From contig CP107049.1 in NCBI GenBank assembly GCA_025736915.1, positions 1,612,001-1,676,000 of the forward strand: a stretch of DNA of 64,000 bases, written 5' to 3'. Of this stretch, positions 1 to 64,000 are shown piece by piece. The notes beneath the pieces are model-generated. The model saw nothing but the letters and a program-made list of their open reading frames with translations, had not been told where the DNA came from and ran no database searches. The stretch comes from Acinetobacter nosocomialis. GTDB lineage: Bacteria > Pseudomonadota > Gammaproteobacteria > Pseudomonadales > Moraxellaceae. The position numbers and the translations under genes were made by a program. Position 1 is the stretch's first letter. Every line of letters starts with the position of its first letter.

Positions 1-239
1 AAATCATTCCAACTGTTTTAGCAGAAGATGGTTGCCATGGTTATGAACCTTTAGTTGACCACAAATCAAATGCGAGCTTCCAGACTCAAGAGCCTGACAC
101 GATTGTCATGCTAGAAAAATGGGAAAGTGTGGCTCATCTTGAAGCTCATTTAGCTACACCGCATATGCAAGCACATCTTGCAGCAGTTAAAGACGATGTC
201 GTTGATGTCAAAATTAAAATTTTAGAAAGTGGCGTATAA
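1..239 (+). CDS. ABM-domain (YgiN-like quinol monooxygenase) protein, 3' part
   Basis: The window opens inside this gene; the last 78 codons are readable in the frame ending at TAA 237-239. The visible part has the C-terminal half of an antibiotic-biosynthesis-monooxygenase fold: a strand with W-E-S, then a helix with an LEAH...TPHMQAH pattern, then a K-I-K-I strand. Family members are small cytoplasmic dimers that oxidise quinol-like or other aromatic compounds without a metal or cofactor; the substrate here cannot be told. A terminator hairpin follows at once and is shared with the convergent lipoprotein gene. The ABM family call is fairly secure, the enzymatic role is inference. Confidence 0.75.
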   Translation, partial: IIPTVLAEDGCHGYEPLVDHKSNASFQTQEPDTIVMLEKWESVAHLEAHLATPHMQAHLAAVKDDVVDVKIKILESGV

Positions 240-250
240 TTTAACGCATT

Positions 251-280
251 AAAAAAGACGATATATTTATCGTCTTTTTT
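251..280. terminator. Bidirectional intrinsic terminator
   Basis: An AAAAAAGACGAT stem pairs with ATCGTCTTTTTT. The A-rich and T-rich flanks let it work on both strands, ending the ABM gene and the convergent lipoprotein gene. Confidence 0.85.
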
Positions 281-284
281 ATTT

Positions 285-653
285 TTAAGAGCAAAGTTGG
301 GTTTGAAAACCTCTAGAGCCTTTTCCTCTCGCGCATTGATAGCTCTTTTGCTTATTTTGCAATTGCCACTTTTCATCAACCAGCTTAAATGAATATTCTG
401 TTCGGATTGCAGAAACAGAATCATCCATTAAACCGGTTTGTATAACGGTAATACGGGAAACTGTTGGAGATTCTACCCGGTTAAATACTTGCTGAACTGA
501 GGTATTATTGTGCTCTTTTACGATCTCAGGTTGAGCTTTAAGTACTTGTTGCATCGGGGTTTCGGAGCCCACAAAAGGAATTAATTTACTGGTCGTCGCA
601 CACCCAGTGAAAAGTCCAGCACAGAGCGCTGAAATTAAAAATAAACGTTGCAT
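285..653 (-). CDS. Small predicted outer-membrane or periplasmic lipoprotein
   Basis: A 122-residue protein of unrecognised function. The ATG at 653 is chosen because it gives a clean lipoprotein signal: basic N-terminus (MQR), hydrophobic core, and lipobox FTGC with the lipidated cysteine at residue 18. It also has a GGTGAT ribosome-binding sequence at good spacing. An upstream TTG at 671 would add six residues that spoil the signal. The mature part is about 105 residues, soluble, with two cysteines near the C-terminus (YQC and QLC) that could form a disulfide. It appears to be monocistronic. Export and lipidation are well supported; no function is offered. Confidence 0.8.
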   Translation of the reverse strand: MQRLFLISALCAGLFTGCATTSKLIPFVGSETPMQQVLKAQPEIVKEHNNTSVQQVFNRVESPTVSRITVIQTGLMDDSVSAIRTEYSFKLVDEKWQLQNKQKSYQCARGKGSRGFQTQLCS

Positions 654-671
654 TTTTATCACCAAAAACAA

Positions 672-699
672 AAGGCATAGCTTTATGATGCTATGCCTT
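672..699 (-). terminator. Perfect 10-bp hairpin, minus-strand terminator (probably the original terminator of the flavoprotein gene)
   Basis: AAGGCATAGC at 672-681 pairs with GCTATGCCTT at 690-699 across an 8-nt loop. On the minus strand it is followed by a T-rich run (TTTGTTTTTGG). It lies just past the left copy (747-769) of the 3' end of the D-2-hydroxyglutarate dehydrogenase gene. It therefore looks like that gene's native terminator, now 1.6 kb away because of the AbiH insertion. Confidence 0.7.
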
Positions 700-746
700 G
701 CTCGGTTACTCTGTAGAAACTATGTAGTTCTACAAAATAGATCTAT

Positions 747-769
747 TTAAAGATCAAATAATTTACCTG
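747..769. repeat. Left direct repeat: displaced copy of the flavoprotein gene 3' end (attL/attR-like)
   Basis: These 23 bp match 2303-2325 at 22 of 23 positions. Read on the minus strand they still encode the terminal GKLFDL and stop codon of the D-2-hydroxyglutarate dehydrogenase-like gene. Upstream sequence on that strand no longer codes for the enzyme. Together with the right copy this brackets the AbiH gene, as expected after site-specific integration into a gene 3' end. No integrase is present in the segment. Confidence 0.75.
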
Positions 770-872
770 TTTGTTGGGTCATTGGTATATATTGCTTTTT
801 GCTCGTTGTCTTTTACCCTTGATTAATCATATTCTGACGGGTTGGAAAGCTTATAAACAATAATTCAATCCA

Positions 873-897
873 AAGCCACCCATAAGATAAGTGGCTT
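873..897 (-). terminator. Possible terminator of the AbiH gene
   Basis: AAGCCAC at 873-879 pairs with GTGGCTT at 891-897, starting 10 bp past the AbiH stop codon. The T-tract on the minus strand is poor (TTTGGATT), so termination may be weak. The rest of 654-906 holds no gene that I can see. Confidence 0.45.
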
Positions 898-906
898 CAT
901 CAAATT

Positions 907-2226
907 TTATCCAAACTTAGGTAAATCAACAGGTTCAATATTATTAAGTTCTACAATATTAGGATTAATTTCAAACTTCAACCAGCCTTTTTTCATCCAC
1001 AGCTCAACTTTTTCTTTACCTAAAATATGCAATAGGTTTGCCAATAAATCAAATTTTGCAGTTTCATTAAAGTAAAATACTATCACATTAATCCATCCTT
1101 CACTGTTTAGATCAAATATTTCATTAATATAATCTTTATCAGATGAATCTAACGAGTGTCCCCAAATTAATATATTAATCACTTCTCTACGACCTAAAGT
1201 ATTTTTGTATTTATCAATCTTTTTTCCAACTATTGATTCTTCGTTTAGAAATCTATAATCCGTATTCTTTAGTAACTTTTGATGATACTTCGTAAAGCCA
1301 TAAGCTTTAATATTTTTCAAAGCCTCAAGTCGTAAGTCTGAAATACCCAAAACTATATTCTGCTTTTCACCAATACGACCATGTAAAAACTCTAAAGATT
1401 GTTCAGACTCATAAAACTTAAGATAAGTATCTGTATAATTAAACGAATATATATTTTCAATATCTCCAAGAACTAAACTATTAAAATTATTTATTGGATA
1501 TAGACTACCTACTATCTTTATTAAGTAATTATTAAATACACAAATAAATTCATTCAATGAAATATTTAAAAAATAAATATACTTTTCAATAGAAAATCCA
1601 TATTCTGGCTTGTCTTCTACTTTCAACCATTTATTATTAATATATCCAATCACTTTATCTCTCAAACCAATAACAGCCATTCCTCCTATATTCTTTGAAT
1701 AAGATACGCCATAGTTTTTATTCTTTCTAAGTAAAAGAAGTTTTTCTAGCTTTTTAAAATCCAGATTAGATATATTATTATCTTTATTAGAGTCGTTAGA
1801 ATCCTCTAATGAATATAAAGAGATGTCCAATTTACCAAAATCTTTAAATTTAATTTCTAATTTCTCTGTAAACTTAACCACTTCATTGAGAGCTTCTTCA
1901 ATTTTTTGTTCAAAATCAATCCATGTTTTTACCTCTCTAACATGATCAGAAAAATATTGATACCAAGCATTTTCCTTTAACTGCTTTTTTAAATCTTCAA
2001 TTTGATCAATAGCTATTTTGATTTCATCAGTTTTATATATTGCCTTTGTATATTTAAAAAAGTAATTTTCTTTTTCATATAAAGATCCAAATAAATCATC
2101 AAATCCCATCTCACCTTTCTGTTCCTCCCAGCTTTCTATAGCCCCCATGGCAACCATAAAATGGTCATACTTCGTAGGTAAGTAATGTGATAAATCAAAA
2201 CCATTGCCAACAATCAGAATATTCAT
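907..2226 (-). CDS. AbiH-family abortive infection (phage defence) protein
   Basis: A 439-residue protein with AbiH-family landmarks in order: an N-terminal nucleotide-binding-like strand-loop (ILIVGNGFD, residues 3-11) followed by H-x-LPTKY, a central SFNYTDT segment, an FLHGRIG/IVLGI segment, and a C-terminal ILIWGHSLDSSD motif. AbiH was first described as a lactococcal phage abortive-infection factor; its biochemical mechanism is not established. The ATG at 2226 is chosen because the 23 codons upstream run through a strong terminator hairpin and the family motif starts right after this ATG. Base composition is far more AT-rich than the neighbours, with many AAA, ATA and TTA codons. It is flanked by direct repeats copying the adjacent gene end. 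It is full length for the family and looks intact. The defence role is inferred from family and context. Confidence 0.85.
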   Translation of the reverse strand: MNILIVGNGFDLSHYLPTKYDHFMVAMGAIESWEEQKGEMGFDDLFGSLYEKENYFFKYTKAIYKTDEIKIAIDQIEDLKKQLKENAWYQYFSDHVREVKTWIDFEQKIEEALNEVVKFTEKLEIKFKDFGKLDISLYSLEDSNDSNKDNNISNLDFKKLEKLLLLRKNKNYGVSYSKNIGGMAVIGLRDKVIGYINNKWLKVEDKPEYGFSIEKYIYFLNISLNEFICVFNNYLIKIVGSLYPINNFNSLVLGDIENIYSFNYTDTYLKFYESEQSLEFLHGRIGEKQNIVLGISDLRLEALKNIKAYGFTKYHQKLLKNTDYRFLNEESIVGKKIDKYKNTLGRREVINILIWGHSLDSSDKDYINEIFDLNSEGWINVIVFYFNETAKFDLLANLLHILGKEKVELWMKKGWLKFEINPNIVELNNIEPVDLPKFG

Positions 2227-2242
2227 TGTTATAAAATTCTCA

Positions 2243-2274
2243 TAATAAAAAAGCGCATCTTTCGATACGCTTTT
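2243..2274 (-). terminator. Strong terminator between the flavoprotein gene and AbiH
   Basis: On the minus strand an 11-bp stem (AAAAGCGTATC with GATGCGCTTTT, one G-T pair) closes a GAAA tetraloop and runs straight into TTTTTTATT. It lies 28 bp past the stop of the D-2-hydroxyglutarate dehydrogenase-like gene and only about 17 bp before the AbiH start codon. It was probably brought in with the insert, replacing the native terminator now at 672-699. It leaves almost no room for a separate AbiH promoter. Confidence 0.85.
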
Positions 2275-2302
2275 AACAGAAATTCTTTTATTCAATCAAG
2301 TA

Positions 2303-2325
2303 TTAAAGATCAAACAATTTACCTG
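2303..2325. repeat. Right direct repeat: authentic 3' end of the flavoprotein gene
   Basis: This is the terminal GKLFDL-stop coding segment of the D-2-hydroxyglutarate dehydrogenase-like gene. It matches 747-769 at 22 of 23 bases in direct orientation. The gene remains intact, as happens when an element carries its own copy of the target gene 3' end. Confidence 0.75.
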
Positions 2326-3712
2326 GATTCATAATACCTTTCGGGTCAAATACTTTTTTCAAAGCTTTCATATATTCAATTTCTTCAGCTGAACGTGAAT
2401 ATTCCAAATATGGCTTTTTCGTCATACCTACGCCATGCTCAGCAGAAATTGAACCATCGTATTTTTTCACGGTATCAAACACATATTTATTTACCACCTG
2501 ACACTTCGCAAAAAACTCATCTTTGGTTAAGTTTTCAGGTTTTAAAATATTTAAGTGTAAGTTACCGTCACCGATATGACCGAACCAGCAAATTTCAAAG
2601 TCAGGATAGTTTTCTTGAACAATCGCATCAATTTCACGAATAAATACAGGTACGTGAGTAATTAATACTGAAATATCGTTTTTGTATGGAATAAATGGCG
2701 CGATTGATTCAGAGATATCTTCGCGTAAACGCCATAAGCTTTCTACTTGGTCAAGGCTCTGGCTCATTACGCCATCAAGTACCCAACCCTGCTCCATACA
2801 ATGCTCGAAAATTTCCATTGCTTTATCGAGAATCGGCTCATATGGAGCTTCAAACTCAAGTAATACATAGAACGGGCATTGAGTTTCAAATGGGCGTTGT
2901 ACATGTCCATGATCTAAAACTTTTTGCATTGCAAGTTCACCAAAGAACTCAAATGCAGTTAAGTCGATGTCTTTTTGGAAGGCATGTAATACAGGCATTA
3001 CTGCATCAAAATCAGGAACACCTAAAACTAAAACTTGTAAGTTTTGTGGTTGACGCTCAAGTTTAATTTCTGCTTCAGTCACTAAACCTAAAGTACCTTC
3101 ACCACCAATAAACAAATGCTGTAATGCATAACCAGTGGCATTTTTAACCATGCCTTTGTTTAAACGTAAAATATCACCCTTACCAGTAACAACGGTTAAA
3201 CCAAGTACCCAGTTACGCGTCATACCGTATTTAATGACTTTAATACCACCAGCATTGGTACCGATATTCCCGCCAATCTGGCTAGAACCTGCTGATGCAA
3301 AGTCCACTGGGTAATACATACCTTGTTCTTCTGCATAATTCTGCAATTGTTCAGTCACAACACCAGCTTGAACACGTACCATACGGTCTGCTGGGAAGAA
3401 CTCAAGAATCTGGTTCATTTTGTCCATGCTAATGACAATTTCGCCATTGGTTGCTACAGCACCAGCAGAGAGACCTGTACGACCGCCAGACGGAGTAATA
3501 GCAACATTGAACTGGTTCGCAAGCTTTACAACAGCTTGAACTTGTTCAGTGGTCGATGGGAAAACGATGACCGATGGGTTCGGATTAAAATGCTTGGTAT
3601 GATCTTTACCCCAGTTTTCGAGACTATCAGCATCGGTTTTAATACGGTTTTCACCGACGATTGCTGTTAATTGGGTGAGTAACTCAGGTGTTAAAGCGAC
3701 TGGAGCATTCAT
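2303..3712 (-). CDS. FAD-binding D-2-hydroxyacid dehydrogenase, probable D-2-hydroxyglutarate dehydrogenase
   Basis: A 469-residue flavoprotein of the GlcD/D2HGDH/D-lactate dehydrogenase group. The N-terminal PCMH-type FAD domain includes TPSGGRTGLSAG (about residues 75-86), GSSQIGGNIGTNAGG and NATGYALQHLFIGGEGTLG. The C-terminal cap domain has the metal/substrate motif FGHIGDGNLHLN and the SAEHGVG signature near the end. It is divergent from serA. In pseudomonads a D2HGDH gene pairs with serA because SerA reduces 2-oxoglutarate to D-2-hydroxyglutarate and the flavoprotein re-oxidises it, passing electrons to ETF and the respiratory chain. That makes D2HGDH likelier than D-lactate dehydrogenase, though sequence alone does not settle it. 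ATG 3712 is preferred over an upstream TTG (3730). Its 3' end is the repeat bordering the AbiH insert. Confidence 0.82.
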   Translation of the reverse strand: MNAPVALTPELLTQLTAIVGENRIKTDADSLENWGKDHTKHFNPNPSVIVFPSTTEQVQAVVKLANQFNVAITPSGGRTGLSAGAVATNGEIVISMDKMNQILEFFPADRMVRVQAGVVTEQLQNYAEEQGMYYPVDFASAGSSQIGGNIGTNAGGIKVIKYGMTRNWVLGLTVVTGKGDILRLNKGMVKNATGYALQHLFIGGEGTLGLVTEAEIKLERQPQNLQVLVLGVPDFDAVMPVLHAFQKDIDLTAFEFFGELAMQKVLDHGHVQRPFETQCPFYVLLEFEAPYEPILDKAMEIFEHCMEQGWVLDGVMSQSLDQVESLWRLREDISESIAPFIPYKNDISVLITHVPVFIREIDAIVQENYPDFEICWFGHIGDGNLHLNILKPENLTKDEFFAKCQVVNKYVFDTVKKYDGSISAEHGVGMTKKPYLEYSRSAEEIEYMKALKKVFDPKGIMNPGKLFDL

Positions 3713-4115
3713 CGTTTGCAGACCTAGCAAGAAGTAAACTATGGTGGGACTATGACTTCATATTTTCAGGGTTTTCACCTGAGCAAAGCCATAATGTTCA
3801 TTCGAACATATGATCAAATGAACATTTGATCATATGTATTCTACATGTATCCGCACAAGCGATAAAGTTCAGAATAGAGATACTGTCAATACAAAACATG
3901 TTTAATGCCAATAAATGCGTTTTTATAAGGCTTCCAGATAAAAACATGCTTCTTTAATCTGCCAAGCATATTTTGAAACACTCGACAAGCCATAAACAGA
4001 AGTGATTAGACATAGATAAAATTGCCATAAGGCAATGGTATAAACGAAATATCTATAGCACCGCCCAATATGTTATTATACCGCCACCAAATTTGGCCTT
4101 TGTAGCGGAGCCGTA
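3713..4115. promoter_or_regulatory. Divergent intergenic region between the flavoprotein gene and serA
   Basis: About 400 bp without a gene. It holds the 30-bp palindrome at 3807-3836; a short inverted repeat ATGTTC-attc-GAACAT at 3794-3809 overlapping it; an 8-bp repeat GTTTTTAT/ATAAAAAC at 3919-3945; and ATTGCC-ataa-GGCAAT at 4021-4036. The serA ribosome-binding sequence is GGAG about 6 nt before ATG 4116. I could not place sigma-70 boxes with confidence. Confidence 0.6.
3807..3836. repeat. 30-bp near-perfect palindrome, candidate operator
   Basis: Two perfect 14-bp arms (CATATGATCAAATG and its reverse complement) are separated by only AA. It lies about 95 bp before the start codon of the D-2-hydroxyglutarate dehydrogenase-like gene and 280 bp before serA. 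Neither strand has a following T-tract, so a DNA-binding dimer site is likelier than a terminator. The regulator is unknown. Confidence 0.65.
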
Positions 4116-5348
4116 ATGAGCCAACATCTTTCACTACCTAAAGATAAAATCCGTTTCCTTTTGTTAGAAGGCGTTCACCAAAACGCAGTCGATACTTTAA
4201 ACGCTGCGGGTTACACCAATATTGACTATCGTAAAACTGCTCTTGAAGGCGAAGCGCTTAAAGAAGCAATTAAAGATGCTCACTTTATTGGTATTCGTTC
4301 GCGTACCCAATTGACTGAAGAAGTTTTCGAAGCTGCAAACAAATTGATCGCAGTAGGTTGTTTCTGTATCGGAACAAACCAAGTTGATCTTAAAGCAGCT
4401 ATGGCACGTGGTATTCCTGTATTCAACGCACCGTATTCAAATACGCGTTCGGTTGCAGAGCTTGTACTTGCTGAAACAATTCTTCTTCTTCGCCGTGTTC
4501 CTGAAAAATCGGCGGCTTGTCATCGTGGTGGTTGGGACAAATCTGCTGTGGGTTCTTTCGAAACTCGTGGCAAAACTTTAGGTATTGTGGGTTACGGTTC
4601 CATCGGTTCTCAACTTTCAGTTCTTGCTGAAAGCATGGGTATGCATGTTATTTATTATGATGCAGTAACTAAGTTACCAATGGGTAATGCTCGCCAAGTT
4701 GGTTCTTTAGATGAACTTTTAGCAACTGCAGATGTTGTAACGTTGCATGTGCCAGATGTTCCGTCTACACGTAACTTCTTCACTAAAGAACAATTTGCGA
4801 AAATGAAAGAAGGCGCGATCTTCTTAAATGCTGCACGTGGTACATGTGTAGTGATTGAAGATTTAGCTGATGCAATCAAGTCTGGTCACATTGCTGGTGC
4901 AGCGGTTGACGTATTCCCGAAAGAACCAAAAGCAAATGGTGAAGAATTCCAATCTCCACTTCGCGGCTTAGACAACGTGATTTTAACGCCTCACGTTGGT
5001 GGTTCAACTATGGAAGCGCAAGCAAACATCGGTTTAGAAGTAGCAGAGAAATTCGTTGCTTACTCTGACAAGGGTATGACGCTTTCTGCTGTCAACTTCC
5101 CAGAAATCGCATTGCCATTGACAGCTGGTCAACACCGTTTATTGCACATCCACAAAAACGTGCCAGGTGTACTATCTAAAATCAACAACTTGTTTGCTGA
5201 ACAAGGCATCAACATTTCTGGTCAGTCACTCATGACTAAAGGTGACATTGGTTACCTTGTAATGGACGTTGACGCTTCTGCTTCTCACGAAGCTTTAGAT
5301 ATGTTGCATGAAGTTGAAGGTACAATTCGCGTACGCGTATTGTTCTAA
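4116..5348 (+). CDS. serA: D-3-phosphoglycerate dehydrogenase
   Basis: Catalyses the NAD-dependent first step of phosphorylated serine synthesis, 3-phosphoglycerate to 3-phosphohydroxypyruvate, in the cytoplasm. The 410 residues equal the E. coli SerA length. The substrate/NAD domains include GIVGYGSIG (156-164). The catalytic triad is visible as Arg241 in NAARGT, Glu270 in FPKEP and His293 in TPHVGGS. A C-terminal ACT domain (from about 335) fits feedback control by L-serine. The divergent flavoprotein is the likely partner that removes D-2-hydroxyglutarate made by SerA. A strong terminator follows. Confidence 0.97.
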   Translation: MSQHLSLPKDKIRFLLLEGVHQNAVDTLNAAGYTNIDYRKTALEGEALKEAIKDAHFIGIRSRTQLTEEVFEAANKLIAVGCFCIGTNQVDLKAAMARGIPVFNAPYSNTRSVAELVLAETILLLRRVPEKSAACHRGGWDKSAVGSFETRGKTLGIVGYGSIGSQLSVLAESMGMHVIYYDAVTKLPMGNARQVGSLDELLATADVVTLHVPDVPSTRNFFTKEQFAKMKEGAIFLNAARGTCVVIEDLADAIKSGHIAGAAVDVFPKEPKANGEEFQSPLRGLDNVILTPHVGGSTMEAQANIGLEVAEKFVAYSDKGMTLSAVNFPEIALPLTAGQHRLLHIHKNVPGVLSKINNLFAEQGINISGQSLMTKGDIGYLVMDVDASASHEALDMLHEVEGTIRVRVLF

Positions 5349-5364
5349 TACGAACTGTAAATTT

Positions 5365-5394
5365 AAAAGCCACAGCAATGTCTGTGGCTTTTTT
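5365..5394 (+). terminator. serA terminator
   Basis: AAAAGCCACAG pairs with CTGTGGCTTTT and is followed by a T run, 17 bp past the serA stop. Confidence 0.85.
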
Positions 5395-5446
5395 ATGGGC
5401 ATTTACATTATCATGTGAAAAGTATACCAATTGATCTAATAATAAA

Positions 5447-6331
5447 ATGTCCACTTTAAGCCAGAAATCTCAACTACATGCTTTGGGTTTTCTTATTCTT
5501 GCCATGTTAAGCGTTCAAAGTAGCGCATCTTTAGCTAAAATTTTGTTTGAGAGCTTTCCAGTTTTAACAGTGTCTGCAATGCGTCTATGCATTGGGGCAT
5601 GTATTCTGGCTTTAATCTTTAAAATCTGGCGAATTAATTTTAGTCAGGTTCGATGGAAAGCGATTTTGGCTTATGGCTTTGCTCTTGCAGGCATGAACGC
5701 CCTTTTCTATTTATCTCTTGAACGTTTGCCTATTGGTATTGCGGTCGCATTTGAATTTATTGGTCCCTTAAGTGTGGCACTGTACCACGCACGCCAAAAA
5801 TATGATTTTGTCTGGGTCACTTTTGCGATTGTTGGCCTCATATTACTTTTCCCTTTTAATCAGGCTCATGGTCTGGACTGGGTTGGCGTTCTATTTGCGA
5901 TGAGTGCGGGTGCATGTTGGGCGCTTTATATTATTGCCGGACAAAAACCCTCTGGTATTTCAGGCAACCATACTGTCTGTTTAGGTATGACAGTAGGTGC
6001 ATGCATCTTATTACCTATTACCTTTTTTTCAAGCTCGATTGGTCAAGTGATAGAACTGCCTTATCTATTTTATTTTATTGGCTTAGCCATTTTGGCCAGT
6101 GCACTTCCCTTTTCTTTAGAAATGTTAGCACTACGCAGTTTAACCCCTCTAAGTTTTGGAACATTGATGAGCCTAGAACCCGCAGTTGCGGCATTTTCTG
6201 GTTTTATTTTCCTAGGGGAATATCTGTTATGGAACCAATGGTTGGCACTTGCAACCATTATTACTGCTTCTATCGGTTGTACCATAACCACCCAAAAAGC
6301 CCGCCAACAACGTGAAAAAACAGCTGGTTAA
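5447..6331 (+). CDS. EamA/DMT-family exporter, RhtA-like (first of a tandem pair)
   Basis: A 294-residue inner-membrane protein with about ten hydrophobic helices in two EamA repeats. The segment RLPIGIAVAFEFIGPLSVAL is close to RhtA, the E. coli threonine/homoserine exporter (295 residues), so amino acid or metabolite efflux is the likeliest role; the substrate is not shown. The C-terminal repeat has the usual LSFGTLMSLEPAVAAFSGF segment before the last helices. A paralogue of similar length follows 91 bp downstream on the same strand, the two probably arising by tandem duplication. The ATG at 5447 leaves a short charged N-terminus before helix 1. Confidence 0.85.
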   Translation: MSTLSQKSQLHALGFLILAMLSVQSSASLAKILFESFPVLTVSAMRLCIGACILALIFKIWRINFSQVRWKAILAYGFALAGMNALFYLSLERLPIGIAVAFEFIGPLSVALYHARQKYDFVWVTFAIVGLILLFPFNQAHGLDWVGVLFAMSAGACWALYIIAGQKPSGISGNHTVCLGMTVGACILLPITFFSSSIGQVIELPYLFYFIGLAILASALPFSLEMLALRSLTPLSFGTLMSLEPAVAAFSGFIFLGEYLLWNQWLALATIITASIGCTITTQKARQQREKTAG

Positions 6332-6422
6332 CGCTATAAAATCTGCTGGTTGAAACGTAGTATTGGCTATAATTGACTACTATTATTTTTTTAAATATCA
6401 AATGAAGCGCTAAGGTATTTCC

Positions 6423-7286
6423 ATGCAAAATCTTCCAATTATTGCTGTGCTGTATATGATTTTGTCGATGGTTTCATATCAAATCAGTGCTTCATTTGCC
6501 AAACAGCTTATCGCAGCTTTAGATCCACTTACCGTTACTATTTTAAGATTAAGTTTTGCGACTGTTATTGTTGCGGTCATGTTTCGTTCGTGGAAAATTT
6601 GGTCTCGATTACCCTATTTAAAATGGCGCGATTTATTAATGTATTGTGCATCTTTAGGGATAATGAATATTTTGTTTTATACGTCTCTTGGAAAATTACC
6701 TCAAGGGATTGCCGTAGGCTTAGAGTTCATTGGTCCATTAGGCCTAGCTCTACTGTCTATCAAACAAAAGAGTGACTATATTTGGGTAGCACTTGCTATG
6801 TTAGGTATTGCCCTGATGGTACCTTGGCAAGATTCAGCACAGCACCACTTTTCCTATGTTGGGGCAGCCTGTGCACTAGGTGCAGGACTGTGTTGGGCCT
6901 TCTATATTTATTTTGGGCAAAAAGTTGTAACTCAAAATATAGGGATGCACGCCTTAACAATTGGGATCGGTGTATCCGCACTTGCCTTATTGCCAATTGG
7001 AATTTGGCATAATGCTCCTGCATTACTTGAAACACAGTACTGGGGTAAAGCCCTACTTATTGCTGTTTTAGCCACAGCTATACCATATGCCCTCGACTTA
7101 ATGGCACTCAAACAACTCAATAAATTAACTTACGGTACTCTAACGAGTTTGGCACCAGCATTAGCAGCATTAACGGGTTTCTTATTACTTCACGAAGAAA
7201 TCAGCTTGCTGCAATGGGTGGCTTTGGCTTGCGTAATGCTAGCCTCTATTGGGGTTACTTTAAGAAGTACTAAAAAAGCTGCATAG
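6423..7286 (+). CDS. EamA/DMT-family exporter, RhtA-like (second of a tandem pair)
   Basis: A 287-residue membrane protein aligning along its whole length with the upstream gene: KLPQGIAVGLEFIGPLGLAL matches the same segment there, and LTYGTLTSLAPALAALTGF matches its last repeat. It has about ten transmembrane helices and a short cytoplasmic tail ending in KKAA. The paralogues have diverged enough that different substrates are plausible. Its last codons form one arm of a terminator shared with the convergent hemerythrin gene. Family assignment is firm; the transported compound is unknown. Confidence 0.85.
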   Translation: MQNLPIIAVLYMILSMVSYQISASFAKQLIAALDPLTVTILRLSFATVIVAVMFRSWKIWSRLPYLKWRDLLMYCASLGIMNILFYTSLGKLPQGIAVGLEFIGPLGLALLSIKQKSDYIWVALAMLGIALMVPWQDSAQHHFSYVGAACALGAGLCWAFYIYFGQKVVTQNIGMHALTIGIGVSALALLPIGIWHNAPALLETQYWGKALLIAVLATAIPYALDLMALKQLNKLTYGTLTSLAPALAALTGFLLLHEEISLLQWVALACVMLASIGVTLRSTKKAA

Positions 7287-7310
7287 GTTTACTTTACTGC
7301 GGCTTTTTAT
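7272..7310. terminator. Terminator overlapping two convergent gene ends
   Basis: AAAAAAGCTGCA (7272-7283) can pair with TGCGGCTTTTTA (from 7298). The arms lie inside the 3' ends of the exporter gene (stop 7284-7286) and the hemerythrin gene (stop 7294-7296), so it would act on both strands. Confidence 0.5.
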
Positions 7311-7737
7311 ACTTTTTATATTCCTTTAAATATTTATTGCCGAGTGTCTCTTTTTCGCTGTCTTTAAGAATTTTTCCAGCTTGCTGGAAAAATTTATGTT
7401 CTTCTTCTTTTAAATGATGATGGACTTTTTCACTTAACTGTTTAGCAGTTGCTAACCAGCTCGGGCTGCTCATATCTGTTTTTTCAAGTTGTTCAACCAA
7501 CTCATCCATTTCATGATGTTCAGCTAAGGCATGGCGAGTGATATCTAAACCGACATCATCAAACATCAAAGGAATATATAAATAACGATCTTCGGCAACT
7601 GAATGGGCATAAAGTTCATTTTTTAATGCATCAAATAATTCTTTTCGTTCTTCGGTTAAACCATGTGTCTGGATTAATTGTTCAGAAAGGTTTCGTTGAT
7701 TTTCATGGCTTTCTCTTAATGCTTCGAAAATATTCAT
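7294..7737 (-). CDS. Hemerythrin-domain protein
   Basis: A 147-residue cytoplasmic four-helix protein. Its His/Glu pattern fits a hemerythrin/HHE diiron site: ESHENQ near residue 10, HSVAEDRYLY in helix 2, HALAEHHEMDELV in helix 3 and HHHLKEEEHKFF in helix 4. Such proteins bind O2 or NO, or sense or protect iron; which applies here is not visible. ATG 7737 is chosen: GAGGAAGAG precedes it, and the upstream ATG at 7749 lies within that ribosome-binding sequence. It converges on the exporter pair. The 213 bp upstream holds no further gene. Confidence 0.85.
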   Translation of the reverse strand: MNIFEALRESHENQRNLSEQLIQTHGLTEERKELFDALKNELYAHSVAEDRYLYIPLMFDDVGLDITRHALAEHHEMDELVEQLEKTDMSSPSWLATAKQLSEKVHHHLKEEEHKFFQQAGKILKDSEKETLGNKYLKEYKKYKKPQ

Positions 7738-7901
7738 TCTCTTCCTCATTTTTTAGCTAAAAAATCTTTTTTATTTCAAGGTTTATGATACGTTGAAATT
7801 TATATTGTTTACGTAGCTTAAAATGAGACTATTTTTTACACAGTTTTCTTTCTAGTAAATTTCTGTAATGATTTTTATATTTCTAATTTTAGATGATACA
7901 T

Positions 7902-7942
7902 AAAAAGTATGAACTGTCCGCGAGAATCAGCTCATACTTTTA
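7902..7942 (-). terminator. Terminator of the TSUP permease gene
   Basis: A 10-bp stem AAAAGTATGA/TCATACTTTT followed by T residues on the minus strand, 10 bp past the stop of the TSUP gene. Confidence 0.7.
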
Positions 7943-7950
7943 AACTTAAT

Positions 7951-8727
7951 TTAGCCCGTCACAAAAATTTGATAACCTAAACGGCAAATCAAAATACTCA
8001 CTAAAATTAAAAAGATAATACGCACAAAACCACTACCGTATTTGAGCGCAGTACGCACCCCAACAATAGAGCCTATAACGTTTGCAGCCGCCATCATTAA
8101 ACCAATATGCAAAATAGCGTGACCAGTCGGAATAAGAAAACTCAACGCTGCAAGGTTAGTCATGAAGTTACCGATTTTTGACAATGCTGAAGCATGTAAA
8201 AAGTCGACTTGCAAGAAGCGGATAAAGAAAAAGATAAAGAAGCTTCCAGTACCCGGTCCAAAAATACCGTCGTAGAAACCAATCGCCAAACTACCAATAC
8301 CTGCTAAAACTAGCATTTTCGTAGTAATTTTTTGCTCAGTATGAACTTGTCCAAAGTTCTTTTTAACCAAGGTATAGATGGCAATTACGATCAGCATTAC
8401 AAACACAAAAGGACGTAATACAGATTGAGGAATAAGCGATAAACAGGCTGCACCAGCAAATGAGCTAATCAAAGCACAAATGGCAATGACAGCTAAAAGC
8501 TTCCACTGCAACTTCACTCTTTTTGCAAAGGTATAAGCAGCCGATGCAGTACCAAAAATGGATGAGACCTTATTTGTACCAATCACCGTAGCAGTCTGCA
8601 TGGTTGGAAAAGTGCTCATGATACCGGGAATCTGGATGAGTCCACCGCCACCAACAGCAGCATCAATTGCTCCCGCAGTAAACGCAAAAAAGATCAAACT
8701 AAGGATAACATCCCATTCCATGCCCAT
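7951..8727 (-). CDS. TSUP (TauE/SafE) family membrane transporter
   Basis: A 258-residue protein with about eight transmembrane helices in two TauE/SafE repeats. The first repeat has the family glycine pattern GAIDAAVGGGGLIQIP followed by ATVIGTNKVSS; the second begins LAIGFYDGIFGPGTGSFF. This is the YfcA-like branch. Members export sulfite, sulfoacetate or other organic anions; the substrate here is not predictable. The gene follows truB on the same strand with a 19-bp gap, so co-transcription is plausible without an obvious functional link. ATG 8727 is used; 8721 is nearly as good. Confidence 0.85.
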   Translation of the reverse strand: MGMEWDVILSLIFFAFTAGAIDAAVGGGGLIQIPGIMSTFPTMQTATVIGTNKVSSIFGTASAAYTFAKRVKLQWKLLAVIAICALISSFAGAACLSLIPQSVLRPFVFVMLIVIAIYTLVKKNFGQVHTEQKITTKMLVLAGIGSLAIGFYDGIFGPGTGSFFIFFFIRFLQVDFLHASALSKIGNFMTNLAALSFLIPTGHAILHIGLMMAAANVIGSIVGVRTALKYGSGFVRIIFLILVSILICRLGYQIFVTG

Positions 8728-8746
8728 GCTCTATACTCTACATCTA

Positions 8747-9652
8747 CTACAAATTTAAGATACGCTTAGGTACCAACCGTTTTTTATCAGTAATCTCAGC
8801 CAAACCTAAACAGCGCTCACCCGAAAAAACCAAAACTTCTGCTTCTGCAGAATGATCAATATTGCTTTCTAAACCATTGCAAAAATATTTTTCCCGTCCT
8901 TCGGGAACCTGTATTTTTAAGAAATGGTCAATTGGCGCATACACTGGTAGTAACAAAGCTTCTCTTTGCTCTTCCGTTAAGCTTTCTAAATATTCAATGG
9001 TGTAACTTGGGATTAATTCAAAATGCCCAGTTTGAATACGGTGAAGCATGGTTAAATGACCACCACAGCCAAGAGCTTCACCAATATCTTCACCTAACAC
9101 ACGAATATATGTTCCTTTAGAACAGGTTACATCCAGAGTGATACTATTTTCGGTAAACTCAATAAGCTCTAAAGCATAAATCGTAACTGGACGCGCTTCA
9201 CGTTCAATCTCTATCCCTTTCCTGGCAAGCTCATATAATGGCTTACCCTCTTTTTTTAATGCCGAATACATCGGTGGAACTTGTTGAATATCACCTCTAA
9301 ATTTTTCTAGAGTTTGCTCAATAAGCTCTTGGCTAAGAACAGGAACAGAACGTTCTTGTAAAATATCGCCTTCTACATCACCAGTTGTTGTCGTTTGTCC
9401 CAATCGAACAGTCGTTTGATAACGCTTTGTTGAGTCCAGCAAATAATGTGAAAACTTGGTCGCCTCTCCCAAACAAATAGGAAGCAAACCGGTCGCTAAA
9501 GGATCTAATGCGCCAGTATGACCCGCCTTTTGGGCACGATACAGCCAACGCACTTTTTGCAAAGCGGCGTTTGAACTAAGCCCTAATGGTTTATTTAATA
9601 GAAATACACCACTGATATGGCGACGAGAAATTTTTTGATTTTTTGTCGTCAT
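8747..9652 (-). CDS. truB: tRNA pseudouridine(55) synthase
   Basis: Makes pseudouridine at position 55 in the T-loop of most tRNAs. The 301 residues include the N-terminal [10 protein letters not shown] motif, the catalytic aspartate Asp50 in [13 protein letters not shown], the RYQ motif of the catalytic domain ([10 protein letters not shown]), [15 protein letters not shown], and a C-terminal PUA-like domain. In many gamma-proteobacteria truB follows rbfA; here it stands alone before a transporter gene. ATG 9652 gives the normal length. Confidence 0.96.
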
Positions 9653-9805
9653 TTTTACTGGAACACAAAGCTAGAGAAAAGTGCCGACATGTTAGCAAAT
9701 TCGACAAGATATTTTCACAATATTTAGGTGCCTTTTCACTTATTTTATGGCACATTAATGATCGAGTAAAAAAACAACAAATTAAAACTTAAGGAAGATA
9801 TCTTT

Positions 9806-10840
9806 ATGCAAAGGATGCAGAAAAAGATATGGTGGTGTGTGCTCGGATTTTTTATTTTGAGCCTCATTGCATGTGTATATTGGCTAAGCCCAGACTCAAA
9901 AAATACTTCACCTCGGCTCAATCAGGATGAGGCAAAAAGCTTAGCATCTACTCCTCAAACCACTTCAAACTCATCGTTAAGTGGAAATGCTTATTTAAGC
10001 CAAAGTCAACAAGATACCCAAGTTAACTGCCAGTTAAAAATTGATAGCTCTCAACATTTAGTTGTAAATAGTCAAACTCGGGACTGCTTTGAATATTTTA
10101 TTACGCAGTATGGGGAATCCAATTTACAACAGGTTAAAACTCATTTTGATAAATTTATACAAGATCAGTATTTAGAACCAGCCCGTTCACAGATTATTGA
10201 CTTGTGGACCCGTTATTTAAAATACCGCGAACAACTTGCACAAATTCAACCACCTCAATCTAAACAGCAAGATCAAAGTTATTTTCAAAAGATCTTCAGT
10301 TCAATTCAAGATATCAGAAAGCGTTTCTTTTCGACTTCTGAAATTGAAGGACTCTTTTCGACAGAAGATATCTACCAGAACTACACGTTAGATCGTATGA
10401 AAATTTTAGAAGATTCATCTTTAAACGAAATTGAAAAAGCTAAAAAACTTAAAGAACGCTTTGAGCAATTACCACAAGATTGGCAACAAAACCTGCAAGA
10501 ACTATCAAAACTTGATGATTTACATACCCTGACTAAACAAATTAAAGCACGTAATGGCTCAGCAGAGGAACTTCGACAAATGCGTACAGCTCTCGTTGGA
10601 GCCGAGGCAACGCAAAGATTAGAAACTTTAGATACACAGCGTAATGCTTGGCAACAGCGAGTGACTGGCTACTTAAATCAGCGTGATGAAGTCCTGCATA
10701 GCAATATGAGCGATAGCGCTAAAAATCAAGCGATTCAACAACTCCGCCAACAACAATTTAACTCATCACAGGAACAACTTCGTCTTCAAACTTTTGAAAA
10801 AGTCCATGATCAAGGAGGTGAATTACCATTTAACTACTAG
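9806..10840 (+). CDS. lifO: Lipase-specific steric foldase/chaperone
   Basis: A 344-residue inner-membrane-anchored periplasmic foldase needed for correct folding of the lipase encoded next door. One N-terminal transmembrane helix (residues 8-26) is followed by a Ser/Thr/Gln-rich linker. The family motif RxxF-D/E-Y appears as RDCFEYF, followed by TQYGE, around residues 92-103. The rest is charged, helical and Gln/Glu/Lys-rich, as in the extended lipase-clamping domain. The start is preceded by AAGGAAG at good spacing. Chaperone upstream of lipase is the order described in Acinetobacter (lipBA), reversed relative to Pseudomonas. The folded lipase would leave by the type II secretion system. 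Confidence 0.92.
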   Translation: MQRMQKKIWWCVLGFFILSLIACVYWLSPDSKNTSPRLNQDEAKSLASTPQTTSNSSLSGNAYLSQSQQDTQVNCQLKIDSSQHLVVNSQTRDCFEYFITQYGESNLQQVKTHFDKFIQDQYLEPARSQIIDLWTRYLKYREQLAQIQPPQSKQQDQSYFQKIFSSIQDIRKRFFSTSEIEGLFSTEDIYQNYTLDRMKILEDSSLNEIEKAKKLKERFEQLPQDWQQNLQELSKLDDLHTLTKQIKARNGSAEELRQMRTALVGAEATQRLETLDTQRNAWQQRVTGYLNQRDEVLHSNMSDSAKNQAIQQLRQQQFNSSQEQLRLQTFEKVHDQGGELPFNY

Positions 10841-10921
10841 GCTTTTCTATTTTGAAGTTAGCCGAACCTTATCCAGCAGTAAAAGCTGCTGCTCATACAA
10901 AATAAAAATAGTGAGTAAAAA

Positions 10922-11896
10922 ATGAAAAGGAACTTAATATTTTTCTGTGCTGCAATGCTCTCAGGACTGAGTGTTTCAGCAACCCATGCCACAAATGCAG
11001 AGCAAGTAAAAAGCTCTTTTGTCTATTCGAATTATGCCCAAACCAAATACCCATTAGTTTTTAACCATGGTATGGCAGGTTTTAGCAGAGTTGGAACAGA
11101 TACGCTTGGTCTCGATTATTGGTATCAGATTCTTCCAGACCTTGCTCGTAACGGAGGAAATGTCTGGGCAACAAGGGTTTCACCGTTTAACTCAACCGAA
11201 GTTCGCGGAGAACAACTTGCCCAACAAGTAGAAGAAATTATTGCCATTACTGGAAAGCCTAAAGTCAACTTGATCGGACATAGCCACGGGGGACCAACGG
11301 TTCGCTATGTCGCTGGTATCATGCCAGAGAAAGTTGCTTCACTTACTACTATCGGAGCACCTCATAAAGGATCTCCAATGGCAGATGTCATCCTGAACGT
11401 TGAGGGTACTCCTCTGTCGGGACTGGCAACATTAGTAAACTGGTTTTCAGCAGCGATTACTTGGGCAGAGGGCCTAGACCCAACCAGTTATCCGCATGAC
11501 TCTTTAGCGGGCGCTCATAGTCTATCAACTCAAGGCTCGGCACAGTTTAATGCACAATTTCCTATGGGTGTTCCTACCACTTCTTGTGGTGAAGGTGCTT
11601 ATCAAGAGAAAGGCATTTATATGTATTCCTTCTCTGGTAATAAGGCACTAACCAACCCATTAGACCCTTTTGATATTGCATTAACAGGAAGCAGCCTGGT
11701 TGTCGACCCATTTGGAGATAACGATGGACTAGTTTCTAGATGTAGCGCTAAATTTGGTAAAACTATTCGCGATGATTACAACTGGAATCATTTAGATGAA
11801 GTCAATCAAATCATGGGGATACGTTCTATTTTTGCAGCAGATCCTGTGTCGGTTTACCGCCAGCATGCTAACCGTTTAAAACTTCAAGGACTATAA
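10922..11896 (+). CDS. lipA: Secreted triacylglycerol lipase, subfamily I
   Basis: A 324-residue secreted alpha/beta hydrolase. A Sec signal peptide (about residues 1-23, ending ATHA) precedes the mature enzyme. The oxyanion region is FNHGMAGF. The nucleophile elbow GHSHGG places Ser121; Asp268 (NDGLV) and His290 (WNHLDEV) complete the triad. Cys222 and Cys274 fit the conserved disulfide of Pseudomonas/Acinetobacter lipases, and aspartates around 262-266 fit the calcium site. It needs the foldase encoded 82 bp upstream, likely in the same operon. A small hairpin (AGCAG/CTGCT) lies between the two genes. A strong terminator follows. Confidence 0.95.
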   Translation: MKRNLIFFCAAMLSGLSVSATHATNAEQVKSSFVYSNYAQTKYPLVFNHGMAGFSRVGTDTLGLDYWYQILPDLARNGGNVWATRVSPFNSTEVRGEQLAQQVEEIIAITGKPKVNLIGHSHGGPTVRYVAGIMPEKVASLTTIGAPHKGSPMADVILNVEGTPLSGLATLVNWFSAAITWAEGLDPTSYPHDSLAGAHSLSTQGSAQFNAQFPMGVPTTSCGEGAYQEKGIYMYSFSGNKALTNPLDPFDIALTGSSLVVDPFGDNDGLVSRCSAKFGKTIRDDYNWNHLDEVNQIMGIRSIFAADPVSVYRQHANRLKLQGL

Positions 11897-11905
11897 TTTT
11901 TAAAC

Positions 11906-11934
11906 AAAAAATGCGCCAAAAGGCGCATTTTTTT
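11906..11934. terminator. Bidirectional terminator between lipA and rplS
   Basis: AAAAAATGCGCC and GGCGCATTTTTTT flank a 4-nt loop. A and T runs on both sides serve both convergent genes. Confidence 0.9.
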
Positions 11935-11947
11935 ACTCGGTATAAGC

Positions 11948-12316
11948 TTACGCTTTACGAGCTGGTAATTTTTCACGAATACGTGCAGCTTTACCAGACA
12001 AGTCACGGAGGTAGTAAAGTTTAGCACGACGAACGTCACCACGACGTTTCACTTCGATTTTAGCAACAACTGGTGAGTGAGTTTGGAATACACGCTCAAC
12101 ACCAACACCGCTAGAAATTTTACGTACTGTGAACGCAGAGTTCAAACCACGGTTTTTCTTAGCGATTACAACACCTTCAAATGCCTGAAGACGTTCACGG
12201 TCACCTTCTTTTACTTTAACTTGAACAACTACTGTATCACCAGGAGCAAATTCAGGAAGGTCAGTTTTTAACTGTGCATTTTCAACAGCTTGAACTAAAG
12301 GATGTTTACCACTCAT
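11948..12316 (-). CDS. rplS: 50S ribosomal protein L19
   Basis: A 122-residue ribosomal protein of the 50S subunit near the 30S interface. The L19 core is seen in [43 protein letters not shown] and [13 protein letters not shown], with a basic tail ending LPARKA. ATG 12316 is chosen because GGAG lies 9 nt upstream and the protein then starts MSGKHPLVQ, as in orthologues; the upstream ATG (12331) lies in the ribosome-binding sequence. It is last in rpsP-rimM-trmD-rplS, after an unusually long 235-bp gap from trmD that may allow separate expression. Confidence 0.97.
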
Positions 12317-12551
12317 TGTGGGAATCTCCATATGTGCGGAGTCAGAAGAGGTCTGATTTTCCGCTGGGGATAGAGGCTAAAGCGCATATCAACCCGTTTA
12401 ACTTTCCCTTTACGACAACCGTAAAGAGCCTTAAGTACACATAAATCTATAAAGTAAAATAGACTTATGCTTCTAACTCGAAGCATTGCTTCTCGTCTTG
12501 TTGTAGAACTTTCGTTCTTGAGAATAGTGATTAAGAATTACCATCATTCTC

Positions 12552-13286
12552 TTATGTATCTTTTAGCCATTTCTTCTGCTGCTTAGTCAACTCTACTTTT
12601 TCTACCAACTCTGGTCGGCGTTCTAAAGTCCGTTGATATCGCTGCAAAAAGCGCCATTTTTCAATATTGGCATGGTGCCCTGATTTTAAAATTTCAGGAA
12701 CATCCAACCCTTCAAACTGGTCTGGCTTAGTATATTGTGGACAATCTAGAAGACCATCTACAAAAGAATCCTGTATCGCTGATTGCTCATCTGACATTAC
12801 ATTCGGCAAACGGCGAATAATACTATCAAGCAACACCATGGCAGGTAGTTCACCGCCAGATAAAACATAATCCCCAATTGACCATTCCTGATCAACATAA
12901 TGTTGGATTAAACGTTCATCGACGCCTTCATAACGCCCACACAATACAATTAAGCCGTCATAATCAACAAACTGCTGTACTGCCTGTTCATTTAAAGTCT
13001 TGCCTTGTGGAGACATATACACCACAGGTACATGAACACACCCTGCTTGCGAAGCAAGTTGTTTGGCATGGTTAATTGCTTTTGCTAAAGGCTCAGCCAT
13101 CATTACCATACCGGGGCCACCACCAAATGGACGTTCATCCACTCTTCGGTAACTCCCTTCAGCAAAATCACGTGGATTAATACAAGTTACTTGTACAATG
13201 CCACGCTTTGCTGCGCGTCCGCTAATCCCGTAGGCTGTAATCGCTTCAAACATTTCAGGAAAAAGCGTAATGACTGCAAAAAACAC
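12552..13286 (-). CDS. trmD: tRNA (guanine37-N1)-methyltransferase
   Basis: Methylates G37 next to the anticodon using SAM, preventing +1 frameshifting. The 244 residues begin with [13 protein letters not shown]. The SPOUT trefoil knot is visible at [27 protein letters not shown] and [16 protein letters not shown]; the FGGGPGMVM segment is upstream. The start is GTG at 13286 with GAGGAG 7 nt upstream. It follows rimM in the classical operon with a 45-bp gap. Confidence 0.97.
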
Positions 13287-13331
13287 CGCAGACTCCTCTA
13301 TTTCCCTGCTGCGTTAATCCCCTAAAAAGGA

Positions 13332-13880
13332 TTAATAATCTACGCCCCAATTGACGTAAATGCGACCAGCTTCAAGATCAACGCGTTGTACCACATCTTT
13401 ATGCCAAGGAATCATGCGTTCTTCTGAATCAATGCTGTCTGGTGTAGCGCGTACAACCATCACGTCATTAGCTCCAGTTTCAAACAACTCATGAATTTGC
13501 CCTAAGTTAACTTCCTGTTCATCATCATCAAGTCCTAACACTGTTAAGCCTTTTAAATCTGACCAGTAGTACTCATCTACATCTGCTTTTGGCAGTTGAG
13601 ATTTAGCAATCCAGATATTAGCGCCAACCAAGCTCTCCGCACCAGTGCGATCACTCACACTTTTCAAAGCGACAACTAGGCCTTTGCCATGTGGTTTCCA
13701 ACGTTTTACATCTATTGTTTGCCAACCGGCCTTGGTCTCAATGTACCAAGGCAAGTAGTCAAACATGTTGCTCATAGGTTCTGTATTGGAATACACCCAG
13801 AGCCACCCATTCAATCCATAAGCTGAACGTAACTGTCCAATCTGAATACGATCTTCGGGAACATTCTGTGTTGGTGTCAT
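13332..13880 (-). CDS. rimM: 16S rRNA processing protein RimM
   Basis: A 182-residue factor that binds S19 and assists 30S head maturation. The N-terminal RimM domain shows IQIGQLRSAYGLNGWLWVYS; the C-terminal PRC-barrel shows EYYWSDLKGLTVLG and LFETGANDVMVVRA, ending YVNWGVDY. The gene sits 20 bp after rpsP in the conserved rpsP-rimM-trmD-rplS order. Confidence 0.96.
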   Translation of the reverse strand: MTPTQNVPEDRIQIGQLRSAYGLNGWLWVYSNTEPMSNMFDYLPWYIETKAGWQTIDVKRWKPHGKGLVVALKSVSDRTGAESLVGANIWIAKSQLPKADVDEYYWSDLKGLTVLGLDDDEQEVNLGQIHELFETGANDVMVVRATPDSIDSEERMIPWHKDVVQRVDLEAGRIYVNWGVDY

Positions 13881-13900
13881 GGGCTACCTACTACAAAAAA

Positions 13901-14152
13901 TTATGCAGTAGCTTTTTTAGCTTGAGCAGCTAAAGAAGCAACACGTTCAGAAGGTTGAGCACCTTGAGAAACCCAGTGAGCAAAACGGTCTGCATCTAAA
14001 CGAAGTTTTTCTGCTTGACCTTGTGCAGTCGGGTTAAAGAAACCGATACGCTCGATGAAACGACCATCACGTGCATTGCGGCTATCAGTCACAACGATTT
14101 GATAGAATGGACGTTTTTTTGCGCCGCCACGTGCTAAACGAATAACAACCAT
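13901..14152 (-). CDS. rpsP: 30S ribosomal protein S16
   Basis: An 83-residue 30S protein. It starts [20 protein letters not shown] at ATG 14152 and continues with [19 protein letters not shown]. Upstream in-frame ATGs (14206, 14197) would add residues not found in S16. It is the first gene of the S16-RimM-TrmD-L19 operon, so the promoter should lie in 14153-14299, which also separates it from the pilus operon. Confidence 0.97.
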
Positions 14153-14299
14153 GATAAAAGCCTTATAATTCTTACGGATTATCCCTGCGCCGACCATCGG
14201 CAACACTTCAAACCCCTTTCATAGAGGGCGATATTCTACGTGATTTTCGTCCTGAAAGAAAGATTAAATTTTGAGTTATCCGCAGTTTTGAATTTAAAT

Positions 14300-14764
14300 T
14301 TATTTGCCATCCCAATTCGAAGTTGCAGAAGGTACGCAAGCTGTACCACTGTTAATATCGGTTCCCTTTGTCCAGCAATGCTCACCCCGATAATTTAAGA
14401 CGATATGCCCATCTCCAGATTGTGGAGTATTTGCAATCGGCGTCGCAGTCAATACCCATGTTTCCGCATTTAAAGCCCCCGCCGTCACTGGAGTCAAATT
14501 CACTGTATAAAGAGGTGTGCCTTGTATAGGATAAGATGATCCGACACCCAAGTCTGAAGCGGTTGCTCCACTAACTCTTAAATTAGCTACTTTATAACGC
14601 TGGATCTGCATGGAAAGCTGCTGCAACGTGGTTTGCATATCCACACGTTTAGTACGGCGAACATATTCTTGATAAGAGGGATAAGCTATCGCCACTATAA
14701 TCGCTATAATCGCTACAACGATCATTAGCTCAATTAAGGTAAAACCTTTTATTTTATTTACCAC
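14300..14764 (-). CDS. pilE: Type IV minor pilin PilE/ComF-like
   Basis: A 154-residue prepilin. A short leader MVNKIKG is followed by FTLIELMIVVAIIAI, with Glu5 of the mature protein present, then a PilE-type alpha-1 helix and C-terminal domain with two cysteines (HCW, TACVP) able to form the D-loop disulfide. It would be processed by PilD and join the minor-pilin priming complex; the position matches comF of A. baylyi, needed for DNA uptake. The start is a GTG at 14764 that overlaps the stop of the previous gene (TGGTAA), so translation is probably coupled. It is the last gene of the operon. Confidence 0.88.
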   Translation of the reverse strand: MVNKIKGFTLIELMIVVAIIAIIVAIAYPSYQEYVRRTKRVDMQTTLQQLSMQIQRYKVANLRVSGATASDLGVGSSYPIQGTPLYTVNLTPVTAGALNAETWVLTATPIANTPQSGDGHIVLNYRGEHCWTKGTDINSGTACVPSATSNWDGK

Positions 14765-15234
14765 GGCTCAGCTCCAGTGCCACAAGTTATATAAGTAACA
14801 TTGCTAGTGGCTTTATTCTTGCAACGTAATCCGTTACTACCAAACAAATAAGTAAAATTATTAGGATCGGAAGCCTCTGCTCTGATAACCCAATTTTGCC
14901 CTAAAGCTGTAGGATCTGTTAATAGCTTCGTTGTATCATCACCATCGCGTACCGTTATTTGATATTTGATAGCACTACTAGTCGCCCCAGTAGGCAAAAT
15001 TACTGGGGCCGTAGCCCCTGTAGAAAAACCTATGTAATTAAAATTTCTAGATTTCTGACGTGCGAGTTGTACTGCGATCTGTTGCATTTGCTGCTGTGCA
15101 CGTGAAGCATCCGCTTGCAGGACATAGGCTTGGTATAAAGGTATTGCAACTGCAGCAAAAATAGCAACAATCACAACCACAATCATTAGCTCAATAAGAG
15201 TAAAGCCTAGAGAATACGTGAATTTACGTTTCAT
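14758..15234 (-). CDS. comE: Type IV pilin-like protein, ComE-like
   Basis: A 158-residue prepilin: leader MKRKFTYSLG, then FTLIELMIVVVIVAIFAAVA with the conserved Glu5, and a globular domain with a late cysteine pair (LRCKN, ITCGT). ATG 15234 is preferred over GTG 15237 because AAAGGATAGG sits 6 nt before it. The place between comC/pilY1 and pilE matches comE of Acinetobacter, a pilin-like competence factor. It is 13 bp after comC and overlaps pilE by 7 bp. The pilin family is certain; the comE name rests on synteny. Confidence 0.82.
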   Translation of the reverse strand: MKRKFTYSLGFTLIELMIVVVIVAIFAAVAIPLYQAYVLQADASRAQQQMQQIAVQLARQKSRNFNYIGFSTGATAPVILPTGATSSAIKYQITVRDGDDTTKLLTDPTALGQNWVIRAEASDPNNFTYLFGSNGLRCKNKATSNVTYITCGTGAEPW

Positions 15235-15247
15235 CACCTATCCTTTC

Positions 15248-18200
15248 CTAACGGACATACCAGCGCTGTGGTATTAAACACATTTTGCTACTACTAGAGG
15301 CAATAATACCGCCGATAGTGGTGACACCACGGTTACCCATATTTACACAATAGTTCTTATTATTAGTACTTCCTTCACCGCCGCCGCCACCGCCGCCACC
15401 GCCGCCACTGCCACCATCATCTACAACAGTAGTATCTTGAATACCCGCCCCTTGTGAACAACTTGTACCAGGCGCACACTGAACACTACCATTTTCAGCT
15501 GCTAGAGTAGATTGGCTACATTGTCCAAAAGGCATACAGAACTGATTTAAAAAGCTTTCGCCTTTTACTCCTGCTCCACAATCTCCAGACATACCTGCTT
15601 TTCCACCATCAAAAGTAGAAACAAACATACGATGATTTAATACGATTGGTGTTGAAAACACTTTAGCATCTTGAATATTGGTGGACTTAAATTGATAGAA
15701 CCATCCACGGGTAGCAGAAAGTAAAGCGACTGCACCATCATCATAAGTATTCCAATTTGAATTAGTAATTTCCCCCAATTGATTAGTATTTGTGATTGGG
15801 GTTTGATATACAAAATCAGCTTTATATAAATTTCTATCTGCTACATCTTTATCGTAAATATTATATACCGCATCATAATTATAACCTTGGCCCGAGGCAT
15901 ACTGAGCTAAGGGTTTACTACGATTCCCACTACCAATAGAAACAACGGCAAACGTTGTGCCATTATAGTCATATACTGAAAATGCAGGCATTTCATAAAA
16001 ACGTGGACTAGCAGCACCATTATTTAAATTCAATAATAATTGTGGAGGCTTAGCAAAGTTTGCATTTGTTGCCGCAGTGTTATCTAAATCGATACGGAAT
16101 AGTTGACCACCTAAATCACCAAAATAAAGATGATCAATCAAACCATCACCATTTCGATCTTCGGTACGAATTTCACTTACTACGCTATATTTTAAATTAT
16201 TGGATTGAGTATAAGCTTCGGCACCTTGAGCTGTAGTCGCTTTAGCACTAGCCCACCAAAGGAGCTTACCGTTATCAGCATCAAACATATATACACCTGC
16301 ACCTTGGCTAATGCTCGGGTTATAGGTATCACTCTCATAGCCTTCATCATAACCACCGCCAACAAACATTACTCGTTTACGTTCAGTAGTTTTACCATCG
16401 CTTTTCTTCCAATTTACCCAGCCAATACTCGGCTTAGACCAACTTTGGCCCATATTACTTAATGCAGCATAAGTAGTAGTTGTACCGTTATAATAGGTTT
16501 TCTGTTCATCAGGAGATATTTGGAACAGTAACTTTGGATTACTCATATCTTGCAAATTAAGTGCATAATAACTACGCCCCCCCATTCGCAAACCACCATA
16601 CACGATCTGTTTACCTTCTTGAGAACCATAACCTTTACCGACAGTGAGTCCTTTTCGACTACCATCTAATACATACTGAGTATAACTAGCCCAAGGTCCA
16701 TCAATACCATAGTATAATTGATCGACTCCTCCATTCATGGCATCGTTTTTCAAAAATGCTTCAGGTTGTTTCTCGATCATTTCATTTGGTACAAAGGTAA
16801 ATACTTCTTTTCCGCCATTACTATCCACAGAAGTACTATCATTTTTGCCAGCCTTAACTATATGTAAAAGCCCCTGTGTTGTGCCAAATAAGACATAGTC
16901 TTCACGATTTTGAGTATCAATTACGCCATTTGTATACGTAATTTGACCACTATTGGTAATTAATAGTGGTGAGGAATGCATTAACGCACCAATCTGTCTT
17001 AAAGAAGTGGACGGAGTAGCATTAAGAACTAAATGATCAGGATCCTTTGCTTGAGTCACAGTCATTGGATACCCAAGCAACGCCATTAAATAACCACGTT
17101 TCCCATCAGTTTGGTACGTCGTATCTGTTAAATCGGACTTTTTAATTTGTCTTAGAGTTGTTGTCGTTGAACCATCTGCACTTCGATTCGTCAAAAGATT
17201 ACGATTCTCTTGTGTTGTTTGATTCATTGTTAGAAGTAACTGTGACCACGCTCCTCCTTTTAGAGTATAGCTATTACTCCCAGGCGTATTGGAATCAGAA
17301 TTATCATTTGTACTGTCATTATCGGTATATGCCCAAAAGTCACGATTTGGAAGTATTTGTCCCTTTGTAGCAGTTGCTGTACTAATTAAAGTACTATTAT
17401 CACGATCTTTTAAAATACCATTAACTACTGAATATTTTTTGAGATTACCTGCCCAAAGTTGATAGTTTTTATCTGGAGTCGGTTGGAACTGAGGGAAATA
17501 AGCCTGTTTTTGTAATACAGCAGGGTTAAGACTATCTTTAGGAATAGTAGGTGAACCTGTGGTTACTGCTGGAATCTCCGAACCTAAATCTCCAAGAAAT
17601 GCATTTACACTATTTACCACGTCTTGAGAGCTTGAACCAGAATACCAACCACCACTTGCATTAACACCCCATTTCGCAGCTTCTTTTTGATTTGCCGATG
17701 CAGTAGAGTTGTTAATATTTGCCAAGTTGTCAGCTAGAGAAAGTGACCTATTAAAAGATGGAATAATATTAAAATCACTTCCAAAGCCAACAACAGCAGT
17801 CTTAATCTTTAAGCCAACAGGGTTACTACCATTGTTTAGTAAAAATTGTGAAAACTGTTGAATACAATTCCAGCCTGTATCGCTATCTGTACAAGCAAAT
17901 GTTTTACCACTTAAAGCTTTCTTCATTAATCCTGATGCTGAAGAGTTTCCATTTGGATCACCGTCAGTTAAAACATAAATACCTTGACCGCTACACTGTG
18001 TAGTACTCCCTGTCATTTGTTTAGTAATACTATCGGGACGTACATAGCTCCCTCCACTGGTTGCACCTGTACCAGCATAGTTAAAACCACTATTACTTAG
18101 TCCTTGAGTGGTGGTACCCATTAAAGAAGCCGCTGCCTCTGCATAAGCATTAGCTGTCGGAGTACCGCCTCTGGCACCAAGTTTTGCAATTTCTTCTATT

Positions 18201-18919
18201 AGTATTCTTCTTTGAGTTTTACCATTTACGACTGCATCTAAACGTCGAGCTGGAATACGGACCTGCCCTGTTAAATTGTCTGCAGCAGTCGGCTCACCAG
18301 CAGTATTAAATTGTGTTGGACGGGAGAAAGTCGTCAGACCAATTAATTTATCATCAGAAACAGGTAAGATTCCTTTACTAGTATTACCGTTAAGCAGATC
18401 AATCATGCCATCTTTTACACGAGTAATACGGTCAGGATATTGAGTATTTGGACCAGCCTTATAGTAATAAGTATTATAGTTCGAAGACATTGAGGTCAAA
18501 CCACTAGTAGAAGGTGCACTCTTTAACTTAGTTGTACAATCACTTTGCGAACTCGAATTACCACAGCTATACCAAGATGTCCCCGACTTCATATAATAGT
18601 AAGTTGGAGCAGTTGCAGTACAATAATAACGCTTATATTCTGCAATTCCATTACTCGACAACACATTATTATAACCCGTCTGCACAACATTACTGGGGAT
18701 ATCACAGGCACTAGCATCATTTTGAAGCTGCGGATATCCCATAGAACCTGAAATATCCAATACAAACATTAAAGTAATATCACCAGCTTTTGCTTTTTGA
18801 TAAATATCAATATCACTGGCCTGACTTACACTGCTCGCTACTAACCCAGTGCATAAAGCGGCTACTGCACTTGTTAGAAGTTTTGGATGATATGAAAACT
18901 TTAAGTCTTTCTTATCCAT
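15248..18919 (-). CDS. comC: PilY1/ComC type IV pilus tip-associated protein
   Basis: A 1223-residue exported protein that promotes pilus extension and, in Acinetobacter, DNA uptake. A signal peptide (about 1-35) is followed by a von Willebrand A-like region with MIDAS motif DISGS (55-59) and a TDGDPNG segment. The C-terminal PilY1 beta-propeller holds a calcium-loop-like DRNGDGLID (near 920) next to FGDLGGQLFRIDL. Near residues 1167-1180 there is an almost pure glycine run (GGSGGGGGGGGGGEG), then a cysteine-containing tail. ATG 18919 follows GGGGAAA; an upstream TTG is less likely. It lies between pilX and comE in one operon. Confidence 0.93.
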   Translation of the reverse strand: MDKKDLKFSYHPKLLTSAVAALCTGLVASSVSQASDIDIYQKAKAGDITLMFVLDISGSMGYPQLQNDASACDIPSNVVQTGYNNVLSSNGIAEYKRYYCTATAPTYYYMKSGTSWYSCGNSSSQSDCTTKLKSAPSTSGLTSMSSNYNTYYYKAGPNTQYPDRITRVKDGMIDLLNGNTSKGILPVSDDKLIGLTTFSRPTQFNTAGEPTAADNLTGQVRIPARRLDAVVNGKTQRRILIEEIAKLGARGGTPTANAYAEAAASLMGTTTQGLSNSGFNYAGTGATSGGSYVRPDSITKQMTGSTTQCSGQGIYVLTDGDPNGNSSASGLMKKALSGKTFACTDSDTGWNCIQQFSQFLLNNGSNPVGLKIKTAVVGFGSDFNIIPSFNRSLSLADNLANINNSTASANQKEAAKWGVNASGGWYSGSSSQDVVNSVNAFLGDLGSEIPAVTTGSPTIPKDSLNPAVLQKQAYFPQFQPTPDKNYQLWAGNLKKYSVVNGILKDRDNSTLISTATATKGQILPNRDFWAYTDNDSTNDNSDSNTPGSNSYTLKGGAWSQLLLTMNQTTQENRNLLTNRSADGSTTTTLRQIKKSDLTDTTYQTDGKRGYLMALLGYPMTVTQAKDPDHLVLNATPSTSLRQIGALMHSSPLLITNSGQITYTNGVIDTQNREDYVLFGTTQGLLHIVKAGKNDSTSVDSNGGKEVFTFVPNEMIEKQPEAFLKNDAMNGGVDQLYYGIDGPWASYTQYVLDGSRKGLTVGKGYGSQEGKQIVYGGLRMGGRSYYALNLQDMSNPKLLFQISPDEQKTYYNGTTTTYAALSNMGQSWSKPSIGWVNWKKSDGKTTERKRVMFVGGGYDEGYESDTYNPSISQGAGVYMFDADNGKLLWWASAKATTAQGAEAYTQSNNLKYSVVSEIRTEDRNGDGLIDHLYFGDLGGQLFRIDLDNTAATNANFAKPPQLLLNLNNGAASPRFYEMPAFSVYDYNGTTFAVVSIGSGNRSKPLAQYASGQGYNYDAVYNIYDKDVADRNLYKADFVYQTPITNTNQLGEITNSNWNTYDDGAVALLSATRGWFYQFKSTNIQDAKVFSTPIVLNHRMFVSTFDGGKAGMSGDCGAGVKGESFLNQFCMPFGQCSQSTLAAENGSVQCAPGTSCSQGAGIQDTTVVDDGGSGGGGGGGGGGEGSTNNKNYCVNMGNRGVTTIGGIIASSSSKMCLIPQRWYVR

Positions 18920-18934
18920 TATTATTTTCCCCAA

Positions 18935-19717
18935 TTAGTTAAAATCTTGTGCAATAGTGTATTCAGTGACGTTCGTAGTGAATGGGACATTTAAGCTGGT
19001 TAAGCACTCTGCTACTGACTTTAAAGGATTATCTAAGTCGGATTTATTAGTGACATCTGGCGCTGCCGTTCCATCTGGAAGTGTCACTTCACTCATGTGT
19101 TGTTGTAGACATTTGTTAATATCAGCATGACTAACACTACTTAAACTTGGCATTAATGACACAGCAAATACTTTGACTCGTTTAGCTTCTTGGACTTGTC
19201 CTTCTTTTTCATCAAGACCACGAGTTCGAGCATAAAATGGGTCATCCTCCCCAACAGTCGAAAATTTAACTGCGACCTGAGTCATAACCGCCCTACGACC
19301 ACTGGTAAACCAGTTATTGGTTGTATCGACTGCATCACAATAACCATCTGTACCTAATGCATTATTAGTAGGTACACTATTTCCGTCTATCCACTGCATT
19401 AAGCTGGCACGTCCAATATTAAAAAAGTCACTTTGATCTCCGCGATAACAAAAGACTAATTCCTTATTTTTGTCATTTGCATTGCTGATATAACCGAAAA
19501 GACCTGTTGCACTTAAACTCTGAATTAAGTTAGTTGGATTCTCTATTTGAAAAAAAGAAGCGTCTGAATTCTGCAATATCAATTGCTGCACTTGGCTATT
19601 CGTCGCTATATTTAAATTAATCAAACCTTTACGAATAGCTATTGTGCCAACAATCATAATTGCAACTAAGAAAATGAGTACAATAATTAACGCTGAGCCA
19701 CCCTGCTTCAGTTTCAT
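18935..19717 (-). CDS. pilX: Type IV pilus assembly protein PilX
   Basis: A 260-residue minor-pilin-class protein. Its short basic leader KLKQGGSALIIVLIFLVAIMIV shows the PilX/GspK-type N-terminus, which lacks the usual FTLIE sequence and Glu5. The following domain has PilX features such as the conserved region around DPFYARTRG and cysteines for a disulfide. It acts with PilV, PilW, FimU and PilY1 to prime pilus assembly. The start overlaps the pilW stop by 4 bp (ATGA type), indicating translational coupling; comC follows after 15 bp. Confidence 0.88.
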   Translation of the reverse strand: MKLKQGGSALIIVLIFLVAIMIVGTIAIRKGLINLNIATNSQVQQLILQNSDASFFQIENPTNLIQSLSATGLFGYISNANDKNKELVFCYRGDQSDFFNIGRASLMQWIDGNSVPTNNALGTDGYCDAVDTTNNWFTSGRRAVMTQVAVKFSTVGEDDPFYARTRGLDEKEGQVQEAKRVKVFAVSLMPSLSSVSHADINKCLQQHMSEVTLPDGTAAPDVTNKSDLDNPLKSVAECLTSLNVPFTTNVTEYTIAQDFN

Positions 19718-20751
19718 TTCCCACGCTCCCCAATTACATTACGCAAGGCAATGGTTTGTGATATCACTTGACGCACATATTTTTTTGTCGAATTCGTAGG
19801 CTTTTTTACTGTAATCGTTTGGTCCAATACTGAAAATTGTTGGTCATCTTTAATTGCTACTTCTGCACCGACTGGTTGCAATGAACGTGTTAATAATCCG
19901 ATTTGAACTGAAACAATACGTGGACGAGGAGCAGTCAAACTTAAATAATCATGTATTGAAATATAACGTCGTCCAGAATTTCCTTGGACATTCAGTAAAA
20001 TCCGAAAATAATCCACACGTTTCATTATAATTTCACCTGCATCCCCATAACGAGTTATAGTAGTTGGGCTCCCTGTTAGAGGGTAATAACCAGCATCACA
20101 AGCAAGCGCTAAAGGTTGATTAGGTTCATCACTATTATTTTTATCATCTTTACGTAAAAAATATCGTTGGACTATGACTTGACGGCCGCTAGCAAGAGGA
20201 AAATTCAGATTATTTCCTTCACAATCTGTACCGCCTATATATTCATCATCAGCTTGAGTTGCGGTACCTTTAGTATCAATTGTATATTGCGGTATATATT
20301 GAATAACGAGTTGGTCACTAGCGATATCATTTCCATTACTTTGGACGTTTGATGCTCCAGTCCAAGCATTACCACTACCAACACTATCCCCCAGACTACG
20401 AGAAAGTAGATTAGGATTAGCAGTTACACCAACAATAGTTTTATAAAGATTACTAAGAGGCTCATTAGCAGCATCTTTAGCTGAATTAATTGCAGAAGTT
20501 AAGACAATACCACCATAAGCAGTTTGATCATCAATAACCGCTTTTGGATTATTTAAGTTTGCAAGGCGAATATCTTGAGTTAAATAGTTAAGGCCAAAAT
20601 TTGCATTATCTTGCACATCAGAAACACCTATCTGCATAGATAAACTTTTTTGACTAGTTAAAAATAATAATATTGCAGCAGCAGTAATTATGAGACCTAA
20701 GGCTAACGAAATTATTAATTCGATTAATGTAAAACCCTGATGTTTTTTCAT
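19714..20751 (-). CDS. comB: Type IV pilus minor pilin PilW/ComB
   Basis: A 345-residue prepilin: leader MKKHQG, then FTLIELIISLALGLIITAAAI with Glu5, then SQKSLSMQIGVSDVQDNANFGLNYL, typical of PilW, and a long C-terminal domain ending in a basic segment. In A. baylyi the homologue is ComB, required for transformation. It starts one base after the pilV stop codon and overlaps pilX by 4 bp, so it is tightly packed in the minor pilin operon. Confidence 0.88.
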   Translation of the reverse strand: MKKHQGFTLIELIISLALGLIITAAAILLFLTSQKSLSMQIGVSDVQDNANFGLNYLTQDIRLANLNNPKAVIDDQTAYGGIVLTSAINSAKDAANEPLSNLYKTIVGVTANPNLLSRSLGDSVGSGNAWTGASNVQSNGNDIASDQLVIQYIPQYTIDTKGTATQADDEYIGGTDCEGNNLNFPLASGRQVIVQRYFLRKDDKNNSDEPNQPLALACDAGYYPLTGSPTTITRYGDAGEIIMKRVDYFRILLNVQGNSGRRYISIHDYLSLTAPRPRIVSVQIGLLTRSLQPVGAEVAIKDDQQFSVLDQTITVKKPTNSTKKYVRQVISQTIALRNVIGERGK

Positions 20752-20752
20752 T

Positions 20753-21253
20753 TTAATAGGCCTCCATAATCACACATGTTGAATTATCGTTATATGAAGT
20801 ATCTTGAGTACAATCTCCTATACTTGTGCCATTCGTTGCACTAGTATCTCCCCATGCAATATAAATACATTGACGATTCTTCGTTTGGGGGCAAGCAATC
20901 ATATTCATAGTCATGCCAAAAGAAGATGCACTTTTCACAACCTGAGCAACATCAAAATCAGCTAGCTCCGTATCAGTACAATTGTTTTGAAAGCAATTTT
21001 TAGCGTAGTCTGTTTGTATACTGGCATCTTGGAGTTGCTGGTTATATACAGTTAAAGAATTACGATTAACTCTCATGCGCTCGGCAAGATCGCGCGCCAA
21101 TGTAATTGCTTGTACACGCGATCTGCTTTCTGCACTTGCTTCTAAGGCTCTATACTGCAAAGCAATAAAGCCTAAAATGCCAATTGCCAAAATCAGCAAA
21201 GCAACTAAAATTTCAATCACACCCATACCACGCTGGTGTCCAAGACTCTTCAT
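20753..21253 (-). CDS. pilV: Type IV pilus modification protein PilV
   Basis: A 166-residue minor pilin. The leader MKSLGHQRG precedes MGVIEILVALLILAIGILGFIALQ, with Glu5 in the mature numbering and the PilV pattern SRSRVQAITLARDLAERMRVNR after the helix. Cysteines later in the chain (NCFQNNC, ACPQ, RQCIY, CTQ, CVIM) suggest disulfides. ATG 21253 is chosen: its ATGA overlap with the fimU stop and the upstream GGGG fit better than the ATG at 21259. Part of the priming complex. Confidence 0.87.
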   Translation of the reverse strand: MKSLGHQRGMGVIEILVALLILAIGILGFIALQYRALEASAESRSRVQAITLARDLAERMRVNRNSLTVYNQQLQDASIQTDYAKNCFQNNCTDTELADFDVAQVVKSASSFGMTMNMIACPQTKNRQCIYIAWGDTSATNGTSIGDCTQDTSYNDNSTCVIMEAY

Positions 21254-21699
21254 GAACATGTCCCCATTGTGATTGACTGAATTGATCCCATTCTTGAAAC
21301 ACTAATAATTTTTGATTTATTACCGGATGCCGTATTACAAATTTCAAAAGTTGTATCTCCGGTTACATCTTTTACCAATCCGGACATTAAAAATACTATA
21401 GAAGTATTAGATCCTATTTTTAATTGAGCTTTTCCACTTGGTACCCAATTGATTTGATTGTCACTATCTGCAACATACATAGAATTTAATTGCACTTTTA
21501 CTTGTCTACGCTCGACTATAGCTTTCATACGTGCCTGATTTATACTTGAAACTAGATCTTCTGTGCTTCTATTCAAATTTTGGTTAATCAACATATCTTC
21601 AAACATTGGGGCAGCCATCATCGCCATAATAGCCATAACCACAATTGTCACCATGAGTTCAATTAAGGTGAACCCTTCTTGCGGAATAATCCCCCTCAT
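21250..21699 (-). CDS. fimU: Type IV pilus minor pilin FimU/FimT (GspH-like)
   Basis: A 149-residue prepilin: leader MRGIIPQEG, then FTLIELMVTIVVMAIMAMMAAP with Glu5, a GspH/FimT-type NRSTEDLVSSINQARMKAIVERRQV segment and a beta-rich C-terminus with two cysteines (FEICN, MGTCS). ATG 21699 has GGGG at better spacing than ATG 21705. It is the first gene of the seven-gene minor pilin/PilY1 operon, so the operon promoter should lie in 21700-21865. I saw no convincing sigma-54 match there. FimU and FimT cannot be separated on sequence alone. Confidence 0.85.
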   Translation of the reverse strand: MRGIIPQEGFTLIELMVTIVVMAIMAMMAAPMFEDMLINQNLNRSTEDLVSSINQARMKAIVERRQVKVQLNSMYVADSDNQINWVPSGKAQLKIGSNTSIVFLMSGLVKDVTGDTTFEICNTASGNKSKIISVSRMGSIQSITMGTCS

Positions 21700-21791
21700 C
21701 CCCATAACCCCAAATGAATTTAAAAATTTTATTTCTATATAAATTTTACGTTTTACTTTTACAAAACGAATACAAACCAGATAAAGGGTAT

Positions 21792-21829
21792 AAAAAAACA
21801 GATAACTGTCATATCACAATTATCTGTTT
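21792..21829 (-). terminator. ispH terminator
   Basis: AAACAGATAA/TTATCTGTTT stem followed on the minus strand by TTTTTTTATACC, about 35 bp past the ispH stop and before the minor pilin operon. Confidence 0.85.
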
Positions 21830-21865
21830 AACTTTTTAAAATCAGTATGTTAAATAAGTCACATT

Positions 21866-22816
21866 TTATGCTTGTGTTACATGAATACGTAATTCTTTAG
21901 GAAGACTAAAAGTAATGTTTTCTTCACGTCCTTCTAACTCTTTAGGCGCCTGAGCACCCCAATCTTGTAAACGTTGAATGACTTGCTTAATTAAAATTTC
22001 TGGAGCCGAGGCACCAGCTGTTACACCAATTTTACAAGTTTCATTGAACCATGATTGTTCAAGCTGATCGGCATTATCTACAAGATAAGCGGCTTTACCC
22101 ATACGTTCAGCAAGCTCGCGTAAACGGTTCGAATTTGATGAATTTGGTGAACCAACAACCAGTACAACATCGCATTTTTCGGCTAAGTCACGTACTGCAT
22201 CTTGTCTGTTTTGAGTTGCATAACAAATATCGTCTTTGCGCGGCCCTTGAATTTTAGGGAACTTCGCACGCAAGGCATCAATAACTTTCGCTGTATCATC
22301 AATAGATAAAGTTGTTTGAGTAACAAAAGCCAATTTTTCTGGATGTCTGACCTCAAGTGCTGCCACATCAGCTTCATCTTCAACCAGATAAATGGCGCCA
22401 CCTTTTAATTTGTCATATTGCCCCATAGTTCCTTCAACTTCTGGATGCCCTTCATGACCAATTAAAATCGCTTCAGTTCCTTCACGAGCATATTTAGTTA
22501 CTTCAATATGTACTTTCGTAACAAGCGGACAAGTCGCATCAAAAACTTTTAGACCTCGACGCTCTGCTTCTTGCTGAACTGCTTTTGAAACCCCGTGCGC
22601 ACTAAAAATGACAATCGAATCATCTGGTACTTGATCTAGTTCATCAACGAAAACCGCCCCTCTTTGACGTAAGTCATCTACCACAAATTTGTTATGGACA
22701 ACTTCATGACGCACATAAATAGGAGGATTAAAACATTCCAAAGCCCGATTGACGATTGCTATGGCTCGATCAACACCGGCACAAAAACCACGCGGATTAG
22801 CTAACACAATTTCCAT
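21866..22816 (-). CDS. ispH: 4-hydroxy-3-methylbut-2-enyl diphosphate reductase
   Basis: Last enzyme of the MEP isoprenoid pathway, reducing HMBPP to IPP and DMAPP with a [4Fe-4S] cluster. The 316 residues carry the three cluster cysteines Cys12 ([11 protein letters not shown]), Cys96 (DATCPLV) and Cys198 (ICYATQ), the substrate histidines around 41, 74 and 124 ([11 protein letters not shown]) and the [10 protein letters not shown] motif. It is divergent from gmk with about 120 bp between start codons, and is closed by its own strong terminator. Confidence 0.97.
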
Positions 22817-22938
22817 AACAGCCTCAAAATTAATAAAACAGGGGAATTTCTCGTAAATATTTGCAGTTAAAACTATTCAGTTTAAACGCACGGTACACTA
22901 CAATAGCGAAGATATTTTATCATATCAGGAAAAATATC

Positions 22939-23568
22939 ATGTCGGGTCTATTGTTTGTCGTTTCTGCTGCATCAGGAACGGGCAAAACATCTTTGGTGAA
23001 AGCCCTACTTGACCGTGTAAGCAATTTACATGTTTCAGTTTCGCATACTACCCGAGGTCAACGACCAGGTGAATTAGATGGTGTTCACTATCATTTCACA
23101 ACAAAAGATGACTTTTTAGACCAAGTAGACCAAGGTGGATTTATTGAATACGCTGAAGTATTTGGTAACTACTATGGCACTTCGCAAGCAACCGTAAAAC
23201 AACAGTTAGCTCAAGGACATGATGTCTTGCTTGAAATTGATTGGCAAGGTGCAGAGCAAGTACGTAAGCTGTTTCCTGAATCTAAACAAATCTTTATTTT
23301 ACCGCCTACTCAATTCGATTTACGCCAGCGTTTATCTAATCGCGGTACAGATTCTGTTGAAGTTATTGAACATCGTTTAAGCTGCGCTGTTGAAGATATG
23401 CAGCATTATACGAACTTTGACTACATCATTATTAATGATGATTTTAATAAAGCCTTACATGAGCTTGAAGCTGTGATCACAGCGAACCGTTTAGTGCTAT
23501 CTCAGCAAGCAAAAAGACACCAAACCTTAATTCAAGACTTGATTACTCCTCAACCAAAACAGGAATAA
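22939..23568 (+). CDS. gmk: Guanylate kinase
   Basis: Phosphorylates GMP to GDP with ATP. The 209-residue protein starts MSGLLFVVSAASGTGKTSLV, with the P-loop at 10-18. It carries the GMP-binding HTTRGQRPGELDGVHYHF and a downstream LLEIDWQGAEQVRK. ATG 22939 with AGGA upstream is chosen; an in-frame ATG at 22861 would add 26 residues ahead of the P-loop not found in the family. It begins the gmk-rpoZ-spoT-ridA order common in gamma-proteobacteria and supplies GDP/GTP linked to (p)ppGpp metabolism. Confidence 0.96.
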   Translation: MSGLLFVVSAASGTGKTSLVKALLDRVSNLHVSVSHTTRGQRPGELDGVHYHFTTKDDFLDQVDQGGFIEYAEVFGNYYGTSQATVKQQLAQGHDVLLEIDWQGAEQVRKLFPESKQIFILPPTQFDLRQRLSNRGTDSVEVIEHRLSCAVEDMQHYTNFDYIIINDDFNKALHELEAVITANRLVLSQQAKRHQTLIQDLITPQPKQE

Positions 23569-23640
23569 CTTGAGTCTAGAACGAAAGCCTTTTATACTAT
23601 TTAGTCTGTTCAAATTTACCATTCCAAAACGAGAACTTTT

Positions 23641-23919
23641 ATGGCACGCGTCACCGTTGAAGATTGTTTAGATCATGTAGACAACCGTTTTGAGCTTGTG
23701 CTCGTTGCAAGTAAACGTGCTCGTCAATTGGCACGTCAAGGCATGGAGCCAACTGTAGAATGGGATAACGACAAACCAACAGTTGTTGCTTTACGTGAAA
23801 TCGCTGTAGGTCACGTAACGAAAGAAATTCTTAAACAACGTGAGCAAGATTACCAAACTTCTAGTCTTGATCTTGCCCTTTCTACAAACAGCTTAAATTT
23901 AGAAGGTTTTTCTTTCTAA
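23641..23919 (+). CDS. rpoZ: RNA polymerase omega subunit
   Basis: A 92-residue omega subunit that stabilises beta-prime and forms part of a (p)ppGpp-binding site in gamma-proteobacteria. Begins [20 protein letters not shown], with [11 protein letters not shown] and the [11 protein letters not shown] segment. It lies 72 bp after gmk and before spoT. Its terminator separates it from spoT. Confidence 0.96.
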
Positions 23920-23935
23920 TTACTCCTGTTTCTAT

Positions 23936-23968
23936 AAAAAACCATCGTTTCTTTGCGATGGTTTTTTA
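23936..23968 (+). terminator. rpoZ terminator
   Basis: ACCATCG (23941-23947) pairs with CGATGGT (23956-23962), followed by TTTTT. The A-rich left flank gives possible function on the other strand too. Confidence 0.8.
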
Positions 23969-24127
23969 TTTGGCTTCTTCATATTTAAAACATATTGGCA
24001 AAAGCAATTATTTTCATTGAAAAAAAAATACACTTTTTCAAATGAAAAAATTGACAAGTTCCGCAATATGCTTTTCATTAAGAAGTAGATAGATTTAGTT
24101 TTTTAAGCAACAGAAAAAGGGTGGTCT

Positions 24128-26233
24128 ATGCCAGGCGAAGAGGTCAGCCAAGCCAAGCAACAGCTCAAATTAATTATCGAACCTTACTTATCAGTAAGCG
24201 AAGTCGAGAAAGTGCTTGCTGCCTGTGATTTTGGAGATCTGGCACACACTGGTATTACACGTAAAAGTGGCGAACCCTATATTCTGCATCCAATTGCTGT
24301 CAGCTGTATTTTAGCTAATATGCGACTGGACCCTGAAACTTTAATGGCAGCACTTTTACATGATGTCATTGAAGATACTCAATATACCAAAGAAGATATT
24401 ATTGAGCGATTCGGACAAACTGTTGCAGAGCTCGTTGATGGTGTAACCAAGTTAAGCCAATCAAGCGACAAAGAATATAATAAAGCGGCGTCTTTCAGAA
24501 AAATTTTGCAAGCAACGTTACAAGATCCGCGTGTCATTATTATTAAACTAGCCGATCGCTATCATAATATGACAACCTTGGGTGCTTTACGTCCCGATAA
24601 ACGTGCTCGTATCGCGCAAGAAACTTTTGATATTTTTGTACCCATGGCAAGATTAGTCGGCATGAATGAAATGGCTGATAATCTTGAAAACTTGTGTTAT
24701 CAAAATCTAGATTTAGATATGTTTGATAACGTCCAGAATGCTTTACTCCAAACCAAACCAGAACGATGTAAATACCAAAGTATCTGGGAGCAAAATCTTG
24801 CAGAGCTTCTGCACAATTACCATATCCAAGGCCGTATTAAAAAGAAAAATAATAATATTGAACTATTACGCCACTTCGTTAAAAACGAGATGGATTTGCA
24901 AGAGCTTACTCATAGCCATGCCTTTGAAATCGTTTTACAGTCTATTGCTGACTGTGACCGTTTATTCGCAGCATTAAAAGAAAATTTCCAAGTCATCCAA
25001 TATCAAGATCATATCCGTCGTCCATTGCCTGGTGGTAATCAGTCTTTATTGATCAAGCTCAAAGGCGAAAAAACTACATTATCGCTCACTGTCCAAACTG
25101 AGCTCATGCGCAAAGCTGCCCGTTTTGGTGTGGTATTAGGTGAAAATGCGCCGCAAACTTGTCGTTCTGCCATCCAAGCATCAATGCAGAACTTAAATAC
25201 ACTCATTGATGGTGAATGCGCTAAAACAACTTTTAATGATTTACTTGATTATTTACATCAAGAAAAAATTTGGGTCTATACCCCACATGGCCAATTACAT
25301 GAATTACCACAAGGTGCAACAGTAGTTGACTTCGCCTATTCAGCAAGTCTTTTCTTGGGTAACCATGCAGTAGGCGCAAAAGTTGATGGTGAAATTAAAC
25401 CACTTTCAACACCATTAGTGAGTGGACAGGTTATTGAAATTATTACTGATGTCTTAGCAACTCCAAATCCAGATTGGTTGAGTTTCATTAACACCCAGAA
25501 AGCTCGCCGTGCTTTACAACATGTGCTTAAAGATCAAGATATTGAAGAACAACGTTTAGTTGGTGCACAAGCACTTTCACGAGCATTGAAACTCTTTAAT
25601 CGTTCAATCAATGATCTTTCAGAAGCAGATTGGCTAGACCTCTTACAATGGCGTCATATTGACAATAAAGATGCATTATTTGAGCAAATCGCAGTTGGAG
25701 ACTTACTTCCTCAACTCGTAGCCAACCATTTGTTTGCAAATGACAAACATCCACAAGTAGAAAATTCAGACCGATTAATTCAGGGTACTGAAGGCATCGA
25801 TGTTAAATATGCTCACTGCTGTAACCCTGTATTGGGCGATCTCATTCAGGGTCATTTAACACGCCGCGGATTAATTGTGCATCGTATTCGTTGTCATAAT
25901 TTACTTCATGAACAACATTTGCATCCAGAAAATATTATGCCGCTTCAATGGAAAGCAGATGACGTAGATGATGTACGTTTTACTGCCTACCTTGCGATTT
26001 ATATGGCAATGAATGATGAACAGGTATCAGACCTCATCTATCAATGTCGTAAAAATAATGCAGGGGTAGAAATGGTGCATTCCAATGAGCAGCGAACTTT
26101 TGTGAACATCGTGGTGAACAATCGTAAGCACATAGCAAAAGTCATTCGTGATTTACGCATGCACTATGGGTTCCCCCGTATTGAGCGTTTAGATGCCCCT
26201 GCCCCACAAGCGGAAATTTCTAAAGTCAGCTAA
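24128..26233 (+). CDS. spoT: SpoT (p)ppGpp hydrolase with degenerate synthetase domain
   Basis: A 701-residue RelA/SpoT homologue. The N-terminal HD hydrolase domain is intact: H54 in ILHP, HDVIEDT with H78-D79, and KLADRYHNMTTL near 140-150. The synthetase region (about 236-330) has lost its catalytic signatures: where GYQSLH is expected there is GNQSLL, and the usual Glu-x-Gln-x-Arg strand reads TVQTELM. TGS (about 381-440), a Cys-containing zinc-finger/RIS region (YAHCCNPVLGD) and a C-terminal ACT domain are present. It should therefore degrade (p)ppGpp but not make it, which matches what is reported for Acinetobacter SpoT; RelA elsewhere would be the synthetase. A database label of bifunctional enzyme would be misleading. 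Confidence 0.93.
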   Translation: MPGEEVSQAKQQLKLIIEPYLSVSEVEKVLAACDFGDLAHTGITRKSGEPYILHPIAVSCILANMRLDPETLMAALLHDVIEDTQYTKEDIIERFGQTVAELVDGVTKLSQSSDKEYNKAASFRKILQATLQDPRVIIIKLADRYHNMTTLGALRPDKRARIAQETFDIFVPMARLVGMNEMADNLENLCYQNLDLDMFDNVQNALLQTKPERCKYQSIWEQNLAELLHNYHIQGRIKKKNNNIELLRHFVKNEMDLQELTHSHAFEIVLQSIADCDRLFAALKENFQVIQYQDHIRRPLPGGNQSLLIKLKGEKTTLSLTVQTELMRKAARFGVVLGENAPQTCRSAIQASMQNLNTLIDGECAKTTFNDLLDYLHQEKIWVYTPHGQLHELPQGATVVDFAYSASLFLGNHAVGAKVDGEIKPLSTPLVSGQVIEIITDVLATPNPDWLSFINTQKARRALQHVLKDQDIEEQRLVGAQALSRALKLFNRSINDLSEADWLDLLQWRHIDNKDALFEQIAVGDLLPQLVANHLFANDKHPQVENSDRLIQGTEGIDVKYAHCCNPVLGDLIQGHLTRRGLIVHRIRCHNLLHEQHLHPENIMPLQWKADDVDDVRFTAYLAIYMAMNDEQVSDLIYQCRKNNAGVEMVHSNEQRTFVNIVVNNRKHIAKVIRDLRMHYGFPRIERLDAPAPQAEISKVS

Positions 26234-26285
26234 AATTTGTTCTACTTTACTAAAATCTAACTTTCCAGAAGCACATAATCAATTA

Positions 26286-26321
26286 AATCGATGATACTTT
26301 TGTCAAAACGTATCATCGATT
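26286..26321. repeat. 36-bp near-perfect palindrome before ridA
   Basis: AATCGATGATAC and GTATCATCGATT are perfect 12-bp arms; the 12-nt middle (TTTTGTCAAAAC) is itself nearly self-complementary. It lies 52 bp past the spoT stop and ends 34 bp before the ridA ATG. There is no T-tract afterwards, so it may be an operator or an RNA hairpin rather than a standard terminator. Confidence 0.65.
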
Positions 26322-26354
26322 ATGATGGAAAAAGATTTAATCAAGGAGAACCAA

Positions 26355-26738
26355 ATGTCCCGCCAAGTCATTCATACTGAAAATGCCCCTGCTGCTATTG
26401 GCACATATTCTCAAGCCATTTTAGTAGGTAACACCTTATACCTATCAGGGCAAATTGGTTTAGACCCTTACAGTATGGAACTTGTTGACGGTATTGAAGC
26501 TCAAATCCGCCGTGTATTTGATAATCTAAAAGCAGTATGTGAAGCTGCGGGTGGCTCACTCGCAGATATTGCAAAGCTCAATATTTTCCTTACTGATTTA
26601 TCTAATTTCCAGCTTGTAAACCAAATTATGGGCGAATATTTTGCTCAGCCATACCCAGCTCGTGCTGCACTTGGGGTAGCAAGTTTACCTAAAGGTGCAT
26701 TAGTAGAAATGGACGGAATTGTAATTATTAATCAATAA
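26355..26738 (+). CDS. ridA: Reactive intermediate/imine deaminase RidA
   Basis: A 127-residue YjgF/YER057c/UK114 protein that hydrolyses enamine/imine intermediates such as 2-aminoacrylate, protecting PLP enzymes. Begins [21 protein letters not shown]; the active-site arginine lies in the [21 protein letters not shown] segment, and the GQIGLDP loop is present. ATG 26355 with AAGGAG 7 nt upstream is chosen over an upstream ATG. Position after spoT is conserved in gamma-proteobacteria. Confidence 0.96.
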
Positions 26739-26789
26739 GATAAAGATTTAACTACAGATTAATTCTTAAATATTTTGCTCTAAAATTAG

Positions 26790-26849
26790 ATACCGCCATG
26801 CTTAGAAATCTGAATAATTATTAGATTTCCGCTTAGGTGGTATTTTTTT
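26790..26849 (+). terminator. ridA terminator, long two-part hairpin
   Basis: Outer arms ATACCGCC/GGTGGTAT and inner arms GAAATCT/AGATTTC surround an AT loop, followed by seven T residues. The stem is unusually long (about 53 nt). Confidence 0.8.
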
Positions 26850-26903
26850 ATCCAAAATCCCAATAAAGATAAATGAGATTTTAAATGAATTTCATTGACA
26901 AAC

Positions 26904-26922
26904 GATAATAATTATCAATAAT
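26904..26922. promoter_or_regulatory. Fur-box-like site upstream of bfd
   Basis: The 19 bp match the GATAATGATAATCATTATC consensus at 14 positions and lie about 36 bp before the bfd start codon. A second ATTATC/GATAAT-like stretch continues to about 26933, so overlapping boxes are possible. Iron repression of bfd is the expected logic. Confidence 0.6.
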
Positions 26923-26957
26923 ATCAATTATCGCATTTATATTTGGGGATCACTCCC

Positions 26958-27152
26958 ATGTACGTTTGCTTGTGTCGTGGCATTACCGATCAGGATATTA
27001 AAGACGCTATTGAAAATGGCGCTGAAAGCTATCGTGAAATTCGCGATTTGCTTGATCTCGGTACTTGCTGTGGACGCTGTGCACCAGAAGCACGTGCTAT
27101 TATTAGTGAAGAATTAGCAGAAATTGCTGCACGCATTTCTGTAGCTGCATAA
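26958..27152 (+). CDS. bfd: Bacterioferritin-associated ferredoxin
   Basis: A 64-residue [2Fe-2S] protein. Starts MYVCLCRGITDQDI and has the second cysteine pair in GTCCGRCAPEAR, giving the C-x-C ... C-x2-C ligand set of the BFD fold. In Pseudomonas, Bfd docks on bacterioferritin over the heme and passes electrons inward to reduce and release stored iron. ATG 26958 follows a GGGGAT sequence. A Fur-like site upstream and bfr downstream support induction when iron is low. A strong terminator separates it from bfr, so the two can be controlled separately. Confidence 0.93.
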   Translation: MYVCLCRGITDQDIKDAIENGAESYREIRDLLDLGTCCGRCAPEARAIISEELAEIAARISVAA

Positions 27153-27190
27153 TAAAAATTAGTATTTAACAGTAAATTATTGACTCCTCC

Positions 27191-27239
27191 ACCGCTTTTT
27201 GCGGAACGTTAATTGTTCCTCATTCAAGCGGTTTTTTTT
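27191..27239 (+). terminator. bfd terminator
   Basis: ACCGCTT/AAGCGGT outer arms, inner GGAAC/GTTCC arms, followed by eight T residues. Confidence 0.85.
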
Positions 27240-27353
27240 GGAAGGAAATTCACCTTTACCAATATTGTGTTGTTTTTGATTGCGATTTTCATTTGCTGTT
27301 CTATAAATTACTCGCCATATCCATGATTGTTCACTAAAATGAATTCATAGATT

Positions 27354-27372
27354 GCCTTAAGTGAATTAAGGC
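27354..27372. promoter_or_regulatory. Inverted repeat upstream of bfr
   Basis: Perfect 7-bp arms GCCTTAA/TTAAGGC around GTGAA, ending 24 bp before the bfr start codon. It is either an operator over the promoter or a hairpin in the leader; the data do not distinguish these. Confidence 0.45.
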
Positions 27373-27396
27373 AGAAATTGTTTTGGAGTAGCTACA

Positions 27397-27861
27397 ATGA
27401 AAGGCAATCGTGATGTGATTAATCAGCTTAACCAAGTGCTGTATCATCATTTAACTGCAATTAACCAATACTTTTTACACTCTCGCATGTTTAATGACTG
27501 GGGAATTGAACAACTCGGTTCCGCTGAATATAAAGAATCAATTCGTCAAATGAAGCATGCAGATAAAATTATTGAACGTATCTTATTTTTAGAAGGACTT
27601 CCGAATCTTCAACATCTAGGTAAATTGTATATTGGTCAGCATACAGAAGAAGTTCTGCAATGTGATATTCGCAAAGTGAAAGAAAACATTGAAGCTATTC
27701 AAAAAGCAGTTGCATTAGCTGAAACAGAACAAGACTATGTAACACGTGATTTGGTACAAGAAATTTTAGAAAAAGAAGAAGAATATTGGGATTGGTTAGA
27801 TACTCAAATTGACCTTATCGGTAGCGTTGGTATCGAAAACTATATCCAGAGCCAAATGTAA
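27397..27861 (+). CDS. bfr: Bacterioferritin subunit, heme-ligand type with defective ferroxidase site
   Basis: A 154-residue ferritin-like subunit clearly homologous to Bfr throughout (AINQYFLHSRMF, KHADKIIERILFLEGLPNLQ). Counting against E. coli Bfr, heme ligand Met52 is kept. Of the six ferroxidase ligands, only His54 and Glu127 remain: Glu18 is His, Glu51 is Gln, Glu94 is Val and His130 is Tyr. The subunit should bind heme between dimers and accept electrons from Bfd but not oxidise iron well alone. Such split roles are known in heteropolymeric bacterioferritins of Pseudomonas putida and Neisseria, so a second, ferroxidase-competent subunit is expected elsewhere. A 7-bp inverted repeat precedes the start. 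Confidence 0.92.
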   Translation: MKGNRDVINQLNQVLYHHLTAINQYFLHSRMFNDWGIEQLGSAEYKESIRQMKHADKIIERILFLEGLPNLQHLGKLYIGQHTEEVLQCDIRKVKENIEAIQKAVALAETEQDYVTRDLVQEILEKEEEYWDWLDTQIDLIGSVGIENYIQSQM

Positions 27862-27870
27862 TCTTTCATA

Positions 27871-27905
27871 AAAAAATCCCCTTGAAAACAAGGGGATTTT
27901 TTTAT
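27871..27905. terminator. Bidirectional terminator between bfr and pglL-like gene
   Basis: AAATCCCCTTG and CAAGGGGATTT arms with A and T runs on both sides; its right part overlaps the last codons of the convergent glycosyltransferase gene. Confidence 0.9.
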
Positions 27906-29530
27906 TTATCTTTTAGTAATTGCGTCAGTGTTATTTGCTGTCCATAAAGGTGCTGCGAAATAAATATTTGTTGCTCTGCTTGATCTACTTTTCCATTATA
28001 AGCAAGTAACTGAGCATATTTACGCAAATTATAAGGGGTTGCTTTGTTCTTCACAAAATTTCCCCATTGAACTAATTCTGCTTCAGATAAAGTTACATTA
28101 GGATTAAGTGCAATCCATTTTAAACGCTGCTCAAATTGGGTTAGTACAAAAATCTGGTCACTTCCCATGAGCTCAGCATTTGGCTGCTTATTTTTAAATA
28201 GTAAATTACTATTCATGACATAAACATTGTAGTCGCGCCAAATTGCGATCATAAGTATTAAGCTGACGCCCCATATTAAACGCAGAAGTTGTTTACTTAG
28301 TACAAAGCCTTTCAGTATAGGAGTCTGTGCTTGAATTACACCCAATAAAAAGCCACAAGTCAGCAAGAAATAAGCATAACGCTGCGGAAACTCCAACATG
28401 GCGTGAATAAGCACAGTACAGACCATCATCACTGCGATAATCGAGATTGTTTCTTTTGCTTGTTGATTTAGCCAAAATAACCAACATGTAAAGTAAGCAA
28501 TAATCACTGTACCAAGTGGAATACCATTCCAAATAATAAGATCTAGCAACACATTATGAGCGCTGGTCGTCCACTCCGTCGTTGGAAAAAGAGCATAAGC
28601 AGACATTTGAGCAACACTGGTTTGATTCCACCCATATCCCAACCAAGGATGTTGCTGTACAGCGATTAACATTTGCGTCCAAATATTAAAACGCAGATAA
28701 CCCGAGCTTGCCCGTTCAGCCAAGCTACTCGCCTGAGTTATATCTGTATGTGACCATGCCTCAATTAAGCTTGTAAGGAATGGTAAAACTAAGCCCGCCA
28801 TGAGGAAAAAGCCAGCACACCATAATAAGCCTTGAAACACCCCAAAACGCTTAGGTTTATTAAATTGCTTAATAGCCCAATAAATGAGTAAAAATGGAAA
28901 AACAACCCAAGAGGTTCGCGATTGGCTAAGGACAACTGCAAATAAAATAGTTAGCGCTGATGGCAAGAGCAACCAAACCGATGCTTTGTTCTTTTCATAT
29001 AAATATAAGCATCCTAATAATCCCATTATGAGAAAGGTTGCCATATTATTCGGTTGCCCAAAGTTACCGTACGGACGGTTACCAATTAAATGCAACATAT
29101 GAGCAAAATGTGTATCAATATTTAACCACTGACAAACTGCAATAAGACTAGTTGCAACCGAGACAATAACAGTAAGTAAACTAAACCCTGTAAAAATTTG
29201 GTCTCGCTGCTGTTGATCTAATGACAGGTTATAGCCAGCCACAACCATAAACCAAAAGCCTAACAAGTAAAGTGAACTTAACAAAGCTGTACTAAAATCG
29301 AAAATTAGACTAAAAGCCCACTGCACCACTGGAATTAAAATAAATGGCAATAGTAATAATTGTGCCCGTGGAATTTTTATATTTTGATAAAAAAGTGCAG
29401 CTAAGACACTTAGACCTGCCGCAAAGGTACTCATTTCGCTAGAAAACATCACCCAAGGGTTATAGTGAAATGGTGATAACCACGCAAAACCTAACAGGAT
29501 TGCTGCGAGGAACAGAAAGAATACTTGCAT
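27902..29530 (-). CDS. pglL: PglL/TfpO-type pilin O-oligosaccharyltransferase (Wzy_C family)
   Basis: A 542-residue membrane protein with roughly a dozen hydrophobic helices and a soluble C-terminal part. The PglL-type motif is seen in NRPYGNFGQPNNMATFL, followed by the Wzy_C periplasmic loop with HPWLGYGWNQTS and SAHNVLLDLIIWNG. Such enzymes transfer a lipid-linked glycan to serine in the periplasm. It is the third gene behind the major pilin and pilin accessory gene, so the pilin is the probable acceptor, as for PglL-ComP in A. baylyi. The pilin here ends in KN, not the C-terminal serine that TfpO uses, so an internal site is expected. Confidence 0.88.
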   Translation of the reverse strand: MQVFFLFLAAILLGFAWLSPFHYNPWVMFSSEMSTFAAGLSVLAALFYQNIKIPRAQLLLLPFILIPVVQWAFSLIFDFSTALLSSLYLLGFWFMVVAGYNLSLDQQQRDQIFTGFSLLTVIVSVATSLIAVCQWLNIDTHFAHMLHLIGNRPYGNFGQPNNMATFLIMGLLGCLYLYEKNKASVWLLLPSALTILFAVVLSQSRTSWVVFPFLLIYWAIKQFNKPKRFGVFQGLLWCAGFFLMAGLVLPFLTSLIEAWSHTDITQASSLAERASSGYLRFNIWTQMLIAVQQHPWLGYGWNQTSVAQMSAYALFPTTEWTTSAHNVLLDLIIWNGIPLGTVIIAYFTCWLFWLNQQAKETISIIAVMMVCTVLIHAMLEFPQRYAYFLLTCGFLLGVIQAQTPILKGFVLSKQLLRLIWGVSLILMIAIWRDYNVYVMNSNLLFKNKQPNAELMGSDQIFVLTQFEQRLKWIALNPNVTLSEAELVQWGNFVKNKATPYNLRKYAQLLAYNGKVDQAEQQIFISQHLYGQQITLTQLLKDK

Positions 29531-29580
29531 AGTGACAGGTTATAGGTCAAAAACTTGAGAAGGATTATACATGGAAGAAA

Positions 29581-29615
29581 GTGAGAAGAATTAGCTTGTA
29601 TATGTATCTTCTCAC
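29581..29615 (-). terminator. Hairpin after the TfpX/TfpZ-like gene
   Basis: GTGAGAAGA/TCTTCTCAC 9-bp arms with a 17-nt loop, starting 14 bp past the stop on the minus strand and followed by a modest T-rich stretch (TTTCTTCC). Partial terminator or mRNA-stabilising hairpin. Confidence 0.5.
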
Positions 29616-29628
29616 AAGAGATGCTAAC

Positions 29629-30339
29629 TTATTTCCATGGTCTCAAGTCTACAATTTTAACCACTTGAGCTGAGTTTTTATCCATTAAAACAACCATATC
29701 TACAGCATTGGCTTTTAAAGGAACCCATGCATTCGCTTCTGGATATTTTCTTAAAATATTTTTTACTTGTTGTTTAGAGTTAAATTTTTCAAGTATTTCT
29801 AGACCTTGTAAATGTTGTAAGAGTTGTGGTTTTATTTGACTTAATTTTTTATAGTTTTTGGGATCTTGTGCTAAAGCTATTCCACTGAATAACTCTTGGA
29901 ACATTTCTTTTTGCTTTAATTGAGGAACATTAGAATATTGGATACCAACAAATTTTGGGCCTAAAAATGAAGATTGATATGATTTAGAAACCACTTCATT
30001 ATCACGTATTAATTCAAATTGATCGACACTGTATACTACCCATACAGGTCTGCCTTTAAATACATGATAACAGCCAAAAAGAAACGCACTAATTTGAAAA
30101 ATGCAAATAATAGCCAAATCAAACTTTAGAGTTTTCTTACCTTCTTTATAAATAAACAAACCTAAAAAGGGCCCAACAATAACATCGACTAAAATTAGTA
30201 AAAATAATATATGTTCCAATCCAGTTGCTTTATGCAAAGGAGCGGGATACCACATAAGAAAAATACAACAAAGCAATAAACTAATGACTATAAGTGAAAA
30301 AGTTATATGTACTATAAAGAACTTAATACGTTTACTCAT
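29629..30339 (-). CDS. TfpX/TfpZ-family type IV pilin accessory protein
   Basis: A 236-residue inner-membrane protein. Helix 1 spans residues 8-31 and ends at the MWYP motif, followed by LHKATG, then helices with VDVIVGPFLGLFIY and LKFDLAIICIFQISAFLFG, and a periplasmic C-terminal domain opening at GRPVWVVYSVDQFELI. This layout is that of the TfpX/TfpZ accessory proteins encoded next to certain pilin alleles in Pseudomonas and relatives, where they affect assembly or surface display of that pilin. It sits between the pilin and glycosyltransferase genes, behind a terminator that should keep it expressed far below the pilin. Confidence 0.85.
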   Translation of the reverse strand: MSKRIKFFIVHITFSLIVISLLLCCIFLMWYPAPLHKATGLEHILFLLILVDVIVGPFLGLFIYKEGKKTLKFDLAIICIFQISAFLFGCYHVFKGRPVWVVYSVDQFELIRDNEVVSKSYQSSFLGPKFVGIQYSNVPQLKQKEMFQELFSGIALAQDPKNYKKLSQIKPQLLQHLQGLEILEKFNSKQQVKNILRKYPEANAWVPLKANAVDMVVLMDKNSAQVVKIVDLRPWK

Positions 30340-30352
30340 ATGTAATCCAAAT

Positions 30353-30380
30353 AAAAAGCTGGAATAAATCCAGCTTTTTA
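30353..30380. terminator. Major pilin terminator (partial read-through expected)
   Basis: AAAAAGCTGGA/TCCAGCTTTTT stem 15 bp past the pilin stop, functional on both strands. The downstream accessory and glycosyltransferase genes lack an obvious promoter of their own in the 55-bp gap, so read-through is likely. Confidence 0.8.
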
Positions 30381-30394
30381 CTTTAAAAAATTAA

Positions 30395-30901
30395 TTAGTT
30401 TTTACAAGAACCTGGAAGGTATTTAGCATCAATACTTGTAATATTTGTGGCTGCAGCTAAAGTAACACCATCTGGTTTTGCAGCATTACCACAAACCCAA
30501 GTAACGTTTTTAGCTGTATCTGTACCAGGAATAAGAGACAATACTTTAGCTGCTAAAGCACTAGAGTTCGCTTTATTTCCGTAAGTAATATTAACACCAC
30601 CGTTAGCTACATCAATTTGTGATACATAATTACCTTTATAATCTGTATTTGTTCCACCATCACAGTCTTTAGTCGCATTTTTACCACAAACCGCTGCTTT
30701 AATATCAGTAGGCCATGAACCAACATCTGTATAATAGTCATTTACTGCAGTTTTAACACCGCCTGCCATGTTAAGACCTTCAGTCACTTGTGAGCGAACT
30801 GTATAATCCTGATAAGCTGGAATCGCGATCGCTGCCAAAATACCAATAATCGCAACCACGATCATAAGTTCAATTAATGTAAAACCTTTTTGTGCATTCA
30901 T
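30395..30901 (-). CDS. pilA: Major type IV pilin (PilA/ComP)
   Basis: A 168-residue prepilin: leader MNAQKG, then FTLIELMIVVAIIGILAAIAIPAYQDYTVRSQV, the archetypal type IVa N-terminus with Glu5. The globular domain has two cysteine pairs: one in the alpha-beta loop (AVCGKNATKDC) and one closing the C-terminal D-loop (WVCGN ... GSCKN). It ends in Asn rather than the C-terminal Ser found in TfpO-glycosylated pilins. Pilin alleles of this locus vary between strains and travel with matching accessory genes; this allele goes with a TfpX/TfpZ-type protein and a PglL-like enzyme. A sigma-54 promoter lies 63 bp upstream, consistent with PilS/PilR control. Confidence 0.93.
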   Translation of the reverse strand: MNAQKGFTLIELMIVVAIIGILAAIAIPAYQDYTVRSQVTEGLNMAGGVKTAVNDYYTDVGSWPTDIKAAVCGKNATKDCDGGTNTDYKGNYVSQIDVANGGVNITYGNKANSSALAAKVLSLIPGTDTAKNVTWVCGNAAKPDGVTLAAATNITSIDAKYLPGSCKN

Positions 30902-30963
30902 AGCCTTTTCCCCAAAGATTGTATGTATGTTTTTATATAAGCTTTTTCAGCTATCAACTATAT

Positions 30964-30979
30964 TGCAGCAACCATGCCA
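30964..30979 (-). promoter_or_regulatory. Sigma-54 (-24/-12) promoter of the pilin gene
   Basis: On the minus strand TGGCATG-gttg-CTGCA matches TGGCACR-N4-TTGCW with two differences and correct GG/GC spacing. The predicted start site is about 50 nt before the pilin ATG. Pilin genes in Pseudomonas-type systems depend on RpoN and PilR. Confidence 0.75.
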
Positions 30980-31053
30980 ACTTTTATTTTAATTTAAAAA
31001 CAACAAGTTATGATTTATAACAATTAAACCCAAGAGTATATTAGGCAAATAAC

Positions 31054-31068
31054 TGACAAAAATTGTCA
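31054..31068. promoter_or_regulatory. TGACAA-aaa-TTGTCA motif, candidate PilR site
   Basis: Inverted TGTC half-sites centred about 110 bp upstream of the predicted pilin transcription start. P. aeruginosa PilR binds clustered TGTC-containing sites at a similar distance. Confidence 0.5.
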
Positions 31069-31174
31069 CTCCAATTTTATTAGTAATGAATCACTAATAA
31101 AAATCTCTTAGCAACCCACTTCTTTTTTTTATTCTTTAATGTGATAAAAATCTCTTTAAAAGCAGATAAATAGA

Positions 31175-31189
31175 TGACATTTTTTGTCA
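31175..31189. promoter_or_regulatory. TGACA-ttttt-TGTCA motif, second candidate PilR site
   Basis: Same half-sites and overall length (15 bp) as the motif at 31054-31068, about 121 bp further upstream. Confidence 0.4.
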
Positions 31190-31241
31190 GTCGACATACT
31201 AAGCATTAATTTAAAAAACAGCTAATCATAGAGCAAATAAC

Positions 31242-31802
31242 TTAATTAATAATGATAGGCGCATTCCCTAATTCATTATTTTGATCTCGCATATTCTCAT
31301 CGTAAAAGCGTGACATCACATCGCCAATTTGCTGAACCCCAATCACTACAGCATGTAAATACTGTTTTTGTTTAAGCTGCTGCACAATAGACTCGCAAAT
31401 CTGTTGCCACACCTGATCAGTCGTCGCGCTTCTAATACCACGGTCAAATATAATTTCTACTGTGCGTTCACATAAATTTAAATAGAGCAGCACACCGCTA
31501 TTAAGCTCAGTATCCCAAACCCCAAGTTCTGCAAATAATTGTTGTGCCCTTAAGCGCGTATTTTGCCTATACGCTTGTGAACAAGGAATATGTCCTTCTA
31601 TAACGACCTGTATTTCACCAACATGGCCAAGTTCTGCTTGTTGAACAGCTTCAGCAATCGCTTGTTTATGTTTTTTATTGAAATAACGGCTACTAGCAGG
31701 AAAATAACAAAGATGCTTAAACCAACGTTTTAGGCTTGGCTCTACAGATTCCTCAATTTTGGGCTGAGTAATAATTTGTGTTGTTTCTGATGTTGTTACC
31801 AT
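31242..31802 (-). CDS. TPM-domain protein (second, cytosolic-type)
   Basis: A 186-residue TPM (TLP18.3/Psb32/MOLO-1) domain protein without a signal peptide. Recognisable TPM elements include AIAEAVQQAELGHVGEIQVVIEG, LRAQQLFAELGVWDTELNSGVLLYLNLCERTVEIIFDRGI and WQQICESIVQQLKQ. TPM domains are linked to phosphatase or membrane-protein quality roles, but the function in bacteria is not settled. Its ATG overlaps the stop codon of the preceding Gly-rich TPM gene (TCATGGTAA), so the two are translationally coupled, forming LemA-TPM-TPM. Confidence 0.8.
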   Translation of the reverse strand: MVTTSETTQIITQPKIEESVEPSLKRWFKHLCYFPASSRYFNKKHKQAIAEAVQQAELGHVGEIQVVIEGHIPCSQAYRQNTRLRAQQLFAELGVWDTELNSGVLLYLNLCERTVEIIFDRGIRSATTDQVWQQICESIVQQLKQKQYLHAVVIGVQQIGDVMSRFYDENMRDQNNELGNAPIIIN

Positions 31803-32878
31803 GAGCCTGAAGCACCTCCACCACCAAAACGACCTCCACCACCACCATAGCCTCCGCCGCCACCACCGAAGCCTCCTCCACGGCCACCGCCGCCAGAACC
31901 ACTCAGAATGGCCTGTAAAATAAGTTGGGCAATAGAAGTAATGAGTAAAAAGAAGATTCCAAAACCAAGTAATAAGCTAGTCACTAGACCTGCGCCATTT
32001 ACAAAACCTGCTACAGCAGCAGCAACACCAGCAGTAGATGCGCTAAGAGGTCGTCCGACAATAAATGAACCCACAATTCCAGCAACAAGAATAAATAAAG
32101 CCATTGTCAGGGTTGTCTGCTTAGCTTGTTGCTCTTCCGCAGCTTGATGTTGGCGTTCTTTTAAATCTTGAGCAGCTTGCTGAGCAACTTCCGGATCTAA
32201 ATTTAAAATTCTTCCGATTTCATCAACACCAGCGTTTAAGCCTTGTGCATATTGGGCTTGTTTAAAATAAGGTGTAATTTGATTTCGAATAATTCGGCTT
32301 ACCACAATATCAGGCAATACGCCTTCTAAACCATATCCAGTTAAAATTTGTATGCGGCGATCATTTACCGCAACTGCAATGAGTAATCCATTATCTCGTT
32401 TACTCGAACCAAGTTGCCATTTTTCGCCGACACGTAAAGCGTAATCAAAAATATCTTCTTGGCCCGTAGTCGGTACAATTACAATACCTATTTGTGCCTT
32501 ACCTTGCTGGTATAAATTTAAAATTTTCTGATTAAGTTGCTGCTTTTCAGCTTCACTTAAAATATTAGCTTGATCAATGACAGGCTGATTTAATGTAGGT
32601 AAACCACGAATTGATTCACCATCAGCCATATCATTCGCAACCTGAGCTTGAGGCGCGGCACTTGAAGCAGCCTGCTCATTTACTTTAGGCTTCAATGCTT
32701 GAGCTTGCTGCTGTTGAATAATTTTACCTGCCACCACCGTGTCAGTTTCATCTGTAGCAGTGGCAATATTATTCTCACTCCAAGCCGCACTCTGAAACAG
32801 AACACTACAGCAAAGCACCATTAAGGTAATAACGAATACCTTAATTTGCTTAGACTGAAGCAATATAGTATTTCTCAT
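31796..32878 (-). CDS. YgcG-family TPM-domain membrane protein with Gly-rich tail
   Basis: A 360-residue protein: N-terminal hydrophobic signal (about 13-32), a low-complexity linker, a TPM domain from about residue 95 (NQPVIDQANILSEAEKQQLNQKI ... IGIVIVPTTGQEDIFDYALRVGEKWQLGSSKRDNGLLIAVAVNDRRIQI), two or three transmembrane helices at 245-325, and a tail almost purely of Gly with Arg, Phe and Tyr ending GGGGASGSW. This layout is standard for proteins encoded beside LemA. The biochemical role is unknown; envelope or phospholipid-stress functions have been suggested for the family. Confidence 0.85.
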   Translation of the reverse strand: MRNTILLQSKQIKVFVITLMVLCCSVLFQSAAWSENNIATATDETDTVVAGKIIQQQQAQALKPKVNEQAASSAAPQAQVANDMADGESIRGLPTLNQPVIDQANILSEAEKQQLNQKILNLYQQGKAQIGIVIVPTTGQEDIFDYALRVGEKWQLGSSKRDNGLLIAVAVNDRRIQILTGYGLEGVLPDIVVSRIIRNQITPYFKQAQYAQGLNAGVDEIGRILNLDPEVAQQAAQDLKERQHQAAEEQQAKQTTLTMALFILVAGIVGSFIVGRPLSASTAGVAAAVAGFVNGAGLVTSLLLGFGIFFLLITSIAQLILQAILSGSGGGGRGGGFGGGGGGYGGGGGRFGGGGASGSW

Positions 32879-32899
32879 GCGGCACTTCCTTGATTTAAA

Positions 32900-33490
32900 T
32901 TAATCAAAAGAAACTTTTGGAGCCTGTTGAGCCGATGCTTCCGCAGAGAAATTAGCTTTAGGATGCATACCAATCACTTTTGCTGTTACGGCTTGCGGGA
33001 ACTGACGGACATAAGCGTTATAGTCCTGAACAGTTGTAATATAACGATTACGTGCCACAGCAATTCGGTTTTCTGTACCCTCAAGCTGAACCTGTAATTC
33101 TTGGAATTGGGTATTGGCTTTTAAGTCTGGGTAATTTTCTGAAACAGCAATAAGTCGAGATAACGCACCTGTTAACTGGCTTTGTGCTTGTTGATATTTT
33201 TCAAGTAATGCTGGGTCTTCTAATACTTCTTTATCGACCTTCAAGCCTGCAACATTTGCACGTGCCTGAGTAACTTCTGTTAATACTTGCTCTTCATGCT
33301 TAGCATAGCCTTTAACTACGTTTACAAGGTTTGGTACCAAATCTGATCGACGTTGATATTGGTTCTGTACCTCAGACCAAGCCGCTGTTACAGCCTCATC
33401 TTTGACCTGTAAAGTATTATAGCCACAGCCAGAAAATAGTAAGGTGCTTGCAAGTGTTGTCGCGATTACAAGTTGTTTAAACGTTTTCAT
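32900..33490 (-). CDS. lemA: LemA-family lipoprotein
   Basis: A 196-residue LemA protein. The signal MKTFKQLVIATTLASTLLFSGC has a lipobox with lipidated Cys22, then the family core NTLQVKDEAVTAAWSEVQNQYQRRSDLVPNLVNVVKGYAKHEEQVLTEVTQAR, a long helical bundle, and the VAVARNRYI-type segment near the end. ATG 33490 is used; a GTG two codons upstream (33496) is also well placed behind GAGGAT and would only add two residues. It begins the LemA-TPM-TPM operon. Confidence 0.88.
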   Translation of the reverse strand: MKTFKQLVIATTLASTLLFSGCGYNTLQVKDEAVTAAWSEVQNQYQRRSDLVPNLVNVVKGYAKHEEQVLTEVTQARANVAGLKVDKEVLEDPALLEKYQQAQSQLTGALSRLIAVSENYPDLKANTQFQELQVQLEGTENRIAVARNRYITTVQDYNAYVRQFPQAVTAKVIGMHPKANFSAEASAQQAPKVSFD

Positions 33491-33590
33491 CGTCACTTTA
33501 TCCTCAAGTTTTTCTTTATATTTTTAACCTCTTGTCTCGATTGTATGATGAATTTGGCATTATTGTGTTGCTTTTATTTTATAGATTTAA

Positions 33591-33620
33591 AAAAAACCGG
33601 ATCTTTAAATCCGGTTTTTA
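33591..33620. terminator. Terminator after the diiron hydrolase-like gene
   Basis: AAAAACCGGAT/ATCCGGTTTTT arms, starting 3 bp past the stop codon of the hydrolase-like gene; symmetrical enough to act on both strands. Confidence 0.85.
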
Positions 33621-33622
33621 TT

Positions 33623-34510
33623 CTAGCTTGGTCTTAACCTTGTTTCCTTTTGGAAACTTGTCATTTGGTATTCATCGGCCAAATCGCTTTTCCAGTAATC
33701 GACCATATGTCCATAATCTGTTTGACTCGGATGAAAGTCCTTTTTGTAATAAGCAAAGTATTCTGGTGTCAGTTGTATAATCATTTTAACAAGCAAATAC
33801 ACACCAAAAATATTTCCTCCCATTTTAGGCAAGCTTTTCCATTTATCTTGCCAAAATAATCGCGTTGTACCATAGAAAGCAAGACTCGCAAATCCTGTAG
33901 TGACACTACGCATTAATAATCTGCGAATACGGTCATCGCCATAGACATGTTGATAGACATCAAATGCAACTGAACGATGTTCAATTTCCTCAATAGCGTG
34001 CCAGACCCAAAGCTTTAACGCATCTTGATCCAAAGTTTTTAATAATTCAGGATGCTGTAAAATATATCCTCCAAGCAAAGCCGTAAAATGCTCAAATGCA
34101 CATGTCAGTGCCAGCTGTAGCTTAGGTGGAATTGTCCTTAAGTATTTATCACGTTCATTTAACCACGCTTGGAAACGGTCCAAATTATAGTCATCACGGC
34201 GCCAAGCCTCATTAAACTCACCATGCGCTTTTGAGTGCATCGCTTCTTGCCCAATAAAAGCTGCAATTTGTGCCTGTAGTTGAGGGTCGGAAACTTTGTC
34301 GCGTACATTGCGCACACTATTTACAAAAAACTGTTCTCCGACTGGAAATGTTGAAGAGAGTGCAGTTAAAAAATGGGACATTAAAGGCGAATTTGCAAAA
34401 TAATAGCGCTTAATTGCTTGAGGATTAAACTCAAGCCGACGCACCGTAATACCCAACGCTTTTCGACGATTTAAATATGATTTTTCTGCCGTCATACCTG
34501 CGATGTTCAT
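33623..34510 (-). CDS. Predicted metal-dependent hydrolase (COG3687/PF10118 family)
   Basis: A 295-residue protein of the family annotated as predicted metal-dependent hydrolases. The all-helical chain carries ferritin-like metal-ligand pairs: GEQFFVNSVR, IGQEAMHSKAHGEF (ExxxH), FEHFTALLGGY and AIEEIEHRSVAFDVY (EExxH). Together these suggest a diiron oxygenase-like site rather than a classical hydrolase; the substrate is unknown. Two hydrophobic stretches sit in the C-terminal third. ATG 34510 (AGGT about 8 nt upstream) is chosen over a GTG three codons earlier. Confidence 0.8.
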   Translation of the reverse strand: MNIAGMTAEKSYLNRRKALGITVRRLEFNPQAIKRYYFANSPLMSHFLTALSSTFPVGEQFFVNSVRNVRDKVSDPQLQAQIAAFIGQEAMHSKAHGEFNEAWRRDDYNLDRFQAWLNERDKYLRTIPPKLQLALTCAFEHFTALLGGYILQHPELLKTLDQDALKLWVWHAIEEIEHRSVAFDVYQHVYGDDRIRRLLMRSVTTGFASLAFYGTTRLFWQDKWKSLPKMGGNIFGVYLLVKMIIQLTPEYFAYYKKDFHPSQTDYGHMVDYWKSDLADEYQMTSFQKETRLRPS

Positions 34511-34629
34511 GCTCAACACCTACTGTATTGAAGAAGAGAGCTTTGAGTATGTCGTGGGACTTAGGCACTAAAAAGGGCAAAAAAGCTTATTGTATTTGCC
34601 AAAAACGTCAAACCGATTAATGGTAAAAA

Positions 34630-34656
34630 ATAAAGCCTGCATATCGCAGGCTTTAT
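34630..34656. terminator. gltBD terminator
   Basis: ATAAAGCCTGC/GCAGGCTTTAT arms, about 27 bp past the gltD stop on the minus strand. Confidence 0.8.
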
Positions 34657-34683
34657 CAAAAACTTTAGTAATGATTTTTTAGA

Positions 34684-36132
<1,449 letters not shown>

Positions 36133-36174
36133 TCACTGTTGCCCGCACCTGCCTATGTCTTTGCAGTCGTGGAA

Positions 36175-39100
36175 TTATTGTGGGTCAGCTTGTGTAGTTT
36201 TCAAAAGCGATTGCAAGTTAGCAGCTTTTGGTTTTACAAGCCAGAATTTACGGCTGTAGAAATCGAACTCATTGCGGATTTTATAAGCCCAAGCACTACC
36301 TGTTTCTTTGATATGCTCGTCAATAATACGCAACAAGAACTCTTTATGATCTTCCATAGATTCTGTTGAAATACGAGTCAAGTCAATTAACTCGTGGTTG
36401 TAGTAATCTACAAAGTCATTATCAAGGTCAAGTACATAAGCAAAACCGCCTGTCATACCTGCACCGAAGTTATGACCCACTTTTCCAAGTACAGTTACAA
36501 CACCACCAGTCATATATTCACAGCAGTGGTCGCCTGCACCCTCAATAACAGCGAATGCGCCAGAGTTACGAACTGCGAAACGCTCACCTGCCGTACCAGC
36601 TGCAAATAATTTACCGCCAGTTGCACCGTATAAACAGGTATTACCAATAATTGCTGTATTTTGAGTTTGGAAAGGTGAACCTTTTGGTGGGAAGATCGAG
36701 ATACGACCACCAGCCATACCTTTACCTACATAGTCATTGGCATCACCTTCAAGACGGATATGCAAACCACCAGCGTTCCATACACCAAGTGACTGACCAG
36801 CTGTACCAGTTAAGTTCATTACAACTGGATGTGCTTCCATACCCAAGTTGCCATAACGACGAGCAATTTCACCCGATACACGTGCGCCAATTGAACGGTC
36901 ACAGTTCACGACGTTAAAGTTGAATTGACCACCTGCACTTGACTCAATTGCAGGAAGCATTTCTGCGACCATTTTCTCAGCCAATACACCTTTATCAAAT
37001 GGTGCATTACCTTGAACTTCACAGTACTGCGCTTTACCTTCAGCAGAAGGATGAGAAGTTAATAACGCGCTTAAATCAAGGTGAGCATGTTTTTCAGTTT
37101 CACCCGGTAATACTTCAAGCAAGTCCACACGACCAATTAAGTCTTTCAATGAAGAAACGCCTAATGCTGCCAACCATTCACGAGTTTCTTCCGCAATAAA
37201 GTGGAAGAAATTAATGAGCATTTCTGGCTCGCCAATATAGTGTTCTTGACGTAAATGATCTTGTTGAGTTGCAACACCAGTTGCACAGTTGTTTAAGTGA
37301 CAAATACGGAGGTATTTACAACCTAAAGCGATCATCGGTGTTGAACCAAAACCAAAACTTTCAGCACCTAAAATTGCAGCCTTGATCACATCAAGACCAG
37401 TTTTTAAACCACCGTCAGTTTGTACACGTACTTTGCCACGTAAGTCATTTACACGAAGTGCCTGATGCGCTTCACTTAGACCAAGCTCCCATGGAGAACC
37501 TGCATGGTGAATTGATGAAAGCGGAGATGCAGCAGTACCACCGTCATAACCTGAAATAGTAATAAAGTCTGCATATGCTTTAGCAACACCCGCAGCAATC
37601 GTACCTACACCCGGTTCAGATACCAACTTCACAGATACCATGGCTTTCGGGTTAACTTGTTTCAAGTCAAAGATAAGTTGTGACAAATCTTCAATTGAGT
37701 AAATGTCATGGTGTGGCGGAGGTGAAATAAGTGTCACACCCGGTACTGAGTAACGTAAACGTGCAATCAAGCCATTCACTTTACCACCTGGTAACTGACC
37801 ACCTTCACCCGGTTTTGCACCTTGAGCAACTTTAATTTGCAAGACTTCAGCAGAAGTTAAATATGCAGGTGTTACCCCGAAACGACCAGATGCGATCTGT
37901 TTGATTTTCGAGTTACGAATTGTGCCGTAACGCGCAGGGTCTTCACCACCCTCACCAGAGTTTGAACGACCACCAATAGTGTTCATCGCAATTGCAATCG
38001 CTTCATGAGCTTCTGGAGAAAGCGCACCTAAAGACATCCCTGCCGAGTCAAAACGAGGCAAGATCTCTTCAACCGATTCAACTTGTTCAACCGGGATCGG
38101 ATTAGTTGTTTTTAACTTAAATAAGTCACGAATAGTCGCTACTGGACGGTTATTTACCAATTCAGCATATTCTTTAAAGTCTTCGTATTTACCAGAGCGA
38201 ACCGCTTTATGTAGTGAGTTAATCACATCTGGGTTAAACGCATGGTACTCTTTACCAAATACGAATTTCAGTAAACCACCCTGATCAATTGGTTTACGAC
38301 TTGACCAAGCTGTTGCTGCTAATTTTTTCTGATCATTTTCAAGATCAACAAAAGTTGCACCTTGGATACGACTTGGAACGCCCAAGAAACACTGATCCAC
38401 AACTTCAGAAGATAAGCCTACTGCTTCAAAAAGCTGACCACCACGGTAAGAAGCAACTGTAGAGATACCCATTTTTGAAAGAACTTTTAATAAGCCTTTC
38501 TCAATACCTTTACGGAAGTTTGCTTGTGCATGAATCGGATCACCTAAAAGCTCACCTTTCGCAATCAAGTCATTGATTACATCGTATGCAAGGTATGGAT
38601 AAACAGCAGTCGCACCAAAACCAAGTAATACCGCAAATTGGTGCGGATCACGTGCAAAACCAGTTTCAACCATAATGTTTGCATCAGTACGCAAACCAGT
38701 TTTAATGAGGTAATGGTGTACCGCACCCGTTGCAAGTGCAGCGTTTGCAGGTAAGTAACCTTCACGAATGTTTTTATCAGTTAAAACAATTAGGGTTTTA
38801 CCATCACGAACAGCTTGTGCAGATTCTTCACAAATACGCGTAATTGCCGCTTGTAAACCTTCTGTTTCAGCATAGTTCAAATCAATATCAACTGCTTCAT
38901 AACCCGGACGCTCAATGCTACGGATTTGCTGCATTTTTGAATTTGACAGTACAGGGCTAGAGATGATGATACGATCAGCATGCTCAGGGCCTTGTTCAAA
39001 TACATTCTGCTCACGACCTAAACAGGTTTCGAGCGACATGACAATTGATTCACGCAGTGGATCAATTGGTGGGTTTGTCACCTGTGCAAATTGTTGACGG

Positions 39101-40656
39101 AAATAATCTGTCACATGGCGAACTTGACGAGACAATACAGCCATCGGTGTATCGTCACCCATAGAGCCAACTGCTTCCTGACCGCTTTCAGCGATTGGGC
39201 GTAACAACTGGTCACGCTCTTCAAATGTCACCATAAACATTTTTTGAGCTGCTTTTAATGTTTCGCCAGTTAAACCTTTATCAACAAGTTGTTCTTCAAG
39301 TTCAGGGTTTGCATTTAAGCGAATCGCATGATCACGCAACCATTCACGGTATGGACGCATGTTCTTCAAATGTGTACTAACATCTTTAGTATCAAGTACT
39401 TTACCTGTTAGGGTATCAACTACCAAAATCTGACCTGGACCTACACGACCTTTAGAAACTACGTCTTCAGGTTCATAGCCCCAAACACCGATTTCAGATG
39501 CCAAGGTAATGTAATCATTTTTGGTAATGACCCAACGTGCAGGACGTAAACCATTACGGTCAAGCATACAAATCGCATGACGACCATCTTGAATAACAAG
39601 ACCAGCAGGACCATCCCAAGCTTCCATATGCTTAGAGTTGAATTCATAGAATGCACGTAAGTCTGCATCTAGAGTTTCAACGTTTTGCCAAGCTGGTGGA
39701 ACGAGCATGCGTAAAGCACGGAATAAATCCATACCACCACCCACCAAGATCTCAAGCATGTTATCTAAGCTTGAAGAATCTGAACCTGTACGGTTTACAA
39801 TCGGATTAAGCTCAGTAAGACCTGGTAATAATGGATTTTCAAATTTAGGAGTACGCGCTAATGCCCAGTTACGGTTTGCTGTAATGGTGTTGATTTCACC
39901 ATTATGTGCAAGGTAACGGAATGGCTGAGCCAAAGGCCAACGCGGTAATGTATTTGTAGAGAAACGTTGGTGGAATACCACAATATGCGATTTTAAGCGC
40001 TCATCTGCTAAGTCTGTATAGAACTCAGCAATTGCCGCAGGCATCATCAAGCCTTTATAGCTAATGACTGTTGAACAAAGCGTAGTCACATAAAATAACG
40101 GATCTTTTTGGAGTTGTTGTTCCGCACGGCGACGCGCCAAGAATAACTTACGGTTAAATTCAACCTCAGTTACACCCATTGGACAGTTCACAATGACTTG
40201 TTCAAAAGCTGGTAAAGATTGAAGTGCAATTTCGCCTAATGCATCGTTGTTTGTAGGAACGATACGCCAAGCGAGAACACGTAAACCTTCTGACTCGATT
40301 TCTTTCGTTAAAATATTTTTAGAGTGTTGTGCTAATGCTGGATCAATATTTAAAAATACCGTACCCACAGCAAAAATTTCACTGAGTGTAATATCACTTA
40401 GTTTTTTTGCTTCATCACGGAAAAATTGCTTTGGCATCGCCAATAATAAGCCGCAACCATCTCCCGTCTTGCCATCTGCGGCAATACCACCACGGTGCGT
40501 CATGCAACTTAAACTGTGAATCGCGGTTTCTACTAGATGATGACTTGATTCACCCTTCATATGGGCAATCAGTCCAAAACCACAGTTATCCTTAAACTCA
40601 TCAGGTTGATATAAACCTTGAGCGGGAGCTACAGTATTAGGCGATGGCATGTGCAT
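36175..40656 (-). CDS. gltB: Glutamate synthase [NADPH] large subunit
   Basis: Transfers the glutamine amide to 2-oxoglutarate, giving two glutamates. The 1493-residue precursor has the N-terminal nucleophile Cys25 in [13 protein letters not shown], exposed after propeptide removal. The class II amidotransferase domain is followed by the central domain, the FMN/Fe-S synthase domain ([17 protein letters not shown], then [13 protein letters not shown] for the cluster) and the C-terminal beta-helix with Gly repeats ([32 protein letters not shown]). ATG 40656 is chosen because GAAGGG lies 7 nt upstream; the in-frame ATG at 40695 is less likely. A consensus sigma-54 promoter lies about 285 bp upstream. 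Confidence 0.96.
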
Positions 40657-40939
40657 AGCGTACCCTTCTTTCAATAAGGCTCTTTCGAGCGTCAAACAAA
40701 CAACTTCTTTTTGCGATAGTGCCTACGGATGATAGTTAGCTCAATGTTTCGCAAACAAAAAATTTTGGGCTGATAAGCCAATATACGCTGTTCCATTTTT
40801 ACGTACACTGGTTTTTGCTAGAAAAATGTTTTGACTTATTTCGCACTCTTTTAAAGCAGTTCGACCCCACGACTCTGCATAGAATTCACTTCTTAGAGGG
40901 CTAAAATAGTTTGCAGCACATTAATAAGCACAACAATAA

Positions 40940-40955
40940 AGCAAAAAGTGTGCCA
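40940..40955 (-). promoter_or_regulatory. Consensus sigma-54 promoter of gltBD
   Basis: On the minus strand TGGCACA-cttt-TTGCT matches TGGCACR-N4-TTGCW at every defined position. Predicted transcription start is near 40928, about 270 nt before the gltB ATG. Confidence 0.78.
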
Positions 40956-41040
40956 TATTGAAAAATTAAGACTAAACACTTATATTTATTATAAATATAG
41001 TTATTTTATTCACGTTATCATGTAAGAAAATGACTAAATA

Positions 41041-41057
41041 TGCACCACATCTGGTCA
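41041..41057. promoter_or_regulatory. NtrC-like enhancer site, proximal
   Basis: TGCACCACATCTGGTCA: the left half is a perfect TGCACC, the right half an imperfect TGGT-CA. Centred about 120 bp upstream of the predicted sigma-54 start. Confidence 0.5.
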
Positions 41058-41081
41058 AAAAATATTATTATCTAACTAATT

Positions 41082-41098
41082 TGCACCATTTTTGCGCA
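41082..41098. promoter_or_regulatory. NtrC-like enhancer site, distal
   Basis: TGCACCATTTTTGCGCA: a perfect TGCACC left half and partly matching TGCGCA right half. The two site centres are 41 bp apart, about four helical turns. Confidence 0.5.
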
Positions 41099-41112
41099 CA
41101 TTACGAGGTGGA

Positions 41113-41988
41113 TTAATTCCCTTTTGTGCCCTCATTTGTGGCATTTTTCTGTTGTCCATCATTTATTCGTGTTTGCGCAGTTCTATTAGGTTGATCAATA
41201 TTGGAATTTGATTGCTGTACATCAACCACATTTCCTTCTGCATCACGACGAACAATCGTAGTTTTTGTAGCTGAGTTTGTACTAGCCGCTTTCGGCTGAG
41301 CATTTGTAGCACTACTGGTAGCACCTGCCATCAATAAAGATTCGTCAATTGTAGGCAAAGCTGCTGGACGCAATCGAACTTCATAAAGCTGATTATTACC
41401 ACCTTTCATCTCATCTGCTCCCAAGTCATTTACCAGTGAGGCATAACTTGAGAACTGTTGTGGCTGAGGTTTAACTGACTCAGGTAATTGCAGATTAATT
41501 TGTGTTAATTGCTGAATTGCATCTTCTGAACGTTTGAATATGCCATAAACCAACACATACTGCTCTGCTTGTTGTTCCCCACTTAAGCGGAAGTAAATAA
41601 ATTTATTACGGTCAGTACGGTTTTTTAAAAAGTTTTTAATAATGTCTTCATCTGAGGCACGGAATAGCTCAAGCGTCCATTGTTTTTTATTTTCATTAAT
41701 AAACTTTGTACCACGAAACTCAGGTTCATGCTCACCCGAAGCAACTGTACGAGTGGTCAAATCTAGTGGACGGACTTCATCCGCTAAAGCACCTAGGTTA
41801 GGTGTTGTAGCAACTTTCTCTGGTTGAATTTGTACAGGCGCCTCAGAATCAGCCGACTTTTCAACTTCAACCAGTTTTTTGCTATCGGTAATTACCCAAA
41901 AAATAAAAGCAAGGAATAAGCAGGCAATACCACCAACCAACCAGATATATTGTTGAACATTCTGCCAAAGTGTACGTGATACAGTCAT
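41113..41988 (-). CDS. SPOR-domain membrane protein (DamX-like)
   Basis: A 291-residue single-pass inner-membrane protein: cytoplasmic N-terminus, helix at about residues 16-34, then a periplasmic SPOR domain (about 98-190: WTLELFRASDEDIIKNFL ... YVLVYGIFKRSEDAIQQL). The C-terminal tail is long, low-complexity and Asn/Thr/Gln-rich. SPOR domains bind glycan strands lacking stem peptides at division septa. Position after aroK-aroB is the same as E. coli damX, so a septal-ring accessory role is likely. It starts 15 bp after aroB. Confidence 0.82.
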   Translation of the reverse strand: MTVSRTLWQNVQQYIWLVGGIACLFLAFIFWVITDSKKLVEVEKSADSEAPVQIQPEKVATTPNLGALADEVRPLDLTTRTVASGEHEPEFRGTKFINENKKQWTLELFRASDEDIIKNFLKNRTDRNKFIYFRLSGEQQAEQYVLVYGIFKRSEDAIQQLTQINLQLPESVKPQPQQFSSYASLVNDLGADEMKGGNNQLYEVRLRPAALPTIDESLLMAGATSSATNAQPKAASTNSATKTTIVRRDAEGNVVDVQQSNSNIDQPNRTAQTRINDGQQKNATNEGTKGN

Positions 41989-42003
41989 GCTTTACCTTAT
42001 TTT

Positions 42004-43086
42004 TTATCCGTGTTGATTTGCCAAAATAGCCTGTTTCATCAATTCGACATCAAAGTCTTTGGTAATTACTGCTTGCCCAAGTTGCTTTAACAACACCAAA
42101 CGTAATTGCCCATTGAGAACTTTTTTGTCATGAGCCATATATCCAAGGAAATCATCCAATGGAATTTGTGGACATGATATCGGCAAATTCGCACGTTGAA
42201 TGATTTTTTTTGTACGAGCTACATCTTCATCTGAGATCCAGCCCAAACGCTGTGATAAGTCTGCAGCCATAACCATACCCGTTGCTACAGCTTCACCATG
42301 TAACCATGTCCCGTAACCCAGATACGACTCAATCGCATGACCGAACGTATGGCCTAAATTTAGTAAAGCACGCTCACCTTGCTCTTTTTCATCATTCGCC
42401 ACAATACGCGCTTTATGAGCACATGAACGATAGACAGCTTCTGCAAGTAAGTCAGCATCTCCTGCAACCAACCCATCCATGTTTTCTTCAAGCCAAACCA
42501 AGAAATCTACATCACCTAAAAGTGCATATTTAATGACTTCGGCTAAACCAGCTGAAAGCTCACGTTCTGGTAATGTATTCAATTGTGCCATATCAGCTAA
42601 AACGACTTGTGGTTGCTGAAAAGCACCTAACATATTTTTGCCAAGCGGATGGTTGATTCCTGTTTTCCCACCCACACTTGAATCTACTTGTGAAAGTAAT
42701 GTGGTAGGAACCTGAACAAAATATACGCCACGTTGGAAACAAGCAGAGGCAAAACCTGCCATATCTCCAATCACACCGCCACCTAAAGCTAAAACTGTAC
42801 AATCACGGTTAAAACCAGCTTCAAGCAACGCATCAAAAATTAAATTTAAATGTTGAATATCTTTATATTTTTCACCATCGGGCAAAATACAGGTCGCAAC
42901 CGTTTTACCTAGGCTCTTTAAGGCTTCCTGATAGTGGCTTAAATATAAAGGCGCAACCGTAACATTACTTACAATCATGACCTGTTGACCATGAATATAT
43001 GGTTCTAGTAATTGTTTCGGGTCAAGTTGACTACCAATAAAAATAGGATAACGGCGTTCGCCTAATTCAACATGTAAAGTTTGCAT
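42004..43086 (-). CDS. aroB: 3-dehydroquinate synthase
   Basis: Second step of the shikimate pathway: DAHP to 3-dehydroquinate, with NAD and a divalent metal. The 360 residues contain the NAD-binding [34 protein letters not shown], and the metal ligands in AEVIKYALL (Glu), [12 protein letters not shown] (His) and [11 protein letters not shown] (His). It follows aroK by 28 bp. Confidence 0.97.
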
Positions 43087-43114
43087 GAATTTATAAAACC
43101 ACTAGTCAGTTCGT

Positions 43115-43684
43115 CTATTTTAACTTGTTCGATAGAATAAGTTGCAAAATCTTTTGTGCAAGATCACGTGCAGCACCTTGATTTGTTTCAATCGTATAGT
43201 GTGCAACTTCGCGATACAAAGGATCTCTAATCTTTAATAAATCCCGCAGTTTTTGTTCAGGATTTTCAACTTGTAGTAAAGGTCTGTTTTTATCGCGATA
43301 GGTTCTTTGTAGTTGTAATTCGACAGGAGTATAGAGATAAACAACAATTCCACGTTGCTTTAAAAATTCTCGATTAGGTGCTTGGGTAATGGCCCCGCCG
43401 CCTGTTGCTAGCACTAATGCTTTACGTGAAGTGAGTTCATTTAAGACCACAGTTTCACGGGTGCGAAATCCAACTTCTCCTTCTTTTTCAAAAATCCAGG
43501 GAATAGTTGCCCCTGTCTTGCGCTCAATTTCATGATCACTATCTAAAAATTCACGCCCTAATAGTTCTGCTAAATGACGTCCAACGGTTGTTTTTCCTGC
43601 CCCCATGGGCCCTACCAAATAAATATTTGGTAGGGTTTCAAACGCTTTGCTTGGCAAGGCGCCACCTATTTCAATTGCTTTCAT
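43115..43684 (-). CDS. aroK: Shikimate kinase
   Basis: Phosphorylates shikimate with ATP. The 189 residues show the P-loop GPMGAGKTTVG (about 25-35), the shikimate-binding DSDHEIERKTG, GFRTRE, GGGAI and the lid RDKNRPLL. The N-terminal extension of about 18 residues before the first strand is longer than in E. coli AroK; ATG 43684 is kept for lack of a better start. It follows pilQ by 11 bp, so pilMNOPQ and aroKB are probably co-transcribed. Confidence 0.96.
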   Translation of the reverse strand: MKAIEIGGALPSKAFETLPNIYLVGPMGAGKTTVGRHLAELLGREFLDSDHEIERKTGATIPWIFEKEGEVGFRTRETVVLNELTSRKALVLATGGGAITQAPNREFLKQRGIVVYLYTPVELQLQRTYRDKNRPLLQVENPEQKLRDLLKIRDPLYREVAHYTIETNQGAARDLAQKILQLILSNKLK

Positions 43685-43695
43685 TAAAAAATATA

Positions 43696-45822
43696 TTAAT
43701 GATTTCTCGCTAAAGTGTCATTAACAATTCGTGGTGTAACGAAAATCAGCAACTCTTGTTTATCATCAGACTTTACGTCTTTTCTAAATAAACGCCCAAC
43801 TACAGGAATATCACCAAAGAAAGGAACTTTGGTTTGAGAATTCTTTGTCGTCTGCTCAAATACACCACCTAAAATGACAGTTTCTCCATTATCCACCAAT
43901 ACATTGGTATTGATATTATTCTTATTCAGAATTAATTCACCATTCGGTGCCTCACCAGCTATAGAATCCTTAGAAATATCTAATTTCATTTGAATCTTGC
44001 CATCAGGTGTAATGCTCGGAGTAACATCCAGACTTAAGAGAGCATCTTTAAATGATGTTGTCGCTGTAGAACCAGCACCAGAAGTGGTCGTCATTAAATA
44101 AGGAACTTGTTGACCTGTTGCAACTTTCGCAGTTTGTTTATCAGCAGTCATGACTTTAGGTGTTGAAATCACTTCACCATAGCCATCAGCTTGTAAAGCA
44201 GATAACTCAAGATCCAACATGAAGTCAGACATACTGATGAGACCAAAGGCAATACTTCCCGCTGGATTAGAAACTCCCAAGTCAACGTTTAAGTTATCAG
44301 GGCGCTCAATAGTATATTTATAGCCTCCCGTAGTCTCATCTTTTTTAGGCTCACGCAAATTCCACAGGGTTGTTTCACTACCACCAACCAATAAGTTTTT
44401 ATTATTGGTAATACCTTGCGAAAGAATACCCCACTTCACCCCAAGTTCTTTGGTAAATGATGTAGAGGCTCTTACAATACGTGCTTCAACCATGACTTGC
44501 TTAACTTGCACATCAAGCAACTCAATCATTTTACGAACTTTATCAATATTTTGTGCTGTGTCATTTACAATCAAGGTGTTAGTGCGTGAATCAGCTACAG
44601 CACTACCACGGGAACTCAATAAACTCTCTAAAGCAAGAGCATCTGAATTAGCAGTACGGTTTGCAGCTGCCCCTTTTGCATCACGAGTATCTTCAATTAG
44701 CTTAAGTACATCAACCGCTTTCGCATAACTCATACGAATATAATCTGTTTGGATCGGAGCCAATTTAATTGTTTGCGCTAAGGCTTTTGCTTCATCATCT
44801 TCTGCTTTAATTAACTCAGCGACTGGTGCAATCCAGATCACGTTCCCGTTACGTCGTTTATCAAGGTTTTTCGTCTTTAAAATAATATCGAGTGCTTGGT
44901 CCCAAGGCACATCTTTCAAGCGTAGCGTGATATTACCTTGTACACTATCCGCAGCCACCATGTTGATACCTGTAAAATCAGCAAGTAATTGCAAAACACG
45001 GCGTACTTCAATGTCTTGGAAATCTAACGAAAGCTTATTACCAGAATAAGTCGGTGTCTTAGATGAAGAAGGTATACTTTTATCTTGTGGACGTTTTAAG
45101 CTAATCGTAAGTTTATTCTCAGCCTGATACGCCATATATTCATAGCTGCCAGATGACTGAATAGTAATTACACCAGCATCTTTTTCATTATAAGCATCAA
45201 TACTTGAAACTGGCGTTGCAAAATCATTTACATTTAAACGGCGCGCTAAATGGGCCGGAATTTTTGTACCTAAAGTTCTTATAACAACTTTACTGCCTTG
45301 TTGTTGAACATCTACAGGTGTATTACTCCCTAAAAGGTCGACAACAACTAAGCCTTCTCCCTGATTACTACGTTGAAAACCAATATTTGAAACGCCTTGT
45401 TGTTGTACAGCGGCTACAGGTATAGGCTTATTACTGGTTTGGGCCGAATTAATTTTTAAAATGAAAGTATTACCTTCCACACGTGTTGTAAAAGCGCCAG
45501 CATCTTTTAGGTTTACGGTTAAACGTGAACGCTGGTCATCTGAAGTCACATCAACAGAACTTGCTTCATTGGTTGCAACTGCAATTTTAGACTGTTTTAA
45601 ACTTTGCTGTGCCTTATCAAAATCTAGTATTAAACGTGAAGGATTTTCAAGTTGATAAGCTTGTGGCTGTGGTGGTAAGCCATTAAACATGACTCTAATT
45701 TCTGTGCCCTGACCTGCTATTTGCGTTGGTACAATATTGGTCATGCTGACCTGTGCAGATGCAGCCTGCATAATTGCAACAGCTACAACCCCCAAAGAAA
45801 ACTGACGGAATACCTGATTCAT
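43696..45822 (-). CDS. pilQ: Type IV pilus secretin PilQ
   Basis: A 708-residue outer-membrane secretin through which the pilus and incoming DNA pass. Signal peptide (1-23, ending ASA), then AMIN-type domains (about 25-240), a secretin N-terminal domain starting SLDFQDIEVRRVLQLLADFTGINMV, N3-like repeats, and the secretin core with VEARIVRAS, GYGEVISTPKVMT and the C-terminal VDNGETVILGGVFEQ ... VPFFGDIPVVGRLFR. A 62-bp gap separates it from pilP. Confidence 0.97.
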   Translation of the reverse strand: MNQVFRQFSLGVVAVAIMQAASAQVSMTNIVPTQIAGQGTEIRVMFNGLPPQPQAYQLENPSRLILDFDKAQQSLKQSKIAVATNEASSVDVTSDDQRSRLTVNLKDAGAFTTRVEGNTFILKINSAQTSNKPIPVAAVQQQGVSNIGFQRSNQGEGLVVVDLLGSNTPVDVQQQGSKVVIRTLGTKIPAHLARRLNVNDFATPVSSIDAYNEKDAGVITIQSSGSYEYMAYQAENKLTISLKRPQDKSIPSSSKTPTYSGNKLSLDFQDIEVRRVLQLLADFTGINMVAADSVQGNITLRLKDVPWDQALDIILKTKNLDKRRNGNVIWIAPVAELIKAEDDEAKALAQTIKLAPIQTDYIRMSYAKAVDVLKLIEDTRDAKGAAANRTANSDALALESLLSSRGSAVADSRTNTLIVNDTAQNIDKVRKMIELLDVQVKQVMVEARIVRASTSFTKELGVKWGILSQGITNNKNLLVGGSETTLWNLREPKKDETTGGYKYTIERPDNLNVDLGVSNPAGSIAFGLISMSDFMLDLELSALQADGYGEVISTPKVMTADKQTAKVATGQQVPYLMTTTSGAGSTATTSFKDALLSLDVTPSITPDGKIQMKLDISKDSIAGEAPNGELILNKNNINTNVLVDNGETVILGGVFEQTTKNSQTKVPFFGDIPVVGRLFRKDVKSDDKQELLIFVTPRIVNDTLARNH

Positions 45823-45884
45823 TGTCTGACCATCCCCAATTAAATAATCTTTAAAAATACTTTTTCGTTGTTATTCCCTAAGTT

Positions 45885-46412
45885 TTAGGGTGCTGGCCCA
45901 ATCAAGACCAATGTTCTCGGTCTCTCGACATAGCCTTCTCGACCATCTGGTACGATCTCAACCAAATCAATCTGGGTCGGGCTAATATGAGTAATACGGC
46001 CCTGATTCATACCCATATAATTACCCACTTGTACCCGTTCAATTTGATGATCTGGTGTTTGGATTAAAGCCAATATTTGGCCACGGTTATTACGCATGCT
46101 TCCTTTCATATTTAAAGCTTCAAGCGCATAACTTTCTAATGGCTGTGGCGTACGTGAGAAATTTGGATAAACCCGTTTTCCAGCCATAATCTTCAGTTCA
46201 GCAGCCAGAGAACTTGGCATAAATGGGCTTTTCAATTGATGAGCAGCATAATTAAATTGTGGTACCGGAGTAAAAATCGGTGCTGGTTCAATAGGTAACG
46301 GTGGCTGGTTACGGATACTTGCCATTTGCTGGTTCACAGCATCGATTCTTGAATCACATCCCACAAGGGCAGCACAAGCCAAAACATAAAGAGTAATTTG
46401 CTTAATTTTCAT
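45885..46412 (-). CDS. pilP: Type IV pilus lipoprotein PilP
   Basis: A 175-residue inner-membrane lipoprotein that links PilN/PilO to PilQ. The signal KIKQITLYVLACAALVGC ends in a lipobox. A proline-rich unstructured linker (PPLPIEPAPIFTPVP) then a PilP beta-domain (YALEALNMKGSMRNNRGQILALIQTPD, VQVGNYMGMNQGRITHISPTQIDLVEIV). ATG 46412 is chosen from three tandem in-frame starts (GTG, ATG, ATG) because GGAG is 7 nt away. Confidence 0.94.
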   Translation of the reverse strand: MKIKQITLYVLACAALVGCDSRIDAVNQQMASIRNQPPLPIEPAPIFTPVPQFNYAAHQLKSPFMPSSLAAELKIMAGKRVYPNFSRTPQPLESYALEALNMKGSMRNNRGQILALIQTPDHQIERVQVGNYMGMNQGRITHISPTQIDLVEIVPDGREGYVERPRTLVLIGPAP

Positions 46413-46422
46413 CATCACTCTC

Positions 46423-47163
46423 CTATTTCGGCTGAGCAGAAGTGCTAGTAGATGCAGAGGCTGCTGGAGCCTGGGCCGATTGTGTCGGTGTATCTGTTGC
46501 TTCTACATATCGATAGGTTTTCGCTTTAATAGAATAATTCAGTACAGGAATATCCGACTTACTATCTTTGGCTGGTGATGCATCAACAGTAAAATCGTGC
46601 ATGGTTACAATACGCGGTAAAGCAGCAATACTACTTACGAAAGCTCCAAATGCGTGATAGTCCCCTGTAGCCTCAATTGCGATAGGTTGTTCGATAAAAA
46701 TTTCTTGCTTCACTTCATTTTCTAAGCGGATATTTTTAAATTTCAATCCAGAGTTCACACCAGTTAAGTTAATATCTTCAACTAAACTTGGAATCTCTGT
46801 TTCTTTCGGCAACTGTTCTAATTGCTGGTTGAAATTTGCCTGCATCTCTTGAAGCTGCACTTGATACTGTTGAAGGTTACGTAATTTCGAGTCTTTTTCT
46901 CGAAATTCATTTAATAAATTACTTTCCTGAGCTTGAGCATTGTCAATTGCTTGTAGCTTTGGCTGAATAGCAACAAAATATCCCAAAGCTAACACAGCAA
47001 AGAAAATAAAAATCCAGCAAGTAATTTTTACAGATATTGGCCAACTACCATAGTTGTTCATATCCAGCGTATTAAATTGCTGAAGGAATTTATCTAAATT
47101 GAATTTCTTTTTCTTTGAAGCTGATTGCTCTAATGATAATTCTTGAAGTTCATCTTGACTCAT
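46423..47163 (-). CDS. pilO: Type IV pilus alignment protein PilO
   Basis: A 246-residue inner-membrane protein pairing with PilN. Cytoplasmic basic N-terminus, one helix at about 42-66 (ITCWIFIFFAVLALGYFVAI), a coiled coil (about 70-125), then a ferredoxin-like domain (NLTGVNSGLKFKNIRLE ... YHAFGAFVSSIAALPRIVTMHDF). The Ala/Ser/Thr-rich C-terminal tail is disordered. The start overlaps the pilN stop by 4 bp. Confidence 0.94.
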   Translation of the reverse strand: MSQDELQELSLEQSASKKKKFNLDKFLQQFNTLDMNNYGSWPISVKITCWIFIFFAVLALGYFVAIQPKLQAIDNAQAQESNLLNEFREKDSKLRNLQQYQVQLQEMQANFNQQLEQLPKETEIPSLVEDINLTGVNSGLKFKNIRLENEVKQEIFIEQPIAIEATGDYHAFGAFVSSIAALPRIVTMHDFTVDASPAKDSKSDIPVLNYSIKAKTYRYVEATDTPTQSAQAPAASASTSTSAQPK

Positions 47164-47804
47164 TTGGCTGTCCCCGTGTCTTTAGCTACGGCTGGCTTAT
47201 CAGCATCCTTATTCGTTGTGGTCACGCCCATTTCCCCCAAATCGACAGTCACAACAAAACTGCCATAATGATCTTCTACTCTAGGAAGAAGAGAGCTAGC
47301 AGTCTTATCTTTTTTATCTTCAGTCGCCAAGAAAGAGCTCATAAAAGCATTACGATACCAAGGAGATGCTTCAAGATTACGGAGTAATTCAGCTACCGTA
47401 TTTGGACTTTCAGCCTTACCCTCTATTGTAAATTTATCCCCGGTTCGGCTAAATTTAGTGAGATACATTGCTGGTGGTGTGACTCGAACAAGTTCATCAA
47501 CTAGTCGCACCACTACTGGACGTTGACCCTGCAAATCTTGAATCAACTTCATGCGCTCAATAATGGCATCACGCTGTTCTTGTAAACCGTTTAATGCTTT
47601 TAATTGCTGATCAAGATTTTGATTTGTACTTGTAATAAGTTGGTTTGCCTGCGTTTGATCATCTAGTTTATGATCAAAATAGAACCATCCCCCAAATACG
47701 GTTGTAATCCCCAAAACAACCACCCCAAAGCATAAAGTTATAAATTGTTTTTTTCGTTGCTCCCTCAGCTCTTCACGCCAAGGTAGTAAGTTAATTGTTG
47801 CCAT
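47160..47804 (-). CDS. pilN: Type IV pilus inner-membrane protein PilN
   Basis: A 214-residue protein whose N-terminal INLLPWREELREQRKKQF is the peptide that docks on PilM. One helix (about 24-44) is followed by a coiled coil and a ferredoxin-like domain (RVTPPAMYLTKFSRTGDKFTIEGKAESPNTVAELLRNLE). Start codon and pilM stop share one base (TAATG). Confidence 0.95.
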   Translation of the reverse strand: MATINLLPWREELREQRKKQFITLCFGVVVLGITTVFGGWFYFDHKLDDQTQANQLITSTNQNLDQQLKALNGLQEQRDAIIERMKLIQDLQGQRPVVVRLVDELVRVTPPAMYLTKFSRTGDKFTIEGKAESPNTVAELLRNLEASPWYRNAFMSSFLATEDKKDKTASSLLPRVEDHYGSFVVTVDLGEMGVTTTNKDADKPAVAKDTGTAK

Positions 47805-48862
47805 TAATCAAAACTCCTTAAAGCCAAGCCACACGCCACCATTAAAGATGAAGCATCATTTTCAATTTTTTGAACGTCGACTTGAGGAGAAAAGCCCATT
47901 TGTAAAAATGGATTGGCAATAGTGACACGGTAACCTAATTTTTGCTGCAAAAGTTTAGCAAGGCCTGGAATGTTAGCATTCCCCCCTGCAAGCAAAATAT
48001 GGTCAATTTCATTGAATTGGGATGAAGAAAAGAAAAACTGTAATGAGCGAGCTGCCTGCTGAACTACAGCATCTAGAAACGGATCTAGCACTTCAATTTC
48101 ATAGTCATCTGGTAAAGTGCGGTCTTTTTTCGCTCGGCTTGCTTCTTCTAAAGACAAACCATAACGACTTTGAATTTCAAGCGTAAGTTGTTTGCCACCA
48201 AACACTTGCTCACGGGTATAAACAATCTTGCCGTTTTGCATGACAGATAATGTCGTCATGGTATGGCCAATATCTAAAATCCCTATCGTATTTGCACCCA
48301 TCGGTAAGCTATCAGCAAACACACTAAAAGCACGTTCGACCGCATAACTCTCGACATCTGCCAATTTAGGATTCAAATCTGCCAACTCAAGGACTTCAAC
48401 GCGTGTTTCAACGTTTTCAGTTCTTGTTGCGACCAAAAGAACATTTACACGATTTGGATTTGAAAGACGATCAGGCAAAACCTCAAAATCAAGGCTCACC
48501 TCATCCAACGGGAACGGTATGTACTGCTCCGCATCCACACGAATCTGAACTTCACGTTCGTCATCGCTCATATCTGCATCCATTTCGATAGTTTTATGAA
48601 TAACCGTCGATGTCGGAACAGCAATTGCAGCATTTTTGGTCTGGGGATTTGCTAAATTCATCGCCCGTTCCAAAGCCTCTGACACTGCTTCTGGATTTAA
48701 GATATTTTTTTCAACTACACTGTTTTCAGGTAAAGGCATCAAAGCATAGCTTTCCACCCAATATTTACCGTTCTTGACAGAGAGCTCTAACAACTTAACA
48801 GAAGTCGAACTAATATCGACGCCCATTAACCCCTTATTAGGTTTACGATATAACCTGAGCAC
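47804..48862 (-). CDS. pilM: Type IV pilus cytoplasmic actin-like protein PilM
   Basis: A 352-residue FtsA/actin-like ATP-binding protein forming the cytoplasmic ring that binds PilN. Motifs: GVDISSTSVKLLEL (phosphate 1), GILDIGHTMTTLSVM (phosphate 2) and ILLAGGNANIPGLAKLL (adenosine). The start is a GTG at 48862 with AGGA 7 nt upstream. It begins pilMNOPQ, divergent from the PBP1a gene across 161 bp; this pairing is conserved in Pseudomonas and relatives. Confidence 0.96.
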   Translation of the reverse strand: MLRLYRKPNKGLMGVDISSTSVKLLELSVKNGKYWVESYALMPLPENSVVEKNILNPEAVSEALERAMNLANPQTKNAAIAVPTSTVIHKTIEMDADMSDDEREVQIRVDAEQYIPFPLDEVSLDFEVLPDRLSNPNRVNVLLVATRTENVETRVEVLELADLNPKLADVESYAVERAFSVFADSLPMGANTIGILDIGHTMTTLSVMQNGKIVYTREQVFGGKQLTLEIQSRYGLSLEEASRAKKDRTLPDDYEIEVLDPFLDAVVQQAARSLQFFFSSSQFNEIDHILLAGGNANIPGLAKLLQQKLGYRVTIANPFLQMGFSPQVDVQKIENDASSLMVACGLALRSFD

Positions 48863-49023
48863 ACTATTGTCCTATTATTTTTTTATCCCCAAAAAAAATT
48901 ACAAACCAATAATCTCGGTCTTTATTTTTACACGGATACAATATCTCATCTAACAATCCGCATGTCTAAAGGCTATACTGACCACAATTAGTTTGTATTC
49001 GATCTTATTAAAGCTTACTTATC

Positions 49024-51582
49024 ATGAAAAAGCTATCCAGTTTGGGCTTCGTGCGTCCAATTTTTTTGATCATTATTATTATCTTAGTCTCACTTCCGAT
49101 GGGATTTTATGGCATGTATCTCTATATTGCCCCAACCCTCCCGGAAATGAGTTCACTAAAAAAAGCACCGCTTTTAAAGCCATTGCAAGTCTATACAGCC
49201 GACAACCAACTTATTGCTGAGTACGGTGGTAAGCTTTCTATTCCGGTTGAATACAAACAAATTCCTCCTACTTTTATTCATGCCTTCCTAGCAGCAGAAG
49301 ATTCTTCTTTCTTTGAACACAGTGGCATTAGCTTTAAAGGTTTAGGTCGTGCTTTGAGTGAAAGTGTGACTGGTTCTGATGTGCAAACAGGTGGTTCGAC
49401 CATCACCATGCAGGTTGCAAAGAACTATTATTTAAGTCCAGAAAGAACATTAAAACGCAAACTAACAGAAATCTTTTTGGCTCGAAAAATTGAGCAAAAC
49501 TTATCTAAAGAAGACATCTTAAGTCTTTATGTCAATAAGATTTTCTTGGGTAAAAATGCTTACGGTATCGCAGCTGCTGCAAAAATTTACTATAACAAGA
49601 GTATTAATGAGCTTAGCATTGCTCAAATGGCTATGATTTCTGGCTTACCGAAAGCACCGTCTAAATACAACCCAGTTGTTAACCCAGAGCGCGCACTTGA
49701 ACGCCGTAACTGGATTTTAGGCCGCATGTTGCAGCTCGGTTATATTTCTCAAGCAGAATATCAAAAGGCGGTTGCAGAGCCGATTAACTTGAACATGCCT
49801 AACCGCGACCTAAATAATATTCACCCATATGCAGGTGAAATGGTTCGTTCAGAGCTTGTAAAACACTTTGGTGAACAAGCAATTGACTCAGGCTATAAAG
49901 TTTATACAACTATTAATGCCCAACGTCAGGCTATTGCAGAGAAATCTGTACAAGATGGCTTAGAAGCTTATGACCGTCGTCATGGCTGGCGTGGAGCTGA
50001 AGCACATGACAAACCATTAAGCCAATTTAGAGCTTATGCCAACACCTACCCTGCGGAAGTCACCAAGGTAAATAGCAACTCTTTTGAAGCATTAATGCAA
50101 GATGGCTCAACAGTTACTGTGCAATGGTCTGGCATGTCATGGGCACGCCCCTATCGCAATGCGAATAGTGTAGGTGGAGCACCTTCACGTGCATCTCAAA
50201 TTGTTAAAGTGAAAGATATTGTTCGTTTACGACCAAATGATGCCAAGACTGCATGGTCGTTAGTTCAAGTACCAAAAGTTCAAGGCCAGCTTATTGCAAT
50301 TAACCCAAATGATGGCTCAATTGAAGCCATTGTTGGTGGTTATAATTTCTATCAATCAAAATTTAACCGTGCTTTACAAGGCTGGCGTCAGCCTGGTTCT
50401 ACGATCAAGCCATTCCTCTATGCTTTAGCGTTAGAGCGTGGTATGACTCCTTACAGCATGGTCAACGATAGTCCAATTACCATTGGTAAATGGACACCGA
50501 AGAACTCTGATGGCCGTTATCTAGGTATGATCCCTTTACGCCGTGCTTTGTATTTGTCGCGTAATACCGTATCAGTAAGACTTTTACAAACAGTAGGGAT
50601 TGAACGTACTCGCCAGTTATTCATGGATTTTGGTTTACAAGAAGATCAAATTCCGCGTAACTACACGATTGCTCTAGGTACACCTCAAGTGTTACCAATT
50701 CAAATGGCAACAGGTTATGCAGCATTTGCAAACGGTGGTTACCGTGTTCAACCACATTTCATCCAACGTATTGAGGATGCATACGGCAAAGTTATTTACG
50801 AAGCTAAACCAGAATATGCATGTATTCCATGTATTAATGCCCCTGAAACCAAAGGTGATGCGCAGACAACTACACCAGATGATCAAGTTATTGAAGTTAC
50901 CAATAAAGAATTAGAGCAGAAAGAAAAGGCAGCTAAACAGCTTAACCTTAAACAAACTGATAAAAATAACAGCCAATATCGTCAAGCTCAGCGTATTTTA
51001 AAATCAAGCTCAGCTTATGATATGGCAAATATCTTACGTGATGTAATTGAGCATGGTACAGGTCGTGCTGCACTTAAAATTGGTCGTAGTGACTTAGGTG
51101 GTAAAACAGGTACAACGAACGATGCAAAAGATGCATGGTTTGCGGGCTTTAATGGCAAGTTAGTTGCGATTACATGGGTCGGCTTTGACCAACCAACGAC
51201 ACTTGGTCGTCGCGAGTATGGCGGTATTGCGGCATTGCCAATCTGGATTAACTTTATGGACCAATCCCTAAAAGGTACTCCAGCAGCTTGGGTGAGTTTA
51301 GATAAAGATGCTCAGGCGCCGATTTCTCGTGACAAACAAGCCGTCGTTACTGAAGTAACAGATAAGAAAACATATCGTGCTGCACCGCCATTAGCACGTC
51401 CACTCTATCGTCCTGCACCGCCACAACCGAAAGCTAACACCAATAATGACTTTGATGACTTACCTGGTGAGGAAATTGTAATTCCATCTAAAGCAGCGCC
51501 TCCAGCAATGAAGCCTTCACAAGGATCAGCGCCGAAGCGTGACAAAGATGAATTAGAAAACTTGATTAATCAAATTGAGTAA
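49024..51582 (+). CDS. ponA: Penicillin-binding protein 1a (class A PBP)
   Basis: An 852-residue bifunctional peptidoglycan glycosyltransferase/transpeptidase. N-terminal helix at about 12-36, glycosyltransferase motifs AAEDSSFFEHSG and GGSTITMQVAKNYYL, an OB-like insert, and transpeptidase motifs GSTIKPF (SxxK), SRNTVSV (SxN) and GKTGTTN (KTG). The C-terminal tail is Pro/Ala/Lys-rich. It is divergent from pilM and closed by a terminator shared with rlmA. Also called mrcA. Confidence 0.97.
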   Translation: MKKLSSLGFVRPIFLIIIIILVSLPMGFYGMYLYIAPTLPEMSSLKKAPLLKPLQVYTADNQLIAEYGGKLSIPVEYKQIPPTFIHAFLAAEDSSFFEHSGISFKGLGRALSESVTGSDVQTGGSTITMQVAKNYYLSPERTLKRKLTEIFLARKIEQNLSKEDILSLYVNKIFLGKNAYGIAAAAKIYYNKSINELSIAQMAMISGLPKAPSKYNPVVNPERALERRNWILGRMLQLGYISQAEYQKAVAEPINLNMPNRDLNNIHPYAGEMVRSELVKHFGEQAIDSGYKVYTTINAQRQAIAEKSVQDGLEAYDRRHGWRGAEAHDKPLSQFRAYANTYPAEVTKVNSNSFEALMQDGSTVTVQWSGMSWARPYRNANSVGGAPSRASQIVKVKDIVRLRPNDAKTAWSLVQVPKVQGQLIAINPNDGSIEAIVGGYNFYQSKFNRALQGWRQPGSTIKPFLYALALERGMTPYSMVNDSPITIGKWTPKNSDGRYLGMIPLRRALYLSRNTVSVRLLQTVGIERTRQLFMDFGLQEDQIPRNYTIALGTPQVLPIQMATGYAAFANGGYRVQPHFIQRIEDAYGKVIYEAKPEYACIPCINAPETKGDAQTTTPDDQVIEVTNKELEQKEKAAKQLNLKQTDKNNSQYRQAQRILKSSSAYDMANILRDVIEHGTGRAALKIGRSDLGGKTGTTNDAKDAWFAGFNGKLVAITWVGFDQPTTLGRREYGGIAALPIWINFMDQSLKGTPAAWVSLDKDAQAPISRDKQAVVTEVTDKKTYRAAPPLARPLYRPAPPQPKANTNNDFDDLPGEEIVIPSKAAPPAMKPSQGSAPKRDKDELENLINQIE

Positions 51583-51587
51583 AAATA

Positions 51588-51615
51588 AAAAAGCCATCGT
51601 TAGATGGCTTTTTTA
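51588..51615. terminator. Bidirectional terminator between ponA and rlmA
   Basis: AAGCCATC (51591-51598) pairs with GATGGCTT (51603-51610) with A and T runs on both sides. The rlmA stop codon (51600-51602) lies in its loop. Confidence 0.85.
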
Positions 51616-52418
51616 TTACGCTTTTGGAAAAGATAGATTTGAAATGATGCTGTTACTTGCAGGTGTGATTGTTGTTCTAATTGCATACGGCGCTCTGGAG
51701 AGGCCTTATATGCATATGGAGTCATAGCAATCAGATTCTTTAACGCTTCTTGGTCAAGTAATAAAGGAGCATCTATAACTTGCTGTTCTTTCAACTCAAA
51801 TAAATCTTGCAGTTGTTCAACAAATTTTTGCGGTGTGTGCGGATTGACCTGCTCAAACAGTGCTTCACGCATCGCATATAAATGTTCAGTTGCAGGTGTG
51901 ACAACAATTAGATATCCATCATCTTTTAGCACACGTAAAATTTCTGCTTGCGGAATCGGACTAAAAAGGCTGGTACACACATCCATACTTTGATCGATTA
52001 CAGGTAAAGTTGCTCCTGTACCCACAACCCAAGTCACTTTGTCATTTAACTTTGCTGCACGTTGTACTGCATTTTTTGCAATATCTACGCCTATACACTG
52101 CTCAACAACATGCTGCATTGCACTGGTGTAATAGCCCTCGCCACAACCAATATCAAGTACAGCTTTGGCTTTAAGCTGTTTCAGTAAATCAACTACAGCT
52201 TGCTGTAAAGGTTGATAATAGCCACCTTGTAAAAAGGCACGGCGCGCATCTACAGACTCGGGAGTATCCCCCGGATTTTTACTGTGTTTATGCTGTACAA
52301 CGTGTAAGTTCACATAACCTTGTTTTGCAATGTCATAGCTATGGCCCTGATCACATCGCCAAGTTTTACTTACTAATTCGAGTCTCTGTCGACACACGGG
52401 ACACATTAAATTTTGCAT
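51600..52418 (-). CDS. rlmA: 23S rRNA (guanine-N1)-methyltransferase RlmA
   Basis: A 272-residue SAM-dependent methyltransferase acting on G745 of 23S rRNA. The N-terminal zinc finger is seen in MCPVCRQRL and WRCDQGHSYD, then AKQGYVNL, then the SAM site VLDIGCGEGYYTSAM and VCTSLFSPIPQAEILRVLKDDGYLIVV. ATG 52418 follows AGAAG; a GTG two codons upstream is an alternative. It follows the small unrecognised gene by 8 bp. Confidence 0.93.
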   Translation of the reverse strand: MQNLMCPVCRQRLELVSKTWRCDQGHSYDIAKQGYVNLHVVQHKHSKNPGDTPESVDARRAFLQGGYYQPLQQAVVDLLKQLKAKAVLDIGCGEGYYTSAMQHVVEQCIGVDIAKNAVQRAAKLNDKVTWVVGTGATLPVIDQSMDVCTSLFSPIPQAEILRVLKDDGYLIVVTPATEHLYAMREALFEQVNPHTPQKFVEQLQDLFELKEQQVIDAPLLLDQEALKNLIAMTPYAYKASPERRMQLEQQSHLQVTASFQIYLFQKRNKKAI

Positions 52419-52426
52419 AGTCACTT

Positions 52427-52759
52427 CTAATTATTCTCTTGTTCTTTTTGTTGTAAATAAGCCTTTGCTTGCGTACCAACAAAAGTACGGCCCGCATTTG
52501 TTCCATTAATCCATTCATCTACTTCAAACAAATCAAATAAACCAATTTTAATTAAAGTCGGAATCGCAATTTTTAATTCCTCTTCAATTTGGCCTCTTTG
52601 CCCCGCATTATACAAATCAATGTTATGCAGCATCGTCGCTACTGTTCCAGTTTGTACCTGACTGCCATCTTTAAGTACAACTTGAGGTAACACTTCCCCA
52701 TCACTAACCACTTTTTGGTTAATTACAGATAATTGGTCTAGCCCAACAACCTTTGTCAT
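52427..52759 (-). CDS. Unrecognised conserved-looking small protein
   Basis: A 110-residue soluble protein with no signal peptide or membrane helix and no motif I recognise. It has an N-terminal beta-like part (KVVSDGEVLPQVVLKDGSQVQTGTVATML) and a helical C-terminal part (GQIEEELKIAIPTLIKIGLFDLFEVDEWINGTNAGRTFVGTQAKAYLQQ). Codon use is like its neighbours, and a GGAGAGGT-like sequence precedes ATG 52759. It lies between the terminator of the cell-wall cluster and rlmA and is probably co-transcribed with rlmA. I do not assign a function. Confidence 0.7.
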   Translation of the reverse strand: MTKVVGLDQLSVINQKVVSDGEVLPQVVLKDGSQVQTGTVATMLHNIDLYNAGQRGQIEEELKIAIPTLIKIGLFDLFEVDEWINGTNAGRTFVGTQAKAYLQQKEQENN

Positions 52760-52772
52760 TTACCTCTCCAAT

Positions 52773-52800
52773 AAAAAAAGCCAGTAGAAACTGGCTTTAT
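52773..52800 (-). terminator. Terminator of the division/cell-wall cluster after mraY
   Basis: AAAGCCAGT/ACTGGCTTT stem followed by TTTTAT on the minus strand, 20 bp past the mraY stop. It marks the end of the cluster here; murD, ftsW and murG do not follow. Confidence 0.85.
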
Positions 52801-52819
52801 ATTGACACCAAAATAAGTT

Positions 52820-53938
52820 CTAGCGCAATTTTAAGGTCATTAGGCCTAAAACAACTAGCATAATCGTAATAATCCAGAACCGGATAACCACTTGGGTTTC
52901 TTTCCAGCCTTGTTTTTCATAGTGATGATGCAATGGTGCCATCAAAAATACGCGCTTATTCCGCATTCGCAACGACCCGATTTGCAAGAAGACCGATACA
53001 GCCTCCATCACAAAAACACCACCCATAATCGCAAATACGATTTCTTGGCGTACCATAACGGCAATTGTCCCAAGCATTGCGCCCAGAGCTAAAGCACCCA
53101 CATCACCCATAAAGACTTGAGCTGGATGGGCGTTATACCAAAGAAATGCCAAACCTGCACCAATCATGGCAGAACAGATTACAACCAGTTCTGAAGTATA
53201 TTTAACATATGGAATATGCAAATAATTAGCAAAACGGATATCACCAGATAAGTAAGCAAATACGCCTAAACCAGAAGCAACCATAACGACTGGCATAATG
53301 GCTAAACCATCTAAACCGTCAGTTAGGTTAACTGCGTTAGACGCACCATTAATTACTAAATAAGTGAATACAATAAATGCCAAACCTAATGGAACAATAG
53401 AAAGTGGAATTGAAAGATTCTTAAAGAAAGGAATCAATAAATCCAGCATATTTGCAGTGTGTTCTGCATTAGATTGTTCAGTTGCAATTAAATATAAGGC
53501 GATACCAGCACCGAGTGACGCAATAGAAGTCCAGAAGAACTTCTTACGAGCAGGTAAACCTGCATTGTCTTTATAGCGAATTTTAATCCAGTCATCTGCC
53601 CAGCCAACTGCGCCGAATACAACCATTACACCAAGCACAATCCAAACATAAGGGTTAGATAAATCAGCCCATAACAAAGTACTAATACCGATTGAGAGTA
53701 GGATTAAAATCCCGCCCATCGTCGGTGTACCCATTTTTTTAGCATGATTTTCAGGAGCAAATGAACTTACTGCCTGACCGTATTTTAACGCCTGTAATTT
53801 ACGAATCATGATCGGCCCGAGAACCAAACCAATGGTCAGTGAGGTTAATACACTGAGTAAAGAACGTAATGTTAAATAACGAACGACCTGAAACGAACTG
53901 TGATAGCCCGCAAGGTGTTCAAACAACCATAACAGCAT
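52820..53938 (-). CDS. mraY: Phospho-MurNAc-pentapeptide transferase (lipid I synthase)
   Basis: A 372-residue integral membrane enzyme (about ten helices) that couples UDP-MurNAc-pentapeptide to undecaprenyl phosphate. Signatures: [36 protein letters not shown] with the catalytic DD pair, [13 protein letters not shown], and [10 protein letters not shown] followed by the HHHYEKQGW motif. The start is one base after the murF stop. Confidence 0.97.
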
Positions 53939-55339
53939 TTAAAGTTTCTCCATCAAATCAGCCATCAACGTTTCCATATGAGTAAAGCGAGAACCTTTAA
54001 ACAGGAAACTCATGGACTGTGGTTGATGTGTTTGGATTAGATTGATTAAAAATGGAAGCGCCTCAGCTTGAGTCTGAAATGCTTTCAATTTATTAGAATG
54101 AAGGCCTGCACCTTCGAGAGCTGCTGAGGCAAACTGCCCCACTGCAATAATATGGTCTAAAGGAAGCTCGGCGAGGTCGCGACCTAAATCGTGATGTTCT
54201 TGCCAACTGCTATTACCTAACTCACCAATATCCCCCATCACCATGACTTTAATGCCATTTTGTTGAAGTAATACTTGTGCCGCAGCACGCATGGACGTTG
54301 GATTAGCGTTATAAGTATCATCAATAAACAAGTAAGGCGCTTTTTGAATAAAGTTCAAACGACCTTTCGCACCTTGCGCTTGCTCTAAACCTTTTACAAT
54401 ATCTTCTAGGCTAATACCTAATGCTAAAGCAAACGCTACGGCTGCCGTTGCATTTTGTACATTATGCTCACCAGCAAATGGCAATCTTACAAGGCTAGAA
54501 CCTTGAGGCGTATGTAGCTGAAAATTGGCAGACTGCGGCAATAATTCAATATCTGTAGCAAAGACGTCACCACCTGTACCAAAGGTAGAGATTTGATGAC
54601 CTTTCGCTGCCTCACGAATCTCAGTAGTGAAGTCGTCTTGTTGCGGAACAATAGCAACGCCCTGAGGCAAAATATGACGATAAATTTCCGATTTTGCACG
54701 ACAAATGCCATCACGCCCGCCGAACTCGCCCAAATGAGCAGTTCCAATATTTAAAATGCCAGCAACATGTGGCTGAACAAGTTTTGATGTGTAATCAATT
54801 TCACCTTGATGACTTGCACCAAGTTCCATCACTGCATATTGATGTTCCTTACGAAGCTCGAGCAGCATCATCGGCACGCCAAGGTCATTATTTAAGTTAC
54901 CTCGGGTAATGAGTGTAGGTGCTAAACGAGACAGTATGCTTCCTAGCATTTCTTTGGTGGTGGTTTTGCCACTACTGCCTGTTAAAGCAATCACTTTCAA
55001 TTGAGCATTTTGTTCGCGGCGATAAGCACCTAATTGTCCCAAAGCCAAACGAGTATCAGAAACTACAAGCTGAGCTATATCAACATCTAATGGACGTTCA
55101 ACAATAGCGATTTGACAACCATTTGCTGCAACTTGTGCAACGAAATCATGTGCATCGAAACGCTCACCTTTTAGTGCTAAAAAGGCATCCCCACTTTCTG
55201 CATGACGTGAGTCAGTCAAAATACGTTTAATTTCAGTTTGAGGGATCTGGTCTTTATGCCAGTAACCCTGCGTTGCCTGTTGTAATTGTTGAGCTGTCCA
55301 CGGTTCCAAAGGCACGGTACTGGTGGTTGAAGTATGCAT
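53939..55339 (-). CDS. murF: UDP-MurNAc-tripeptide:D-Ala-D-Ala ligase
   Basis: Adds D-Ala-D-Ala to complete the UDP-MurNAc pentapeptide. The 466 residues contain the ATP loop LTGSSGKTTTKEML (about 118-131), RGNLNNDLGVPMMLL, the Mur-ligase ELGASHQGEI, and C-terminal DDTYNANPTSM. It follows murE by 8 bp. Confidence 0.96.
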   Translation of the reverse strand: MHTSTTSTVPLEPWTAQQLQQATQGYWHKDQIPQTEIKRILTDSRHAESGDAFLALKGERFDAHDFVAQVAANGCQIAIVERPLDVDIAQLVVSDTRLALGQLGAYRREQNAQLKVIALTGSSGKTTTKEMLGSILSRLAPTLITRGNLNNDLGVPMMLLELRKEHQYAVMELGASHQGEIDYTSKLVQPHVAGILNIGTAHLGEFGGRDGICRAKSEIYRHILPQGVAIVPQQDDFTTEIREAAKGHQISTFGTGGDVFATDIELLPQSANFQLHTPQGSSLVRLPFAGEHNVQNATAAVAFALALGISLEDIVKGLEQAQGAKGRLNFIQKAPYLFIDDTYNANPTSMRAAAQVLLQQNGIKVMVMGDIGELGNSSWQEHHDLGRDLAELPLDHIIAVGQFASAALEGAGLHSNKLKAFQTQAEALPFLINLIQTHQPQSMSFLFKGSRFTHMETLMADLMEKL

Positions 55340-55347
55340 AATTTTTC

Positions 55348-56847
55348 CTATTGTGCAGGGTAAGCAGCATCTACCGTATGATGTTGTGCATCAATCGCAG
55401 AACGCACTTCAACCACATCATCAAACCAGTGACGCACACCATTAATTTCTTGATAATTTTCATGTCCTTTACCGGCAATCACCACAATGTCACCAGCTTG
55501 AGCTTGCTCTGCAACAAATTTAATTGCTTCACGTCGGTCATGAATTTCATGCATACGGTGCCCTGAAAAATCGATTCCTTGCTTCATGTCAGCAAAAATC
55601 TGTTCAGGGTCTTCTGTTCTTGGGTTATCTGAAGTCAAAATAACCGGATTTGCGCCATCTAAAGCGGCTTGGGTCATGAGTGGACGCTTACCACGATCAC
55701 GATCACCACCACATCCAAATACTGCCCAAAGCTCATTAGAAACATGACGCTTTAATGTTTTAAGCACTTGAATCAATGCATCTGGCGTATGAGCATAATC
55801 GACTACAAATAGTCGCTCATCATCACGAATGACTTGCATTCGGCCTGGGGCACCAACTAGTTTAGGAACAAAATTAACTAATACTTGTAAATCGAAACCG
55901 GCTTGCTCAGCAGCAATAAGTGCTGCAATCAAATTTTCAACATTGAAATGACCTAATAACGGACTTTCTACCGCAAATGAACCTTGCTGACTTACCAAAT
56001 TAAAGGTTGCACCTGCCAAGCTATAACTTAAATCGGTAATGAAATAATCGGCTGTATTTTGAGTAAGCGAATAAGTCAAAATTTTAGGTTGTGCAGGATT
56101 ATTCTGTGCAGACTTAATCATTAAATCTGCATGAGCATCATCTAGATTAATCACAGCAACTTTTAACGAATTAAACTGGAACAAACGAGCCTTTGCTTCT
56201 GCATAAGCTTCTAGGGTGCCATGATAGTCGAGGTGGTCACGACTTAAATTACTATAGACAGCAATTTCAATATCACAACCATTTAGTCGGCCCTGCTCAA
56301 GACCATGTGAACTCGCTTCTAAAGAAGCAAAAGTTGCACCCTGCTTAGCATAAGCATGTAATTCATTTTGTAATTGTAGAGCATCAAGAGTGGTATGCGT
56401 AGAAGGTGTCAAGTCCGGTAAAATACCATTACCAGTCGTCCCCATCACTGCACAGCGCTGCTGTTGTGAACTAATTAACTCAGCAATTAAGCGAGAAATA
56501 GTCGTTTTACCATTTGTCCCTGTTACAGCAATAATCCGTAATGGTTTAACTGTATCAGTCTGTTGTAAATAACATTTTTGCCACTCACCCATGCGCTGGC
56601 GCACATCAGGACATACCCACTCATTTGCCACACCTAATTCGGTTTCACTAATTACGGCAAGCGCTCCATTTGCTAAAGCTGCTTCAGCAAATGTACGTGT
56701 TTTTTCAGGTTGGCTATAACTGGTCAAAGCAATAAAAATTTGGCCTGTTTCGATTTTACGACTATCTAAACCAAAGCCATGAAATGGCTGGTGAGGCCAT
56801 TGTGCATCAATCTCGATTGGATTAATTTCTTGAAAAGAAACAGTCAT
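55348..56847 (-). CDS. murE: UDP-MurNAc-L-Ala-D-Glu:meso-DAP ligase
   Basis: Adds meso-diaminopimelate to the peptidoglycan precursor. The 499 residues contain the ATP loop AVTGTNGKTTISRLIA, the substrate segment MEASSHGL-like (LEASSHGLEQGRL), VFGCGGDRDRGKRPLM and the DNPRTEDP motif that specifies meso-DAP rather than lysine. It follows ftsI by 3 bp. Confidence 0.97.
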   Translation of the reverse strand: MTVSFQEINPIEIDAQWPHQPFHGFGLDSRKIETGQIFIALTSYSQPEKTRTFAEAALANGALAVISETELGVANEWVCPDVRQRMGEWQKCYLQQTDTVKPLRIIAVTGTNGKTTISRLIAELISSQQQRCAVMGTTGNGILPDLTPSTHTTLDALQLQNELHAYAKQGATFASLEASSHGLEQGRLNGCDIEIAVYSNLSRDHLDYHGTLEAYAEAKARLFQFNSLKVAVINLDDAHADLMIKSAQNNPAQPKILTYSLTQNTADYFITDLSYSLAGATFNLVSQQGSFAVESPLLGHFNVENLIAALIAAEQAGFDLQVLVNFVPKLVGAPGRMQVIRDDERLFVVDYAHTPDALIQVLKTLKRHVSNELWAVFGCGGDRDRGKRPLMTQAALDGANPVILTSDNPRTEDPEQIFADMKQGIDFSGHRMHEIHDRREAIKFVAEQAQAGDIVVIAGKGHENYQEINGVRHWFDDVVEVRSAIDAQHHTVDAAYPAQ

Positions 56848-56850
56848 AGC

Positions 56851-58683
56851 TTACCTGCGAGTAGGATTCTGTGGAGTATTAAGTGGCTTATCAAGCGGTA
56901 CGTTCATTAAACGTAGCGACTCTTGCATAATACGAGCAAAAACTGGGGCAGCAACCAAACCACCGTAATAACGACCTTGTGGATTTTCCACAACCACAAT
57001 AACAGCTAAACGCGGATCACTGATTGGTGCAACACCGGCAAATAAAGCACGATATTCACTATTTGAGTAACCCTTACCATCAGCACGCAATTTATGAGCG
57101 GTACCTGTTTTACCACCTACTCGATAGCCTGGAATATTGGCTTGTGTCGCTGTACCACCCGGCATAGTCACTTGCTCAAGCATTAACAAGACTTGATCAG
57201 CAATTTTCGGATTAAGAACCTGCTCACCCTTAGGTGCCTGATCTAATTTATGCAAGCTTAATGGCATTTTTACGCCATGATTTGCAAGCATGGCATAGCC
57301 TTGAGCCAATTGAAGAATAGTTGCGTTTAGACCATAACCATAAGCCATAGTACCAATTTGAGAAGAGTTTAATTTACTTACAGGAAGTACTAAACCAGAA
57401 CTTTCCCCTGGGAACTTCACAGCAGAACGCTTACCAAAACCAACACGATTAAAGAAAGTCGGCAATGTCTCTTTTGGAAGTGATAATGCAATTTTTGCAG
57501 AACCCACGTTTGAAGACTTAATAATGACACCTGTTACGGTCAAAGTCCCGTAGTTATGGGTATCACGAATGGTATGCCAACCTAAACGCATTGAACCAGG
57601 TGAGGTATTTACAATGGTATTTGGTGTGTATTGACCTGTTTCTAAAGCAGCAGAAATTGTGAATGGCTTCATGGTTGAACCTGGCTCGAACATATCGATC
57701 GCACCACGGTTACGCATAGCATCTTTATTAGACAAGCCATTCTTATCATTCGGGTTATAAGATGGCCAACTGGTCATAGCCAAAATTTCACCCGTTTTAA
57801 CATCAACCGCAATAGCCGTTGCTGAACGTGCATTATTCGCGACACCAGCAGCCGTCAATTCACGGTACATAATGTACTGTAAGCGAGAGTCGATACTTAA
57901 AGTGATATTCTCACCCGGCTCACCCTCACGGATTACTTCAGAAACTTTTAAACGGTTACCGCGCTTATCACGAATAATTTTTTGTTCGCCATCTACACCG
58001 GAAAGTTGTTTATTCAACTGCATTTCCAAGCCTTCAACCCCCTGACCCTCACTGTTGGTCAAGCCAATAATTTGAGCATTTGGCTGTGGTTGCGGATAAT
58101 AACGTTTATAAGTTTTTTCTGCGTAGACCCCTTGGAAGTTACCTTTCATAATGAGGTCGGCTTGTTGCGGTGGAACTTCTTTTTTCAAAACCAAATAGCG
58201 AGAACGCGGACGTGCATTCATCTGTTTTTTAAGATCAGCGCGGTCAACACCGACCACATCGGCAAGCTCATCTAGGTTTAAATTTTTATCTGGTAACTGG
58301 CGTTTTAATTTACGATTTTTCGGATCTTGTTTTAGTTCAGCCGTAATTTGATCGTATAAATGTTTGGTTTCAAAATAATCACGTGGGTCCATCACAATTT
58401 TCATGATTGGACTACTAATCGCCAAAGGTACACCGTGACGATCACTAATCACACCACGCATGGCTTCTACACGTTCAGTACGCAAAATATTGGCATTGGC
58501 CTTATTTTGTAAAAAGTCCTTATTAATAATTTGAACGTAAAATGCACGTGCAATTAATACCACAAAACACAGGAGCACCACTGCCCAGAGCAGATAAAAC
58601 CGCCACATATCAAAGGCAAGACTTGGTTTTTCCGAAATAGACTGCTGTTTTTTTCGTGTTTGCTTTGTTCGCTTATCTACCAT
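56851..58683 (-). CDS. ftsI: Septal peptidoglycan transpeptidase PBP3
   Basis: A 610-residue division-specific class B PBP. Helix at about 29-49, then the pedestal domain (RGVISDRHGVPLA) and transpeptidase motifs STMK with catalytic Ser336, SSN near 390-392 and KTGT at 525-528. Positions linked to beta-lactam resistance in A. baumannii carry the usual residues here (His370, Ala515). It follows ftsL by 11 bp in the cluster. Confidence 0.97.
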   Translation of the reverse strand: MVDKRTKQTRKKQQSISEKPSLAFDMWRFYLLWAVVLLCFVVLIARAFYVQIINKDFLQNKANANILRTERVEAMRGVISDRHGVPLAISSPIMKIVMDPRDYFETKHLYDQITAELKQDPKNRKLKRQLPDKNLNLDELADVVGVDRADLKKQMNARPRSRYLVLKKEVPPQQADLIMKGNFQGVYAEKTYKRYYPQPQPNAQIIGLTNSEGQGVEGLEMQLNKQLSGVDGEQKIIRDKRGNRLKVSEVIREGEPGENITLSIDSRLQYIMYRELTAAGVANNARSATAIAVDVKTGEILAMTSWPSYNPNDKNGLSNKDAMRNRGAIDMFEPGSTMKPFTISAALETGQYTPNTIVNTSPGSMRLGWHTIRDTHNYGTLTVTGVIIKSSNVGSAKIALSLPKETLPTFFNRVGFGKRSAVKFPGESSGLVLPVSKLNSSQIGTMAYGYGLNATILQLAQGYAMLANHGVKMPLSLHKLDQAPKGEQVLNPKIADQVLLMLEQVTMPGGTATQANIPGYRVGGKTGTAHKLRADGKGYSNSEYRALFAGVAPISDPRLAVIVVVENPQGRYYGGLVAAPVFARIMQESLRLMNVPLDKPLNTPQNPTRR

Positions 58684-58694
58684 ACAGCAAGGCC

Positions 58695-59027
58695 TTACTT
58701 ATTTTGCTCTGAGGTCATCGGTAAAGAAATTACCACCGTTTCTGCAGCCGGTGGCGAAAACATTCGTAATTGTGTCACAGCACGCGTACCAATTTGAGCA
58801 GTCGCACCAAATGTTTGTTGCTCAATCAATAAACGTCCCCATTCAGCATTGAGGTCGTCACGTTCACGCATATAAGAGCTTAACTCTCTATAATCATGAC
58901 GGTATTCAAATACCTGTAATACCACCATCATGGCACTGATGAAAACCAATGCCACCATGACTGTATATATCACAACTTTTTTGACCACTTTATTTTCTGT
59001 GGTTTCGATTTCATCACTGCTTTTCAT
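58695..59027 (-). CDS. ftsL: Cell division protein FtsL
   Basis: A 110-residue bitopic membrane protein of the FtsQLB complex. Charged cytoplasmic N-terminus, one helix at about 18-38 (VVIYTVMVALVFISAMMVVLQV), and a periplasmic coiled coil containing REREDLNAEWGRLL-type sequence (YMRERDDLNAEWGRLLIEQ). Start codon and rsmH stop share a base (TAATG). Confidence 0.93.
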   Translation of the reverse strand: MKSSDEIETTENKVVKKVVIYTVMVALVFISAMMVVLQVFEYRHDYRELSSYMRERDDLNAEWGRLLIEQQTFGATAQIGTRAVTQLRMFSPPAAETVVISLPMTSEQNK

Positions 59028-59950
59028 TACGCGCCTTTTTGTTCCAAGCGTTCAGCAACCCGAAGCCATGCACTACGTGAACGTGGGTTCGCTTTTACTT
59101 CTTCTTCACTCGCACGAACCCGTGAAATTTTCTTTAATCTTCTGGTATCAACTTGTTGTTGAGGCATGCCCCAACCAGAGTCCTCAGCAAGCGTTGATTC
59201 TTTTTGAATAAACTGTTTGATCAACCGGTCTTCAAGCGAATGGAAGCTGATCACAGACAAACGTCCTTTTGGTTTAAGCAAGTCTACAGCTTGCGGCAAA
59301 AACACTTCAATATCATCTAGTTCTTTGTTAATAGCAATACGAATTGCCTGAAAAGTACGCGTAGCCGGATGCTTATGTTTTTCCCATTTTGGATGGGCTG
59401 TTTTTACAAGTTCAGCCAATTGTGCTGTCGTATCTAATTTTCCAGCCTGTTTAATTGCTTTAGCAATACGTCGACTATATCGTTCTTCACCATATTGATA
59501 AATGATATTCGCCAACTGCTCCTCTTCAATTTCAAGCAACCACTCGGCAGCCGTCAATCCTTTAGAGTTATCCATACGCATGTCCAAAGGACCATCTTGC
59601 ATAAAACTAAAGCCGCGTTCAGCTTGATCTAATTGAGGAGAAGACACACCTAAGTCTGCCATAATTCCATCGACACTTTGCACCCCAATTTCCTGCATTT
59701 TTTCTTTAATTTCAGCAAAACTTGCATGAATAATGGTAAATCTTGGGTCTTCTTGTGCTAAAGCAGCCGCAACTTCCAGAGCTTGAGGGTCTTTATCAAA
59801 GGCATATACTCGAGCATTTTCATCGAGTTTAGACAATAATAAGCGCGTATGCCCGCCTCGTCCAAAGGTTGCATCGATATACACCCCAGTTGTGCGATCT
59901 GCCAATAAGCTTTCAACGGTCTCAAAAAGTAAGACAGAAATATGCGACAT
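59027..59950 (-). CDS. rsmH: 16S rRNA (cytosine1402-N4)-methyltransferase
   Basis: A 307-residue SAM-dependent enzyme methylating N4 of C1402 in the 30S decoding centre. Motifs: DATFGRGGHTRLLLS (SAM), DGIMADLGVSSPQLDQAERGFSF, PLDMRMD, and C-terminal VISFHSLEDRLIKQF. It is the first gene of the cluster; mraZ, which often precedes it, is absent. The promoter should be in 59951-60082. Confidence 0.96.
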   Translation of the reverse strand: MSHISVLLFETVESLLADRTTGVYIDATFGRGGHTRLLLSKLDENARVYAFDKDPQALEVAAALAQEDPRFTIIHASFAEIKEKMQEIGVQSVDGIMADLGVSSPQLDQAERGFSFMQDGPLDMRMDNSKGLTAAEWLLEIEEEQLANIIYQYGEERYSRRIAKAIKQAGKLDTTAQLAELVKTAHPKWEKHKHPATRTFQAIRIAINKELDDIEVFLPQAVDLLKPKGRLSVISFHSLEDRLIKQFIQKESTLAEDSGWGMPQQQVDTRRLKKISRVRASEEEVKANPRSRSAWLRVAERLEQKGA

Positions 59951-60082
59951 AGGAGTTAAATCATAGCGTAAAAATGTAACTGCACATTATCACCTTGTTT
60001 ATGATGAACACCAAACGGCTTTTTGTAGGAAAATATTAATTTTTCATAGAGAAAACCGTTTTCTTTGCATTTTTTAAGCAAA

Positions 60083-60122
60083 ATAAAAAAGCAAGCTCAC
60101 CTTTCCAGGTTCACTTGCTTCA
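60083..60122 (-). terminator. Terminator of the sulfate-binding protein gene
   Basis: Outer arms AAGCAAG/CTTGCTT and inner arms ACCT/AGGT, followed by TTTTTTATTTTG on the minus strand, about 57 bp past the gene's stop. Confidence 0.8.
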
Positions 60123-60176
60123 ATATTAAAAGTTTAAGTAATTTTTAAACGGCTACTCTAGCTATATTTATCTTTA

Positions 60177-61175
60177 CTATTTCCCTTCATAAATCTGATC
60201 GAAGATGGCTCCATTGGCAAAGTGAGTTTGCTGAGCTTTTGCCCACCCACCAAAAACATCATTAATCGTAAATAATTTAATTTTTGGAAATTGTGCTGCA
60301 TATTTTGCAGCGACCTGAGGATTACGTGGTCGGAAGTAATGTTTAGCGGCCAACTCTTGTCCTAAAGGTGAATATAAAAAGTTAAGATAGCCTTTTGCTA
60401 AAGTACGGTTACCGTCCTTGTCGACTGTTTTATCTACAATCGCAACAGAAGGCTCTGCCAAAATTGAAATGGATGGATAAACAATTTCATATTTATCTTT
60501 ATCAAGCCCTTTAGTTGCCAATAGTGCTTCATTCTCCCAAGAGAGTAGAACATCTCCAATTCCGCGCTCAGCAAATGTAGTCAGCGAACCACGTGCCCCA
60601 GAATCTAACACTTTGACATTATGATAAAGTTTTTTAACCAGCTCTTTTGCTTTGGCATCATTTCCACCTGGCTGTTTTAAAGCATATCCCCATGCAGAAA
60701 GATAAATCCAGCGCGGTGCTCCACCTGTTTTCGGATTAGGCGTAATAATTTCAACACCAGGTTTAGTTAAGTCATTCCAATCACGAATATTCTTTGGATT
60801 ACCTTTCCTAACCAGAAAAACAACTGTAGATGTATAAGGTGCCGAGTTATTAGGAAACTCTTTTTGCCAGTTCGGTTGGATATATCCGGCTTTAACAATT
60901 TCATCGATATCATTCGCTAAAGCCAAGGTCACCACATCTGCTTGAAGGCCTGTCGCTACAGCTCGAGCCTGTTTCCCAGAGCCACCATGGGATTGTTTAA
61001 AATCAACGTCCTGACCTGTACGTTGCTTCCAGAATTTTCCAAAAGCCTGATTATATTCTTGATAAAATTCACGGGTTGGATCATAAGAAACATTTAAAAA
61101 TGTAGTCGCAGCCTGTACTGCACTTACGGCTAACCCCATATATGTAGCGACCGCAATTATTGCTATTCTTTTCAT
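60177..61175 (-). CDS. sbp: Periplasmic sulfate/thiosulfate-binding protein
   Basis: A 332-residue periplasmic binding protein of the Sbp/CysP family. Signal peptide about 1-22 (ending VQAA). Signature segments: [16 protein letters not shown] at the mature N-terminus, [48 protein letters not shown] and [12 protein letters not shown], the conserved anion-binding loops. It should deliver sulfate or thiosulfate to a CysTWA-type ABC transporter, but no permease or ATPase gene lies nearby, so it works with components encoded elsewhere. Sbp and CysP cannot be told apart here. Confidence 0.9.
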
Positions 61176-61576
61176 TTATAAAAACCAATTTCATTTTTAA
61201 ACTATACTATATTTTTATGTTTTCATTTTTCCATCAAATACTTATAACAATTCAAGGTTTACTAATCACTTTAAACGATATAAATTTTGCTTAGTTTTTA
61301 TTCATAATTTCGAAAAGTTTTGTAATTATTCTTATAGTTTATTTATAGTCTTCACTTTATCTACACATTAATTTGTTAAATAATGAGACGTAATGGATAC
61401 AGATAGGCTACATTTAAAAGATACCAAGGTGAAATAAAGGTGTTTTTTGTAAAAAGTGTGACATAGTTCTACTTTTTTATTAAAATTTATGTTTGAATCG
61501 TAGCGTTACCGTAATTTTACATTTGGTTAAACTCAAAAAATAGACGAAATGTACGTACTGAGGGGATGAGTAAAAA
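61176..61576. promoter_or_regulatory. Divergent AT-rich intergenic region
   Basis: 401 bp between the sulfate-binding protein gene and the small exported protein gene. It is very AT-rich, presumably with promoters for both. I see no clear inverted repeat, RNA gene or convincing pair of promoter boxes. Just before the second gene, AGGGG is followed by a four-codon ATG-AGT-AAA-AAA-TGA whose end overlaps the start ATG at 61577. Confidence 0.5.
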
Positions 61577-61876
61577 ATGAAAACTAAGTATGGAAAAGCT
61601 TTGAGTTTGGGTTTGGTGCTCAGTTTTGCATCACAATTATCTGTTGCCGCAGCACTCAAAGATACACCGAGCAAAAGCGTTTCGGACCGTCAGTCTTCGC
61701 TTATTGAAAAAGCGCTAGACCAACAAAAACGCAATACTATAGCCTTACCATCTACAGATGATGAGCTAAAAGTACTTAACACTATTCGTGTGACACCTAC
61801 TCAAAATTTTCTTGCTGCACAGCATGAACGTTTTTCACGTTTTGTTCAGGCAATCTTCCAGCCACATACTTCTTAA
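61577..61876 (+). CDS. Small exported protein of unknown function
   Basis: A 99-residue protein with a Sec signal peptide (about 1-25: basic MKTKYGK, hydrophobic LSLGLVLSF, ending SVAAA). The mature part of about 74 residues is polar and probably helical, with no cysteine and no motif I recognise; it ends in an FSRFVQAIF amphipathic stretch that might touch membrane. ATG 61577 is the only start that keeps the signal peptide. It is monocistronic with its own terminator. No function is assigned. Confidence 0.72.
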   Translation: MKTKYGKALSLGLVLSFASQLSVAAALKDTPSKSVSDRQSSLIEKALDQQKRNTIALPSTDDELKVLNTIRVTPTQNFLAAQHERFSRFVQAIFQPHTS

Positions 61877-61877
61877 T

Positions 61878-61906
61878 ATTTGAAACGGCCCCTCATCGTT
61901 TCAAAT
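61878..61906. repeat. 10-bp perfect inverted repeat after the small exported protein gene
   Basis: ATTTGAAACG/CGTTTCAAAT with a 9-nt loop, 2 bp past the stop codon and just before the terminator. It has no T-tract of its own; possibly a 3' mRNA-stabilising hairpin. Confidence 0.5.
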
Positions 61907-61907
61907 T

Positions 61908-61954
61908 AAGCCCAGTCTGCCGTTAAATAAAAACGTCAGAATACTGGGCTTTTT
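61908..61954 (+). terminator. Terminator before gltX
   Basis: AAGCCCAGT/ACTGGGCTT arms enclosing a partly paired middle, followed by TTTT. It ends the small exported protein transcript. Confidence 0.85.
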
Positions 61955-61957
61955 CGT

Positions 61958-61963
61958 TATAAT
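61958..61963 (+). promoter_or_regulatory. Probable gltX -10 box
   Basis: TATAAT directly after the upstream terminator, 30 bp before the gltX ATG. The -35 region 17 bp upstream (GTCAGA) is a poor match, so this is tentative. Confidence 0.5.
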
Positions 61964-61993
61964 AGTTTCAATTTTTATTTTGACCCATTATCT

Positions 61994-63502
61994 ATGAAAG
62001 TTCGTACTCGTATTGCACCTTCTCCTACTGGTTTCCCTCATGTTGGTACTGCCTACATTGCCTTATTCAACATGTGTTTTGCGAAACAACATGGCGGGGA
62101 ATTTATTTTAAGAATTGAAGATACAGACCAACTTCGCTCTACACCAGAATCTGAAAAAATGATTTTAGATTCATTACGTTGGTTAGGTTTAAACTGGTCT
62201 GAAGGTCCAGATGTAGGTGGCCCTAATGCACCTTATCGCCAATCAGAACGTATGGGAATTTATAAGCAATACGCGTTAGAACTTGTTGAAAAAGGTCATG
62301 CTTTTTACTGTTTCGCGACAGCAGAAGAACTAGATCAAATGCGTGCCGAGCAGCAAGCACGTGGTGAAACGCCAAAATATGATGGTCGTGGTTTAAAGCT
62401 TTCTCAAGAAGAAGTTACTCGCCGTCTCGAAGCGGGTGAACCTCATGTCATTCGTATGAAAGTGCCAGAAGAAGGCGTATGTAAATTTAATGACTTATTG
62501 CGTGGGGAAGTAGAAATTCCTTGGGCACAAGTCGACATGCAAGTCCTTCTTAAAACAGATGGTTTGCCAACTTACCATTTAGCCAATGTAGTTGATGACC
62601 ATTTAATGGAAATCACTCATGTATTACGTGGTGAAGAATGGCTTCCATCTGCACCAAAACATCAGTTGCTTTACCAATACTTTGGTTGGGAAATGCCAAC
62701 ACTTTGCCACATGCCATTGTTACGTAATCCAGATAAATCGAAGTTATCTAAACGTAAAAACCCAACATCAATTAACTACTACCGCGATATCGGCGTTCTG
62801 CCAGAAGCCTTACTCAACTATTTAGGCCGTATGGGCTGGTCAATGCCAGATGAGCGTGAAGTATTTACCCTGCAAGACATGATGGATCACTTTGATATTC
62901 AACGTGTATCTTTAGGCGGTCCAATTTTTGATGTCGAAAAACTCAATTGGTTAAATGGTCAATGGATTAAAGGCTTAACACCAGGCCAACTATTAGACCG
63001 ATTACTTACTTGGAAAAGTGATCGCAGCACTTTAGAAGACATTGCTGCCGCTATTCAACCACGTATTAATTTACTTTCTGAAGCTGTGAATTGGGCTGGT
63101 TTTTACTTTAACCATATGCCACAAATTACAGCCGAAATGTTTGAAAGTAAAAAATTGACTCAAGAACAAGTTCGTCAAAGCTTACAATTTGCAATTTGGC
63201 GTCTTGAAGGTCAATTTACTTGGAATAATGACACGGTTAGCCAAACCTTAATGGACTTGGCAAATCAGATGGGCATTAAATTACGTGACTTTATGCCAGC
63301 GTTCTTTATTGCAATTGCTGGTTCAACCAGCTCAACACCAGTGATGCAATCGATGGTTACGATTGGCCCTGATTTAACCTTTGCTCGTTTACGACATGCA
63401 TTAGAAATTGTAGGTGCACCGAGCAAAAAAGAAGTAAAAATCTGGGAAAAGCTCAATGAAAGCTTAAAACTGCCGAAAAATGAAGCAACTAGCGAAGCTT
63501 AA
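61994..63502 (+). CDS. gltX: Glutamyl-tRNA synthetase
   Basis: Charges tRNA-Glu with glutamate. The 502 residues carry the class I signatures in HVGTA (HIGH motif, [15 protein letters not shown]) and KLSKR (KMSKS motif, about residue 252), plus FILRIEDTD. The anticodon-binding C-terminal domain is helical. It is followed by tRNA-Ala and tRNA-Glu genes, so the enzyme and one of its substrates are neighbours, as in pseudomonads. Confidence 0.97.
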
Positions 63503-63514
63503 TTCATTTTTTTG

Positions 63515-63543
63515 TTGACGTGTGAGCGCATTCACCCTAATAT
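63515..63543 (+). promoter_or_regulatory. Sigma-70 promoter of the tRNA-Ala/tRNA-Glu genes
   Basis: TTGACG (63515-63520), 17-bp spacer, TAATAT (63538-63543). The start site would be near 63550 after a GC-rich TGCGCTC discriminator, typical of stringently controlled stable-RNA promoters. Confidence 0.75.
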
Positions 63544-63554
63544 TGCGCTCACAC
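63520..63554. repeat. 11-bp inverted repeat embracing the tRNA promoter -10 region
   Basis: GTGTGAGCGCA (63520-63530) and TGCGCTCACAC (63544-63554) are perfect complements 13 nt apart. One arm lies in the spacer, the other covers discriminator and start site. Confidence 0.65.
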
Positions 63555-63559
63555 AAACT

Positions 63560-63635
63560 GGGGCCATAGCTCAGTTGGTAGAGCGCTACAATGGCATTGT
63601 AGAGGTCAGCGGTTCGATCCCGCTTGGCTCCACCA
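63560..63635 (+). tRNA. tRNA-Ala (GGC)
   Basis: 76 nt with encoded CCA. Acceptor stem GGGGCCA/TGGCTCC, D-arm with AGCTCAGTTGGTAGAGC, anticodon stem CTACA/TGTAG around loop ATGGCAT (anticodon GGC), T-loop GGTTCGATCC. Confidence 0.97.
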
Positions 63636-63660
63636 AGATCCTTTGTGTTTGCCTCATCAA

Positions 63661-63736
63661 GTCCCTATCGTCTAGAGGCCTAGGACATCGCCCTTTCACG
63701 GCGGTAACCGGGGTTCGAATCCCCGTAGGGACGCCA
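63661..63736 (+). tRNA. tRNA-Glu (TTC)
   Basis: 76 nt with encoded CCA. Acceptor GTCCCTA/TAGGGAC, anticodon loop CTTTCAC (anticodon TTC), T-arm CCGGGGTTCGAATCCCCG. It lies 25 bp after tRNA-Ala and is probably on the same precursor. Confidence 0.97.
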
Positions 63737-63819
63737 TTTTCTATTAGAAAAATTCATTTTAAAGACTCTTTCGTCACCTTCCTGTCTATTCTTTGACACC
63801 TTCTTGATTGCACATTTGT

Positions 63820-63837
63820 CTATTTTATCTAAAATAG
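63820..63837. repeat. 18-bp near-palindrome upstream of the permease gene
   Basis: CTATTTTA-tc-TAAAATAG, perfect 8-bp arms, 34 bp before the permease start codon. A candidate operator; alternatively a weak terminator for the tRNA transcript, although no T-tract follows. Confidence 0.45.
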
Positions 63838-63871
63838 CGTCTTTCTCAAATTCTCTCAATGTGTATGTAAT

Positions 63872-64000
63872 ATGCAGCCATCTGACAATCAACTAGATGC
63901 TCAGCATCAGAACAGTACTGCACCTTTAAAAAGAGCCATGAGTACTCGCCACCTTGTGATGTTATCGCTCGGGGGAGCAATCGGTACTGGTTTATTTTTG
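63872..64000 (+). CDS. Amino acid permease (APC superfamily), 5' part
   Basis: The first 43 codons before the window ends. After a polar N-terminus, the sequence [25 protein letters not shown] is the characteristic start of amino acid:proton symporters of the AAT/YAT type (LysP, AroP, GabP and relatives), with GGAIGTGLF forming the unwound first helix of the substrate site. The substrate cannot be told from this part. ATG 63872 has no strong ribosome-binding sequence. Confidence 0.85.

Follow-up and report, generated by a model that had tools for sequence, protein, structure and literature searches.

A bacterioferritin of Acinetobacter nosocomialis with most ferroxidase ligands lost and its probable, ligand-complete ferritin partner encoded elsewhere in the genome

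The closest described system is the Bfr/Ftn heteropolymer of Acinetobacter baumannii (PDB 9BTS), reportedly described by Yao et al. in 2024 (Sci Rep 14:18242), a work known to us through citing papers. According to the available parts of those papers, what is isolated as Bfr from A. baumannii is a heteropolymer, made up of Ftn dimers and Bfr dimers, with a Kd for the ferredoxin Bfd of 5.6 μM (PMC12261321), heme is carried by the Bfr homodimers, which lack ferroxidase centres, whereas the Ftn homodimers have them (PMC13136788), and both subunits belong to one 24-mer, with the heme in the Bfr dimers, as reported for 9BTS (PMC12261321, PMC13136788, PMC13366587, PMC12120770). The share of Ftn in the cage is about 39% and that of Bfr 61% (PMC12120770), and the two kinds of dimers are distributed at random in it (PMC13366587). 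The contact between Bfr and Bfd has already been pursued as a drug target in this species (PMC12261321). According to the available excerpts, the labour is divided in the same way in Magnetospirillum (reported in 2019, PMC6529640) and in Shewanella (reported in 2025, PMC12120770), and the Magnetospirillum heme subunit alone oxidized iron only slightly above the control (PMC6529640).

We analysed a stretch of 64,000 nucleotides of the A. nosocomialis chromosome (the window), in which the bfr gene lies on the plus strand at 27397–27861. The open reading frame starts with ATG at 27397, its stop codon ends at 27861, and it encodes 154 amino acids. The score of the product with the NCBIfam bacterioferritin model TIGR00754 was 209.8 bits, over the curated cut-off of 125.55. 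In a search of PDB sequences it matched the chain 9bts_A (Bacterioferritin) at 153 of 154 residues, and the only difference was found at residue 153, just before the C-terminus. Residues were numbered by MAFFT alignment with Bfr of E. coli K-12 (NC_000913.3). By comparison with the E. coli residues E18, E51, M52, H54, E94, E127, and H130, the window protein has H18, Q51, M52, H54, V94, E127, and Y130. A misalignment around residue 94 was considered and rejected, since the two proteins align there without a gap. The original prediction, in which Met52 was kept, Glu18, Glu51, Glu94, and His130 were replaced by His, Gln, Val, and Tyr, and only His54 and Glu127 were left, was thus right in every substitution. 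The available part of PMC13136788 gives three of the six ligands as conserved in A. baumannii Bfr, while our alignment gives two. Considering that a canonical homo-bacterioferritin has six ferroxidase ligands in its heme-binding subunit and that only two of six are kept here, together with Met52, we did not class this protein as one; it is annotated as a heme-binding subunit with ferroxidase ligands mostly lost.

The conservation of these positions was then evaluated in 80 loci, kept from 141 relatives found among genome contigs, all of them titled Acinetobacter except one "Moraxellaceae bacterium". Q51, M52, V94, and E127 were invariant in the 80 loci. Position 18 was His in 79 and Gln in one, position 54 was His in 79 and Asp in one, and position 130 was Tyr in 74, Trp in five, and Phe in one. 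All seven letters HQMHVEY were common to 73 loci, Bfr of the A. baylyi type strain among them, and of the other seven, five differed by W130 and one by F130, while the last had Q18 together with D54. As the pattern recurs across the 80 related loci, the loss of ligands is neither a chance event nor a sequencing slip, and the residue pattern is confirmed as real.

It could be thought that Bfr is its own working homopolymer in which His18, His54, Glu127, and Tyr130 form a different functional metal site, and the frequency of these residues in the kept loci (79, 79, 80, and 74 of 80, resp.) agrees with it. His54 and Glu127 are indeed nearly invariant within Acinetobacter, but the two residues proposed to create the new site are not: position 18 is Gln in one of the 80 loci (L079), in genome G090, and in three g10 genomes, and position 130 is Trp or Phe in six of the 80 loci. 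Because both positions vary among relatives, the conserved site with His18 and Tyr130, suggested by the original prediction, was poorly supported and was discarded. Taking into account also that no full ferroxidase centre is reported in the Bfr dimers (PMC13136788, in its available part), we regard this explanation as very unlikely.

The whole genome (100% complete, 2 contigs) was searched with the Pfam ferritin model PF00210, and two matches were obtained, bfr and one other. The second is located on contig C1 at 2784145–2784606 (1480–1941 of locus L001), about 1.14 Mb from bfr. Its product, Ftn, has E18, E51, A52, H54, the equivalent of E94, E127, and H130 (EEAHEEH), that is, all six ligands and no Met52. 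Near position 94 it is shifted by one residue, so that plain counting gives Tyr and the alignment gives Glu. Ftn matched the chain 9bts_a (Ferritin) of PDB at 154 of 154 residues, and it also passed the TIGR00754 cut-off, with 150.7 bits. The second subunit anticipated in the original prediction, with six ligands and without Met52, is therefore present in the same genome; the absence of any second Bfr or ferritin gene, which had been named as one of the outcomes that would speak against it, was not what we found. The genome holds one of the features by which a hetero-bacterioferritin is recognised, a ferroxidase-complete second subunit free of the heme ligand. The two subunit genes apart on C1, with bfd beside bfr, also correspond to the dispersed-gene (DSD) type, in which, as named in the available part of PMC12120770, two subunit genes are scattered on the chromosome and bfd is near one of them.

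We propose that the bfr product is the heme-binding subunit in a hetero-bacterioferritin of 24 subunits, with Ftn as its oxidizing partner, a reading to which we assign a probability of about 0.96. The two genes, their residue states, and the identity with two chains of 9BTS come from our analysis. The co-assembly, the heme in the Bfr dimers, the binding of Bfd, and the lack of a full ferroxidase centre in the Bfr subunit are taken from the available parts of the papers on A. baumannii, and the subunits of this strain would be expected to behave in the same manner. The Ftn homodimers would oxidize Fe2+ and build up the mineral core by means of their six ferroxidase ligands. The Bfr homodimers, presumably without iron oxidation of their own, would hold the heme between two Met52 residues, dock the ferredoxin Bfd, take its electrons, and reduce the Fe3+ of the core, with release of Fe2+. 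The specialization of Bfr for heme binding and electron entry is supported by the ligand states, by the adjoining bfd, and by the accessible text of the A. baumannii papers, and the co-assembly with a ferroxidase-competent subunit by the match of both proteins to chains of 9BTS and by its description in the same sources. It is probable that the site of Bfr decayed because the partner took over the oxidation and relaxed selection allowed the loss. In this way, the residue pattern would reveal how the cage works, one type of subunit loading iron and the other releasing it. A cell with two kinds of homopolymeric cages, one of Bfr and one of Ftn, as was formerly assumed (PMC13136788, in the part available) and as the distance of about 1.14 Mb between the genes might suggest, is hardly credible, considering that both subunits were present in the Bfr that had been isolated from A. 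baumannii cells and crystallised (PMC12261321, PMC13366587, and PMC12120770, in excerpt) and that both chains are in 9BTS.

Upstream of bfr, bfd was identified on the plus strand at 26958–27152, from an open reading frame with an ATG start and a match to PF04324 of 58.1 bits (cut-off 26); with the NCBIfam bfd model it reached 54.3 bits, below the cut-off of 75. It ends 244 bases before bfr. A bfd-like motif was found upstream of bfr in 78 of the 80 loci kept from the 141 relatives, and one of the two loci without it, L066, has only 760 bases upstream. Upstream of bfd, on the plus strand, there is an AT-rich dyad, GATAATAATTATC, at 26904–26916, which in our view resembles a Fur box. It is a weak pattern match: allowing up to one mismatch, the window has one match, against 0.30 expected, and 27 of 100 shuffles had at least one. 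The dyad is overlapped by a promoter-like site at 26895–26922, and the promoter-like sites overall were not above the shuffles (5 versus 6.2). After bfr, a terminator-like hairpin with a 17-pair stem and a T tract is located on the plus strand at 27868–27905; such sites numbered 5 in the window and 0.7 in the shuffles. The list of open reading frames shows, convergent to bfr on the minus strand at 27902–30901, a 542-residue membrane protein, a 236-residue protein, and a 168-residue type IV pilin-like protein, which resemble a pilin and its O-glycosylation genes.

Two starts of bfd are possible. With the ATG at 26958, Bfd would begin with Met-Tyr, the N-terminus reported to make the contact with Bfr, and an alternative TTG at 26943 would lengthen it by five residues, MGITP, as in the UniProt form mentioned in the available part of PMC13136788. 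According to the accessible text of PMC12261321, the Bfr of A. baumannii and that of P. aeruginosa have an identical docking site for Bfd and inhibitors. We observed that residue 78 is Tyr in the window protein and Leu in P. aeruginosa, and that residue 81 is Gln and Glu, resp.; E. coli Bfr has Asn78 and Glu81. Tyr78 and Gln81 were kept in all 80 loci of the 141 relatives, so the site differs in some residues between Acinetobacter and Pseudomonas.

The relationship between the decay of Bfr and the presence of a partner was surveyed in the family and in the class. A PF00210 match was obtained in 191 of the 199 family genomes searched, all but 8, and 40 were scored; besides these, G007 and G013 gave only other ferritin-like proteins, and ten Acinetobacter genomes with the Ftn locus only were left out of the scoring. 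Of 77 class genomes searched, 29 had matches over the TIGR00754 cut-off, and the 28 of these other than our own genome were scored. Among the 68 scored genomes with a Met52-bearing Bfr, 33 had a decayed one and all 33 had a ligand-complete partner, which owing to shared ancestry amounts neither to 33 independent events nor to an independent statistical test. No partner was found in 32 of the 68, and all of these keep at least five ligands; in the remaining three, a partner goes with an intact Bfr. With E. coli Bfr as one extra tree row, and the different kind of ferritin that E. coli has besides not being counted as a partner, the 69 rows are divided into 33 intact without partner, 33 decayed with partner, 3 intact with partner, and none decayed without partner.

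Within the 40 scored Moraxellaceae with a Met52-bearing Bfr, Ftn was present in 25, and Bfr was decayed in 24 of them and intact in one (G011). The decayed proteins keep one ligand in 2 genomes, two in 19, and three in 3. In the 15 genomes where no Ftn was found, Bfr has six ligands in 12 and five in 3; the absence of Ftn in G018, G027, G034, G037, G042, and G050 rests on a single PF00210 match each. In our genus the decayed pattern was HQMHVEY or a near variant of it, except for G090, which has QQMHAEY as do the three g10 genomes; it was SEMWENY, SEMWENH, or AEMWESH in g7, g9, and g11, and QQMYENW in g15. The genes ftn and bfr are at most about half a kilobase apart in the 8 scored genomes of g7, g9, g11, and g15, and far apart or on different contigs in our genus and in g10. 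Of the 28 further class genomes, in which only matches over the TIGR00754 cut-off were taken and a distant partner could be missed, 17 had Bfr without a partner over the cut-off (five or six ligands), 9 had a decayed Bfr with a ligand-complete tandem partner, and 2 (G206 and G266) had a partner and an intact Bfr. In G207, two overlapping partial matches were obtained, and no reliance is placed on its Lys18, because the gene seems damaged close to the start.

Two genomes deserve a separate description. In G011 (L121 and L088), which has an intact Bfr, Ftn groups with the Ftn of g10, another genus, inside the group of our genus, with 100/99 for the four-row group; possibly it is a recent transfer, at an early stage before the ferroxidase site decays. 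In G231 (L214), a strongly decayed Met52-bearing Bfr, with one of six ligands, is encoded next to a tandem partner that has all six ligands and Met52 as well, unlike the other partners scored; the script had called this partner gene a lone Bfr, and the genome was counted as having a partner because the gene falls in the partner clade. The likeness that PMC12120770 (section 2.6, as available) sees between the heme-binding subunits of hetero- and homo-Bfrs, with the helix-2 motif as the exception, does not fit the strongly decayed heme subunits found here.

When the ligand columns were omitted from the heme-type tree, three changes of the decayed label were required, at least two of them forced by starred branches, and a single decayed clade was not rejected on this tree (p-AU 0.373). 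There are only three independent pairs on starred branches, a number that does not suffice for a test, with a median p of 0.5 in the sign test (range 0.5 to 1). The tree that included the ligand columns and the partners needs two changes, and one origin appeared in 48% of 200 bootstrap trees. The partner rule is accordingly a pattern and not a proven law. A partner does not force the decay, since PaBfrB (PMC8945002 and PMC12120770, as available) and three surveyed genomes have one and keep an intact Bfr. We consider it somewhat probable that the ferroxidase site of Bfr can decay only in the presence of a ligand-complete partner and that the change is then nearly one-way, the cage becoming obligately two-component and the heme subunit a dedicated electron entry. 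No prior statement of this rule was found in the available parts of the hetero-Bfr literature searched. Our addition is thus a possible rule, read from sequences, by which a decayed heme subunit would point to a partner; if true, missing ferroxidase ligands in Bfr would predict a hetero-Bfr from sequence alone and, hence, two-component cages from genomes.

The two-subunit cage and its division of labour are already published and, as the A. baumannii cage in 9BTS and similar systems explain the finding, it is a correct rediscovery. By comparison with A. baumannii, both subunits of 9BTS are in this genome, Bfr with 153 and Ftn with 154 of 154 residues identical, and the single difference is at position 153 of Bfr. 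The other systems are compared here as described in the available parts of their sources. P. aeruginosa FtnA/BfrB is likewise a 24-mer in which Bfr dimers with heme are joined to Ftn dimers without it (PMC8945002), but by its description PaBfrB has kept the six ferroxidase ligands (PMC12120770 section 2.4) and here four are lost. In SoBfr12 of Shewanella oneidensis, SoBfr2 has Val94 and Lys46 like the window protein, whereas it keeps Glu18, has Asp51, and is encoded in tandem with its partner (PMC12120770). In Magnetospirillum gryphiswaldense, the heme subunit of Bfr1/Bfr2 also has mutated ferroxidase residues and its partner lacks Met52 (PMC6529640); the genes are 11 nt apart in an operon (PMC6529640), while in A. 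nosocomialis they are dispersed.
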